64,000 nt of DNA from Utricularia gibba (taxonomy: Eukaryota > Streptophyta > Magnoliopsida > Lamiales > Lentibulariaceae). The translations under genes were made by a program, and so were the position numbers. The notes beneath the pieces were generated by a model. It did no database searches. It saw only the letters and a list, made by a program, of their open reading frames with translations, and was not told the DNA's origin. Below, in pieces: positions 1 to 64,000 of this stretch (the first letter of the stretch is position 1; every line of letters begins with the position of its first letter). The stretch is taken from the NCBI GenBank assembly GCA_002189035.1, contig NEEC01000009.1, positions 3,038,001 to 3,102,000 of the forward strand. The letters run 5' to 3'.

Positions 1-839
1 AAGGGATGAATGAAATACAATAAACACCAGGCGACTTTATGAATTGAATCAAATGGGGTGTCGAATTCTGACCAATGTAGGTTTTTGTGAGAGAATGACA
101 ACAATTATTGCTGATGTGAAGGTATAAAAATAGGCAGGGAGCAGAAATCATGAAGATGAAGATGACCCCCGCCATTCCAACCAACAAATTCACATTTTAT
201 ATGCAGCATTCTTCTTCTCTGCTTTCAATGCTTGACAAAAGTAGGTAGATATAAAATTTGACAAACTAAATACATGATTTTAGTTTTTCCATGATAACTT
301 TTGTTATGTACCAAAAATATACGCAAACATTGAATTAATCAGTAGGGGTTTGAATCGAATGTAAGGAGTTAAAATTATATGAATGAATAATGATCATTGT
401 TATTTACTCAAATGACATAATTGATATCTATAAATAATATTTAATCTCTATTATTTTAAAATTATTTTTAATTAATTTTCATTATTTTTTACATAAAATA
501 TTTTAAAAAAATCATAAAAATAATCTCGTGTAGCATAATTTGAATTATAAATAATTATTATTGTATTCATTAAAAAATATAATTTATAAATGATCAACTT
601 AAATATATATTAAGAATTAAGTTATTGAATTATTTAAATTATATAAATAAAATGGTTAACTAATTGAAATTTTGGAAAAAATTATATAAAACAAGTATGA
701 TTTAAATTTTATAGTCAGTAGTATATCTAATAATTTTATTTTTAAAAAATAAATAAATAAAGTATGATACAAAAAAAAAGGATTTTAGTTTCAAACCTGT
801 CACAGTACGATAAAAAACAGCTATAAGGGTAAATCAAAT
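1..839. other. AT-rich intergenic sequence
   Basis: No gene is visible. The stretch is strongly AT-rich with short A and T runs and no long open frame. The last ~100 bases probably lead into the promoter and leader of the C3HC zinc-finger gene downstream. Confidence 0.6.
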
Positions 840-1214
840 AGACAGTAACAAAATTTAGGGCTCAAAACAAGAAACAGAGAGGAGCGCGGGAAAGATTCTG
901 CTATCCGCTGAATTGTGATTGAAAAACTGTGAGTAGTCGTTAGTCTTCTAATAATGTACAATATCTGGTTATGGTGATTAGAAATTTGTGTTTGCGGTTT
1001 CTGAGTTGGATGTTTCGGTGCTTTCTGTTGTTTTTGCAGCTGTGAATCATTTTACAAAATGTTTTCGTGATTCTTGAACCGTTGTTTGACTTAATTTTCC
1101 ATTTTGTATGTGATATGGCGAATCAAGGCTGGAATTTTTTTTGTGGGTGATGTAATTACCTCAGCTCGTCTGTCATCAAATTTCCAATAACTTTTTCAGC
1201 AACGGGATAGGAGA

Positions 1215-4200
1215 ATGGTGGAAGAAACTGTTCAGAAGATTCAAGAAACGATTGACAAACTATTTAGTGATCCTCCAAGAATAGGGTATGTCATGTTTTT
1301 CTATAATCTTTGCATGCATTAAATTCATTTTTTCTTTATTCGGTCTTTTCATTTCTCGGCTATTTCGTGTCTTCATTTTGAGGGACAGGACGGGTGAAAC
1401 GCCATTGTTATTTGGCAGAAAGCGTTCTCATTCATCTCCTGTGTGGATGAATTTGCCCAGCAATGTGCTTCAAGGGTCATGTAGCACGTTACCTGGGTCA
1501 TCAAAAACTGCCCAAATTCCAGTCTGCAAGCCATGGGACCGACATGATTTTTTCGATAGGTTATCAGCATTCAAGTCAATCACTTGGTTCGCCAAGCCAC
1601 AGGTTTGTAGTTTTTCCCCTTTCAAAAATTTCTTTCATGGGTATGTGCTATTCTGGAATTATTTTCACTCAGGCCTGTGGTGAATGCTTCAGAGTTCAAA
1701 GATTTGCACTTCTGCTGCTATGATTTTTCCAGACGATTTTTTACTGGATGGTTTCATTATAATGATTTATTCAGTGATACACCTCGAGTTTTCTGTTTTG
1801 CTGGTAGACAATTTTATATTAATGATTCTAGATTTACCTAGAGACATCCCTTCATAGGAGTATGCATTTAGAAACTGTCAAATAGTCATGTTGGCGTATG
1901 TTTGAATTAAGAGTGCTTAAGTTAAGCTTCAAAAATTAGCTGTTTTAGGTGGTGAGCCCTTTGGAATGTGCCAGGAGAGGTTGGGTTAATACTGATGTGG
2001 ACACAATAGTTTGTTCCTGTTGTGGTGCTCGTCTTCTCTTTGCAACTCCATCATCATGGACCCAACAACAAGGCAAGTAATATATTTTTAGTTGAGCTCT
2101 ATTGATTTTTTATACATGGTTTTTTTGTTTGCGGTTGTGTGAGATTAGATTATATTAACTGTTCTTGTTAATTTGTCATCAGTTGAGAAAGCAGCAACAG
2201 CATTCAGCTTGAAGTTGGAGAATGGCCATAAAGTACTTTGCCCTTGGATCAATAATTCGTGTGCAGAAGAAATTGCTCATTTTCCAGACTTACTCGACAG
2301 TGTTTTGGTTGAGGATTACAAAAGACGCACTACCTCGCTGTCACAGATAATAGCCCTTCCAGCTATTGCACTTTCTAGCCTTGGTAACCTTAGCAACTCT
2401 CAGCTGATGCAATTTATTGGACCTCACTCAAGCAGTATGTCGCCGAAAAGATGTTCCATGGATATAGGTCCATCTGAGTCGATTCCCCTGTTGTCCTACT
2501 TTCAGGTGTGTTAGCACACATTGAATTGCTAGATTTTCATCTCTGAAAAATTTTATTGTAAAATTAACGTGCTGTGTATGGAATTTTGTACCTGTAAGAC
2601 GGATGAAATACATGATTCGCTTTTGATATGTGTGTACTTTTCAAAGCAGTCATTTTTTCATGCCACTTCATAGTTTCCCTGTGCCTTGGGAGCACACTCA
2701 TGCCATTTCATGCATTTTATGTTTGCCTGATATCTTCTCTTGGTTTTTTGCCTTAATATATGTTTTTTTCATAAATTGAACCTGCACTGTGTACTTTACG
2801 TTTCCCATCATTGGCTGGTTTTTCTTGTATGACTGTAGTTGTTTTCTTGAAAGTAATTACTAAGGCATGCAGGCAAAACAGCTCATTGGTTTGTTCGGCT
2901 GGGAGCCTTATCTGTTACCCCAGGAAGTTTGCTCGAACCATGGACAACACTCACTAGAAGATGCTGCTGTACTAATAAGTGCAGCAAAGAATCAGAGAAT
3001 TAAGGTATATTCTCTCTGTAATAGTGATGGTACTAGGTACTTTGGGGGACAGCAATTCGATCCTAGTTCTGTTATCCTGCATTGCAAATTGTGTGGGATC
3101 ACTGTTGGGTTATGGGCGTTCTGTAATATCTCACCACCTCTGGAGTATGTAAGATTTGTTGGGCCCGAAGAGATTTATAGTAGAAGTATCTCTGACCGCG
3201 GTCTGAACGTGCAAGACGGTTCTTCAAGTTGTGACACCCAGAAAAATGTTGCTGCTACTGTTGGAACACAATTAGATTTCACAATCGCTGGTGGTCCACC
3301 TCCTGCGTTACTGGATTATGCTCCAACAATATCTTTGCCAATCGTTGGAAAGAATTTGAGATCACGAATTGCAGTTGAGACTTCTGACAAGGATGCTTCG
3401 TTATCTCCAATGTCATCATATGTGGACGAATCTCATCAGTTATCAAGGAAGAGCGAAAATGCCCATGCTCAAGGAGCTTCCATGGAGAACGCACCTGGAG
3501 AGAGCTTTGCTGTTGCAGGGAGCATCCCAGTTACAGACATGGAAGATTCGTTGCGAGCAGAGTCTAGTACCCGAGATGGAGAGACTGGGGAGAGGGAATC
3601 TAAGAGTGAAGATGTGAATAAGGCTGAAATTTATGGTAATATTATTGTCTAAAAAATACAGCATGCGTTCTTGGTTCAAAACATTAGCTTCATTCAGCCT
3701 TGGCTTCAAGCAATCATCAGCATCATTCTGTTCTGTGTCTCGTCATTGCAGGCAACTCTATAAGAGAGTCATTCAATGGAAAACGTCTGGAATTCGATCC
3801 CATCAAGCAGCATAGGTCCTTTTGCCCCTGGATTTTGTCAACAAGCAAATTTACTGCCGGATGGCAACAAACATTATCTGCTCTAGAAGAGAACAAGGAA
3901 CACAACAGACTGACTGATTTATCCATGCTGGAGGTACAGTTAACAGTGATTATAAATAGTTAGTTTCAGAACATCAAAAATCATGTTGATGCTTGTGTTA
4001 GTTGGTTTGGTCCAGTTTATGATGCATCTTTTTTTGTTTTTGTTAAGTTGCATTTAGTTAGAGCAATAGCATTTGCCAAATGATCCGCCTAACCCTGTGA
4101 TTAAATGCCCTTTGCTGAATTTGTCAATATATCTAATTGCGGGCACGATACCCGGTGCAGCAGTCCTCTCCTCTGCAAGTTTTTCTGATCATCTTTACCG

Positions 4201-4282
4201 TATGCAGGTTTATAACCCTCTTGCGTTGGCCACAAGATTGTTTGCAACTCAAGGTAAGAAGAAAAGCAAGGTGAACGATTGA
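1215..4282 (+). CDS. C3HC zinc-finger (NIPA/ILP1-like) protein
   Basis: Seven exons can be joined in frame: 1215-1285, 1383-1602, 1949-2072, 2183-2505, 2873-3635, 3752-3933 and 4208-4282, giving about 585 residues. Exons 2-4 encode a zf-C3HC/BIR-like module: the CKPWDRHDFFDRLSAF block, then an ECARRGWVNTD segment followed by CSCC, then HKVLCPW. A second Rsm1/NIPA-like block (HRSFCPWI plus GWQQTL) lies near the C terminus in exon 6. Plant members (ILP1, MEM1) are nuclear proteins linked to cell-cycle or genome-methylation control; which one this matches is not decided here. A leader intron of about 929-1199 is likely, since GTGAGT and a TTTTTCAG acceptor flank it. Intron 3 (2073-2182) starts with GC instead of GT: AG|GCAAGT is the only donor that keeps the frame open. 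Confidence 0.85.
2073..2182 (+). other. GC-AG intron in the C3HC gene
   Basis: The exon end CAACAAG is followed by GCAAGT and the intron closes with CATCAG. Moving the donor to the downstream GT at 2077 would put a TGA in frame right after the junction, so the GC donor is the one that fits the reading frame. GC-AG introns are a known minority class with strong complementarity to U1. Confidence 0.75.
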
Positions 4283-5645
4283 GGCAAAAGTTTTTTATTG
4301 CACTGCTGCATTTCTTCTTTTGACAAGCATTGGCTTCATGATTTCTTTATGTTCATAATCTACTGGTGGAAAGAACAGGCTGAGATCCCATTTGAAATGC
4401 ACTTTATAGTCACCTAATCAACACTTGTGGAATCTCTGTTTTATTTTGGTATGATCAAGTACTACTAGCACCTCTTTGAAGTGAACATTGGATCTTATCC
4501 CGAGCAAGGTCCCCCTAAACTCAATGACAATGTTTGGTAGATAATTTTAGATTAATTTTGAAGGATATTTTATTTAATATGAGTCATTTGATGGTAAATT
4601 TTTAAATTAAATTAAGTTTCATGCATGTATTTATTGAAAGTGATGTGTTTTATAATAAATTTTCTATACGTGTTCATTTAATATGTTATCATAAATTGAT
4701 CAAATAACATACATAATAACCTTCCTTCAATTGGTTTAAATTGAAAATCAAATTTAATTTCTTTTTAAAACATGGGTTAGGACAAAATTGTCATAAAAAA
4801 TAAAATAAACAACCAAAAGTAAGAGAGTGAATCAGCCTAACTGGTCCGATCCACACATCACATACGTGATATCTCTGACCACAAAAAAAAAAAAAAAAAG
4901 AAAAGAAGAAGCGGATACCGGTGTTGGGGATGACGTGCGGCATGACAAAAAAAAAGTGTACGTGGATAAGTTAGTTAATGGCTGGCGATGAATTTAGTGA
5001 AAGTCTCATTCATCTCTTTGCTACTTGCACCGCACCACACCACACCACATCACACCCTGTCCAAATTCATCCCTCGTTCTTTTACCACACACCACACGAA
5101 TTCTGGAGTAATCTTTGGGGGTATGATTGTAAATAGCAATTGCTTTGGGGCAAAACGGAAAGTTGACCCAAATTATGGTACTACGGGGTGTCCAAAAACA
5201 GGCATACATGGCATGGACGGTACCGATCACCAAACCCCTCCTCGACGAAAAGAGAGCATTTTTTTCAAGTTTAAGGCATCGCCTGAGTACATTTTTCACG
5301 TTGTCGGATTATGAACGAAGTAGAAAATATACGCAAAATAAGGAATCATTCTAATCTTGTTTTAAAAAAAAATTTGTTTTTTTTTTTTTGAAAAGAGAAG
5401 ATATGGTACTTATACTTTGGATACCAACCAAAAGGCAGGCAATCCATAGCAAAAAAGAGAAGTCCACGTGGGCAAAACCGTCATTTCCTTGTGGATCCGC
5501 GCCTACATATGCCCACGGTTTTTCCGGTTAACCAACCTTGTTGCGAAGTCCTCTTTCCTAACGCCGGCTCCTAGCCGCTGATAACACTACGCTCGAGGGT
5601 CAGAAATTCAGTCTGAAGTTGGATCTGGGAGAAGCTGCAGTTCGC
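4283..5645. other. Intergenic region and HD-Zip promoter
   Basis: AT-rich spacer after the C3HC gene, with a poly-A run near 4885 and an ACCAC-rich stretch near 5028-5060. A G-box core CACGTG sits at 5465-5470, within about 340 bases of the HD-Zip start and close to its likely transcription start. Short open frames here have no recognisable domains. Confidence 0.5.
5465..5470. promoter_or_regulatory. G-box core CACGTG
   Basis: Palindromic CACGTG inside GTCCACGTGGGC upstream of the HAT5-like gene. bZIP and bHLH factors bind this core in plants; function here is inferred from sequence and position only. Confidence 0.4.
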
Positions 5646-5735
5646 ATGATGGGAGTGTGTGTGTGGCGGTTGGACTCTCCGGCGAGGCTGCTCTGGTGCT
5701 CCACCTTCTTCCGCCATCGGCTCATGCTCTTCTAA
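5646..5735 (+). CDS. Upstream ORF (probable conserved peptide uORF)
   Basis: A 29-codon ORF starts with two adjacent in-frame ATGs (5646, 5649) and ends at TAA 5733-5735, 63 bases before the start of the HD-Zip protein. The peptide is rich in W, R, F and L and ends in FFRHRLMLF. ATHB1 (HAT5) of Arabidopsis, to which the downstream protein looks closest, is known to carry a conserved peptide uORF (CPuORF33) that represses its translation by ribosome stalling. Position, size and the character of the peptide fit such an element. I have not aligned it to other species, so conservation is inferred. Confidence 0.7.
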   Translation: MMGVCVWRLDSPARLLWCSTFFRHRLMLF

Positions 5736-5798
5736 GCGATCTATTTTTTTTCCGGGTTAAAGTTACAAGCTCCCTCTGTTCTCTGTCTTTCGTTCGAG

Positions 5799-6761
5799 AT
5801 GGAATCATGGCGCATGCCTTTTGGCACTTCATCCTCCTTCATGGGGAATGGAGACTTGCTGTTCCTCGGTAACTTTTTGTGTTCGTGTGTTGCTATGTGA
5901 AGGGGCAACTGAATTTCTTCCGTGTCTTTTTGTCTGGGTTTCAGGGGCAGGATCGTTGATGGGCGTGGAGGAAACCAGGAAGAGAGGGCAATTTATGCTG
6001 CACGATGAAGACTACTTCGACGACCAGTCGCCGGAGAAAAAACGCCGCCTCACGCCGGAGCAGGTATCCGTTTTTCTTTTTTGTTTTTGATCATGTCGTT
6101 CAAGTTGAAAATGGGTAGTAAATATGGCTGTAGGTGCAACTTCTAGAGAAGAGCTTTGAGGAGGAGAATAAGCTGGAGCCGGATCGTAAGTCCGATCTTG
6201 CTAAGAAACTGGGCCTGCCGCCGCGACAGGTGGCGGTTTGGTTCCAGAACCGCCGTGCCCGGTGGAAGGCGAAGCAGCTTGAGAAAGACTTTCATCAGTT
6301 GAAATCGTCATACGGTTCCCTTGTCTCGATCTTCGAATCTGTTCTCCATGAAAACCTTGACCTCAAATCTCAGGTACACAATAATTTCATTTTTTTGTAT
6401 TATTTTTATATATTTAAATATTTTGATATATGTAAGATTTGTGTCCGCGTTGCAAGTGCAGCTCCTGTCCTTGCGGCAGATGTCGGAAGCAAAAGAAGCC
6501 GAGTCGGACGCGTTGAGAAAACAATCCGGGGAGTCGCTTCCCAAGGAGGCCACTCTGTCGGCTCACGTGACGGCGCGGGGTGGCGGCGCGGTGGCGGATG
6601 AAGACAGCCGTCAGCCCGGATCCTACATTCCGGACAACCATTTCCCAAGCTGCACTGCTGATGTTTACTGCCTGAATTCCGAGGAGGACGACGGTTACCG
6701 GAGCGACATCTCGACCGTGTTCGGCTCGGCGGAGGAGCTGGGGTCGTTGATCTGGTCCTAA
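5799..6761 (+). CDS. HAT5: Class I HD-Zip transcription factor, ATHB1/HAT5-like
   Basis: Four exons (5799-5868, 5945-6063, 6134-6373, 6462-6761) give about 242 residues. The N terminus (MESW..., then LLFLG and EETRKR) resembles ATHB1. An acidic [18 protein letters not shown] lead-in opens the homeodomain, with [11 protein letters not shown] in helix 3. A leucine-zipper heptad region starting [11 protein letters not shown] follows directly, the class I arrangement. The C-terminal part is acidic and aromatic and ends SLIW. It is a nuclear DNA-binding factor expected to recognise CAATNATTG-type sites. The start is set by the first in-frame ATG and by the homology. The short ORF upstream suggests translational control. 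Confidence 0.9.
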
Positions 6762-7572
6762 CCACTCAGTGATCGGCGATCGCATGCAGACGGCGATCCA
6801 GGGTTCACTGGTATGCACAGTTACAGAAAAGCCCCTACGGTATCCAGCTTTTCTGGTATGTGGATGGAGGGCGAAATTGTACTTTCGCGTCTTACAAGCT
6901 TTGCATATACAGAATACAACCTACTTTAAACTAGTATGTGGATGAATCATGAAGCCTTTTGTGTGTGTGTGTTTTTTTTTCTTGATAATTTCAATTATCA
7001 ATTTGAGTGTGACCTCCACATCCATGATGGTACGTAATATTTGAATTTTGAAAAAAATTTGGATTTGATCCGAAAATTGAAATTTCAAAAGTAATTAATC
7101 AAATTTTAAAAAACCAAAATCATAAATTTAAAAAGGTTGATAACAACATGGATTGTGGGTTAGATACTCATTCTAAACACAATGGAAATCTAAAAGATAA
7201 ATATTTAGATGAAAATTCAATTAATTAAGTTTCTGTTTAGAACAATTTTTATATATTTTTAAATTTTATTATTAAATATAAGCTATTTAATTTTAAAAAA
7301 CGTAATTTTTATTTACTAGAATGAATATTTGAATTATTTATAATGAATTAATAAGACGCAATTGCAGCTCATGCTTGAAACTTTGGGCCTAGTGGAAAAC
7401 AATATCTCCAGTAGCAGCCCATTTGTACACCCAAAAGAATCAAGCCCTTTTATTTGCGATACTTGTTCCTCCGCCTCGCCGCCCCTACGGCTGCCGTCTC
7501 TTTCTTGTCTGGGAACGACTTCAAAACCCAGCGCACAAAAATCTGAGGCTTTGGACTGCGGCGGCGAAGGTG
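6762..7572. other. Intergenic region between HAT5-like gene and BOP1
   Basis: Holds the 3' end of the HD-Zip gene (to about 6950), AT-rich spacer, and the BOP1 promoter and leader from about 7350. No further gene seen. Confidence 0.5.
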
Positions 7573-10500
7573 ATGGCGGCGGATTCTTCGGTTGGAGGGG
7601 ATGGTGACGACGGTCGTAAAGAAGGTGATAACGATGACCAGACGTTAAACGGAGCCAGCCAAAGTGGTAGTGACAACTCCTATAATGTGGTTGAGGAGAG
7701 CGATTCATCTGAAGATGAGGTCAGCCGTTCTTCTTCCTGTATTTTCCACTGAATGTCATCAGTTTAGCCAAGTCTTCTTCGTATGAATTAGCTTACTGTT
7801 GTGTGGATACGCTGGAATTCCTTCTTATCAGGTTGCGCCTCGTAATACAATTGGAAATGTTCCTCTGGAATGGTACAAGGATGAGGAACATATTGGATAC
7901 GATGTAGCTGGGAAGAAGATTAAGAAAAAGGAAAGGCAGAATAAGCTGGACTCTTTTTTAGCAAGTGTTGATGACTCCAAGAATTGGTGAGTTTTCTTAT
8001 TTGAATTTCAGATGTTTGAATTCCGTACGTACCGTGTTGGTGTATGTCAGGATCTCAGTTACGCCGATTACGATGTTTCATTATTTTGTTTATGCCATCA
8101 CTCAGGCGTAAAATATATGATGAGTATAATGACGAGGAAGTGGAATTAACTAAAGAAGAGGTCAAGCTTATACGTAGGCTGGTTAAAGGAAAGGCTCCTC
8201 ATGCTGATTTCGATCCATATGCGGTGCATGATTTAACCTTTCTTTTGTTTACCTTCTGGGTTTCTATTGTTTTTTTATGCTAATAAGTCTTTTGAACTAC
8301 ATTTTCAGCCTTATGTTGACTGGTTTAAATGGGATGGTGCAAAGCATCCTATATCTAATGCACCTGAACCTAAGCGCCGTTTCATTCCTTCAAAATGGGA
8401 GAGCAAGATGGTGAATTCCCTCTTCTAAATTTAATATTTCTTTTTTTCATCAATAAAAATGTCTGCTTCTAGTTTCTTTGGTTTGCTATTAATGTGCAAT
8501 ATTCTGCCTTGCTATAGTCTTCGCTATAATATGAATCCTTATAGGTGGCCGCTAATGTATCCTCTTGCATCCTCTTTATTATAAATATTTGTTTAATGTC
8601 TTCTCAGCTTAGTGGTGACTTTTAATGAATTAATTTTCTGATGTTACCTATTAGTGTTATTAGACCTTTTGTTAAGGTTTCAGTCTTATATATCATGCGT
8701 ATCTTCTATGCCATTCGAGTAGGGTCTTGTGGAATTACTGAAAATTGGCTTGGCCTTACATTTCTCTGGCTTATGCATGGATTCTATTACATGAGTGTGA
8801 AATCTATTCTTTATTTCAGATGAGGAAAAAATCTTATGGGATGTTATGTTGAGTTGGGCCTTTGAATCCAACCATTAATTCTACATAGTATTTTGAGTTT
8901 TCAGGTTCTTCGGTATGTTCGAGCTATTAGGAAAGGGATTAGGTTTGGTGACCTGGCCAAGGAAGAACCAAAATACTATTTACTGTGGGATGATTCTGAC
9001 CCTGTAGAAAGACAGGGGTTGGCATATATTCCTGCACCAAAATTGAAACCTCCAGGTGGTCACCTCTACCATAGCTGCATATGACTTGTTTTCCAGGATA
9101 TCATTAGATTGCCCATCCGAAATAGGAATCTTTGACATTTCTATGTTTTTAGCTATTCCTAACATATCTATTTCCATATCAGGTCACGAGGAATCTTTCA
9201 ATCCTTCTCTAGAGTACATTCCAACTCAAGAAGAGCTGAATTCATACCAGCTCATGAATGAGGAAGACCGGCCAAAATTTATTCCTAAGCAGTAATTCCT
9301 TGTCCACTTTCTGACGTTGATGTTTGCATCATTCTATCATCATGAGCTTTGATGACTCATTTTCTATTTAAATTTTAGGTATCTATCCTTACGAAGTGTT
9401 CCTGCATATGACAAGCTTGTCCAAGAAGAATTTGATCGTCATCTAGATCTTTATTTATGCCCCAGAACTCGCAAAAAACGTGTATGTGTAACGATGCCAT
9501 TTTTCATTTTCTTTATGAATTTATTTAGGAAAATAAAATCCAGAGCCAATTCCAATTACTGGTTGCACTACTATTCCAGCTTAATATTGATCCTGAGGCA
9601 TTGAAACCGAAGTTGCCTAGTTTGAAAGATCTCAAGCCTTATCCGAGTATTTGTTATCTGGAGTACAAAGGACACAAGGGTCCAGTCACAAGCATATCCA
9701 CGGAATCCACAGGGCAATGGCTTGCTTCAGGTATAACGTTGCAAATGTTTCTACTTTTGGCAGGTTCTTACTGTGTTTTATACTGTGAAGGATCAATGGA
9801 CTGCACTGTTCGTGTTTGGGAAGTTGAGACTGGAAGATGTCTTCGTGTATGGAATCTAGAGGAGCCGATTACTGAAGTCGCGTGGAATCCTCTTCCTCAG
9901 TGCCCTGTGCTGGCAGTAGCAGTGTAAGTAATATCCGGTACCGTGATTTTCATCTTGTTTAAGATGCTGGTATGTTTATTGGTTAAGCTTGTCTTTGTTT
10001 TCAGGGGACAAAGTGTACTTATTTTGAATTCCCGGTGTGGAAGTGAAGAACAACAAAAGGAGGTTGAAGAACTTCTGCGAATTGAACCACAAAATCCAAG
10101 TTCATCTGGTGTGTATGAGTGAGCCTTATAAATCAAGGAACTTTCATTTTTCTGAGGTCTATTTTTTATTGTTACAGATGCAGAAGCATCTACTGTGAGC
10201 TGGATTCGGGATGACACTCACCAGGGAATCAGGATGAAGCATTTTAAGGTTTTTTGTAGTTTAGATTATCCTCATATTTCTATCTGGTGCAGTCTTTTAG
10301 ATTCCTACGTTCTTCCTATTCTGCTTTTTTATGATTATAAGTTCGAGGGTTGTCTTTTTCTTGCAGACTGTTACTAAAGTGGAATGGCATCGTAAGGGAG
10401 ACTTCCTTTCGGCACTTTTGCCATTTGATATCCTTTATAGGGCTGTTGATTTAGCTTGATGATTTTGTAGTTTATGGTTGTTTTGAGTTTTATGCATCCG

Positions 10501-11981
10501 TCATGATAATGAAAGCATAAATGTTTTTAGCTCCATAGGTCTTCTTTCAAGCTTTGGTATGGTTCTAATAAGGTGCTGCTGTTTTTCTTAACTGCTGTTT
10601 ACGTGATTCAAAGTCAGTATTAATTCATCGGCTTTCCAAGAGGACTACCCAACGAATTCCATTTAAGTCAAAAGGAATTCCCGTTGCTGCAATTTTTCAT
10701 CCTACTCGCTCTATATTTTTCAAGGCAACAAAGAAGAGCGTTAGTGTCTATGATTTGTTAAAGCCAAGGCTAATTAAAAAGCTTGATGCTGGTGTTCGTG
10801 AGATCTCTTCTTTGGCAATTCACCCTGGTGGTACGTAATTTCAATCTTGTTACATGTTCTGCTTGATTTCTGTCATAGTGAACAAACTCCTGAAGGCATG
10901 TATGCTTACACTAATTTATCCTATGATCACTATCATTTTTTTTTCATATCAGGTGATAATGCTATTGTTGGTAGTAGAGACGGAAAATTGTGTTGGTTTG
11001 ACATGGATCTTTCATCACAGCCTTACAGAACGCTGAGGTATATCATAATTTCTAGGATTTCCTTTGTTCTTCTATTGATTTTATATTTAAGATTTACATT
11101 TCCCTCACTTTTCTCTTCTAATCATCCGTTTTCCATAACCAACTACTCCCCTCATAAGCCTGGGACCTACTTTCTTAGTGACATTGTAGCCGCATAGAAA
11201 GATAGTGTTTTTTGAGTTATATCCTAATGCTGCCGGCTTTAGTTATTCGTTTTTTTAAACTAGTCATTGTGATATAAACTTAGTCTTGTTGAATTTTTAT
11301 CATCATATAACTTAATCTGTAATAATTCTGGATCTGTGGAATGAAACGAAACATGTTCTAATCCGTCATTGGATTGCTCCATCCTAATGTGGAAAGGGTT
11401 ATTTATGCCCGTGAATTCTTAGTAATCCTAAAATCATTAGAGATTTGTAATATTGACAAATCCTTGAGTGGATATGAAACTCTTTGCTTGCTAAGAGTTC
11501 TGGATGTATTCACTTGTTGTGCATATTTGTGCTCTACCATGGATTGACTGCAGTATCCGTTTGCCCCACACGGTCCATACTTTCTTCTGTCAAACTGCCC
11601 AAGTTCATATATTCCATAACATTTGTGTTTACAGATGCCACTCAAAGGATATCAACCGGGTGGCCGTTCACCGTTCATACCCTCTGTTCGCCTCATGTTC
11701 TGATGACTGCACAGCCTACATTTTCCATGGAATGGTTTATTCTGATCTGAATCAGAACCCGCTGATAGTTCCTTTGATCGTGCTCCGAGGGCATTCAGAT
11801 GTGGATGGAAGAGGTAACTAATTCTCGTCAGGAGCATCTTCTACATCCTGATACTCGTTCCAAGATCTTTGATTTGGTCTGTGCTGATACTACAGGAGTT
11901 TTGGACTGTAAGTTCCATCCAAGACAGCCATGGCTGTTCACAGCAGGTGCTGATTCTGTGATCCGGCTCTACTGCCATTAG
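7573..11981 (+). CDS. BOP1: Ribosome biogenesis protein BOP1
   Basis: Sixteen exons join in frame to about 660 residues: 7573-7719, 7832-7986, 8106-8223, 8309-8410, 8905-9055, 9183-9291, 9379-9481, 9580-9730, 9791-9923, 10005-10108, 10178-10248, 10367-10427, 10603-10830, 10953-11037, 11635-11813 and 11896-11981. After an acidic N terminus comes the BOP1NT domain ([36 protein letters not shown]), then WD40 repeats ([51 protein letters not shown]) ending IRLYCH. BOP1 works with PES and WDR12 (PeBoW complex) in the nucleolus for 60S subunit maturation. All introns are GT-AG except the twelfth, which looks like a U12-type AT-AC intron. The protein is somewhat shorter than Arabidopsis BOP1 because its acidic N terminus is short. 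Confidence 0.93.
10428..10602 (+). other. U12-type AT-AC intron of BOP1
   Basis: The exon before ends ...LLPF plus one base, directly followed by ATATCCTTT, an exact match to the minor-spliceosome 5' splice site. A branch-point-like TTTTCTTAAC lies at 10583-10592, and the intron ends TTTAC at 10602, about 11-12 bases past the branch adenosines, the spacing typical of U12 introns. Joining 10427 to 10603 restores the frame ([18 protein letters not shown]) and matches BOP1. No GT-AG pair in this interval does so. Confidence 0.88.
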
Positions 11982-13186
11982 ATGCCCAGATGAACTGTAC
12001 ACATACTCCCAGCCTTGGACCAAACAAAATTCTTGAAAAATTGAGTAGCTTCATAACTGCCTCCATGGGCTGTACAAGTTTTGCAGCATCTTCCCTCCAC
12101 TTCAGGTCAGCTACAAGTTAGGGCTGTTTGTCGGGACTCCTAATTTTAAGGTTTGGTACAAATGTTGCAGTCTGATGATACTATGAGCCTCTTTCGTGCA
12201 CTCCAACTAGCAACTAAAAGTCACTTTATATTGAATGTAATAGTTTCTATAAAATTATTTCATATTCAACTTAGTTGACTTCTTTATCAACAAAAATATG
12301 TAGGAATAATTTAGTTTTTATCCAATAATTGATATATTGGAATTTCTGGTTTTCAATCATAAGTAATGACTACAGTTTTGATTATTTTAAGCATGGGATA
12401 CTTTGTCCTTGCCTATTGAATTACCATTCCATGCCCTTAATTACCCTTTTATATGGAATTATGCTCAAAAATTCTTGTTAGAAATGGGGAAGACCAAAGA
12501 CATATTTCTTTTTTTAATTTTTTTATTATTACAGTTATTTATTTTTATCTAGTTATTGTAATTTAAATATATGAAACCAGAATTAATCTCCTAAGTCGTC
12601 CCCTCTTGCGTGTCCGAATTGCCATAGGCTACCGCAATGAACCCTATGTGAAGTTGATGCTCGTGTTTATCCAGATGAAAAACCCCTTATTCTTGAATCA
12701 ATTTTAATTTATGTGTTTTTTGAAAATTAATTCTAATAAAAATAAAATTTTAGGATTCACAAGAGAAAAGAAACTTTTTCAAATTTTTATTTGTTTAGAA
12801 ACATAAATCATATTTTCAAAAAATATTTTAAAAAAAAGTAAAATTTTGTTCCATAGATACGTTTACCGTACAGAAAATCATGACTGGGGGAGGGTGAGAT
12901 TCTATTTGGGGTCCTATGCTTTTGTTCGTATTGCACAATATTTTTAAGTAGAGGAGGTTGGGGTCTCAGGATCGATGCCTGCAACAAATAATATTCAAGT
13001 AAAAAAGTCATCGTGTTTTGTAACAACTCTGGAGAAACTTGGTTTTATAAAAGTGTGTAGTTGGAAGACATCATTGGATCGATCTTCCTTCTTGCCCCGT
13101 CATTGGGGAAAGCAACCTGAGATTATTTGTGTCGAGTAGAGGAGGCCCAGATCGTTGATTTGATTGATCAGCAGGAAATTTGCGGA
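11982..13186. other. BOP1 3' region and AT-rich spacer
   Basis: Tail of BOP1 to about 12240, then AT-rich sequence without a coding signal, then the short promoter and leader of the RING-H2 gene. A small, less AT-rich island near 12590-12680 has no open frame I can identify. Confidence 0.5.
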
Positions 13187-13794
13187 ATGGGGATATTGAT
13201 CTCTCTGTTCGTTCTGTTCTTGGCAGTTATAGTTCTGGTCCTGATTCACATATGTATTGTGAGCAGAACTTTGGGCGGGCAGGGAGAAGGAATGGTGTTT
13301 ATGGTGGACACGAGGAGGAGATTGGGGGTAGAAGCATGACACGTGGCGAAATTGAGAAGCTCCCGAGTTTTCATTTCACCTTGCCAGGGAAGACGTCGAG
13401 TCTGGCGGGGGCGGATTGCGCCGTGTGCCTGGAGAATTTCAGGGCTGGGGAAAAGTGCAGGCTTTTGCCTTCTTGTAATCACAGCTTTCACGCTGAGTGC
13501 GTAGATGCTTGGCTTTTGAGAAGCTCCGTTTGCCCCGTTTGCAGAACGGGGGCTAATCTTCGGAAAGATGGTTTCTTTCCTGATAAAATACTCACCCAGA
13601 GTCGTTCTCTTCCAGTTCAAACCACATCATCTGGAGAAAATGAGGTTGCTATTCAGATACGCGAAGGTGTAAATATGGATGGAAATTCATCCATCACCGA
13701 AGTTGAGAAACTCCCTCCATACCTTTCTGTAAATGAAAAAGAAGCAAGATTTGCCCAATCTAATCCTCTTGGGAAGGGAATGATGATCACTTGA
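13187..13794 (+). CDS. ATL-type RING-H2 E3 ligase with a frame break
   Basis: The ATG at 13187 opens a hydrophobic helix (ISLFVLFLAVIVLVLIHICI), the N-terminal membrane anchor expected of ATL proteins. That frame ends at TGA about 13339. The RING-H2 half lies in another frame to 13794: EIEKLPSFHF, then CAVCLENF...RLLPSCNHSFHAECVDAWL...CPVC, with the full C3H2C3 ligand set. The switch falls around 13270-13285 in TTTGGGCGGGCAGGG, and the total length is one base short of a multiple of three, so one missing G would rejoin the halves. The interval is too short for an intron. If real, the alternative start is the ATG at 13252, giving a RING protein without an anchor. Membrane ubiquitin ligase role inferred from family. 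Confidence 0.75.
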
Positions 13795-14300
13795 CCCGAA
13801 AGGAAGATGGGTTTCTTTTTACTTTGTATTTGATTCCTGGTTCGTATCCAATGGATTGTATGGTGTATGCCGTAATAAATACATGGTTTCTGAGGCAGGG
13901 TTTACTGTACTGATTCCCCGGCCAGAGGCGAAAAGAAAAAGCTTTTTTTGTGGGTTCAGATAGCAAGTTGTGTTTTTCGTCTTCCTAGTTCCTGGCTTTT
14001 CTATATATATCAGATCTGAAGAGTTGAGATCTTCGGGAATATGACGCGAATAAAGCGGCGTACTCCGATGGTTTGCTGCTGAAGACTTGAGGTTGCATTC
14101 ATGGTAATGATACAACACCGCAAACTCCGAGGTCCCAACTTTGCCTTTCCCACTCCTCCCCTGTCATACTCCGCTTTGTAAAGGGAGAGAGTGTCTGAAA
14201 TCCTCCGTTTTCCTCCTGCATTTCCGGGGGGGTTCTGTTTCATGGGTAATCATCAATGTCTGCATCTAATTTCTAATTTTGCGTTCAGGAATCAAGGGCG

Positions 14301-14919
14301 ATGGGAAGCGAGGTTTGTACGAAATTTTCAGGAATCGCAACTGCGGTTGTTAACCACGTCGCCTCCACACGTATCAAGCGCCTGCGGTCTCTGAAACCAC
14401 CCAGTAAAACTAGCACTTGAAGATCTGATGACGATGATGATTTTTTTCGTCAATTGTTACGGTTAAATGGGTTTCCATGATTCAACGATTCCTAGCCGCT
14501 CCATTGTGAAATTTGAAGGTGGTCACACTTCTGAAACTGTGGTTGATGGAAGAGAGCTAGAAATTTCGAATCCCTTTTCTCGATGTGAGCTTCCAGTACC
14601 TTTATTCATGTTTTGGTGTTTTGGGTATCTGCACTGTTTGTTGATTTCCTTTCTTGTACATTACCCCATTCCCATCTGCTTTACCACCCTAGAAGAAGAT
14701 GAAGCTATTTCTGACTTTCTTTTAGCTTATTCATTTTCTCAGTTTAACTTTGCTCTCTTCAGCTGAATGCACCTATTTCTGTTAGCAGATAGCAGGATTC
14801 GGTATCAGCGCAGGGACACTATGACCATGTCCATGCAATGAACCATTCGAAAGGTTTCAACTGTGGATGATAGTGGCAATGCATATGCTGCTGATACCAT
14901 GAACTTGGCACAAAATTAA
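14301..14919 (+). pseudogene. Decayed NHL-repeat protein gene
   Basis: Scattered pieces resemble plant membrane-anchored NHL-domain proteins. From the ATG at 14301 comes a stretch with FSGIATAVVNHV and KRLRSLKPPSKT, closed by a TGA. About 100 bases on, RSIVKFEGGHTSETVVDGRE matches the conserved block before the first NHL repeat. Near 14810-14919 come GHYDHVHAMNHSKG and, after a one-base shift, TVDDSGNAYAADTMNLA, the typical NHL repeat core, ended by TAA at 14917. The expected segments between and after these pieces are missing, and stops and a frame shift separate them. I read it as a truncated relic; a badly split live gene is less likely. Confidence 0.65.
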
Positions 14920-15709
14920 CGAGACCAGTTTAGTGATTATCATCTGCATCAATCATTTTCTCCTCCAGGAACTCGATGTGGACCAGTTTTCCGGCCCCGG
15001 GGACCTTCATGATCTCACTAGAAGACGAACCCCCACCATCTGAAACAAGAGAGCACACCCCAAGAAGAAGCCATGCTCTTACAGTCACGACTGCTCCCAT
15101 CACCAGCGGCACCAACCTTCCAGGCCTCAAACTGACTAACAGTTGCAGAGAGCCAATGATGCACCAAATGAATCATCTTTGGAGCTGTACAAGAGCAAGG
15201 TAGCCGCCGGGTAGCAAAGTCATCAAGGCCGTTGAGTAAAGAGATCTTGATCAGAATGTAAGGTCAAGACATAACTATGTGAAGCTATGGCTAGGTGTAT
15301 TAATTCATTATAACTCACAAGAGTAGATGTTGAATGATAATCCACTTCTTTTCTTATTGCAGTATTGTATTCTGTTTCAGTTCTAGCAAAACCAGTAAAT
15401 CTGTCTTCCATTTTTTATAGTGAAGGTTTTAGCCAAAGCAAAACATAAACACACACTGTGGGAAGTTATCAAGTTCTTAAATGTGCTTCCCTTCCAAGAA
15501 TGACCATGTGGTCACAAAGCCGTCAAACAACAGAAAAAAATCAATCTCAGGGATATCAATGATCATCCTTTTCAGTGTGGCATTCCATTCACAAATCAAT
15601 GTCTTCACCCGGAGCAGCATCCTCTATTTTAACCATATGCTGCGTGAATCCGCCGAGTGTAGTGGCAGCTTCTTAGCCTCTGGATCGCCGGAGTGAAGTT
15701 AGAAACTTG
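14920..15709. other. Intergenic, no supported gene
   Basis: Follows the NHL relic and precedes the 3' end of the minus-strand RING gene. A GC-richer patch at 14980-15200 is open for 66 codons on the minus strand but shows no recognisable domain; it might be a further remnant. Confidence 0.4.
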
Positions 15710-16806
15710 TTAGACTTCTGCTGCTTTGTGCATCCAAGTTAAGTCCAACTTGGGAGAAGTTAGATCATCATCTGTGGTTTCATTGGATCGGGAAGCATAT
15801 TTGCCCTTCTTAGACCATAACCAAATCTTGGAAACAGAATAGCTATCAGTCTTTGTTCCGATGCTTATCTTCTTTCCAGTGTTGCCACCGTCTAAAGAAG
15901 GATCACCAGATTCCAGTGTTTGTATAGTACAGAGTCTCGGGCTTTTTCTTGCAGTATTAGAACTCAAAGCCACCCTGAGATTCGTGTCTCCAACAATATA
16001 CTGATAGGAGCCCATGGAGTAGCATCTTCTGGCATCAAGCCTACTACTGCTACTTCCTTCTTCTTCACCAACTACTGCTTTATCCACCTTCCTAAACTTT
16101 CCGAGCCTAACAGGGAAAACCCCTTCCCTCGCACAATTTCTTCAATTTCAACACGTTTTTGGAATACTGAGAGTCCATTGTCCGTATGGTTTTGGCAGCC
16201 ATCTTCTTCCCTAGATTCTTGGTAATCAAAAATTGGATTTTCCATCGGGAAACCAGCATTGAAAAGAGTACCTCTACAGAGAGGGCAGCTTGAATTAGAT
16301 AGCAGCCAAGTATCAATGCAGCTTATATGAAAAGCGTGGCTACATATAGGCAGTAATCTCAGTTGATCTGTCTCAGTGAACTCACACAGACAAACAGCGC
16401 AATCGAGAGGTTCTTTTGGTCCTTCGATCTCTTTGTATTGAAAGACAGGCAATGCATCTATAAAAGCTTGATCTAAGCCGGAATCATGCAAGTTAAAGAG
16501 CTGCTGGAGCTGTCTTTCGAGAGCATCAGATGTTGATTCATCCATGTTTCTATTAGACTCATGGGATGAAGATGGGTTCTTCATAAGAAATCTAATAAGC
16601 AAGTGAAGAAGACCAGAAATGAAGAAGAGAACAGCTAAGATTACTATGATGAAGAGAACTGCAGGACTAATCCTTGATTCTCGGTGGTAGTTACTCCCAA
16701 AACCATCCAATGAGTGAACTGGCGATGGGCTTATTCCATCTTTTTGATGGCGAATCCATGAAACTTTCAAATGGGCATGTCCAGAATTCCATCTCTGCAC
16801 TTCCAT
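15710..16806 (-). CDS. ATL RING-H2 E3 ligase (ATL46/47 group) with a frame break
   Basis: Reads from ATG 16806. There is one transmembrane helix (AVLFIIVILAVLFFISGLLH), the block ALERQLQQLFNLHDSGLDQ typical of the ATL4x/ATL13 group, a GLD-like motif, and RING-H2 CAVCLCEF...LLPICSHAFHISCIDTWLL...CPLC. The frame then runs into TAG at about 16072, while the family continuation (VFPVRLGKF, then LDARRCYSMGSYQY) is open in another frame to 15710. One missing G in the GGGAAGGGG run near 16125-16130 would join them: the total length is one base short of a multiple of three. The protein would have about 365 residues. Likely a membrane ubiquitin ligase. The break is a sequencing slip or a recent mutation that leaves the RING intact. 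Confidence 0.82.
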
Positions 16807-18179
16807 TTCTGCTTTGGCATAAACAGCACCAACAGAAACAAACTTCTGCTACATCTATTCCCAATCAAAACCGTGTATAAGCCGGCGACCCTCAAAGTCA
16901 AAACAAGCTACAAAAAACTAAATCTTTGACCAAGTTGTCTGAAAGCACCAACACCAGAAAGTGAAGAAGAAACAAGATCGTAGCGAGGAAAAAATAACAG
17001 CTTCTACTCCTTTTCAGTTTCAAAGCCTCAAGAGATTGATTACCGTTTAAAGAAAGGGCAACAATAGTACATCCATCTCGCTCATTCGGAAACATTGCAC
17101 CCAGAGAAACACAAGAATAGTTACTTTAAAGACTGAATCTTTACCCAATCTGATACCAGCTCGCCGTTCACCCAACCCCTCATAGGCGGTCTTGTTCAGA
17201 CAAGAAATATAGCCCTAAACAAGAACCCCTTTCTTGGAATTGTTGCCGAAAAGATGGCAAGAAAAACTGCACAAGCTCCAGACCAATTTGAAACTGAAGA
17301 CATCACATGAATACATAATAGCACCAAAATAGACAGAAAAAGAAACAGTAGATAATCCAGTCCAGTATCACAAGAGTTCTTCAAAACAGAAGTAGGAAGA
17401 AATTGTAGACAAGTGGGGAATGGGGAAAGCACTAGTTTCCAAAGCACCGATAAAGCTGTATGCAACGCCATAACAAAGACAAGGCTTTTAATTTTTTTTA
17501 AAAGAAAAAGAAACGGAAAAGGAAAAGCAAGGAGGGAAAGCGAAAGATTCGGATTTGGGATTTGGATCCCACGCGCCGCCAGTGACCCTCCCTGTAGACA
17601 GTTATCTCTTCTCTTACTTTCGTAAACAACAAACACAAAACTTGACTGCGTTCTTACATCAGGGGGGAAAAAACACTATGTCTGACTTTCGTCTCTGCTC
17701 GACCAGTCGGTCTCACAGTCAGGCAGGCTTGCACCATTCCGCTCACGAGCAGAATCGAGACTACCTTCCCACACCTCCGTTACTCTTAGAACAGCGCACT
17801 CTAGAATGGTTTACTTCGAGGTAAGATTACTCTGAGTTTCAGACTAAAGTTTATTACTTTTTAAATCAAACAACAAATTGATCGACTTATGCATCAATTT
17901 TGTGAAACAGAAAGCACCGGAAGTGAGTTTGCCGGCGTCACTCTTCCGTGTTACTTTCGCCGGAGCCTTCAGTTTGAAGGAACTTTTAAGGCTTGATTGG
18001 GAATATTGGCCGCTTCTTAGGGTTGGGATTTTTAAAGTTTGATCATTTTGAACTTCAGAATTATTATTGTACCATCTTGTGTCCGGTTCTGGGTAAAATC
18101 GCTTCGGCTGTCATGAGAATCTTGGGGAGACAAGTGCTTGAACTAAATACAGGTGTTTAAGAAAAGCAAAGAAATTATG
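16807..18179. other. Leader/promoter of the minus-strand ATL gene and spacer
   Basis: Sequence upstream of the ATL46/47-like gene. It contains several short minus-strand open frames (for example within 16898-17095 and 17196-17636) rich in hydrophobic residues but with no domain I recognise; some may be leader uORFs. No confident gene. Confidence 0.4.
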
Positions 18180-18321
18180 TACTGATGAAGCCTAGATGGT
18201 GGAAGTTCTTGATATTGATCGCTGTCCATATTGAGTCTGCAGAGCAAGTGTACTGATGAAGCCTAGACGGTGAAACTTCTTGATATTGGTCGCCGACAAT
18301 ATTGATTCTGCGGAGCAAGTT
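18180..18321. repeat. 71-bp tandem duplication at the GLR 3' end
   Basis: Two head-to-tail copies, 18180-18250 and 18251-18321, both starting TACTGATGAAGCCTAGA/C and ending AGAGCAAGTGT or GGAGCAAGTTC, diverged at about ten positions. The second copy (minus strand) contains the last coding bases and stop of the GLR gene (RSFTV, stop); the first copy would encode a similar tail (ISRTSTI, stop). It is an unequal duplication of the gene's 3' end. Confidence 0.85.
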
Positions 18322-21300
18322 CAATCTCTTGTGATGGAAAATGCTCCTGTGACTCTGATAGTAACTCTTCCTCCATTTCCATGTCTTCTGTCACATGCAT
18401 GAAATCACCACCTGGTTCAGTGGCGCTGGGAAAGTTTACGCTGAGAGAGTCGTAACTGAACGACCGCCTTAGATCCCGGAAATCCTGGTCTCTCTGAAGG
18501 AAAAGTAGAACTAATTTCATTATTTTCCTCCACATTGTGGAACCAGGATCAGAGCCATTAAGGACGTTCCGATGTTGATATAAGAATGTGATTGTGTAGC
18601 CCACAAGTGACACAACCGCAACACTTCCAACAATCACAAAGAGCCCCCAAAAGCTTTCTAGACCAAGTTTAGTGGAAGACACTGAGGTACTTGAACATTC
18701 TGTAGAATCTCCTAACCAGAAATTTTCAATTCTATTCATTATGTCACTCTCTGTCACATTCAGTATTGCTCTTGACATGTCAGGTACTATCGGAGACCCC
18801 AATGGGAAAGCCTAAAAACAATAATATCATGTAAGTCCTATTGGTGATCAAATATGCTTTACTGAGAAGGTGGAAAGCTAAGATTTTTACTTACAAAGCC
18901 AAAGCCACCTGTTTTGTATATGGGACCAACCATTGTGTATCTTGAGCAGTATTGAGCTAGAAAGCGCTTTAGCTATGGAATTTCATCGAAAGCTGCTGAT
19001 ATGCCACCATTCCCATTTCCTTTTTGAAACAGCTCATGGAGTTCACTTGAGCTGCTATATGGTAGCAACCTTGAGTTATTAAATTGCATGTCTCTAAGAA
19101 ATCCCAATACGAATGATCCATCCTGATAACCAACATATGCATTGCTTTGGATAAGTGTAATAGCATCTGCTACAGAAGGTTGTAGCTGTTGAACCGTCAG
19201 TAAAGAAGATAGACTAGCTGTGTAGCTCTGTGTTAGGATGAGAACTAGAAAGAACCACATGATCAGCAAAGCTCTAGAATAGTTACTCAGTATGCTCTCC
19301 TCTGTAGAGAGAAACGAACAAGTAAGAAGATTTCATAAAACCATTGTATTAAATGCTACTTTAGTGTTAGAACTCACTCTGAGAAAAGACCATGGTGGAG
19401 AATCCAAACCAAAGCATCATTCCCAATTGATTCCAGAAAGGGCCTCTAAATTCATTGTTGATTCTGTGTTCTAGAACCCAAATTATCAACCCTATGAATA
19501 TAAATGAGCACAAACTTGTTATCCAAAGCCGCCAAGAGAGTGGCTTTAGAAACAACCATGCCCTGTTCTTCTTATTTATGTATGGTACAATCATTGAAAT
19601 ACCAGTCTCACTAAAGGTAAGAGTGAAATCTGTCATTTGTGATCTCTTTGCTGTGATTGTCAAATCCCCAACTATTGCATCACATTTCTGTTCATCATGC
19701 AACACCAAAGTTAGCTTTAATGAATTCTTGTTGTTCCCTAAGAAATATTTTTCTTTGTCCTACTGCTGTGAAAGTACTTACCCCACGATATAATTGATCT
19801 ACCATGTCATCATAACTACCGAAGCTGTTGTTTTCCCAAGCAAAAGGGATGTACTCATATGGTAGACCGTATGGTAATTCTCGAATCACTTGCTCAAAAA
19901 CATCAGGACAAAACCCATCTACATGTGTTGAGTTGTCTGAGTTCCACCGCACTCTAACAAACTCATCAAATCCATCTTTTACTGTTACCAGAACTCGTAG
20001 TTTCTTTTCATTTACTGGTATCACCCAACCCTTGGGTGGAGAATATTTGATGCCTGGCCATACAATGGATCCGAAGCTAGTATTTGATGTAGAATATGAA
20101 CTAGAATCGTTATTCAATGAGTTTAGTTGTGTAGCAATTCCATTCTCCTCAGTCCAATATGCCACTTGTTTGACCAACTACATTAACCACCTCATATGCA
20201 GGGGTCATAAGCTGGTGATCAACTAACTTGAAGCTTCCAGCGAGCCCAGTGAAGGTTGTGCTTGACAATTCCTGAACAAGATTCAATCCACCACTAAAGA
20301 CCCAATGCTTTCAAGGTCAGTGGCATTATTTGATATATTTGGCATTAAAAAAGCAGCACCTGCTACGTTAACTGTATTTTCAATAGCCAAGGCTACTGCA
20401 GTTGCAGTGTCATAGGCCAAAAGTCCAAAAATGTTGAGTTCCTGATGGGAAGATGCTCCATTTTTTCCTCGAACCTGATCATTGTACCGTTCTTGAAAGT
20501 TTTCAAGCTCCCTTGTTTGTGGGACGTGAGGTCTTACACCCAAGACTCCTACCATGGAGTTCAATACTGCTGGACTGAGAGAATTCAATTGATTTTCCAT
20601 TGCATCACTTATAATCCATGCATAATCTCCACTCGTCATCCCAAGATGGTGTGCCTTTAAGAAGAAACGAGCTCCAAGATCGCTGGTCAAATGGACGACA
20701 AAAACTCTCGTTTGCATGGCCATCAGTCTGTAAAGCTCGTAAGAGATCTGATCATCTGTTGCTGATGAAGGGAGCGCACTCCTGTAAGGTATGCGCACTC
20801 TGATTTGTTCCAAAGCATCACTTAAGCAAGGAATGATTCCCTGTCCAAACAGATTATCCACAACAACTGGCACAGTTTGCCTCCATCCAAAAGCTTGGAT
20901 TATTGCAGTTATAGCCCTCACTTGTGAGCAATCACTGAAGGAACCTCTGAAGAAGTATTGGATGGATGACAAGTAAAGGCTTGTACCTGTAAATGTCACC
21001 ATGGGGACATGCGCCTCATCTACTAGAGAGGTCACAAAGCCTGCTTCCATTGATGAAGAAGGACCTATGATCGCCTTTACTTGCACATTCTTAAGTAAAT
21101 CCAGAGCTGCATTTTACCAAGGAAACTCAGTCAGCTCCTCAACCTTGGCATCCATACAGACAACCTTCAACTTCATTGCACAAATCTAATCAGAATTATC
21201 TAAAAATTGAAAGGAAAATTCTTTTTTTTCATTTTGTACAGTCATTACCCGCTGCGGCTGCAGAAAGAACATCTCCATGGGAGTCCCGTGGATGGAGCAG

Positions 21301-21501
21301 GACCCTGGTGTTGAAATATGAATGAGTGGCGTAGAAATCTGAGAGCGCCATGGATATGCAGCTCATACCCATCTCCCCTTCGGCAGCCTTCATATCCAGA
21401 ACTACGCCGACGCTCACCGGAACGCTCGACGGCGACACATGTATGGAAAACAGAGGAAAAACCAAATAAAGTGCCCGCAACAGATTAGAAAGCCTCGTCA
21501 T
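18263..21501 (-). pseudogene. Glutamate receptor-like channel gene (GLR, clade 2-like), disrupted
   Basis: Exon 1 (21249-21501) encodes a signal peptide and the start of the amino-terminal domain. From 21106 the second exon carries the ANF-receptor region (VKAIIGPSSSMEAGFV, VVVDNLFGQGIIPCL). Later exons hold the ligand-binding segments (GFCPDVFEQVI), M1 (PLSWRLWITSLCSFIFIGL), pore, M3 (QSYTASLSSLLTVQQLQPSV), and the last exon the S2 end and M4 (GLFVIVGSVAVVSLVGYTI). Three defects interrupt it: a frame shift near 20285-20300, a compensating one near 20160-20175, and a TAG at 18973-18975 in FDEIP-stop-LKRFL, where GLRs usually have a tyrosine. Plant GLRs are ligand-gated cation channels. The frame shifts could be sequencing slips; the stop is a substitution. 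Called a probable pseudogene. Confidence 0.8.
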
Positions 21502-21809
21502 TTCAAAGCCAGAAGAAGCTCACATGCATCACTACATCGATTGGTGAAGTTTTCTGACCTGATTTAAAGTCAGAATTTTCAACCTTCAAACGCAATCTTT
21601 TTCGTTGATTGCTAACATGACCAACGCAATCTTTTTCGTTGGTCGGCTGCTGGATGATGAATAAAGTACAAATATAGAAAATATAATTTACATTTGAAGG
21701 CTTTTGTTTATTGTGATTTAAATCAATCAATATTATAAAAAAAGGATTTGGGTCAAAAATATAATATAATATTAATTAACAAAGTTTAATTAATGAGAGA
21801 AAAGAAAAA
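21502..21809. other. Short spacer between GLR and PUB genes
   Basis: About 300 AT-rich bases between the GLR start and the PUB stop, both on the minus strand. It serves as GLR promoter and PUB 3' region. A near-repeat CGCAATCTTTTTCGTTG occurs at about 21591 and 21625. Confidence 0.5.
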
Positions 21810-23243
21810 TCAGGAGGAAGCATTGAATCCGGAGGAAACATCGAGGAGCTCCTCCCAATTCACTTCTTCTTCATCCTCACCGTCTTCCTTCACCACATCC
21901 AATACTCTCCTAATCATCTCCTTTCCGCGCTCATTCACTGTACTCAGCAAATTCACCATCACTTCTTCAGCTCCGGCGGCCTTCGCCGCCCCCTTAAACC
22001 TCCGGCCGCCGTAGCTCAGGCCATAAACCGCCGAGAGGCAGCTTTTCCTCACCGCCGGTGATGATTGGGTCTTCCCACAACGTAGCAACTCGATGAAACA
22101 CTCCACAGCTCCGGCGTCGAGCATGGCGGCCCTGCCCTCAGGGCTACAAGCCAGATTGCGCAACACCAGCATCACTAGACTTGACATATGGCTGGATTTC
22201 ACCATCGCCAGCAGTGTCTGGGCAGCCCCGAGTTTGGTGAGTTTCACGCGGTTGCTTTCCACTATGGATAGATGGTACAGGGCCAACGCAGAGTCGTGAC
22301 GAGTTGGCGGCGAATCGGAACGCAGTGCTTGGAGAAGAGGAGCTAAAGCCCCTAATACTCCGATGGCCGCTTGGTTCTGATCATCTGTGGATAAACTGAA
22401 CAATGCGCCGGCGGCGTGGTCACGGGACTCGGGGAATCCGTCGTTAAGAACATCGATGAGGGGCTGGATGAACCCAGATCTTACGATTTTCCCCTTGTTC
22501 CGGTTCTCCAAAGAAATGTTAACCAGCACCGCAGTTGCATTCACTTGCAGAGCTTGATGTTTTGAGGCGATTAACGCTTTCACGGCGGAGAGAAGCCTCG
22601 GAGTGCAGAGCGCAGCGCGGATCGATTCTCTGGTTCTCGAGAGTTCCCTCAGCCGAACCAACGCCTCTTTTTGCTTATCAATTGCAGGGTTTTTCAGATC
22701 AGCGATGAGCTCTTCTTCCTCCATCGACAAACCCTCGGCCTCGCTAGACGACGGAGATGAACAGCACGATGGCCAAACCCTAGACTGAGGCGGAGTCGCG
22801 AAACCAGTTGTTGGGGCGGCGAAATCCTCGGAGCTTGGAATCGACACATCGCTGGGCGACTCCACTCTATGCAGCCTGTGAATCAATTTGGACACAATTT
22901 CAACCGCAGTCCCAGAATCAAGGGGTTCCGGGGGACCGACGAGATTCCGGCGGCACCAGTTTCCAATAGCGGCCTTGATCGCTAAATTAGGCACAACAAT
23001 GGAGAAATCTACGACGCCGGCACCGCCAGGCAGAGGAGGATTGAAAGAAAGGGAACTGCAAGCATTAAGTATATCACGCTCAAAGGTGTGGCCAGATGAG
23101 ACAATCACAGGATCCGCCATTATCAAACCGGAAAGCGAGCACCGAAACTCATCCGGTATTCCTTCCGCAACTCCCGGGTCGCGACTGTGAGCCTCCTTGG
23201 ACTTGTGGAAGGAGATCCTCCACCTCTGCTTCTCGTTCCCCAT
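21810..23243 (-). CDS. U-box/ARM-repeat E3 ubiquitin ligase (PUB38-41 type)
   Basis: A single-exon gene of 477 residues from the ATG at 23243 (MGNEKQRWRISFH). The upstream in-frame extension to 23363 lacks family features. The U-box is at about residues 28-105 (IPDEFRCSLSGLIMADPVIV, SGHTFERD, NLAIKAAIGNWC). A serine-rich linker follows, then armadillo repeats from about residue 180 (ALQVNATAVLVNISLEN, RDHAAGALFSLSTDDQN, LVMLVLRNLACSPEGRAAM). The C terminus is acidic. Plant PUB-ARM proteins of this intronless group are cytosolic or nuclear E3 ligases in stress and hormone signalling. No defects seen. Confidence 0.93.
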   Translation of the reverse strand: MGNEKQRWRISFHKSKEAHSRDPGVAEGIPDEFRCSLSGLIMADPVIVSSGHTFERDILNACSSLSFNPPLPGGAGVVDFSIVVPNLAIKAAIGNWCRRNLVGPPEPLDSGTAVEIVSKLIHRLHRVESPSDVSIPSSEDFAAPTTGFATPPQSRVWPSCCSSPSSSEAEGLSMEEEELIADLKNPAIDKQKEALVRLRELSRTRESIRAALCTPRLLSAVKALIASKHQALQVNATAVLVNISLENRNKGKIVRSGFIQPLIDVLNDGFPESRDHAAGALFSLSTDDQNQAAIGVLGALAPLLQALRSDSPPTRHDSALALYHLSIVESNRVKLTKLGAAQTLLAMVKSSHMSSLVMLVLRNLACSPEGRAAMLDAGAVECFIELLRCGKTQSSPAVRKSCLSAVYGLSYGGRRFKGAAKAAGAEEVMVNLLSTVNERGKEMIRRVLDVVKEDGEDEEEVNWEELLDVSSGFNASS

Positions 23244-24093
23244 GTCCAAGAAGAAGACGCAGAAGGCCTCCCAGCGGAAAAGGGTCGCCGTGTGAAGAGG
23301 ACTTCCCGTGTCCTTTAACGAAAAGCACAAGGAATCGCAGGCGCAATAATTCCATGCCAGCAATCAATCATCAACCCCTGCGCTTTTCCTCGTCTTCGCC
23401 ATTCCCAGTGAAGTGCCGTGCAATCAATTTTCTATGTTTTTTTGGTAATAACTTTTATTTTATACGACATTACATATAGTATTAATTTACACCATAACTA
23501 TTGATTTGAATTTTTTTAAAGTATCATTTATTAGGTGTTTAATAAAAAATTGACAGGATATCTAATGTATTTATATATCAATATTTATGAAATATATGAT
23601 TAAAATGTATTATTTTTTATATAAAATGATATTTTGTATCCTATCAAACTCATACATCATTATCATCACATTTTTTATTTTATCAGAGTTATTACCAATT
23701 ATACTAGAAATTTAATTTAAGAATATAATATATAAATTATATTTCACGAACACAAAATTTTTTCATGTATTCCTCAAATGTTTTTTTAATGATGAATTTG
23801 GAGTTTATATTTTTAAAAAAGACAAGAAAAATATTGGGGGCCCACTTCATGGCCCACGGAGGCGCATCAGAACAGAAATCTGGGAAATCTCATTATCATT
23901 TAATTGGTTTAAGGGAAAAACTGACCGAACGGGTAATCAGTGGCTTAGGCGCGATGCCGGATCTGTAAATTCCCCATCACCACCCAACATCAACTCCAAC
24001 AAGGAATTGGTGGGAAGGCAATCCCCATCTGAAAGGTCCCATATTTGGCTTCAGTAGCCACGCGCAGGAACTGGGTTGCTAACCAATTCATCA
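23244..24093. other. Divergent intergenic region
   Basis: Lies between the starts of the minus-strand PUB gene and the plus-strand DUF760 gene, so it holds both promoters. The middle (23430-23830) is very AT-rich. No coding signal. Confidence 0.5.
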
Positions 24094-25966
24094 ATGGCGG
24101 CTGCAGCTTCCGTTTCAGCAGCGACCAGAGCCATCCTCACCTCACGCTCCACCTGCTTTTCTCTTAAACCTCCCTTACTGCCACCGGTTTCCCACCGTAT
24201 CCCTTTGGTTGCCGGAGCCCATGCCGCCCAGAAGAAGCGGTCCGCGGTTGCGTGCTTGGTTTCCGGTGTTGATGGGGGAGGGGTGTCCGATGAGTTTGTG
24301 TCCACTACAAGATCTGGGTTTGGAAGAGAATTCTCGGTTATAGCAAGTATGCTCAAGAGAATTGAGCCATTGGATAATTCGATATTTTCTAAGGCTGTTT
24401 CGGATTCGGCTAAAGATTCCATGAAGCAGACGATTTCAACGATGCTTGGGCTTTTGCCCTCTGATCGCTTCTCTGTGAGCATTAGGGTTTCGAGGCAGCC
24501 CCTTGACAATCTCATTGTATCATCTATCGTTACCGGGTAACTCATAGGAATCTATCCACTTGAAAAATGATTGAAGAGTTTCACTGTTACTATGCATTTT
24601 GAGTTTAGAAATTGGTCTTCTGCATACACATTGTTCGACTTGTTGATACAATCGTTGTGCAGCAGAATTTTTATTAAGTCCCTTTGATATTGTGGCTCGT
24701 TTTTCTTTTCAGATACACACTTTGGAATGCAGAGTACCGGATATCCTTGATACGGAACTTCGATGTTCCATTTGATTGTTCAGAACAGCCAAACCCTGTG
24801 GGGGACATGGGAGCCTTGAAGAAGTTGGATGATAGTTTCGAGAAAGGAGGTGAAGCAGAGACTGGTGGTGTTGAAGACTCCATGGACAACTTGGAGGCAA
24901 ATATTCGAACTTTCGGACAGTTGTCTCCAGAAGCATCACATTATATTCAGCAATTAGAATCAGAACTTGCTGCAATGAAGAAGGTGAGAAATTTTTGGGT
25001 TTGGCCACATGTATTACTTTGTGTCAGTTGTTTTGATATGAGAATTTTTCTTTATCTTGTGAGCTGTCGAGGTCTTTTGTTTGCTCTTTAGTCAGTCGTG
25101 TTGATATATCATAAGCAACTAGTAGATCGGTCGTCATGATGCATCACTTAATCCAACCTCACGTGTAAGACCTATTGACCTTCACCCTTCACTTGAACCT
25201 TCTTAGGAGATTGATTCCCAGAAAGAGGAAAACCTACGAATGGAGCAGTTGCAGCTTAGTGATAACAATCTGCTGGAGTTCTTAAGGTCCTTGCAGTCCG
25301 AAACGGTATAATTCTTTCAGTTGAACTTCCTCTAATTCTGATCAAAGCTCAGGTCTTGGTTTCTGGTATCACTCATCCATGAGGTTCATCTTTTAGGTAA
25401 TTGAATTGGCTAGGCCTTCATCGCCCGAGGTCGAGGAGATAATCCGTGAACTTTCACAAAGCACACTAAACAGATGTTTCTGTGATGAGGAGAACAACAA
25501 CTCCAGAGACATGGCTGACGAACCTTCTGATTCCATCTGCACCTCACGGGATTATTTGGCCAAGCTATTGTTCTGGTTAGTATCCAAGAGCCTCTTTTTC
25601 AATCTTAGGTAGCTGTCAAACTTAAGTTTGACTAAGTTATATATGACGTCCGGAAAACTCATGTTTATGAAAAGTAAGAAGTCTTGCATAAAAGTATTAT
25701 CAGCAGCAGGTTGTATAAAAGTCCAAAAGAGGTGGCCTTTTCAATTTTGATGAAAGTAAAAGTACACTGTAGCATGGAGACCCTTTACCTTTTCTAAACC
25801 CAAAATTAGACATTGTTATTTCTGTTTTAGGCTTTGGCAAAAGCCATATGAATCTGATGCACTTTGTTTTCTGCTTCTGTGTGGTGGTAGGTGCATGTTA
25901 CTCGGGCATCACCTGAGAGCGCTTGAGAACAGATTACAGCTGAGTTGCGTCGTTGGTTTGCTATGA
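24094..25966 (+). CDS. DUF760 family protein, probably plastid-targeted
   Basis: Five exons (24094-24536, 24713-24983, 25207-25305, 25397-25575, 25891-25966) give about 355 residues. The N terminus is rich in A, S, T and R without acids for ~55 residues, like a chloroplast transit peptide. The body contains the pattern of plant DUF760 proteins: SVIASMLKRIEPLD, KQTISTMLGLLPSDRF, NLIVSSIVTGYTLWNAEYRI, the coiled LSPEASHYIQQLESELAAM, and SRDYLAKLLFWCMLLGHHLR near the end. Members (At1g32160, At3g17800 type) are plastid proteins of unknown function. The start is the second of two close candidates; an earlier in-frame codon at 24076 is not an ATG. Confidence 0.88.
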
Positions 25967-26422
25967 ATTTGAAATTTTTACATATTCCAGGCTTCCTGTA
26001 AATGTTGGATTGCAAATAGCAGCAACAGCAATTGGATTAGTGTTACATAAAGCCAGATCATTCATTCAACCGTCACTCTACTCGATAAAAATGAGCATGA
26101 ACATTAGATGTGGTGGATGCCATTCTAAACAGTTCATGATCTGGGTGTTTTTCAGTTGCCTTGTTAAGGGCATATGCTTCATCAATAAACACATTTGCCA
26201 ACTTTTCTGTGTATATTCACGTAACAACATAAAGAAAGTGCACTCGCAGAAGCATCAGCTGATTTGATGTTTTAAAAATCTAGGCTTTCTTTCTGAAACA
26301 CCGCTTTTCTGAGCATTTTTAGCACAGGTTGTAGAAGCAGATTAGAGAAGCTCAAAAATCAAACATAAAACCGAATCTAAGCCCATTTGTCTTATGCAGG
26401 CAAGAAGACTAACGACTGCAGA

Positions 26423-26899
26423 TCAGAGTTGTACGTGATTGATTGCACGGGTGTTGGAAGCATCAGAGACTAACTGCTGCCTAAACATGGCAATGAATGC
26501 TTCAGCTCGTCGGTGCAATTCCTCCTTGGAAAGCTGATCATCCTCTTTTTCTCCTGCATTTTTCTCCTCATCGTCTTTTCTGCCCTTAACTTCCTCTTCT
26601 GTACTCTCCGCCCGTGCCATGTTGACTGAAATTTCTGCCGAAGCATCAGCGAAAACCATTTTCCTCTTCGCCCTCTTCCTCGGAGCCAGAGATGCAGGAG
26701 GAGTTTGGCAAGACGGGACTTGGGATTTAGAAGTGAATAGAATAGCTAATAACAAGAGGTTGAGAGCGAGGAAAACCCAGAAACGCCAATGCACAAACAC
26801 GGACACCGCCACTGCTCTCCCAAGACAAGCAGCCATGAATGTAGCTGTGCCTGCCGCGAACCTGATAGCCTCAAACTTACTACTACCGTCTCTAGCCAT
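26423..26899 (-). CDS. Small membrane protein with DUF761-type C terminus
   Basis: A single exon of 158 residues from the ATG at 26899. Residues ~10-55 hold one or two hydrophobic segments (AVSVFVHWRFWVFLALNLLL). A charged Glu/Lys-rich middle and the C-terminal motif ELHRRAEAFIAMFRQQLVSD follow. That last motif is characteristic of plant DUF761 (often with DUF4408) proteins, whose function is unknown. An upstream in-frame extension to 27031 is less likely since it has no family features. Confidence 0.78.
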   Translation of the reverse strand: MARDGSSKFEAIRFAAGTATFMAACLGRAVAVSVFVHWRFWVFLALNLLLLAILFTSKSQVPSCQTPPASLAPRKRAKRKMVFADASAEISVNMARAESTEEEVKGRKDDEEKNAGEKEDDQLSKEELHRRAEAFIAMFRQQLVSDASNTRAINHVQL

Positions 26900-27691
26900 T
26901 TCTTGTTTTTCTTTTCGTGGTGCAGTAAATCTAACATGGTGTGCTTTTTTATAGCTGGAGGAAGTTTGATCGGACAAGAGAAGATGAAAGACAAGAGGCA
27001 AGGAGACAGTTTGGGTTGGGGCTTGTAGCAACAGTGGACAGCCTTATCATTGCTTCCATCTGAATGCCTCTGCCGTGTCCTTACGCGTGCGCGTATCCGA
27101 ATTGGGCACGACACTCGCAAGTTAAACATTTGTGCTTGCAACTTACTGGGCAGGCGATGAGTGAAAAAAACAATGCTTTACAGTAGTGGACTGTGGAGGA
27201 GTAATGTTGATCAGCAAGGAGACACCAAAGAAAAGTAATGGCGATAAAAAAAGGGGGATGGACAGTAGAGACAGAAAGGGCGGAGAGGGGATTGGTGAAG
27301 CGTGATGCTTTTTGGCCGGAGCCTGAAATGAGTGTCAATGGCTCAGGCGCTGGAGACAGTTTCAGACCAGGTTTATCTTCTTCCCCGGCACACTGACCAT
27401 GGGAATGAATTTGAATTATATAAATTATGGGGGTGAGTGGGAACATTAACAACAATACGTGGGCAAAAAAAGAAACAATGTATTCTCATTTCGCAGGAGT
27501 GGGGTCAGAAATGAAATAAACGAAGAAAGGAAGGGGCCCAAATAGAGGCGAATAATTAATTTATAGAGAGTATAAGGACTAAATAGGAAAAATAACAAGG
27601 AACAAAAAGTTGAGGCCTGGTCACATTACATACACTAATCCTGCCGCCTGCAACTGCATTTTCTGCTACCTGCCCTGGTCCAACCAAAGCC
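26900..27691. other. Divergent intergenic region
   Basis: Separates the DUF761 gene (-) from the BIR-like gene (+). Contains both promoters. Open frames on either strand here show no domain. Confidence 0.5.
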
Positions 27692-29545
27692 ATGACGAGG
27701 AGGAGGCTCAAGATTCCTATTCATCATCACCATCTTGTTCATCTTCGCTCCATGGGCTTCTCTGCACTCTTTCTTGCTCTGCTCTTCTATGCCACCGTCG
27801 CCGCCGAGGATGATGTCAGTTGCTTGCAGCAAGTGAGGACTTCGTTGACTGATCCGCGGGGGTCTCTGAGTAGATGGGACTTCGTCAATTCAACCGTCGG
27901 ATTCATATGCCGGTTCTCCGGCGTCACTTGTTGGAACGATTTCGAGAATCGAGTCCTAGGGCTTAACCTTCGGAATTTCGGCCTTCGTGGGACCATTCCT
28001 GATTCTCTTCAGCTGTGCCACACTATGCAGACCTTGAATCTCGCCGGTAACTCTCTCACTGGTTCCATTCCTTCTCAGATCTGCACATGGCTGCCCTATT
28101 TGGTCGACCTTGATCTGTCGCAGAATAGTTTGACCGGTCAAATACCGGAAGATCTAGCTAACTGCTCCTATCTGAATACCTTGATCTTGGATGGCAATAG
28201 GCTTTCTGGGAGTATTCCCTACCAGTTATCCAATTTAGGGAGGTTGAGAACTTTGTCTGTGGCTAATAATGATTTAACGGGAAGGGTTCCTACCTTCAGC
28301 CGTGGCGTGCAGCTTAATTTTGATGGTAATCATGGGCTTTGTGGGGGGTCCTTGGGGAGATGTGGTGGATTGAGTAGGAGGAGTTTGATTATTATAGTAG
28401 CAGCAGGTGCTTTTTGTGCTGCTGCTTCGTTATCTCTTGGGTTTGTTTTGTGGTGGTTCTACCACAGTGGGATGGGGAAAAGGACCAAGAGAGGCTACGG
28501 GATTGGTAAAAAGGACGATGGGAGTGGATGGGTTGAGGTTCTAAAGGCAAACAGGCTTACACAGGTTGTATTGTTTCAGAAGCCACTCGTGAAGGTTAAA
28601 GTGGCTGATTTGTTGGCTGCAACAAATAGCTTTGGCCCGAAGAGTGTTGTTTCTTCCAATAATTTGGGGGTAACCTACAAGGCTGAGCTTCCTGATGGAT
28701 CTGCGTTGGCAGTTAAGCGGCTGGATGGTTGTAAAATGGGGGAGAGGCTGTTTAAGATGGAGATGAATCGATTGGGACAACTGAGACATCCAAATTTGGT
28801 GCCACTACTGGGGTTTTGCTTGGTGGAAGGTGAGAAGCTTTTGGTGTATAAATACCTATCTAATGGCACTCTTTATTCCATGATGAGGAACAATGCCCCA
28901 CTTTTGGATTGGCGAACAAGGTTTAGAATTGCAGTGGGAGCTGCGAGAGGACTCGCATGGCTTCACCATGGTTGTCATCCTCACATTCTGCATCAGAACA
29001 TTTGCTCCGATGTGATTCTCCTAGATGAAGATATGGACGCTAGAGTGATGGACTTTGGTTTAGCCAGACTCATGACTGCAACGGAATCAAATGAGAGCAA
29101 CTTGGTAAATGGGAATTATGGTGAAGTTGGTTACACAGCTCCCGAGTATGCAAGCACCATGGTTGCTTCTGCCAAAGGAGATTCTTATGGTTTTGGAGTG
29201 GTGCTCCTTGAGTTGGCAACTGGTCTAAAGCCTCTTGATGTCACTGCCGCTGATGAGACATTCAAGGGCACCCTAGTAGAATGGGTGACCCAACTGGCTG
29301 CTTCTAGTAGAATCAAAGATGCTATCGACGGGCATCTACGAGGAAAGGGCCATGATGATGAGATCCTCACTATGCTGCGAATTGCTTGTAATTGTGTGGT
29401 TCCACAGCCAAAGGACCGATGGTCGATGTATCAAGTGTACGAGGCCTTGAAGGCCATGGACAGCAAGCATGGCTCGGAAGAGCACTACGATGAGTTCCCC
29501 CTCTTGTTTGGCAAGCAAGAGGCGCAAGATCCCCTTCGAGCTTGA
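27692..29545 (+). CDS. BIR-like LRR receptor pseudokinase
   Basis: A single exon of 617 residues from the ATG at 27692; the ATG at 27752 gives a cleaner signal peptide (MGFSALFLALLFYATVAAED) and may be the true start. Then an LRR N-terminal cap (DPRGSLSRWDF), about five LRRs (LNLAGNSLTGSIPSQIC, LDLSQNSLTGQIPEDL), one transmembrane helix (~residues 230-255) and a kinase-like domain. The VAIK lysine is present (LAVKRL) and DFG is kept (MDFGLA), but the HRD motif reads HQN and the glycine loop is degenerate (SSNNLGVTYKA), as in BIR2/BIR3. These proteins sit in the plasma membrane and keep BAK1/SERK co-receptors from immune or brassinosteroid receptors. Which BIR it matches is not resolved. Confidence 0.9.
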   Translation: MTRRRLKIPIHHHHLVHLRSMGFSALFLALLFYATVAAEDDVSCLQQVRTSLTDPRGSLSRWDFVNSTVGFICRFSGVTCWNDFENRVLGLNLRNFGLRGTIPDSLQLCHTMQTLNLAGNSLTGSIPSQICTWLPYLVDLDLSQNSLTGQIPEDLANCSYLNTLILDGNRLSGSIPYQLSNLGRLRTLSVANNDLTGRVPTFSRGVQLNFDGNHGLCGGSLGRCGGLSRRSLIIIVAAGAFCAAASLSLGFVLWWFYHSGMGKRTKRGYGIGKKDDGSGWVEVLKANRLTQVVLFQKPLVKVKVADLLAATNSFGPKSVVSSNNLGVTYKAELPDGSALAVKRLDGCKMGERLFKMEMNRLGQLRHPNLVPLLGFCLVEGEKLLVYKYLSNGTLYSMMRNNAPLLDWRTRFRIAVGAARGLAWLHHGCHPHILHQNICSDVILLDEDMDARVMDFGLARLMTATESNESNLVNGNYGEVGYTAPEYASTMVASAKGDSYGFGVVLLELATGLKPLDVTAADETFKGTLVEWVTQLAASSRIKDAIDGHLRGKGHDDEILTMLRIACNCVVPQPKDRWSMYQVYEALKAMDSKHGSEEHYDEFPLLFGKQEAQDPLRA

Positions 29546-29939
29546 GGGGTTACAGATTCATGTTCTTTTTTTGCAGTAGATGATGATGGTGTGTTCAGTG
29601 GTGCAAGATCCACACAGTTTCCCGATTCCCTCATTCTCGCTGTATAAAAATTTCACTCTGCTGAGTGCTGTATTTGTTGGTGTTGGGGGTTGCATATTAC
29701 CTAAAGATTAGCTTCAAACCAGGATTGTATTGCTCGCCCGACGGTAAATTTATTAAAATTAGAAACGACAGTAATACAAAGAACTAGAGGGATGGCATGC
29801 ATTGTCATCCTCAGCTTCAGGGTCGCCATTTCGATCATCTGGAGCTTGAGAGTTCGGCCAAGTGATCCAAGCAACAGGCAGTCTGTTCGTTTGAGTACTA
29901 AAATATTTCTGCTCTGACATTTCTAAGTGGCACATTAGT
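29546..29939. other. Tail-to-tail spacer BIR / MYB
   Basis: The 3' ends of the BIR-like gene (+) and TDF1-like MYB gene (-) face each other over about 390 bases. No separate gene. Confidence 0.5.
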
Positions 29940-31056
29940 TCAGTAATCATAGTTTTCAGAGAGAATGGTGGGGATGTGAAGTTTCATTTCAATATCATGA
30001 GCCAAGATAGCCTCCACAAATGAGTCTGGAGTTGATGAAGAAGAAGCAGCGGCTGAATCAGCTGGCCATTTCTCCCGTAAGTTTCCCTGCCAGGAAACTG
30101 AGCTTTCCCTTTGCATCGAAAGAGACCTTAAGGTATCTAGAGATTTGCATACGGGCATTTGATCCCTGCTGTCTGAGTGCAAAACTGCTGTCCCTGAAGC
30201 GCATAAAGGGTTACATGAAGGCACCATCGGAACATGAGAGGGGTCACACAAGTCGGGTGGCATGCATTCGAACTGCATGATTCCATTCAAAGGCGAGAAT
30301 GCAACAGAAGAGGAGGCCTCATTGAAATCATGTGGATGTCGCAATTGAAACATGGTTTCTTCAACAGGAGTCAAGAGATCAGAGCAGCTGTATTGTTCAG
30401 GAATCACTGGTGGACTATTTTCATGCTTCCAAAAACCCTCATTTCCTGAGAACTTTGCATTCACAGCAGCAATCTTCCCGTATTCACTGAACAGCTGAGA
30501 GAATGGCTTGTGAGTCACAGGATCAATTCCCATTTTTTTTAGTTTCTTCTTCAGTTTAGTGTTCCAGTAGTTCTTCACATCGTTATCAGTTCTCCCTGGT
30601 AGCTGTTTAGCTATCAGGGACCACCTGATACATAGATAAAAATGGAAAATGTTGCAGTAGGAACCTTTTTAAACGTAGCCTATGGGAAGAAGAATATCAG
30701 CAATAACTTAACCTGCTCCCAATTGTTCTATGGAGTTCAATGATGCATTCCTCTTCCTCTGGGGTAAAACCATCATGTTTGAGATCCGGGCGCAAATAAT
30801 TTGTCCATCTGAGTCTACAGCTCTTCCCACATCTGTTCAGACCTATCAATACTCACAGGACAGATGGAATGATATCCGGTTTGCAGAAATGAACATTCTC
30901 TTGAATTGATCTTCGGATTATACCTGCTTTCTGTGGGACTAATGTCCAGTTCCCAACGCCATGGCTGGCTACATAAGCCAGAATCTTTGCATCTTCTTCT
31001 GGAGTCCAGGGACCTCGTTTGACATTCGATTTGTCACAGCATGGAGGCCTTCCCAT
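29940..31056 (-). CDS. TDF1: R2R3-MYB transcription factor TDF1 (MYB35)
   Basis: Three exons (30924-31056, 30713-30842, 29940-30624) give 315 residues. The N terminus [20 protein letters not shown] opens R2; R2 continues through [26 protein letters not shown] and R3 through [41 protein letters not shown]. The block [16 protein letters not shown] and the C terminus ([13 protein letters not shown]...NYDY) match the DEFECTIVE IN TAPETAL DEVELOPMENT AND FUNCTION 1 type. TDF1 acts in the anther tapetum downstream of DYT1. The intron positions are the two conserved in most R2R3-MYBs. Confidence 0.9.
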
Positions 31057-31509
31057 GGAAGGAGAATGTGCTACAAAATGAAGAATGGCGAACCGAAAAC
31101 TTGGTGGTATGGTTTGTTGCTGTTTTTTCTTCAGAAGTTCTAAAGGGAGAGAGACATTTAACAAGTGAGGCAGCATGAAATGCATGTACCATGGCTCCAC
31201 TTCAACAACAAATACCTAACTTCTTCAGTCCATGGATTAGTCTAATAGAATCAAGACGCATCCCATGGCATTGATGCATATAATTTCTGGAACACGAATA
31301 AAGCTCACTTGATGAAAGTATTTAGCTCAATGGATGCCGTTCCACACATTCAGGATGCTACAACAAGGATGATAAAACACACAAAGATAACTAACTACAT
31401 CAAGAAGTTTCAGTCTAGGGGCTCATGCATCAACCAAGTATAAATTACATGTCAGTCATTTGTATTCATAACATGGATGGCTTTGCTAATGATATTTCCG
31501 TTTCTAAGA
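31057..31509. other. TDF1 upstream region
   Basis: About 450 bases between the TDF1 start and the stop of the upstream, same-strand prolyl 4-hydroxylase gene. It must hold the TDF1 promoter. Nothing else recognised. Confidence 0.45.
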
Positions 31510-33204
31510 TCAGCAAACCTTGCAGCTCCTACGACAGTGACCCACCGAACCTTTTGAACCAACCATGTAAAGAGGGTTCTTCTCGCACTCGCCACTGAGG
31601 GCCCAGGCAACGCAGTTTGCGTTGTCATCATCACAACCAGTTGATTCAGGTACCACCTTGTCAAACGACCTCACATGAATCCACTTGGTTGCGGACCATT
31701 TCTCACCTTCGATAACAGGGCAACTCCCATGCAAGCTCAAGGGATCCGTAGTTGCATCTGGATGCAGACTGAAAAACAAGAGCGCATCTCCTCTATAAGG
31801 TTTCACTGAGAAAAAACAAACAGGCAGGTAAGTATAAAGCTTCATTCACTTGTTTCCTCACATTTCTCCATTTTCACGCATCAAAATCACCTGCATAGCC
31901 TTGTTTGGCACATTCTGACCTTTCTTCACCATTCTTCTGTTTAGCTCTCTCCTGAACGGTTCATAAATTAACGTTGCAGGCCAAGAAAAGAGTAGAAACT
32001 CATGAAAACCAAGAATCAGTTTCAGTACCTCTGAATTTGGGAAAACGGTTTCTCCACCCTTTGCAACATCTGACAAATACATAAGCACAGTAGCTATACG
32101 GTGTCCACCCAGCTTTTGATTAGCCTCATCATGGAAATAGTCAAAATGGGGTTCGTACTTTTGGCCATGCTCATAATGCAAAATTTGAATTGCCTCCCCA
32201 TTCTCTGTGTACCAACATTGCAGAAATAGTAGAATCAAAGCAATAAAATGTGTTACAAGGTCCTTCATTTTACTTTGCTTTACCTTTGGGGAGAAAAGTC
32301 CAGGCAGCTATTCTTGCCTCAATACGAGCGACCACATCATCCTTCAAACAGAGCAAACAAGGAGACACAGTTTGGTCTCTTAAACTAATAACGGCATGAA
32401 TGCATTCAACATAAAAAAAAAAAAAAAAAACGTTCTGAATACAGATACACGACCATTTAACAATGAACACGTCATTCACTGCCATTCACAACATCAAAAA
32501 GAGAAGCTAAGGGAGCATCATACCACATGGTGATGCAGATTAGATTTACCTGTTCCTTTGCAAGAAACATTCCAGAACTCGTTCTGACCTCACTTTCGAC
32601 ACTCTTTCCAGATTCATTATCAGCTACCATAGATTTTTCCAGTTTATCCTTCGCCTATAAACAAACGATGCACCAGAGTAGCAGCAAAAGCACTCTGATT
32701 AAGATTTGCTTCTGACCACTCCAAGGAAAAAAAAAATGGAAATGATATGGACAAAAAACAGGCATCATACAAGTGAACGTGCAACCAAATTAAGAAATAT
32801 ATCTGACCAGAAAAATCAGATGATCGCACTCTTCATGAGTCAAGAATCCCTTGTACAAAAAAGCCCTGAACAAATACAGTTAACAACTAAAACAGGAAGT
32901 CTAACAGAAGAAAGGGATAAAAACATCACATTCAACAAAAAGATTCAAATAGACAACCTGGGCTTCCAAGATATCTGTATGGCTCGGGTCGGATCAAATG
33001 CAGGAGACCAAGCCCCAGTCGTCAGTTTCAGTGCAGATTCCTCCCTGAAGAAACCCATCAAAGAAGGAAACTGAGATCAGCCACCGATCTACATTATGAA
33101 CCAAACGCACGATTCAATGAGAAACAGAAGAAAAATCCCCGGTACCCATAAGAGCATTGAACCAGAAAACAAAAAGAAATCAACAGGAGAAATCTTGCGT
33201 CCAT
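31510..33204 (-). CDS. Prolyl 4-hydroxylase with ShK domain, secretory
   Basis: Eight exons join in frame to 299 residues: 33146-33204, 32958-33044, 32808-32865, 32550-32654, 32284-32341, 32029-32204, 31891-31951 and 31510-31805. The first, only 59 bases, encodes a signal peptide (MDARFLLLISFCFLVQCSYG). The 2-oxoglutarate/Fe(II) core has the iron ligands HFD (in KYEPHFDYFHDE) and a distal H (SLHGSCPV), plus the lysine that binds 2-oxoglutarate (KWSATKWIHV). The C terminus is a ShK-like six-cysteine module ending HCRRSCKVC. Plant P4Hs of this type hydroxylate prolines of extensins and arabinogalactan proteins in the ER/Golgi. Choosing an ATG at 33060 instead would lose the signal peptide. Confidence 0.9.
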
Positions 33205-33905
33205 GGAGAGCGCAGCGCAACACGCAAAAATCTTTCCTTTTTCCACGTTTTAGCCAAAATCTTCAGTTTCCGTTCGCTGGGTATCAAAATCTTCGCCTCC
33301 GTTGAAATACTGCGTAGGTATCAGGACAGTCTTCCCCGCCCACTGGATCCTCCGCCCATTGGGTATTCAGTCAAGTGATACTTAATTCTACGCGTAATTA
33401 AGAACTGGGGTTTATCATTAATAATATTCCTAATACGCGTATTCTGGTAACTCTCTATTAATCTAACGTCAAAACAAAAGGTATTTCCCGTAATTAAGGG
33501 GTTTCCCAATTTAGGGCCCTAATTGCAAATTAAGCAGAGTTATGGAATGATAAGCAAATCAAGCACAATAAAAGCTAATAATGAAATGGAAAAAAAAAAT
33601 CATTGAAATTAAAATATTATTTAAATGTTTTTATTTAGAAAAAGAATAATAATAATGGTGAAATACAATTTTCCAAATATCTTATATATTAGCGTGCAAG
33701 ATCTCCACGTGTCATTTGATCATGAGGTGAAAGACAACAGGGTTCGGGTTTGATCGATCTTCTGCTATGGTGGATGCTTTTTCTGTAAACAGTTGACGAG
33801 AGATCGGAGATGCTCTCCCTGCTTCTACCGGAGGAGATTCATTCGTTTATTTTGAAATCGAACTACAGAGGAAGAAGCAAGACAAAAACAGAGGTACGGA
33901 CGCTC
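33205..33905. other. Spacer between AGC kinase and P4H genes
   Basis: Upstream region of the P4H gene and 3' region of the AGC kinase gene (both minus strand). AT-rich core at 33540-33700; no gene seen. Confidence 0.45.
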
Positions 33906-35413
33906 TCAGAAGAATTCCAGCTCCAGGTAGGAGGTGGACGATCTCATCGACTCCACGTTACCGGAAGGCGTCTTCCATGTCTCGTTTTCGGAGGCAAGAT
34001 CGTAGGGTGCGGGGATCACCGGCGGGGTAGAGGATCGTATGAGCGCCCAGTTCACGCCCTCGAAAAAAGGGTGCTTCTTGATCTCTGCTGCGCCTTTTCT
34101 GAATCCCATTCTCTTCTGCGGCTCCTTCACCAGCAGCCTCCCGATCAGGTCCTTTGCTGAGGAGCTCGTTTGCGCGCCGCTGGGGAAGGAAACCTTCTGC
34201 CCGACAACGTTGAACAGAGTCTCCCGGTCCCCTTTGCTCCCCTTGAAAGGCGTTTTCCCGTGGAGGAGCTCGTATATGAACACCCCAAATGTCCACCAGT
34301 CAACGGCGCTGCCATGCCCATCTCCTCTGATGATCTCTGGAGCCAAGTACTCGTGAGTTCCCACAAAGGAATTTGATCGTGCGCCTGTTGGCTCGGCGAC
34401 GAGAAGATACGGACTTGCGGGCGATGAACGTGCTGCTGATCCCCTGTTTTCTTTTCTCGTGTTGAAGAAACGGGGTTTGAAGCATGTGGGCTGGAAGCAC
34501 GACGGCTCTGCGCAGACGGGGAGTTGGCAAGACGGGCTGTCGCAAGGTTTCGAGGAAATGAGAGTTGGATTCACAGTGCATTTTAGCGATAGATCGAAAT
34601 CGGAGAGCATTATGTGGCCATCTTCTCTGATCAGAACGTTCTCTGGTTTCAAGTCTCTGTATATCACGCCCATCATGTGAAGATATTCAAGGCCAAGAAG
34701 CACTTCTGCAGCATAGAATCTGCAGCAGAGAAAATCCAGTAAACAGAATGAATGCCAAAAAGGAAGCAGACGACGGTGGCAATATCAAACCTGACTGCTT
34801 TCTCTGAAAACCGCTTCTCCGGCTGAAGTTGACGGAGCAAATGTAGATCGCCGCCGCAGCAGAACTCCATCAGGAAGCAAGAGAATTTATCAGTCTCGAA
34901 ATGGGAGTAGAGAGTTGGGAGAAAAGGGTGATCGAGTGAAGCCAGAATGTCTCTCTCTGTTTTCGCTCTCTCCACTTTCTTTCTGCTCACCAGCATCGAT
35001 CTGTCCATCACCTTCATCGCGAAAACACACCCCGTTCCTCTCAATTCAGCAAGATAAACACTACCAATATCACCAAAGCCCAGTTTCTTCACGAGCCGGA
35101 AATTGGAGAACCCCAGTTCACCCTCGCTAGCCACCACATGCTGAACACATTCCCACTTCAGATCGTTCCCTTGATGAGGCTTCGACGTGCAATAACCTCT
35201 AGAACTCGATTCTTTCCCCTCGAACGCACCGCAGACACTAACAGAACTCCGATTGCTGACATCATTCGCCTCCCCGCGCTTATCAACCACGTCCCCGTCG
35301 CTCAATTTACTGCAACTAGCAGCGGAGGTGCTGGTATTATCAGAACCAGAAAGCTTGCTGCTACAGAAATCAAGACTGGGACTTGAGCTTTCGGGAAAAA
35401 TGGCCTTCATCAT
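33906..35413 (-). CDS. AGCVIII-type Ser/Thr protein kinase
   Basis: Two exons (34791-35413 and 33906-34719) give about 478 residues from the MM pair at 35410-35413. The frame is open further upstream to 35629, but that part looks like leader. After a serine-rich N terminus comes the kinase domain: [22 protein letters not shown], then in exon 2 [16 protein letters not shown] in place of DFG ([10 protein letters not shown]), a ~60-residue cysteine-rich insertion, and [14 protein letters not shown] and the insertion before the activation loop define the plant AGCVIII family (D6PK, PID/WAG, PVPK, KIPK). The C terminus LELEFF resembles the PDK1-docking FxxF/PIF tail. Members act in auxin transport and polarity; the subgroup is uncertain. 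Confidence 0.88.
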
Positions 35414-38400
35414 CAGACTCCAATAGAAGGAACCCAGAATAAGTTTGGATGAATGGCGGAAAAGGGGAAGCTTTAAAGGAGCGAAAAGGGGAGGGGGGCC
35501 AGTCAAAGACAGAGAAATGCGCGCCATGACATCCAAGGCAAGTAAAAGTTTAGACGTAGCATTGATTTCATTGTATTCAAACTCCGGGCATTGTCGGTTG
35601 TAGTCTTCGCTGTAAATCTTAAGGCCCAATAAATACAGTTGGTGGAGATATTCGGCCTCCCCGGTCCCGGCCGGCGACCTGCCATTTTTTCCAAATTTTC
35701 AAAACACATGCCACCTTGTCGCCTACACATATGCAAGCAGCAGGAAAACCAAAGAAATCGTCAAAATCGCCTTCACAGACATGGACTAACAGATACACAA
35801 AACTTCATCTTTTGCTTTCATTCCCGTTTTTTTGGCTGTAACATTGATTTGCAGCACTGTCAAACCCAAACCCACTAGGAACAGGAGGAGATGCGCCGCC
35901 GTAGACCAGTAGAGTGAGTGGGTGAGGTCAATCTCAATTACCCCCCACACACCGAGAAGACGATGATGATGATGTCCAAAAACCAGATTTTGGCCGGAAT
36001 TTGATTATTGACTTAGACCAATAATGGAGTGCTGAAGTAGAATGTTCCCATAAATACAAGAAGGACGGGAATGCTATCACCGCCGTATGCGGCCAACCAA
36101 CCACCTGCCTTCTCAAATGTCCCGATCATGTATTTCTGATGCTGTTAACTATCCCTTTTTATGATATTTTAATTTAATTAATACAGATGAAATTAATTTA
36201 TATAAAAATAAGTCATTCAAAAATATGAATATATATTCAAGTATTGATTGTTTATAATATGTTTAATATTTTATTTTTATTATTATGAGATTGATTAAAA
36301 TAACCTGATAGATTCATTTGCATTTTTATTTTATAACATAAATCAGTTTTTCATGTTCCACTAAACAATTTCTCAATGTAAAAGGTATATGTTACATTTA
36401 TTTATTACTTAATGTTTCAAAAACAAATGCAAATAATTTATAATTTTCGTATTTTTTTACTTTTTTTTGTTTTTTTCATCGATACAATATATATTCAGTG
36501 TATTTTGGTTGGTCGCTCCATTACTTTTGTCTCAAAAAAACATATATATTTTGCCTTGTCTTTTTCGTCTTCAATTTAATAATAAATAATTAGAATATAA
36601 TAAATATTTGAATTTATTTGGCAGAGAAAATTAAATACATATCACAAATTTAGAAATTCAAAAAATAGTGGATCTGGACAGTCACACTCCTGAGGCCTGT
36701 CAGCGGATCACAGTGATGACCAAAAAAACATCCTTATTTCTTTTATTTAATTTTATCGATTCTAATTTTTATTCATTTTGTACTAAAATTAAAAATTATA
36801 TTTTAAGATTAATTTTAGAAATTATTAAACTTTTTGAATAAATGAGTAAAATTTATATAATTCATTTTAAATACATCTAACAAATATAATTGTATATAAT
36901 AATATTAAATTATACAAAATATTTTTATAATATTAAAAATCAATTCTATTTTACATGGTATGAAACAAGAATTCAAGATCTAAAATTCTTGAAAATAGAA
37001 TAAATATCCAAAAATGTCAACACATTCCTTTAAGGAAAGCATATCATAACAACAGGGTGGTCTGATGGCCTTCGCCCAGAAAAAAAAACAAAACAAAAAA
37101 CAAAAAAAACAAAAAAACAAGAAACGCAGTCATTCATTCATGGTGTTGGTTTGAATGATTTCGAATCGCTGTTGCGGTTGCGCGTGTCGGCTGCCCCCAT
37201 GCCTTAGTTATGTTAAGGTTCGAAATTTCGAAAATTGGAGGATGTTGTGTCCTCATTCAATGTTGTCTGCCCAGATCATTATGTATGTGTGCGTTTCCAG
37301 GATCAGATGCACTTTCTTTCATTCACTACTTTGGAGAATAATGTTATAAATCGTTAAAACAAATGGTGTAGTTATTGATCATCAAGCGTCATGATCAATG
37401 TATTAATACATAAAAGTGATTTGTCATTAAGGTGTGTTCTTATTCAGTCCATCATTAGTAGCATAATAAATATGTTTCCATATCCAATAATCATGTGACG
37501 CATGTTTTTAGACCAATGATTCCTCAAGAACAGTGATGTTGTCCGACATTATGCCAATCCGGAAACATATGTTTTTTTTTTTTTACTTATTTTAATGGCT
37601 TTCTATGAAGTCTCTTAAGGCACCATGCATTTAAATTCTATCATCCATAGCACATGATCAAAACTCCTGAGCCATTCATGAGGGCTATGGTAAGTCCATA
37701 CTTTTTTATATTATATTATTCATTATAGATATTTAATCTTTATTTTTTTACATTTATAAGGAAAAATTCTCATATAAAATTCAAAATGTTTCTATATTTA
37801 ATAAATCTTAGCTTTTGTTTACAATCAATGTAAAATATTATCACTAGATTTATGAATTTACATTATCATTCACTTAGTCATTCAGGATATAGAGTTTGAT
37901 TTTGATATTAAATGTTACGATTCATACTTTATTTGTGCGATCTTCACCATTTTTTCTCTTTAGAGAAAAGTCTTCATAAAATATTTGAAGGGTTTCTGTA
38001 TTTAAATATATTTATTCTTTCATTAATTTTTTAGGTTACAATGGTGGGCTGGGCTTCTTTCCGCTCATCACGCGTAAACATAAGGACCCTTAGTGGGCTG
38101 GATGGATGGACTGGATCTCCTTTCATGTTTGGCCCAACATCAATCATCATGACCTCTAAACTCTAATTGTGGATTCAATGATTGGATATTTATAAAACAA
38201 TTTAATATAATAATATGTATTTCAATTAAAATTCTAATTTATCTTAAAAATAAAATAATTATTTATTTTTATTTAATCAAATTTGAGATAAATTTGTGTG
38301 ATTATTTTGATAATGAAAAATAAAAATGAGAATGTGTATAGAAAGCTGTGTGCATCCCTCTCCTCGTTGGTTTTATTTTGGTCAACTTCTTGCTCTTGAC

Positions 38401-38880
38401 GCATTCATTGGTCCGTTCTGTTTCGTTGACTCTCTAAAGCCTGCCCAGATAGCTTCTCGTTCTTGAAACGGGTGATCGGATCAACCGGCCAGTGGAGGAC
38501 GAGCTGCTGTTTTCCGTTGACCAGAAGCAAGCTTTTGTGATTTCAGAGCTCCTGTTTTTGTGGCGTACAAACAGAAGGAAGGTACACTGCTGCTGTTCGC
38601 CTTGTTGGCTCCCACAGTGCACACAAAATGCTTGTTTTTTATTTTTTCCATTCTGGAGAACAAGTTGCATCAGATGGTCAGCAGATACAGACTATTGGGG
38701 AGCAATCATCCAGACATGAATCTGGTGGCTATTAGAGAACTAATGCATTTTTTTTCCTAGTCGTCTTGCTGATGGATGGATGATCTTCTCTGTTGAATAA
38801 ATTATTGCGCTGTTTCTGCCAATTATGAACACAAATCCGTGCTCATACAAGAACCCAATCACAAACACAGAGGAAGCAGC
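35414..38880. other. Long intergenic region
   Basis: About 3.5 kb. It has the AGC kinase promoter up to about 36100, then AT-rich sequence to 38400 with A/C-rich low complexity at 37080-37130 (runs like AAAACAAAAAACAAAAAAAAC), then the 3' side of the GT14 gene. Short open frames near 37155 and 38434-38760 have no domain. No transposon termini recognised. Confidence 0.5.
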
Positions 38881-40476
38881 CTATTTACACTGCTGGGGCC
38901 TGAAATTCTCTTCTGATAGTAGGAAACTAACCAGATTTTGCAGCCTCTTTGCACCAGCAGTGAGTCTGAGAGTTGTAGTATTGCCCACCACAGAGCAAGG
39001 GTCAGACCCATTTTCACCTTTTCCGATGCACCAGCCTCCCGGGACGACCATGCCCTGGCCACGAAACAGAAGCTCTGCATCGATGTGATCGAGTACAGGG
39101 TCGTTCCGGTGGAACTTCCTAGCAAACGGAGCGTTACTCTCAATCATCTCTTGCATATGGTTCATGGTGAGGTAGTGAGGGTGCTGCCGGGGAGGATTGT
39201 CCCATGAAATGAAGTGGAGATCACTGTTCACAGTCGTGTTGATGAACTCCGGCGCATTGCAGATGACGGTGTGGAAGTAGCTCTCTGGTGAAGAGACGAT
39301 GTTGGAGTAGTACATGAGGGCGATTCTGGGCAAGTTGTCGAAGCCCCAAACCAGGTAGTCGATAAACGGCCGAGAAAGCACCATCCAAGCAGAGCCTGCA
39401 AGTAAAACCAAGTCACTCAGGCAACATGCTTCACTACAGAAATCACTCATGGCCATCAAAGACAAAAAAGCACAACTGATTCTCAATGATGGCTGAACCA
39501 AACTAGCAAAGAAAGGCTTCTGTAAATAGAGCAAATCAATCTCATACCATGAAAGAGCTGGAATTTGGTGGGAACACTTCGTCGCTGTGTGACCCAAAAC
39601 ACTTCAGATTTTTTGCTCATGTACAGCCCTGGATCGATGATAACAGGCTTTGCCCTCGAGAACCTGTGAGCGGATTTCCCGATGAAAATCATGAAGCAAG
39701 CAACCTAATAAACGAAGAAAAAGCTCATTCACTTACTCTCTGTACCCAGAAGTTCTCGAGTTCTCAATGAAATTAAGATCCTTTGGGAGGTACGAAAACG
39801 TGTGCAACAGATCTATGCATCAACAAGACAAGGAGTCAAGAATCAAATTCACAGCAAAAAAGAAAAAAGATTGCATCTTGCGTATTACCATCTTGGGTAA
39901 CAAGAGGATAATCAGCAGCACTGAGATTTATGAACCAGTCCCACTCGCCGCCGTCTCTCAACATAACAGCCGCCGCGTGAAGAGTATTAGCTACCATTGT
40001 AGGTCCACGATAGGTAACCAAGTTGGCTTTCGTAATCATCCACACATTCTTGAATCTCCCAAAAACTGAGTGATTCGTTACATAAGTGTACAGATCGAGG
40101 CGCTCCTCCGGAGAAGATTCGGCGTCGAGATGTACAATATACTTGTTATGAGGATGGTAAAGAGCCTCAAGCGTACGGCGAAGCCTATGCCCATCGCCGG
40201 CGGAGCCGGAAATCAGGTAAGCCAAACGAGGTAAGGTTTCAAGGTCGGAAACCGGCAACGGTTTAAGCTTCGTTTCAGAATCAAACGACACCTCAGGCGG
40301 TGACACAACCTGGTAACGGCGGACAGGGAAGAAGGGGGAGTTTCAGGGGTAGTTAATGTAATCGAGAGGAGGAGAAAAAGAAAAAGCGCAAAGCAAACAA
40401 CGAAAGGAAGAAGACAGCTCCTTTGCGACGTTTGCGTGTGTCGCAGGTGTAGATAATAGCTCTTTAACTTCTTCAT
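38881..40476 (-). CDS. GT14 beta-glucuronosyltransferase (GlcAT14-like) with a frame break
   Basis: Exons 39889-40476, 39737-39812, 39548-39663 and 38881-39395. The start MKKLKSYYLHLRH is followed by a signal anchor (LPFVVCFALFLFLLLSITL), the type II Golgi topology. The GT14 domain reads LAYLISGSAGDGHRLRRTL, HLDAESSPEERLDL, VTYRGPTMVANTLHAAAVML, DWFINLSAADYPLVTQD, SRAKPVIIDPGLY, WVTQRRSVPTKFQL, and ends ENFRPQQCK. Relatives add glucuronic acid to arabinogalactan side chains. The anchor and the GT14 domain are in different frames: the switch is near the run of five G (plus strand) at 40334-40338. The total length is one base short of a multiple of three, and one more base there joins TPETPP to FFPVRRYQVV. 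A sequencing slip is the simplest cause. Confidence 0.87.
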
Positions 40477-41487
40477 TTCTTCATCAAAATATAAGAACCA
40501 AAGGAAGCATTCTATTCTTGAATAAACCCAGATGACGGATCTCGTTCCAAATCCCCGAAAAAGATTATCTTCCGAAAGCAATGCCTGCTCCGCTCCCAGA
40601 AAGTCCAACTCTTTTCTGAAATCTGAAAAGACCCACAAACCCCTCGACTCGATTTCAAGTTTAAACTGAAGAACAGACGACAGCGCAAAAGCGATGAAAA
40701 AAAAAAGGAAGGGTCCCGTCTTCAATCAGCAGAAGACGGATCCTCCGGTTCACCGCAGAAAGGGGATCGAAAGAAAGATGCTCTGCGAGGAGGAAAGCGA
40801 ATCAATCCACGTTTTGTCGGGTTCCTGATCCACAGCACATGGAAGAAAACCGGAGGGGTGGCCGACTTCAAGGAAGGAGCATCACGCGTGTGGGCCGCGG
40901 GCTCCTCCTTGGGAGGCTGCGGTTGAATTCCAGGCGTGGAGTGGGGTGGGTACATTTGGAATTACACACTTGGCTACTTTTGTTCAGTCTAAGGATAGCT
41001 ACCCAATTATTTATTACTCTTGTTGTTATTTTTTTAATTCCAAGTATTTCCCTATTTTTAAAATTCCTCCTCTAATTAAAAAAAATTAATTTGAAAAATA
41101 CACAGATTAACTCGATATTAAAAAATTCATATTTTCAAATGAAATTTCAAAAGAAATCATCAAATTTTGAGAATATTTGTTTTTGAAAAAAAACCCAAAA
41201 TCTAATATTCGGAGAATATTTGGGTAGTCAAATAGTCAAACTTCTATCCCATGCAAAATTTACGTGACACACGAAAGGTTGACCATACGTGACAACCTTG
41301 GACCGTTGTAAGAAGAAAGCAACGCAGGTTGATCCTGTCAACCTCTTGATTGTAATGGCCATCCTCATCTCTCGCAATTGCATGCTTACTATTTAAATGC
41401 ATCGCGCCGCGCCTCCATGGAATCATGCGCATTGTTCGCGGTCTGGGACCCAAAGCTGGCCAAGGGTTGACCCCAGAGCTTACGAAC
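40477..41487. other. Divergent promoter region GT14 / pectate lyase
   Basis: Between the starts of a minus- and a plus-strand gene. AT-rich centre at 41010-41230; the flanks contain both leaders. TTTACGTGACACACG at 41260 and TACGTGAC at 41288 hold ACGT cores. Confidence 0.45.
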
Positions 41488-43073
41488 ATGGACACAGAAA
41501 TGGAAGCAAGAACTACTGGTCTCGTCATCATTCTTCTCTTCTTCACATTTGCTTCTCTGGTTCCCCAAGGCGCCGCCCACATTGCTGATTTCGACGACTT
41601 CTGGCGACGGCGAGCGGCGGAGGCGTGGAACGCCACCCTCGAGTCCTTCGAGCCGGAACCGGCGAAGGTCGTCAGCAAGCTGAATGCGCATGCCGCAAGG
41701 TGATTGATTGATTGCTGGATTGTTGGCGTCGCTGGTTTGGGAATGGATGCATGACTTGGTGTTGGATGCAGGGTGTTGGAGGGAATCGGAGAAGTTGGGA
41801 TGAACGGCACACGGAGGAGCTTACGGGGGAAGCACTACAACGGGCCGTGCACGGCGACGAATCCGATTGACAGTTGTTGGCGATGCAACGCGAACTGGGC
41901 AACCAACAGATTCAGGCTGGCGGACTGCGGCCTGGGATTCGGATACAAGGCGAAAGGCGGGAAGAACGGCAAGATGTACACCGTGACGGACCCGTCGGAC
42001 GGCGACATGGTGAACCCAAAGCCGGGAACCCTCCGCCATGCCGTGATACAGAAAGGGCCGGTGTGGATCATCTTCGCTAGGGACATGATGATCAGGCTAT
42101 CACAGGAACTGATCGTGACTAGCGATAAGACAATCGACGGGCGTGGCGCGGAGGTCCACATTGCGTACGGTGCGGGGATCACACTTCAGTTTGTGAGGAA
42201 TGTGATCATCCATGGACTGCACATTCACGACATCGTTCAGGGCAACGGCGGCCTGATTCGAGACTCGGTTGAGCACTTCGGCATCCGGACGCAAAGCGAC
42301 GGAGACGGGATCTCCATCTTTGGTTCTCAGGACATTTGGGTGGATCATGTTTCCATGAAAAAATGCTACGACGGCCTCATTGATGCTGTGCAAGGTTCCA
42401 CTGGTATCACCATTTCCAACAGCCACTTCACTGACCACAATGAGGTACAAAGACATGAGAAAAAAATACCACCAGAATACATGTATTACAAGCTTGACAA
42501 CCTTGAAGCTAACCTGTAGGCGATGCTGTTTGGAGCAAGCGACTCATACTCGAACGACGTAAAGATGCAGATCACAGTTGCTTTCAACCATTTCGGCAAG
42601 AGAATGGTGCAAAGAATGCCGAGGTGCAGATGGGGTTATATCCATGTTGTCAACAATGACTATACGCACTGGAACATGTATGCCATCGGAGGAAGCAAGG
42701 GACCAACTATCATTAGCCAGGGAAACAGATACATTGCACCACCTATATCCGTTAACCAATATGCCAAAGAGGTAACTAGGAAAATACCAAAAATAATACG
42801 GCATCGCGTCATGAATGACAAATCTCATGTGCATCAAACTTGAAGGTAACTAAGAGAGAATATTCACCTGAATCCGTCTGGAAGTCGTGGACTTGGAGAT
42901 CACAAGGAGATCTGTTCCTGAGAGGTGCTTTCTTTGTTGAATCTGGTGATCCGAATTTCTTGAGCAAGCACCCGGAGAAATACGACTTAACTCAGGCTGC
43001 AGACTCCCGGAAGGTGGAATATATCACACGATTTGCAGGGGCTCTTGACTGCAAAGCTGGTCTTCCTTGCTAA
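41488..43073 (+). CDS. Pectate lyase (polysaccharide lyase family 1)
   Basis: Four exons (41488-41699, 41772-42444, 42520-42771, 42846-43073). The ATG at 41488 leads into a signal peptide ([20 protein letters not shown]); an in-frame ATG at 41425 is less suitable. The PL1 core is clear: [44 protein letters not shown], then the calcium-site region [19 protein letters not shown], then [20 protein letters not shown], and the catalytic-arginine segment [14 protein letters not shown]. The C terminus is [10 protein letters not shown]. The enzyme cleaves de-esterified homogalacturonan in the wall by beta-elimination. No defects seen. Confidence 0.93.
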
Positions 43074-43375
43074 GGGGCCATGGTTGAGAACCAAGAAGAC
43101 ATGATAATGAATAATAACAACAATACTAAAAAACAGCACATTCACTTTTCCCCATTCCTTTTTTAATCTTCCGGGGTTTTCTTATTGTTCAAGATAATTC
43201 ATGGTGTCCACTGTTAACTCTTGTTTGATTATGAGATTTTGGAGAAGGCGGAAAGAAAATCAATCATAATCATCATCATGGAACATTAATTCAGATACCT
43301 TACTACAAAAAGGATCATGGCTAAAGGCGTTCGAAAAACATGAGCATACATGGTAAGCCTAGCCAACATTAAACT
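43074..43375. other. Tail-to-tail spacer pectate lyase / SSRP1
   Basis: About 300 bases between two stop codons facing each other; 3' untranslated sequence of both genes. Confidence 0.5.
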
Positions 43376-46300
43376 TTAGGAGCTATTGTCAGACTCAGGG
43401 CCGCCTGAATCAATATTTACAACCTGTGGGTTTTTGTAGCCACTGATTTCGTCCGTATAGCGCCTCTTGTCTGCCCTGGCTTTGGCTTCATAGGGAGCTT
43501 TTTCTTCAGCTATATAAACATTTGCAACAACTCCGATTAGGAGAAGACATACAGCAACGAGAGGAAAAGACGAAAAGAAGAGTCAAATGGGCAATACGTG
43601 TGAGCTTGTTCCATCTTTCACCAAGTACTTTCCCAACTTCTGTGAAAACAATCCCCGGATTCTCCTTCTTCACATTCTGCAGTTAAGAGAAGATTCATCA
43701 AAACTCTCCCCTTGCCCATGTCCATAATGGAATAGATGGTTAGAGGTTATCTAGTATGTATCAAGGCATTACCTCTCTCTCTGCCTGCGAGAAGAACATA
43801 AAAGCAGTAATTGCTCGTTTTGGTGCATTGGGATCTTTCTTCTTTTTCGGCTTCTTTTTCTTTTGCTCATCATCATCCCCATCCTTAGCCTTTTTCCGAC
43901 TTGATGATGCCTTTGAACTAGATGAATCCTTCCTGGGTTTCCTTTTATTTGGTTCCTGGATAAAAGATCACTCTCATGCCTGTAATGTTCGAATGTGAAG
44001 ACGGAGTAAAGTCAACCGATGAAAACTCACCTCCTCCACACTGCCACTGCCAGACGCGTCAGTCTTCAGCTTCTTCTTGCTTGGTGCCTGGATAATAATA
44101 ATGCATAATGTTAGCTTCTCACAGGATAACAGAAATCCATTTCAGAAAGCAGCAGCATGAGAAAAATCTCACTCCATCTTCATTGTCACTTGCATCTGAT
44201 TCGTCTTCCCCAGAATCGTCAGTAGGAGATCCACCATCATCTTTTTCGACGACAAAATCCTCATCCTGTATATGAGATATACCATTACGGAAGGTAAATT
44301 TACTGCTGCAGATGCAGAATACAGTGTTCACAAGGAAAACAGAAGCAGTACCTCCTCGTCGCTTTCATCCCCAATAGCTGCATTCTTGATTCTCTCAAGA
44401 TGAGGATCAACAGCATCATCAATATTATCCCGGAGGACTGATGCAACACCTTCTGCATTTTGAACGCCTCCTGTCCCAAGATTCATGATCTTGAGGCCTT
44501 TCTTACTGCAGTCAAACAACAGAGTAATAAGGAAAGAACAATAATAACTACAATTTTTCATAGACTTCGATTCGTATAGAGAACAAGGGCAATTAAGAGC
44601 TGAGCGTGGTGACTAACTTGACGAACTGAAAGAGATTATGGTACTCATTTCTCTGAATATTACGAAATAGATGCTCTTGTTCGGACTTGAGCCTGACGAG
44701 AAAATCAAAGTAATGCATATTTGAACCTCCTGCAGTGTGCCGTTCGAACTCCACATACTCTATCTAAATTGATGAAGTATACATAATCAGTTCATATTCA
44801 AAGAATATCTACATGAAGCTCACATCAAACTCATGATCGAAGACCAACACAAGCGCACACATACCTCATCATGGAGAATTAGTGTTGGTGGTTTCGGCAA
44901 GAAGAAAAAGCTCTTCTCTAAAGGATAAAGAACGCCATCTTCAGCTTTAAGGGATGATTTCACTGCATAACCATCCTGATTACTGCGAAAGTTTCCTGGT
45001 TTAGTAACTTTGGAACCAGATAATCCACGCAGGATGGCTATAAAAACCTCATGGATGAGTCCCTGAAACAGAAAAAAACTTAAATGCCTTGCAAATATTC
45101 CATTTCATGCCACCTTCTCAAATAAGTTATTACTGATTAGTTAATTAACAGAAAAATCAACTCATAAAAAGAGATGGCTACCTTGTAGTCTAACTTAAGC
45201 CTGTCTTTATACTTGGTATTCAGGAGTTCTTCACTCACTGACAATGTGGTATCCATCACAGCATCCGTCTCAAACTGCGAAATGAGACATTCGTACAGGA
45301 AACAGGGATGAAAAAACAAGGAAAAAGAAAGGTTTTAATTGCCATTCACAATAAATATTGAGGTCAGATGTGTAACATAGACGATCATCTACCTGCATGA
45401 CAATATGCGGATACAGAGTTTGACCCTTTCTAATTGGCGGATCAAGCGTGACAATTACAAAGGTATGGGGTTGGTTAGACTGTAGAAGCAAAGACGACCA
45501 AATTTCAGCCACAACTGATTTATTTATTATATGTTGCATTAGGATCATGGGCAGCTAAAACAAAGAAAGATTCAGGAACCTTTGGCAGCCAAAAAACACG
45601 AACAACACTGCTGTACTGAATTTTGAAGTCATTGGCCTGTCCTTGTAGACGAAGAAAAGACAAATGAAGCTCAACATTGTACCGACCCCTGCAAAAAGTA
45701 TGTCAAAATTAGCTAACGAGAAATTGCCTACGTGATTAATTAACTAAGAATTACGAACCTAGGCGTTAGGATGGCAATTCCATCAAAGGTAACAACAGCT
45801 TCTTCACCCCCAGCCCCAACATCTGCCATTGAGATAATTCTATCTCGGAACACCTAAAAGATCAAAAAAATAAATGAAATTCCACGAATATTCAGATTTA
45901 AAGCATCAGTGAAAGTTAGTTACCTGGGCTGAGGGCCGATTTTCATCTCCCAAAAACTGAGTATTTGAATTTGGTATGTGGAAACTAATTTCCATCAATG
46001 AATCTTTCTGATAGGACATTTTAGATATTAAGAAAAAACCAGCATGCTAACTCTAAATGACTAGTAATGAACAAGTTAAGAGCTTAAGGGTGATACCTCA
46101 TTCGCACCAGTAGTATCGTCTACATGAAACTCCAACATGACATCATTTTTTCCCTGTAGTTGAGTCTGTGCAACATCTGCCAGGGATATCTCGAATGCTT
46201 GCTTAGTTCCCACGAGGAAGGTAAGCATGTTGCCTGATATATGAAAAATTACATCATACATATCAAAGAGGTGAATTGCATCAGGGGTCTCGATAGGCCT

Positions 46301-47275
46301 CTTAAAAGAGTATTATAGTGTGACAGCAATCAACTACACAAAGAATCCTTACCATTTAAATCAACTTCCCCCAGTTTTTTCCACTAACAGAAAGTTGTTT
46401 CTCCTCAGCTATTTTTCCAAAATTAGATTGGAAAAATGTTGTGAGGCTGTTTACATCCTAAACGGAGACATCAAAGAGATGTGAGGTTTCTGTAAGCCCA
46501 CCAATATAGAAAATACTCACCCAGGTATTACTACATGAAAGAGATGATAGAAAAAAATTTCAACAAAATTACGTTACCTGATCACGAAAACCAGTGAACT
46601 TGTAGTATAGACCATCTCTGGTCCTAACTCCCAGTTGATTAGATCGAGGAATCTTCATCCAGGTGAGGCTAAGAAGGTCAGATTTGTCAACTTCCACAGC
46701 CTTGCCACCCCCAAGTTTCTTCCATGCTAGTCCATTAGAATGAAATCTGAGCTGCCCGGGATTCTATGAATCACAAAAACGTTATATTGTAATTCAAGAA
46801 AAACAAAACAACATTATTTTTGGTTGCAGATTCAAGAAAAGTATTTTTTTGAGCTAATGCATCACCTCTCAGCGAATAAAGTTTTTAAAACAAAAAAGAA
46901 AGGTGTGAATCCTAAAAAGAAGCTGCTTCAACATGAACGGAAATTGGATGGGAAAACCAGAAAAACCTAATCGATTGAAATATGAAAACGCGATCTTTTA
47001 CAACCAAGAAGTGAAAAAACTTTGAAACATCCGGAAAACCCTAGAAAAGAGGCATTCAATGATTACCGAGGGTAAAAGAAAAACCAGAGCATTTCATGCA
47101 GAAAAAGAATGCCTCCAACAAGGCATAAATGGGCACAAGAAAACATTACGAAATCACCAGCCAAGAACCAGCGCGCAAGAAACTTCAGAGAATCAAAGTA
47201 GAAACAAGAGCGTGAACTCACGTTCCCGCCACGACCGCCGAGAGATATATTATTGAATAAATGCCCATCCGACAT
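43376..47275 (-). CDS. SSRP1: FACT complex subunit SSRP1
   Basis: Many small exons. The first (47222-47275) encodes [18 protein letters not shown]. Next come [20 protein letters not shown] and the POB3/SSRP1 PH-like domains ([87 protein letters not shown]-like segment). An acidic stretch ([20 protein letters not shown]) and a basic lysine-rich stretch follow. The HMG box is split over the last exons ([57 protein letters not shown]). The stop is TAA at 43376-43378 after [11 protein letters not shown]. With SPT16 it forms FACT, which disassembles and reassembles nucleosomes in transcription and replication. Plant SSRP1 carries one C-terminal HMG box, as here. Not every exon boundary was fixed. 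Confidence 0.92.
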
Positions 47276-47419
47276 CGCGATTGCGGGAACCGAAAGCTTC
47301 AAGCAAGTTCCGCAAGCAGCTCTTTCCCAGAGGAAGATGGATCAAATATCGCCGTTGGCGCGAGACTGGGACGCTGAGATGCAAGAAGTCGACATAAAGA
47401 CACAAGAGGAGAGAGAGTT

Positions 47420-47434
47420 GGGGGGGGGGGGGGG
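47420..47434 (+). repeat. Run of 15 guanines
   Basis: Uninterrupted G15 on the plus strand (C15 on the SSRP1 sense strand), 145 bases upstream of the SSRP1 ATG. It could form a quadruplex and its length is unreliable in most sequencing. Confidence 0.9.
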
Positions 47435-47638
47435 AATTGTTATCCCGTAATGGGCCATTTTCCTGGGCCCAGTGGATTCTGTGTAATTAGGCCTTGGATA
47501 TATTTTACAATAAAATATTTTCTTTATTTTATTAAGCATCCTTTTTTCACATTTTAAAATAATTGTGTTTATTGGGAACAGTACGGAAATATAAGTTCTG
47601 AAATACAACTGACTACTCAACGCAACACTTGCAAACCT

Positions 47639-49656
47639 TCAAAACTGTTTTCTCTTGTTCCTAAACAATCTGTCTCTTTTCAGGGATACATAAACTATCA
47701 GAGCAACCACTCCAAACCACACCAGAAATGTCTTCCAGGGGAAAGGTGGCTCCTTGAAACAAACAAGGGAAGCCTCCAGCTCCTGAGTTGCCTGGTAAAC
47801 CAGCGAATGCATGGCATACAGGTCGTGGTCCGAAGATCGGGCAAAGTACAGAGCCATCTCATAGTCAAAGTGGGATATGGCAGAAATGGACTTCTGTAGC
47901 TTGTACCTAAACAAGTTCCATCTCTGCAAAAACTCAGTGTGCCGGCTGTGTCTCAGAAGATCTCCATCACCACCATGAGCTGCAATGGAGTCTAGAATGT
48001 CGAGTCCGCTGGAAATGCTGTAGTTTAAGTAAGTCAAGAGAACGTTCCTCCGGGCAGCATCCTTCTGAACAAAGGACAGTGAAGATATCTCGGAAAAGGG
48101 CCCAAAAGGAGTATGTCCAACACTCCATGTGTAGTCAACTAGAGAACTATTATGACTAGGGCTCCAGACCAGATGCGTTGGAGATACACCCCACATACTT
48201 TGGAGAATGGAACCGATGAGTGGTCTTTCAAGGTCACGAGCCTGTGTAAAAACATGATGGCCATTGCAACTATAGTCACTAACAGTATGACTATTCTTAG
48301 TCCTCACTGCAATTACCATATCCTTGAATGCCACGGATTGATGATAACGATCAAGCAAAAGTAATGTATTGACATCAAGATCAAAAACATAGACAGGAAG
48401 AAATCTGCCAAATTCCTCCTCGGGCAGGTTGCCGGCTTTTCTAAATTCCACAACTGACTCCAAAATGGACTGATGCAACCGCTTTGAGTCCAAATACTCG
48501 CTCACAATCAATGTATAATTATCAAACAAGTACCTCGATGTATAGGATGTTGTGGCCCTTGAAATAGCAAAAGAACAAATGGAGCACCCAGAGTACTTGA
48601 TCTCATACTTCTTGAAATTCAACTTTTGATCTCCCAACAACAAACCCTTATCACTAATCTCATCATTGAAAGTTTTCTCCACAGAATTCCAGTCTATCTC
48701 AAAAGTATCACCATCACCACGAATATGAATGAACTCAACAACCAACGTATCCTCAAATGGAACTTGAATTCTCAAAGAAGGGACAAGAAGAACCTGATAA
48801 GCACTCAGGACCAAGGAGGCTACTTCAGAAAGCAAAGCCTTATCAGACTTGGGGGGGCCATGGAGAGCCGCGAAAGGATGAAACTCTCCTTTTGGCAACA
48901 CTCCATCGCCGGATAATGCAGGCCCATAGTCAACAGGTCCTGCTCCCAAATCAATCCACAAGTAGCGATTTTTTCCCGTCCAGATGCTGCCCAAGCATTT
49001 GGTATGACCAGGAGAAATATCCCCTGATGAATAGCTGTAACCGTAGTCTCGTTGCTGTCGCCCGAGATGGATAACATAGATATGAAAAGAGTTAACGGGT
49101 TTCTGTTTGTCGAAGTCCTGACTAATGATATCGTCTATGACATTGTAGGGGACGGCAGAGAGGGTACGGCCGAAGGAAGTGGCAGCAGTGGCAAGATGGG
49201 ATTCGAGAGCTTGGGACAAGGAACTAACGAGGGTTCCCAGTGACAGCTTAGCCGAGAGCTGAAGAGAGTGAGAAATCGATAGATGGTGCGCAGAGATGGT
49301 CGAGAATGGCGTGATAACGTGGAAAGGGCCGCCCGAGACGGACGACGCAACGAAGGACGACAGATGCGACGACGAGAAGGAATTGAAAGTGCGACCGACT
49401 AAGTGTACGGTGATTGGGATCGGAATATTGAAGGAGAGAAGTGAGGCGGGGATCGGGGGTGAGCGGTTGAGGGCCGAGCGAGTGGAGTTCTCAGAGAAGA
49501 AGGCATGTACCTAAAGGAATCGTTAGTCGCGTGGGGATCCTTGCGGAATTGGTGGGCGAGGAATGTATCCAGGCCGACAATCGGGCCCGCGGCGGCTGCG
49601 AATCGGAACCCGTCGACGAAAAAGAGGAGCACCAGCAGGAAGACGGCGGCAGACAT
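47639..49656 (-). CDS. Plant ER/secretory membrane protein (At3g28720/At5g58100 type) with a frame break
   Basis: An intronless gene of about 672 residues. The ATG at 49656 opens a signal peptide (AAVFLLVLLFFVDGFRFAAA). After LDTFLAHQFRKDPHATNDSF the frame is lost near 49490-49500; the remainder is open in another frame (SLLSFNIPIPITVHLVGRTF ... HVITPFSTISAHHLSISHSL, ALESHLATAATSFGRTLSAV) to 47639. The length is one base short of a multiple of three, so one missing base explains it. A transmembrane helix (FLVWFGVVALIVYVSL) and a basic tail (RDRLFRNKRKQF) end the protein. It resembles large uncharacterised plant membrane proteins (DUF7906 type), one of which affects pollen exine. Function unknown. 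Confidence 0.75.
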
Positions 49657-49914
49657 TCTGGATGTCAATCGGAGAACCCGCCGGTACGGCAGAATAAGGG
49701 TTTTCGAGCCCAAATAACAGATAACAACACTGGAACTTTGCTTAAATCGTATCTTCCGAACCGGGAATCTGATGGGCTTTTCTCTTCTATACGAAAATAA
49801 AAACCCGGTTTTCAGCCGGTTCAAAAACCGGGAAAACAACAAAATGTACATACGTTAAGAGCCGTTGTTCTCCTACCCAAATGTAACTCTTTTCTTTCTT
49901 TGAAAATGAGCAGA
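49657..49914. other. Short spacer
   Basis: About 260 bases between the start of the DUF7906-type gene and the stop of GUF1 on the same strand. It must contain the promoter of the former and the 3' UTR of the latter. Confidence 0.5.
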
Positions 49915-52900
49915 TCATGAGCTCTTGAGCAGTTGGTGAAAAGCCTCCTGAGGAATATCAACGGAGCCAACTCGTTTCATCCGCTTCTTCCCTTCCTTTT
50001 GCTTCTCCAACAGTTTCCTCTTCCTAGTGACATCCCCACCGTAGCATTTTGCAAGAACATTCTTCCTCATAGCAGAAATCCTAAGCCAACAGAGCTAACT
50101 CCCTTAGAGCAAGCACACCAAGGTTTGTGTGTTTATAATGGCATGAACAAAGAAGGTTAGCCAGCACTTACGTCTCGCGTGCGATCACCTTTGATCCAAT
50201 GGCAGCTTGTATTGTTATCTCGAACATTTGCCTGTTGAGTTACATAAACATATAAAGTATGGATGTTGGAAGAGGTGCATGAGCCTGAGCAAGTGCACAC
50301 CTTTCTATGAACTTCTTCAGCTTGTCTACAAGCTCACGGCCAACTCGCTGTGCCTTTGATCGATGAATTATGGTGGCCATCGCATCCACCGGTTGTGCAT
50401 TCAGTAAGATGTCGAGCTTTACTAGATCTGAGACTTGATAGCTGTATAAACCTCACTTTGGCTTAATGATCACAGTGGGCGCATTTTTATGAAGCCAATG
50501 GAAAAAGAAGAACTTACTCAGCTTCCTCGTAATCAAAAGATGCATATCCTGACGTTAGACTCTTTAGTTCATTGTAAAAGTCAACCACAATTTCCCTCAG
50601 CGGCAGCCGATACTTCATTAGAGCTCTTTGACTGTCCATAACACATCGGAGTAGAAGATAAGTCAGAGTAAAGCGCCATTTCGGTTATAAACATGATGCA
50701 AATATGGGAACATGGGGAATAATTTATTGGCTTCTTCTATATTCGGGATAGTAAGAGTATGAATAGTCACCTGTCAATGAAGGTGTACTCTAATTGTTCA
50801 CCTCGCCGCTCAGAACACAGGGTGATGATGGAGCCAACATACCTTCAAGCAAGATGATAGCATAGGCCTGTTTAGCCATTTCGAGCGATTATGCTCGACA
50901 AAAAGGTTAAGCCTGAGAGCTTACTCACTAGGAATAATAATAGTTGCTATAACAGTTGGTTCCCAACAAGCTGTAACTCTTTGTTTAGGATTTGAAGGCA
51001 ACATAGCAGGATTCTGAATTTGCATTTTGCTGATGAACAAAAAAAATACGAACATCAATTGGCGTACGTTGAGTGAATACTATAACAGCAAGAAAAAAAA
51101 AAAATTTAAGCATGTACCTCCCATCTGAGAACTCAAAGATGTATGGCACAGTGGGAACAGTGGAAATCACTTGCGCTCCATGTTCCTAAGAAAAGCACAA
51201 AATTCGCTGAAAAGATCACAAAGGGGTATAATAGAACACAAAGGATGAAAAGTCAAAAATCTACCTGCTCGAGTCTCTGATGAAAGACATCCATATGAAG
51301 TAAGCCCAAGAAACCACATCTGCGGATAAACAAGAAATCATCAACACTGACAGTAAGTTATCATCAAAACTGCTAACGATGCTTGCCTAAATCCCAGACC
51401 AAGTGCTGAGCTGCTCTCTTTTGAAACAGATACACTTGCATCATTGCAGGTGAGCCTTTCAATGGCATTATTAAGTTCTTCAAAATCTGAACCATCCGCT
51501 GGATATACACCAGAGAACACCATATGCTTTACTGGCTTGAAACCTTCCAGCAACAATAATCGTAAGAGAGAAAGCGTAAAGCCTCTAGCAAGGAAGCACA
51601 TCAGGATTGAAGCATTACCTGGGAGGGGCTCTACAGACATTCGAGAATGGTAAAGGGTATCTCCAACACGAGCCTCCTTGGTTGATCGCATGCCACTGAC
51701 AACATACCCCACCTGCCCTGTCAGAAGTACTCCAGTGGGTGTAAGTTCAGGGTGCATTATACCAACATCAAAAACTTCATATGACTGGCCAGTTGCAGCC
51801 GAGGAGATCTTGTCACCCTTCCTTAGAGATCCATCAACAATTGCCACGTGGCAGATAACCCCTTTATATTCATCATAATAGGCATCCAGTAAAAGCATGC
51901 GCAGAGGCGAAGTATCTTTCCCGGGTGGAGGGGGTATTTGCTCTATCACAGCGGGAAGGACTTGCTCCAGCCCTTGGCCTGTCTTGGCTGATGTCAAGAG
52001 AGCACCAGCAGGATCAAGATCAAAAATAGACTTTAGCTGTTCTTTAACACGATCTGGATCAGCTGTTGGCTGATCAATTTTGTTAATAACCGGGATCACG
52101 GTAAGATTTGCTTCAAAAGCAAGATAGAAGTTTGCCACCGTCTGGGCCTGGACACCTTGTGCTGCATCAACAACAAGAAGGACGCCCTGACAAGCAGCCA
52201 AAGATCTCGAAACTTCGTAGCTAAAATCCACATGACCGGGCGTATCAATCAAATTCAACAGGAAGCTTGTTTTAGCCCCCTTAGATTTGTATTCATGAAA
52301 CATGGTCGCTGTCTGGGCTTTAACAGTTATACCCCGCTCTCTCTCCACCTAGTACAACAAAGCTATGAACACAGATGGGCAATAACTGAGCATCAACCTA
52401 AACACAGAACTGCAACATCGAAACAATGTATCTCACCTATGAAACAAAAATGTTTCTGGTTGTAAGAAAAACTGACAAACATGATTAAAAATTTAAACGC
52501 AAACAACAACAAAACAAAGGCCATCCACTACATTCTGAAACACAAAAAAAAAAGCAACAGAAATTGATGTGCTTCACTAATAAACGAAAATGAGAAATTC
52601 ATGGCCACCTGCAATTTATCCAAATACTGAGGCTGGCCATGGCCCTTCCGAATGGTTCCCGTGAGCTCTAAAAGACGGTCAGCAAGAGTAGATTTTCCAT
52701 GGTCGACATGCGCAATAATAGAAAAGTTCCGTATTTTATCAGAAGGGTACTGACTCACATCGATGGAGGAATCTTCCCTAAACTGCGACCCGAAAAATGC
52801 ACTCTGATTCCAACCAAGAATTGAATTCCAACACCCAATTGACCCTAATCGTCTGAATCTATGACAGCTGCAAACAGAATTAAGAGACAAAACTGCCTGC

Positions 52901-52938
52901 AAGTTCAGGGTTCTTGAAGCTAACAGGGACGAGCACAT
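49915..52938 (-). CDS. GUF1: Mitochondrial translation GTPase GUF1 (EF4/LepA)
   Basis: Exon 1 (52609-52938) starts [16 protein letters not shown], a basic, acid-free leader like a mitochondrial presequence, then [20 protein letters not shown] (P-loop) and [19 protein letters not shown]. Exon 2 starts at 52348 with [17 protein letters not shown] (switch I) and continues [16 protein letters not shown] (G3), [12 protein letters not shown] (G4) and SAKTG (G5), then domain II ([18 protein letters not shown]). Further exons run down to 49915, ending [34 protein letters not shown], the LepA C-terminal domain. Organellar EF4 back-translocates stalled ribosomes. The sequence is closer to the mitochondrial GUF1 (At5g39900) than to plastid LepA. 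An in-frame ATG 36 bases upstream is possible as start. Confidence 0.92.
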
Positions 52939-53866
52939 CTTCGTCCCTTGCAGCACCAGCCAGGTTTCTCTCACCCGGTCGCCCTCTCAAAGTGCCCACG
53001 CCCAACCCAGTAGCAAATTCAATCCAGTCAGGTTCACGCTTTCCATGGGCCAGCGGCCCGTAATTGGGCTTCCGACAAGAGTGGCCCAATTTATTTATTA
53101 AACATCCTATTTTTGTATATTATTTCCCCGTATCCAAATAAAGAAAAAAAACATTCACCAATACTGCATGGATTAGGTCCATGAAAATTTTCAATTTTGG
53201 GGCATTCCTAACTTATTGCAATTATTACACACACCATGTCTTTTTAATTATTATTACATTATTTATTTGGCAATCTTGGGATGATGTGAGTGGCATACAC
53301 ATTATATAATGCATGTGGCTCCACTGAAATGGACAATTGGAAAGTTGAGTCACAGCAAGCAAGAATCTTGATTTCTCTATGGGGATTGGGGAATATGGGC
53401 GGGCCATCCACCACCCCCATTCACTTCCACACCTTTTTTCGTTTTCTTTTCTTTTCTCCGGTGAGAGCCACGTTACTTTAAGGAGGATGATATTATGGAC
53501 GAGACGAGATTACAGACATGGTGATCACGTGTTTCAAAGCGGTCTGAACCAAACCCTGAGCTGGGTCTGGTCTGGGGGGTGGTAGCCATTTGGGGCCAAG
53601 TTGATCATGTCGAGCGGGGGATGGTTCAGTGAATGGTTTGGCGATTAACCCGGAATTAGGTTAGGGTAGATCTGTTGAGGGTAAGACCAGGGTTTGATTA
53701 TGATAAGGCTACTGTACATGGAGTTGCTATTGGTTGATGTGATCTCATCTTTCCGCAGCCATGTTCCAGAAGACTCTATGGCATGAAATTTGGGAACCAT
53801 TTTCGTTGTTTGATGTAAGGACTGCAGTAGCAAGATTAAAGTGGAGGGGGAGATCCTCTTCTTTTT
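52939..53866. other. Spacer between GUF1 and the HD-Zip gene
   Basis: GUF1 promoter up to about 53150, AT-rich sequence, then the 3' region of the minus-strand HD-Zip gene. TGATCACGTG near 53520 holds a CACGTG core. No gene seen. Confidence 0.45.
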
Positions 53867-54660
53867 CTAATGGAAGTTTTGCTGATCTGTCCATGGCCAA
53901 AAACCGGGGTTTTCTTCGATTCCTCCGAAGAAGTTGCAGAGGCCCTCGCTTCCGGCAGGAGTGGAAGGATTATTTCTTCTTGTCGAGCCGTGGAGGAGCT
54001 CTGTGAAGCCTCCTCCCCCGTGAGCCATCGTCGGAGAGAAGAGTAAGGCGGCGGCGCCGGTATTATCAGCAGTTGCGTTGCTCCATGAACCTTCTGTTTC
54101 CCTGTTGAGATTTATTGCTCCCTCCAATGATTCCCTTTTCTTCAAAGAAAGTATCTGAACATTCGGCAAAACCTAGAATAAATACGTAACTGAAATAACG
54201 TGCTCCGATGAAGCTTTTCACTTTTCAGCCCAACCTGTGACTGAAGGTTCTTGTTCTGGGATTTGAGCGAATCGTTGTCGGCTTTAAGAGCTTCAAACTG
54301 CCGTTTGAGAACATCGTAGTCCTTCTCCAGCTGCTTCGTCTTGGATCTCGCCCGTCGGTTCTGAAACCAGATCGCAATCTGTCGAGGCTGGAGGCCCAAG
54401 GCCCGAGCAAGCTCCATCTTCCGTTCGGGCTCAAGTTTATTCCCCAACTCGAAGCTTTTCTCCAAGGCGCGGACTTGCTCCACGTCCAGCCTCCTCTTCT
54501 TCTCGCCCTGGAACTGGGAGCCGTCGTCGGACATATCATCCTCCGGCGGCACCTCCGCTCCCGAGTAAGAAGCCGACCGCCGCATCAAGAAGCCATGGAA
54601 ATCAGGGGCGGACGGGGATGCCGAGGGAAACTGAGGGATGCTTTCATGGCCCTGAAACAT
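53867..54660 (-). CDS. Class I HD-Zip transcription factor, ATHB13/23-like
   Basis: Two exons (54236-54660 and 53867-54154) give about 236 residues. [13 protein letters not shown] and [15 protein letters not shown] are followed by [20 protein letters not shown], the homeodomain, and a leucine zipper ([20 protein letters not shown]). The second exon starts ILSLKKRE and contains [13 protein letters not shown]; the C terminus is [14 protein letters not shown]. These last motifs are typical of the ATHB13/ATHB23/ATHB3/ATHB20 group, nuclear regulators of leaf shape, flowering and stress. Helix 3 reads [10 protein letters not shown] where the family has RARWK: codon TCC for the usual TGG, two base changes. 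This might alter the domain core or DNA contact. Otherwise intact. Confidence 0.9.
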
Positions 54661-55013
54661 AGAGGGAGACGAGGTTTGCCGGTGTTGTTCTTCAATGATT
54701 CAGGTATTAAACTAATTCATTTGGTGAAGAAGAAAAAAGCGAGAAAGAGAGAGAGAAGCAAATTTTTATGGAACACAGTGTCGAAAATGGGGTCGCAGAG
54801 CTGGGAGCCAGCGATGATCTCCGTTCGGATAGAGACAGAGACAGTGTGGGAGAACATGAACTGTTAGTTATTTATTTATTAGTGGGAGGTGCTTGTCTTT
54901 TTTTTATTCATTTTTATTTTAAGACCCCCCCTAATTATTCAATAATATTATAATGTTTTAATAATTTTACATGAAAGTATATATAAAAATCTAAGTATGT
55001 GAGTATATGAGTA

Positions 55014-55032
55014 ATATATATATATATATATA
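55014..55032. repeat. AT dinucleotide microsatellite
   Basis: Uninterrupted alternating A/T of 19 bases in the AT-rich spacer. Confidence 0.9.
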
Positions 55033-56409
55033 ATTAACCACTCTTTTATTTTGGCATATTATCAACATGATCAAAAAATGAGTATGTAAATAATATAGTC
55101 ATACAAGATTAACATATATATATTAGTTAATCAAACAATGATTTTTGTGTAAAATTAAATATAAATATTTTATATTATAATATTAAACACCTTCGAGATT
55201 GGTAATTATTTTGCCTTTGACTTAATATCCACTAACATAAAACATTTGTCTAAAAGTATTTATTTACTACCAAAAAGACAATGAATTTTTATACTAAATT
55301 CATTTTCGTTACGGAAATGAATTAATTAGATTAAATTCAAGGGAGCAGATCCGGCCACATGCACAAACCCAAGCCAATGGGATCTTCTCTTGGGTTGTTT
55401 TTCCACATCCACCATCGCCATGTGGTTTCCTGTCGTGCGCTATAAGGGAGGGGGTCTGAGACCCCACCCCGAATGGGCTGGAGATGGCTAGCCGCGACGT
55501 CATCAGTGATATTTCGTGTTTTTATTTTTTTAAAGAAGAATATCTTATATAAAATTAAAATAAGTATTTTATTTTATTACAAATATACAAAAAAAAAAAA
55601 AAAACCCGGGTGGGTGCAGGGTGTACGGGAATGGGAGTCAAAAAGGAGGAGAGGAAGGGGATGAAACTTTTGGGATGGTAACAAAGAAGTTCCAGAAATA
55701 CTGAAACCTGAAGAGAGTTGGGTAGGGGGTGCACCGCACAGAAGAAGGAAACGAAGAATGGGCTGAAAGCACAGTCACCGGAAAACGTCCTTCTCATCTC
55801 CTCTCCTCTCTGCTCCTTGCTACGCGGGTTCATGTTTGGTGGATGCATCAAAACGGAAACCCATCTCCCAGTTCACAGAAACAAGGAACCAGCCTCTTGC
55901 CTACCACCGCCGATGATGCCCAGCATGCCCTCCTTTCCTCTCCTACAATGCTGCACAACCCCGGGGTAGGAGCCCACATCTGGTGTGGGAATTGAAGTTA
56001 TTTAGAAATCTGATTGTTAGAATATATAATATTACATTAAAAAATTAAAATGTAATAATCAAATATATATTAAACTATAGATCATAAATAATTGATTGAA
56101 TTTAATTTTTTTTAAATATGATTTATATTTTTTATGTCTTGAATTTCACGTGTACTTATACGATCCATTGAATCATGAATTTTAATACTGATCACCCTAT
56201 TTTACTATTGTGTGAAAAATCTGTAAATTATGGAAATTTGATCATGATGACAAAAATCGAGCACATTTGATGTTAATTTTTCATCTTATGTATGAGAAAT
56301 AAATAATGAACGATCAAGTATGTAAATGGACTATCACAAGATATGTGACTAAGATATTAAAAGTAAATATAATATGATAGGTTTGGAACAAGTTAAATAA
56401 GATGGATAT

Positions 56410-56427
56410 TATATATATATATATATA
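56410..56427. repeat. AT dinucleotide microsatellite
   Basis: Uninterrupted alternating T/A of 18 bases in the AT-rich spacer. Confidence 0.9.
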
Positions 56428-57006
56428 AACAAAAATTAGATTAGTAATCAATATCATTCACATTTTAATTCAACATAATTGATGCTAAGATCTGAAGCAT
56501 ATGATTAGAATGGAATATTCTATGCGTTTCCATGACACATACAACAATGGTATGATGTGTATGTAAATCATTTAGCAGATGAGATGAGGTCACATAGACT
56601 TTTTTTGCATTTCCGTACATCTGACGAAGTTAAAAAAATAAGATAGTAATAATTAAACTCTTTTTTTGCATTTAGTAGGTATTAAAATGAGATGATATAA
56701 AAAATGAATACTTTGAACATGTTTAATTTGATTGATTAAGACGTTGAAAATATATGATGTAATTATTAAATTAAAATAAAAACCTTTTTATAAAGGACAT
56801 TTTTGTCCAGAATTTTTTTTAACGATTTTGTAAAAAATTATATATTTTTATTTTTCCACATTAATATGAGGAATTAATGAGGAAAAGAATTGTCATTGGC
56901 CCGGCTCCACCAGGCCCGGCCCGTCCGTACTCAAAACATATAGGGCCAACATCGAGTGTATCAGGGTGGCCCATGAGAAACTGGACCTGTGGACGCGCAC
57001 ACCACT

Positions 57007-57060
57007 CACGTGACCACGTGCAGTGCTACGCGTGTGGACGGGCTACCGGTGGCCCACGTG
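57007..57060. promoter_or_regulatory. Cluster of three G-boxes
   Basis: CACGTG occurs at 57007-57012, 57015-57020 and 57055-57060, the first two separated by two bases. The surrounding ~190 bases are GC-rich against an AT-rich background. It lies about 1.1 kb upstream of the glutaredoxin-domain gene's leader. Such clusters act as ABRE/G-box modules in plants; activity here is inferred. Confidence 0.4.
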
Positions 57061-57122
57061 ACCATACCATAGTTATGAACAACCAAACCATGATTAAGAC
57101 AAACAAATCTTTTGGTTAACCT

Positions 57123-57134
57123 GGGGGGGGGGGG
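57123..57134 (+). repeat. Run of 12 guanines
   Basis: Uninterrupted G tract in an AT-rich spacer. Confidence 0.9.
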
Positions 57135-58152
57135 ATATCAAAACTTTCCATTTTCGTTTTCAAAATTTTTATTATATATTTCTATCAATTTAATTCAATC
57201 CCATTTATATAATATATACATTTTATTATTAGGGAAAATGGTAAAAATTCACAGTTTGAAATGTTGTAGTGATTATATATATTTCATTTTTTATTTGCAA
57301 AAAAGGGAAAAGGCGATCCAAATAAACCAGGCACATGCAGGGAAGTGGGGTCCATTGTTTTTGACTTTTTTCAATCTACTTTTAGAAATTAGAAATCATC
57401 TTCACTCCCATTTTTATATTTTCACTTTCTTAAATCATGAATTTTATACTTTTTTACTGTATTTTAGTACAATTTAAAAGAATTCTACTTTATTCTTCCC
57501 TTTTTTGCATTAATTTTCAGTTTAACACATGTAAAAAGAAAATAAATATTAAAAAAACATATTGTATATTCTTTAAGTTAAATGACCAATCATATTCAAT
57601 TGGACTCTATTTTCAACTTTAATCAATATTTTAAAATAATGTTAAATTCTATTATGATTTTGAGTTAATGCATTAAATTTATTATGAAAAATAAAAAATA
57701 ATTATCTGAATGTTTTAACCCTTTATAAAAATTATTAAATGGAATTAAAAAATGATGAATTGTCTTTGTTTCTCTACACTAGGATAGAGGAATAGTCCAT
57801 GTGGTCAAAGAGGATATTACGAAATTGTGAAGGGTCACATTGCTAATAAATTAAATGAGTAGTCCACCTTGCCCCCTCTCTCTAGATATGCAAATTCATC
57901 ACCTCATTTATTTATGGAATTCACATTCAAATTTCAAATTGAAATTAGACCCAAATAATAACCGTAAAAATAGAGTTTTTTATTTACAAAATCTAAATAT
58001 TAAAACATTTGACGATTCAGTGGGTGGGATATGAAAAAGGGGTGACCGGCGATTGGCTGGAGCCATTGAAGCATTGGCTTGGCGGATGGGCTGTACACAC
58101 GCTACACTGCCGCGGCGTCGACGGTGTTCTTGTTGGATTCTTACACAGTTCC

Positions 58153-58160
58153 TATAAATA
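58153..58160 (+). promoter_or_regulatory. TATA box of the glutaredoxin-domain gene
   Basis: TATAAATA lies about 340 bases before the ATG at 58498. A CT-rich stretch typical of plant leaders follows (CTTCTTCATCTTCTTC near 58267). Confidence 0.45.
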
Positions 58161-58497
58161 ATTAGGTGTCTCATTGTTGCTGATCTTCGGATTGGGATGA
58201 TGTGAGAAGGGGCAGCCGCTGAAGGGGTGTTTTCGTTTTCTGGTACTTTTTCAGTTTCCACGTCCCCTTCTTCATCTTCTTCTTCTTCTTTTTGCTGTGT
58301 TGGTTTGTTCAGATTTCCTTCTCGTTTTCCAGAAGAGTGAAGTTGGTTATATGGTTTTTGGTGGATGTGATCATCGGCTGAACTTTATTTCCCCGATGCG
58401 TTTCTCTGGATTTCTCCGATCGAATTTGGTGGATTCGGGTTAGTTCCAGGGGCACAAGAATCTGGTTTTTTTTTTCTTTGGGGTCGGTTTTAAGGTT

Positions 58498-59549
58498 ATG
58501 GGGTGCACGTCGTCGAGAAGTGAAGTTTGCCCAAATTGTCAGACTACTTATTTGCCGGTGCGTCGGAGCAGCTCCTTGAGGGGGGTGGAGAAGAGTCACC
58601 GGAGGAAGAAAACAGGGGATTATATTCACACGCATCACCTAGTCTCGCTTACTTCGTCTACTCTGGGTTCCCTGAATCTTGATCCGTCGATTCAAGAAGA
58701 TGGTCGCTCGTCGAGATTTGAAATTGGATTGATCGAAGCCAAGACTTGGTCTAAGATGATCGAAGAGAAAATCCCCAAAACCACTCCCAAAACGCCGGTT
58801 TTCACGCCGCCGGGGGAGCCGGAGAAGATCAACGCTTGGGAATTAATGGAGGGCCTGGAGGAAATCAACAGCCCATTAAGACCTTCTCACCATTTTCGCA
58901 CCTTATCCTTGAATGTCCCCCCAATCTACTCCGACGACGATTCTCCGAAACAAGAATTTTCAGATTCAGCAGAATCCGAATTCGACCCCGACGTAATCGC
59001 CGCATTCCGGCGAGCATTACAGGACGTCCCTCCGGCGAGCCCTTTCCCCCCCAACCCCAAGAGGGACAAAGTAATCGTCTACTTCACAAGCCTAAGGGGC
59101 GTGAGAAAGACATACGAAGACTGCTGTCAAGTTCTAGCCATCTTAAAAGCAATCGGAGTTCGAATCGACGAACGAGACGTATCAATGCATTCAGGGTTCA
59201 AAGAGGAGCTCAAGGATCTCCTCCGCGACTGCGGCGGCTACGGCAGCCGACTACCCAGAGTGTTCATCGGAAACAGGCACGTCGGCGGGTGGGAGGAGAT
59301 TCGAAGGATGAACGAGGAGGGGGGTTAGCACAAATGTTCGAAGGATGCCAAAGAGACGAAGACGACGACAAGTTCTGCGACGTCTGCGGCAACATCAGAT
59401 TCATCCCCTGTCAGAAATGCTCAGGCAGTTGCAAAATCTTGTATGAGGAAGATGAGGAAGAAATGTATGATGAGGAAGATCATGGCTTCCATCGATGCCC
59501 CGACTGCAATGAAAATGGTCTGCTTCGTTGTCCCCATTGCTGTGATTAG
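58498..59549 (+). CDS. Glutaredoxin-domain protein with CxxC-rich tail, frame break
   Basis: An intronless gene. MGCTSS gives a possible N-myristoylation site (G2) with C3 as an acylation site. A long Ser/Pro-rich N part (KTTPKTPVFTPPGEPEKINA, WELMEGLEEI) leads to a glutaredoxin fold (DKVIVYFTSLRGVRKTYEDC, VRIDERDVSMHSGFKEEL, SRLPRVFIGNRHVGG). The active site is degenerate, with no CxxC at the usual place (SLRGVRKTYEDC). The frame stops at TAG after MNEEGG, but the expected continuation (LAQMFEGCQ, FCDVCGNIRFIPCQKCSGSC, CPDCNENGLLRCPHC) follows in another frame to 59549. The break sits in the G6 run 59319-59324; one more G restores GGLAQMFEGC. It matches the plant At3g28850/At5g39865 family. 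Confidence 0.87.
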
Positions 59550-62269
59550 AGTTAGGTCTGGGAGACGACTCTCTGCAATTTTTGCTTGCTGGAGCCATTT
59601 GTACAGGCTGCCTATTCTTCTTCCCAAAAGGTGTGGTTGGAGGATGGGATCTCCAGCCCCCCATGTGTCTGGTTTTTGTGTTTCCTCTTTTGTGTGGTGG
59701 GCCAGGAAGAACAAGAAAAAAAAACAGCATGGAGTCATCTAGGTGCATGTGTTACTACACTTTGATAATCAACTAATTAAACATCTTTGATGTCCTTTTT
59801 TTTAATGTTTTTATTACATTCTCAATGGAGCCATAAATCAAGAAATAAAATTGTGAGCATATGTCAAGAAATATGAGCATGATTTGAATCGCACATGGGG
59901 CATTAATTAAAGATTTAGTGGGGATGAGTGCCTTGGATTAACAACACGTTTTCTTCTTCCGTGGCAAATTATTTATATCTTCCAAGAACAAGATGCATTT
60001 CAAAAATTAGATTTTAGTAAAAGGTTTCAAGATCTCGATCGTCAAAAATCGATTTATCGTTGAGCCGAACCGAACCGGGTGAAATTGATCATCATAAACA
60101 TCAATCGCTAAGAATTGGATTAATTTCTCCTCAACAAATAAGGGATTGAATCATGCATGTTGATGGGTCCACACAACATGGTTGCCGCCACTTGATTTCT
60201 CCCAACCAATTGAATCCCACTCCTTATATCTAGGTATTTATTTAATTTTTTGTTTTAAAAAGTTGTTAATAAAATACAAATTTTGGTACAGTCTTGTGTT
60301 TTCAAAAAATATTATATTGATAATTGAATATCAAATTAGATTAATTTTTGTTTAAAAAACAGTATGAATTTATAAACATCAATTTCTATTTTAGTTATCA
60401 GAATCAGAACCAAAAAATAAAAAGTAGAATCTTTAAATTTTAAAAAATAATAAATATTTCAAAATTTGTAGTCTTTTATAATATAAATTAATTATTCATA
60501 TTTATTAATAAAATTATTTTTAACAAAGAATACATTCCATCATCATGAGAATTAGTTTTTATAAAATTTATAACAAATAGTAAAGAGTCATGTTAGAATT
60601 TAAAGCAATTAATACAAAGTAAATATAGACTTTTTGGACAAAGAAACGGGACGCGAAAATTGGCTTCTAAACGCTAGATTAGGCATGTAAAAGTATTCTT
60701 TTTTTAAAGAAAAACAAGACTAGTAATCCAATAAATAAATAGAGAGGGTTAGTAGGACAACCTCGTAATTAATGGCTTGACTTCAACATAATTTCTTTAT
60801 TAAAAAATAAATATTTAATGTGCAGTCAAAACGTTATATTTCTTAAACTGGGCAGAAAAAATTTATTAGTCCAATATACGGAATCCCAAATAATTAATAC
60901 TACTCCGGCTACACACATTACTTACACCTAAACTATATATTATAAAAAAATATATAACTTTTTATATGCCACTTAAATGGAACATTTATGGAACATATGC
61001 AATTATTTCTACGTGAGTTTTGTTTCTTTTAATTTCAATAATGGAATACCGCCGTCAGTCAGTATATTGGATTGGATTACAATAGAGTACATCCGTACAA
61101 TGTTGTCGATTGGACTTGTATTGGGCCTGGTGTTTATGTCGATAGGCCCATGTCTCCTTACTATTTCAGGAATTGTGTGTTCCATTTGCAATATACATAT
61201 TAGCCAATTATTAAATACATTAATTTTTCCTATTCGCATCCATTGGTAGCTCATAAGTTATATTTTCTATAATATTTTTAAATAATCAACTAAATGGTGT
61301 GTTTGGTTCACCCTCCTTCGGGTAGACGTGATTTTCTTATTATTTGTGTCAATCTTTATATTCAATTAATAATAATAAATATAAATTTATAATTTTAATA
61401 ATATGAAAGTGAATGACAGTGGTCAACGGATTCACGGCACGGTAAACTTTTTAACTGATTCACAATCGCTCTTAAATTAGGGATCTGGAGGGGGATCGGT
61501 GGACGCGATCCTCGGAGTCCATGCGTCATGAAAAGGATCGGGAAAACGGCACCGGGAATCCGATCGCCTGATCAGGTACGAATCTGTACTGAAGAGCGTG
61601 TGATCCCCCTTTGAAAACCAATCCCCGGTCAAAACTTTAGGATAACCCTAGAAATCTGCCTACGAAGCGCTAGTTGAAGGTTTCGTTTCACCAGATTTCT
61701 AGTGTATCAGAAGCGCTGACTTCTCAAAGTCCTTTAGGGAGTAGGATTGGTGAAGAAAGAAAGGATCAGTTCATGAAGATACGGTTTAGAACAGGGTCGG
61801 GTCTCCAACTCCGAACCAAAATCAGGTATCATCCATAGCCTAACTATATTCCCTCTGTTTTCTGATTGTCGGGCAATTCATTTCTTATTCATTTTCCGAC
61901 TATTTTTATTCCATGTGTGTGCTTATTTTTTTTTTTTAGATTTTTTCACAAACTAAATGAATAAAATATACAATAAAAATCAATAATTTGAAAATAAAGT
62001 CAACACTTCTAAAGTTTGACAAAAATCCCATGTCAAAACCGAATCAGTGGAACACCAATTGGGTCTGAAATCCATTTTGAACAAGTCAAATTGGGTTAAT
62101 ATATACATTATTTTTTAAAAATTTTATATGACTAATTTATTTGTTGTACACTTGTAATATAAAAGTATGAGTCCATTTAATATAACTTTTCAAAAAGTTT
62201 TTTTCGTTCATATTTGATAACAAAACTATTTTAAGACTAGAAATTGTTTTTTAGATGGGAGAGTCGAAT
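59550..62269. other. Long AT-rich intergenic region
   Basis: About 2.7 kb, mostly AT-rich. A GC-richer island at about 61430-61840 stands out (see findings). The short plus-strand open frame 60977-61249 has no recognisable domain. Confidence 0.5.
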
Positions 62270-62410
62270 CGGTTAACGATTATGAAATAAGAGAATGCAT
62301 GTAATATTATAATTACCGGTTAACCAGTATGAAGTAAGACAATGTATGTAATACTATAGTTACCGGTTAATGAGTATGAAATAAGACAATGTATGTGATA
62401 CTATAATTAC
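62270..62410. repeat. Three tandem copies of a 47-bp unit
   Basis: Copies at 62270-62316, 62317-62363 and 62364-62410, each opening CGGTTAA and closing AATTAC or AGTTAC, with the shared core GTATGAARTAAGACAATGTA in copies 2 and 3. Exactly 3 x 47 bases without indels; copy 1 is the most diverged. Confidence 0.9.
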
Positions 62411-62561
62411 CATAAATCAATCCATGTTACATAGATATAAGTCCTAAGGAAAGGGGAACACTGCATAAATGCCACTTGCTCTTCTTATTTAATGTCTGCT
62501 GCCTAACAAGAACTGCGTTCATTCATTAGTCATCATCTCATCAACCCTTGATCATGGTTAC

Positions 62562-63334
62562 TTAGATTAAGCTCCTGATGATGGCTGCCTCCTGGCTTTC
62601 TGCGTCAACAGTGGACAGAAGCTGGGACAGTCTCTCGCTTAGATCATCCACCTCTTTCTGCAGCTCCTTGATGTAGTTGCAGGCGTCTCCGAGCACCTTG
62701 TTCGCCGCCGCCTGTAATGGGTTCAGAAAGTGAAACCATGGCACACTGAGGAATGATCTGTAACATGATGAAGTTATGCACTCGTCCGACACATTTAATC
62801 CCATCGGATTTTCAATTGGGGAGATGAGATTTTGAATATTTACGTCTCTATGAATAAATGCCTCTTAAGTTGTTGCATCATTAGGTCTTCTTCCCCTTGA
62901 GGGCTATGGGTCAAATGGGCAGTTGAAAGCTGAGGACTGTAAAGGTAGGTGTTTGAAAGAGATGACGCTATCACATTTATATTGTTTTTTTCCGATGTGG
63001 GTATTTGTGTCAGTAAGAAAAAAACGATTCTTGACTGGATTACTGCCACCATTACCTTGTAACGATGTCTTGTGTATGCAGATGTGGAGTTGTGGAGAAA
63101 ACAAATAAACCAGTTGGGTGAAAAGAAGAAACTAGGGACTTTTTGGGGCTGGTTTTCAGTCAGGAAGGCGACAGACAGAACAATCAGGCATACCTTGTTC
63201 GATCTCCTACTGTTGGAGCGCATCTCAGGGAGGAGCCGGTGCAGCTTAGAAAGAAGGTCGACTATCTGATCGTCGGTTATTCGGGCGGCGCCGGAGCTGC
63301 TGCTGGTCGACATCCGGGACCTTCTACCTGACAT
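62562..63334 (-). CDS. PRE/KIDARI-type atypical HLH protein
   Basis: Two exons (63194-63334 and 62562-62711) give 96 residues, the usual size of this family. Exon 1 encodes [15 protein letters not shown] and [20 protein letters not shown]; exon 2 [36 protein letters not shown] and the C terminus AAIIRSLI. It is a helix-loop-helix without the DNA-binding basic region. PRE proteins sequester inhibitory bHLHs such as IBH1 and promote cell elongation in gibberellin, brassinosteroid and light signalling. No defects. Confidence 0.93.
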
Positions 63335-63776
63335 GGTGGAAATGTAGGCAGGCTCTGGGAGTGAGTGTTGTTGTATGTGTGTGTCTGGGGATGGAAGTGA
63401 GTGAGTGACTTGCGGGATTTAAAGGCGCTCGGAAATGTGAGTGTGTTAAAGGCTCCGGTGGACCACTGAAGAAAGATCACTGAGGAATGGGGCATCATGC
63501 ATAGGTCACAAACAACAACGAAGGCAGTGATGTCTGATGTGAAAAAAGATCACTTCATTAGAAGGATTCATCAAATGCTATGATCTCAAGAATCTTCATT
63601 TAGGATCACCCCTTTCTGTAGGGCGAGTACCAAACTTCACAACAAAATAAAATAAATCAAAATACTTAGATATTGAAAACTATTTCCTCCTCCATTAATT
63701 ACATCAGATCCCTCCTGTGTCACTGTTTGGCCATTCCTGGGCGGTGGTTCCACAGATCAAAGCCGGTGAATAGCCT
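63335..63776. other. PRE-like gene promoter and spacer
   Basis: Upstream of the HLH gene. A TTTAAA motif on the minus strand near 63420 could serve as its TATA element. No other signal. Confidence 0.4.
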
Positions 63777-63860
63777 TCAAGTAACGTGATGGGTTAGCAG
63801 AGGAGCAGGGAGGGTCGAGTTTACAGGAACAATGGCACCATGACTGTGACGGGTGGTTGC
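63777..63860 (-). CDS. Possible last exon of a gene beyond the window
   Basis: On the minus strand a TTTGGACAG acceptor-like site at 63861 is followed by an open frame encoding ATTRHSHGAIVPVNS and more, stopping at TGA 63777-63779. There is no recognisable domain and no upstream exon in the window. Weak; it could equally be noncoding. Confidence 0.2.
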   Translation of the reverse strand, partial: ATTRHSHGAIVPVNSTLPAPLLTHHVT

Positions 63861-64000
63861 CTGTCCAAAGAAGACACAAAAAAAAAAAAATCAAGTCGAT
63901 GTACTAAAAAAATATGGTTACATGTTAGATGTGGAAAATGGGTCGGCTTTCCTTTTCCAAGTAACGAACCAGAGCGACAGAAAGATTTCATTGTGTTTTT

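Follow-up and report, generated by a model that had tools for sequence, protein, structure and literature searches.

The interval 10428-10602 of the window, the 64 kb stretch of Utricularia gibba DNA that we analysed, is almost certainly a U12-type AT-AC intron, the twelfth of the single-copy gene BOP1, and would be spliced by the minor spliceosome. Such an intron had been proposed in an earlier sequence-only reading of the same DNA, and the bases that it described, from 10427 through ATATCCTTT, the branch motif and TTTAC to 10603, all read as it described them. The intron (10428..10602, +) is 175 nt long and in phase 1. Directly at the end of exon 12 it opens with the 5′ splice site ATATCCTTT (10428..10436, +), which agrees with the U12 consensus at nine of nine positions and has the donor form (A/G)TATCCTT(T). 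The branch site TTTCTTAAC (10584..10592, +; TTTTCTTAAC is read at 10583-10592) agrees with TTCCTTRAC at eight of nine positions, the single departure being T for C, and its branch A, either 10590 or 10591, stands 11-12 nt ahead of the intron's 3′ end, inside the range of about 10-15 nt expected of this class. The spacing given earlier was thus right in number but runs to the 3′ end of the intron and not, as had been stated, to the terminal TTTAC. That 3′ splice site (10598..10602, +) ends in AC instead of an AG acceptor preceded by a polypyrimidine tract, and the boundary reads ...TTAACTGCTGTTTAC|GTG. Phase 1 counts as further support, because minor introns show a phase bias of 1>2>0 (PMC10639083).

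The host gene lies complete in the window (7573..11981, +). In a spliced model built by hand, it runs from the start ATG at 7573 to the TAG ending at 11981 in 16 exons encoding 660 amino acids, and 14 of its 15 introns are GT-AG. The predicted product carries BOP1NT (PF08145; 329 bits, residues 64-317) followed by a WD40 propeller (104.7 bits, Pfam), the arrangement of the BOP1/ERB1 family. Human BOP1 matches residues 41-658 (568.7 bits, E = 1.7e-169), and ERB1 of three fungi (yeast, fission yeast and Chaetomium) also matches, so that by domain content and homology the product is plant BOP1/ERB1. It was the sole match in the assembly, and a search of viral contigs for a BOP1 relative found none. 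The neighbouring genes, both named from reading frames alone, are an HD-Zip type homeobox gene upstream (5801-6761, +) and a RING-H2 (ATL-like) gene downstream (13190-13794, +).

We assessed the junction against four homologues, human BOP1 and the ERB1 proteins of yeast, fission yeast and Chaetomium, scoring every in-frame, stop-free donor/acceptor pair in its surroundings regardless of termini. Among these 4,858 pairs, 10427/10603 had the highest summed score (1204), while junctions slid jointly by a few bases scored 1202-1198; homology therefore fixes the length of the intron, and the splice signals fix the exact base. The claim that frame and protein match only when 10427 joins 10603 accordingly stands in so far as this pair is the best of all, with the slid junctions close behind. 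Exon 12 (10367..10427, +; 61 nt) ends ...CCA TTT G and exon 13 (10603..10830, +; 228 nt) opens GTGATTC, that is GT GAT TCA, with the split codon completed to GGT. Removal of intron 12 restores the homologous frame without a gap at the junction relative to any of the four homologues, and over this junction human GDYLAVVLATQGHTQVLIHQLSR, fission yeast GDYLATSSPTSSSQAVLIHQLSR and the yeast protein align gap-free to spliced BOP1.

We regard it as extremely unlikely that a nearby GT-AG junction is the genuine one and that the U12 signals arose by chance. The best such pair, 10444/10614, is in frame and stop-free, but scores only 1146 against 1204, inserts two residues where all four homologues run without a gap, and has a poor donor (GCT|GTTGATTTA) and a poor acceptor; moreover, the ordered set of U12 signals did not recur in any of 100 shuffled sequences. 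The best GC-AG pair scored 1144. GT-AG joins were rejected as the main form on account of the lower score and the two-residue insertion, and retention of intron 12 was rejected as the main form on account of an in-frame TGA at 10457..10459 (+). A second TGA follows directly (10460-10462), and three exon junctions lie 3′ of the pair in the retained-intron message, which makes that mRNA a candidate for nonsense-mediated decay. Within exon 12, 36 nt 5′ of the AT-AC donor, the codons CGT AAG contain a good major-type donor, GTAAGGGAG (10392..10400, +), which was among the scored GT-AG alternatives. It would be an obvious candidate cryptic donor were U12 splicing to fail.

AT-AC termini do not by themselves identify the spliceosome, as a few AT-AC introns are spliced by the major (U2) machinery, among them SCN4A intron 21 and introns of SYCP2 and TAF2 (PMC2831892, PMC8280824). 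Removal of intron 12 in this manner is nevertheless scarcely credible, since in sodium-channel genes the known U2-type AT-AC introns carry G at +5 (PMC2831892), a position held by C in intron 12, and since all nine bases of its donor match the U12 form and a U12 branch site close to consensus stands at the right distance. The minor spliceosome thus remains the preferred agent of its removal.

The significance of the splice signals resides in their combination. ATATCCTTT occurs twice in the 64 kb window against 1.03 expected, which by itself is not significant, and the other copy, which lies opposite BOP1 exon 15 on the minus strand (11652), is a chance occurrence. The ordered set of donor, branch site and AC end at such spacing was found once in the window and in none of 100 shuffles. 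Within BOP1, intron 12 has no mismatch to the U12 5′ splice site, compared to four to six in the other 14 introns, none of which comes within three mismatches. Within intron 14, a U12-like GT-AG pair lies at 11553-11634, GTATCCGTT and TTCCATAAC with one mismatch each, followed by TTTACAG; pairs of this quality occur at chance level within the window. Genome-wide, the ordered AT-AC motif set gave 4 and 6 matches in two length ranges compared to 1 and 3 in a reversed control, indicating that over 100 Mb these motifs by themselves have little selectivity. Upon reading of the flanks, only three matches were intron-like: BOP1, a locus in a kinesin gene (L021) and a third locus (L012). The second AT-AC U12-type intron, at L021 (G000:C3:2522553-2522676, minus), has ATATCCTTA, TTTCCTTGAC and CCTAC and joins a kinesin motor-domain frame. 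L012 (G000:C1:3220293-3220468, minus) is a probable AT-AC U12-type intron with ATATCCTTT, TTTCCTTGAC and GCAC, which joins the open frame ...FAAFK|RAVAETS...; Pfam and PDB searches gave no name for its protein.

The genome also encodes minor-spliceosome components, with U11, U12, U6atac and CENATAC all present, as would be expected of an organism with a minor spliceosome. Single clear matches above the Rfam cut-off were found for the U12 (L005, 86.2 bits), U6atac (L006, 86.9 bits) and U11 (L016, 74.2 bits) snRNA genes. Upstream of each of the three stands a USE, TCCCACATCG, together with a TATA box, a combination of the plant snRNA promoter type. When the snRNAs of this same genome were set against intron 12, AAAGGGU of U11 paired with the donor AUCCUUU over 7 bp, AAAGGA of U6atac with UCCUUU over 6 bp, and U12 with the branch region over 11 bp with one bulged A. 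A CENATAC/CCDC84 gene was found as well; in human cells the homologue promotes the splicing of A-type minor introns, nearly all of which are disturbed upon its depletion (PMC8280824). The Rfam model of U4atac gave no match in the genome, nor did a Pfam search for the U11-48K zinc-finger motif, though in a possibly incomplete assembly a missing match does not amount to absence. Together, the junction evidence, the pairing of U11, U12 and U6atac with the intron and the presence of CENATAC/CCDC84 make it very likely that intron 12 is removed by the minor spliceosome in cells.

In the mechanism that we propose, U11 would recognise AUAUCCUUU at the intron 12 donor and then be replaced by U6atac, while U12 would pair with UUUCUUAAC and leave A10590 or A10591 bulged to act as branch nucleophile. 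With the cut made at AC/10603, the codon G|GT would be joined and the frame of the WD40 propeller restored. Failure of minor splicing would be expected to yield mRNA with the premature stop at 10457 and hence less BOP1. Full-length BOP1 thus appears to require U12 splicing, since retention meets that stop and none of the GT-AG pairs yields the homologous protein.

The sequence-only reading had gone further, holding that expression of this protein depends on U12 splicing and that ribosome production is thereby tied to minor-spliceosome activity. The predicted dependence of BOP1 follows from the stop at 10457 and the want of a GT-AG rescue, but the link to ribosome production is overstated, as it concerns one gene. 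Among the other PeBoW genes, the region of the partner gene PES showed no U12 donor/branch pair, and in a single NLE-domain gene, either WDR12 or its relative NLE1, no U12 intron was found, there being no more than a weak pair 5′ of the NLE domain; this suggests that U12 dependence belongs to a single gene and not to a programme. A further claim, compatible with U12-type splicing of intron 12, is that partial retention or slow removal of the intron acts as a throttle linking BOP1 levels to minor-spliceosome activity. Slow splicing has been reported for U12 introns, with down-regulation of their host genes proposed as a consequence (PMC2426677), a retained intron 12 meets the stop at 10457, and BOP1 RNAi in Arabidopsis causes growth arrest (PMC5014167). 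We nonetheless consider a throttle rather unlikely, given that no U12 intron was found in PES or the NLE-domain gene, and because restoration of QQT1 alone rescues the developmental defects of Arabidopsis 31k mutants (PMC5853960), such that BOP1 need not be limiting. It is possible that intron 12 limits BOP1 output; that it is conserved and rate-limiting in the BOP1 genes of plants, where the capacity of the minor spliceosome would then determine 60S subunit assembly and cell proliferation, is quite improbable.

BOP1 intron 12 exemplifies an established intron class in textbook fashion and, as plants hold hundreds of U12 introns, is an ordinary finding beyond its value as a test case and for annotation. 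As a test case it is clean, with a lone AT-AC intron standing between the plant and its only BOP1 copy, and this single junction could tell whether a 60S assembly factor suffers when minor splicing fails. For annotators it is a warning, because a gene finder restricted to GT-AG introns would miss or distort 10427/10603.

The description of AT-AC termini as the rarest subtype proved overstated, since they account for ~26% of U12 introns in Arabidopsis and ~23% in soybean (PMC7367187), about a quarter, albeit only ~0.06% of all plant introns (PMC6310983). Arabidopsis has ~230 U12 genes (PMC5853960), and functions in RNA processing and translation are already known to be over-represented among the genes that host U12 introns (PMC6865273). 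In a search of main-text literature, we found no mention of BOP1 as a U12 gene, and none of the sources that mention the Arabidopsis gene AT2G40360 deals, by title or abstract, with U12 introns; BOP1 may well already be listed in U12 intron databases or supplementary lists. Cotton BOP1 is described as having 18 exons, with intron types not stated (PMC9456263).

Compared to plant AT-AC U12 introns (U12DB, ERISdb and IAOD sets), intron 12 is alike in its donor ATATCCTTT, branch site TTYCTTAAC, spacing of 11-12 nt, AC end and phase 1, and BOP1, with one minor intron amid many major ones, does not differ in structure from other plant U12-intron genes. CBP20 intron 4 of land plants is comparable as a U12 intron within one conserved plant gene of RNA metabolism; its conservation across land plants is documented (PMC5932401), whereas BOP1 intron 12 is known here from one genome. 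For QQT1 of Arabidopsis, dependence on minor splicing was tested by rescue of a minor-spliceosome mutant (PMC5853960), unlike BOP1, which is known here from sequence; BOP1 would nevertheless resemble it as a gene essential for growth whose expression relies on a U12 intron.
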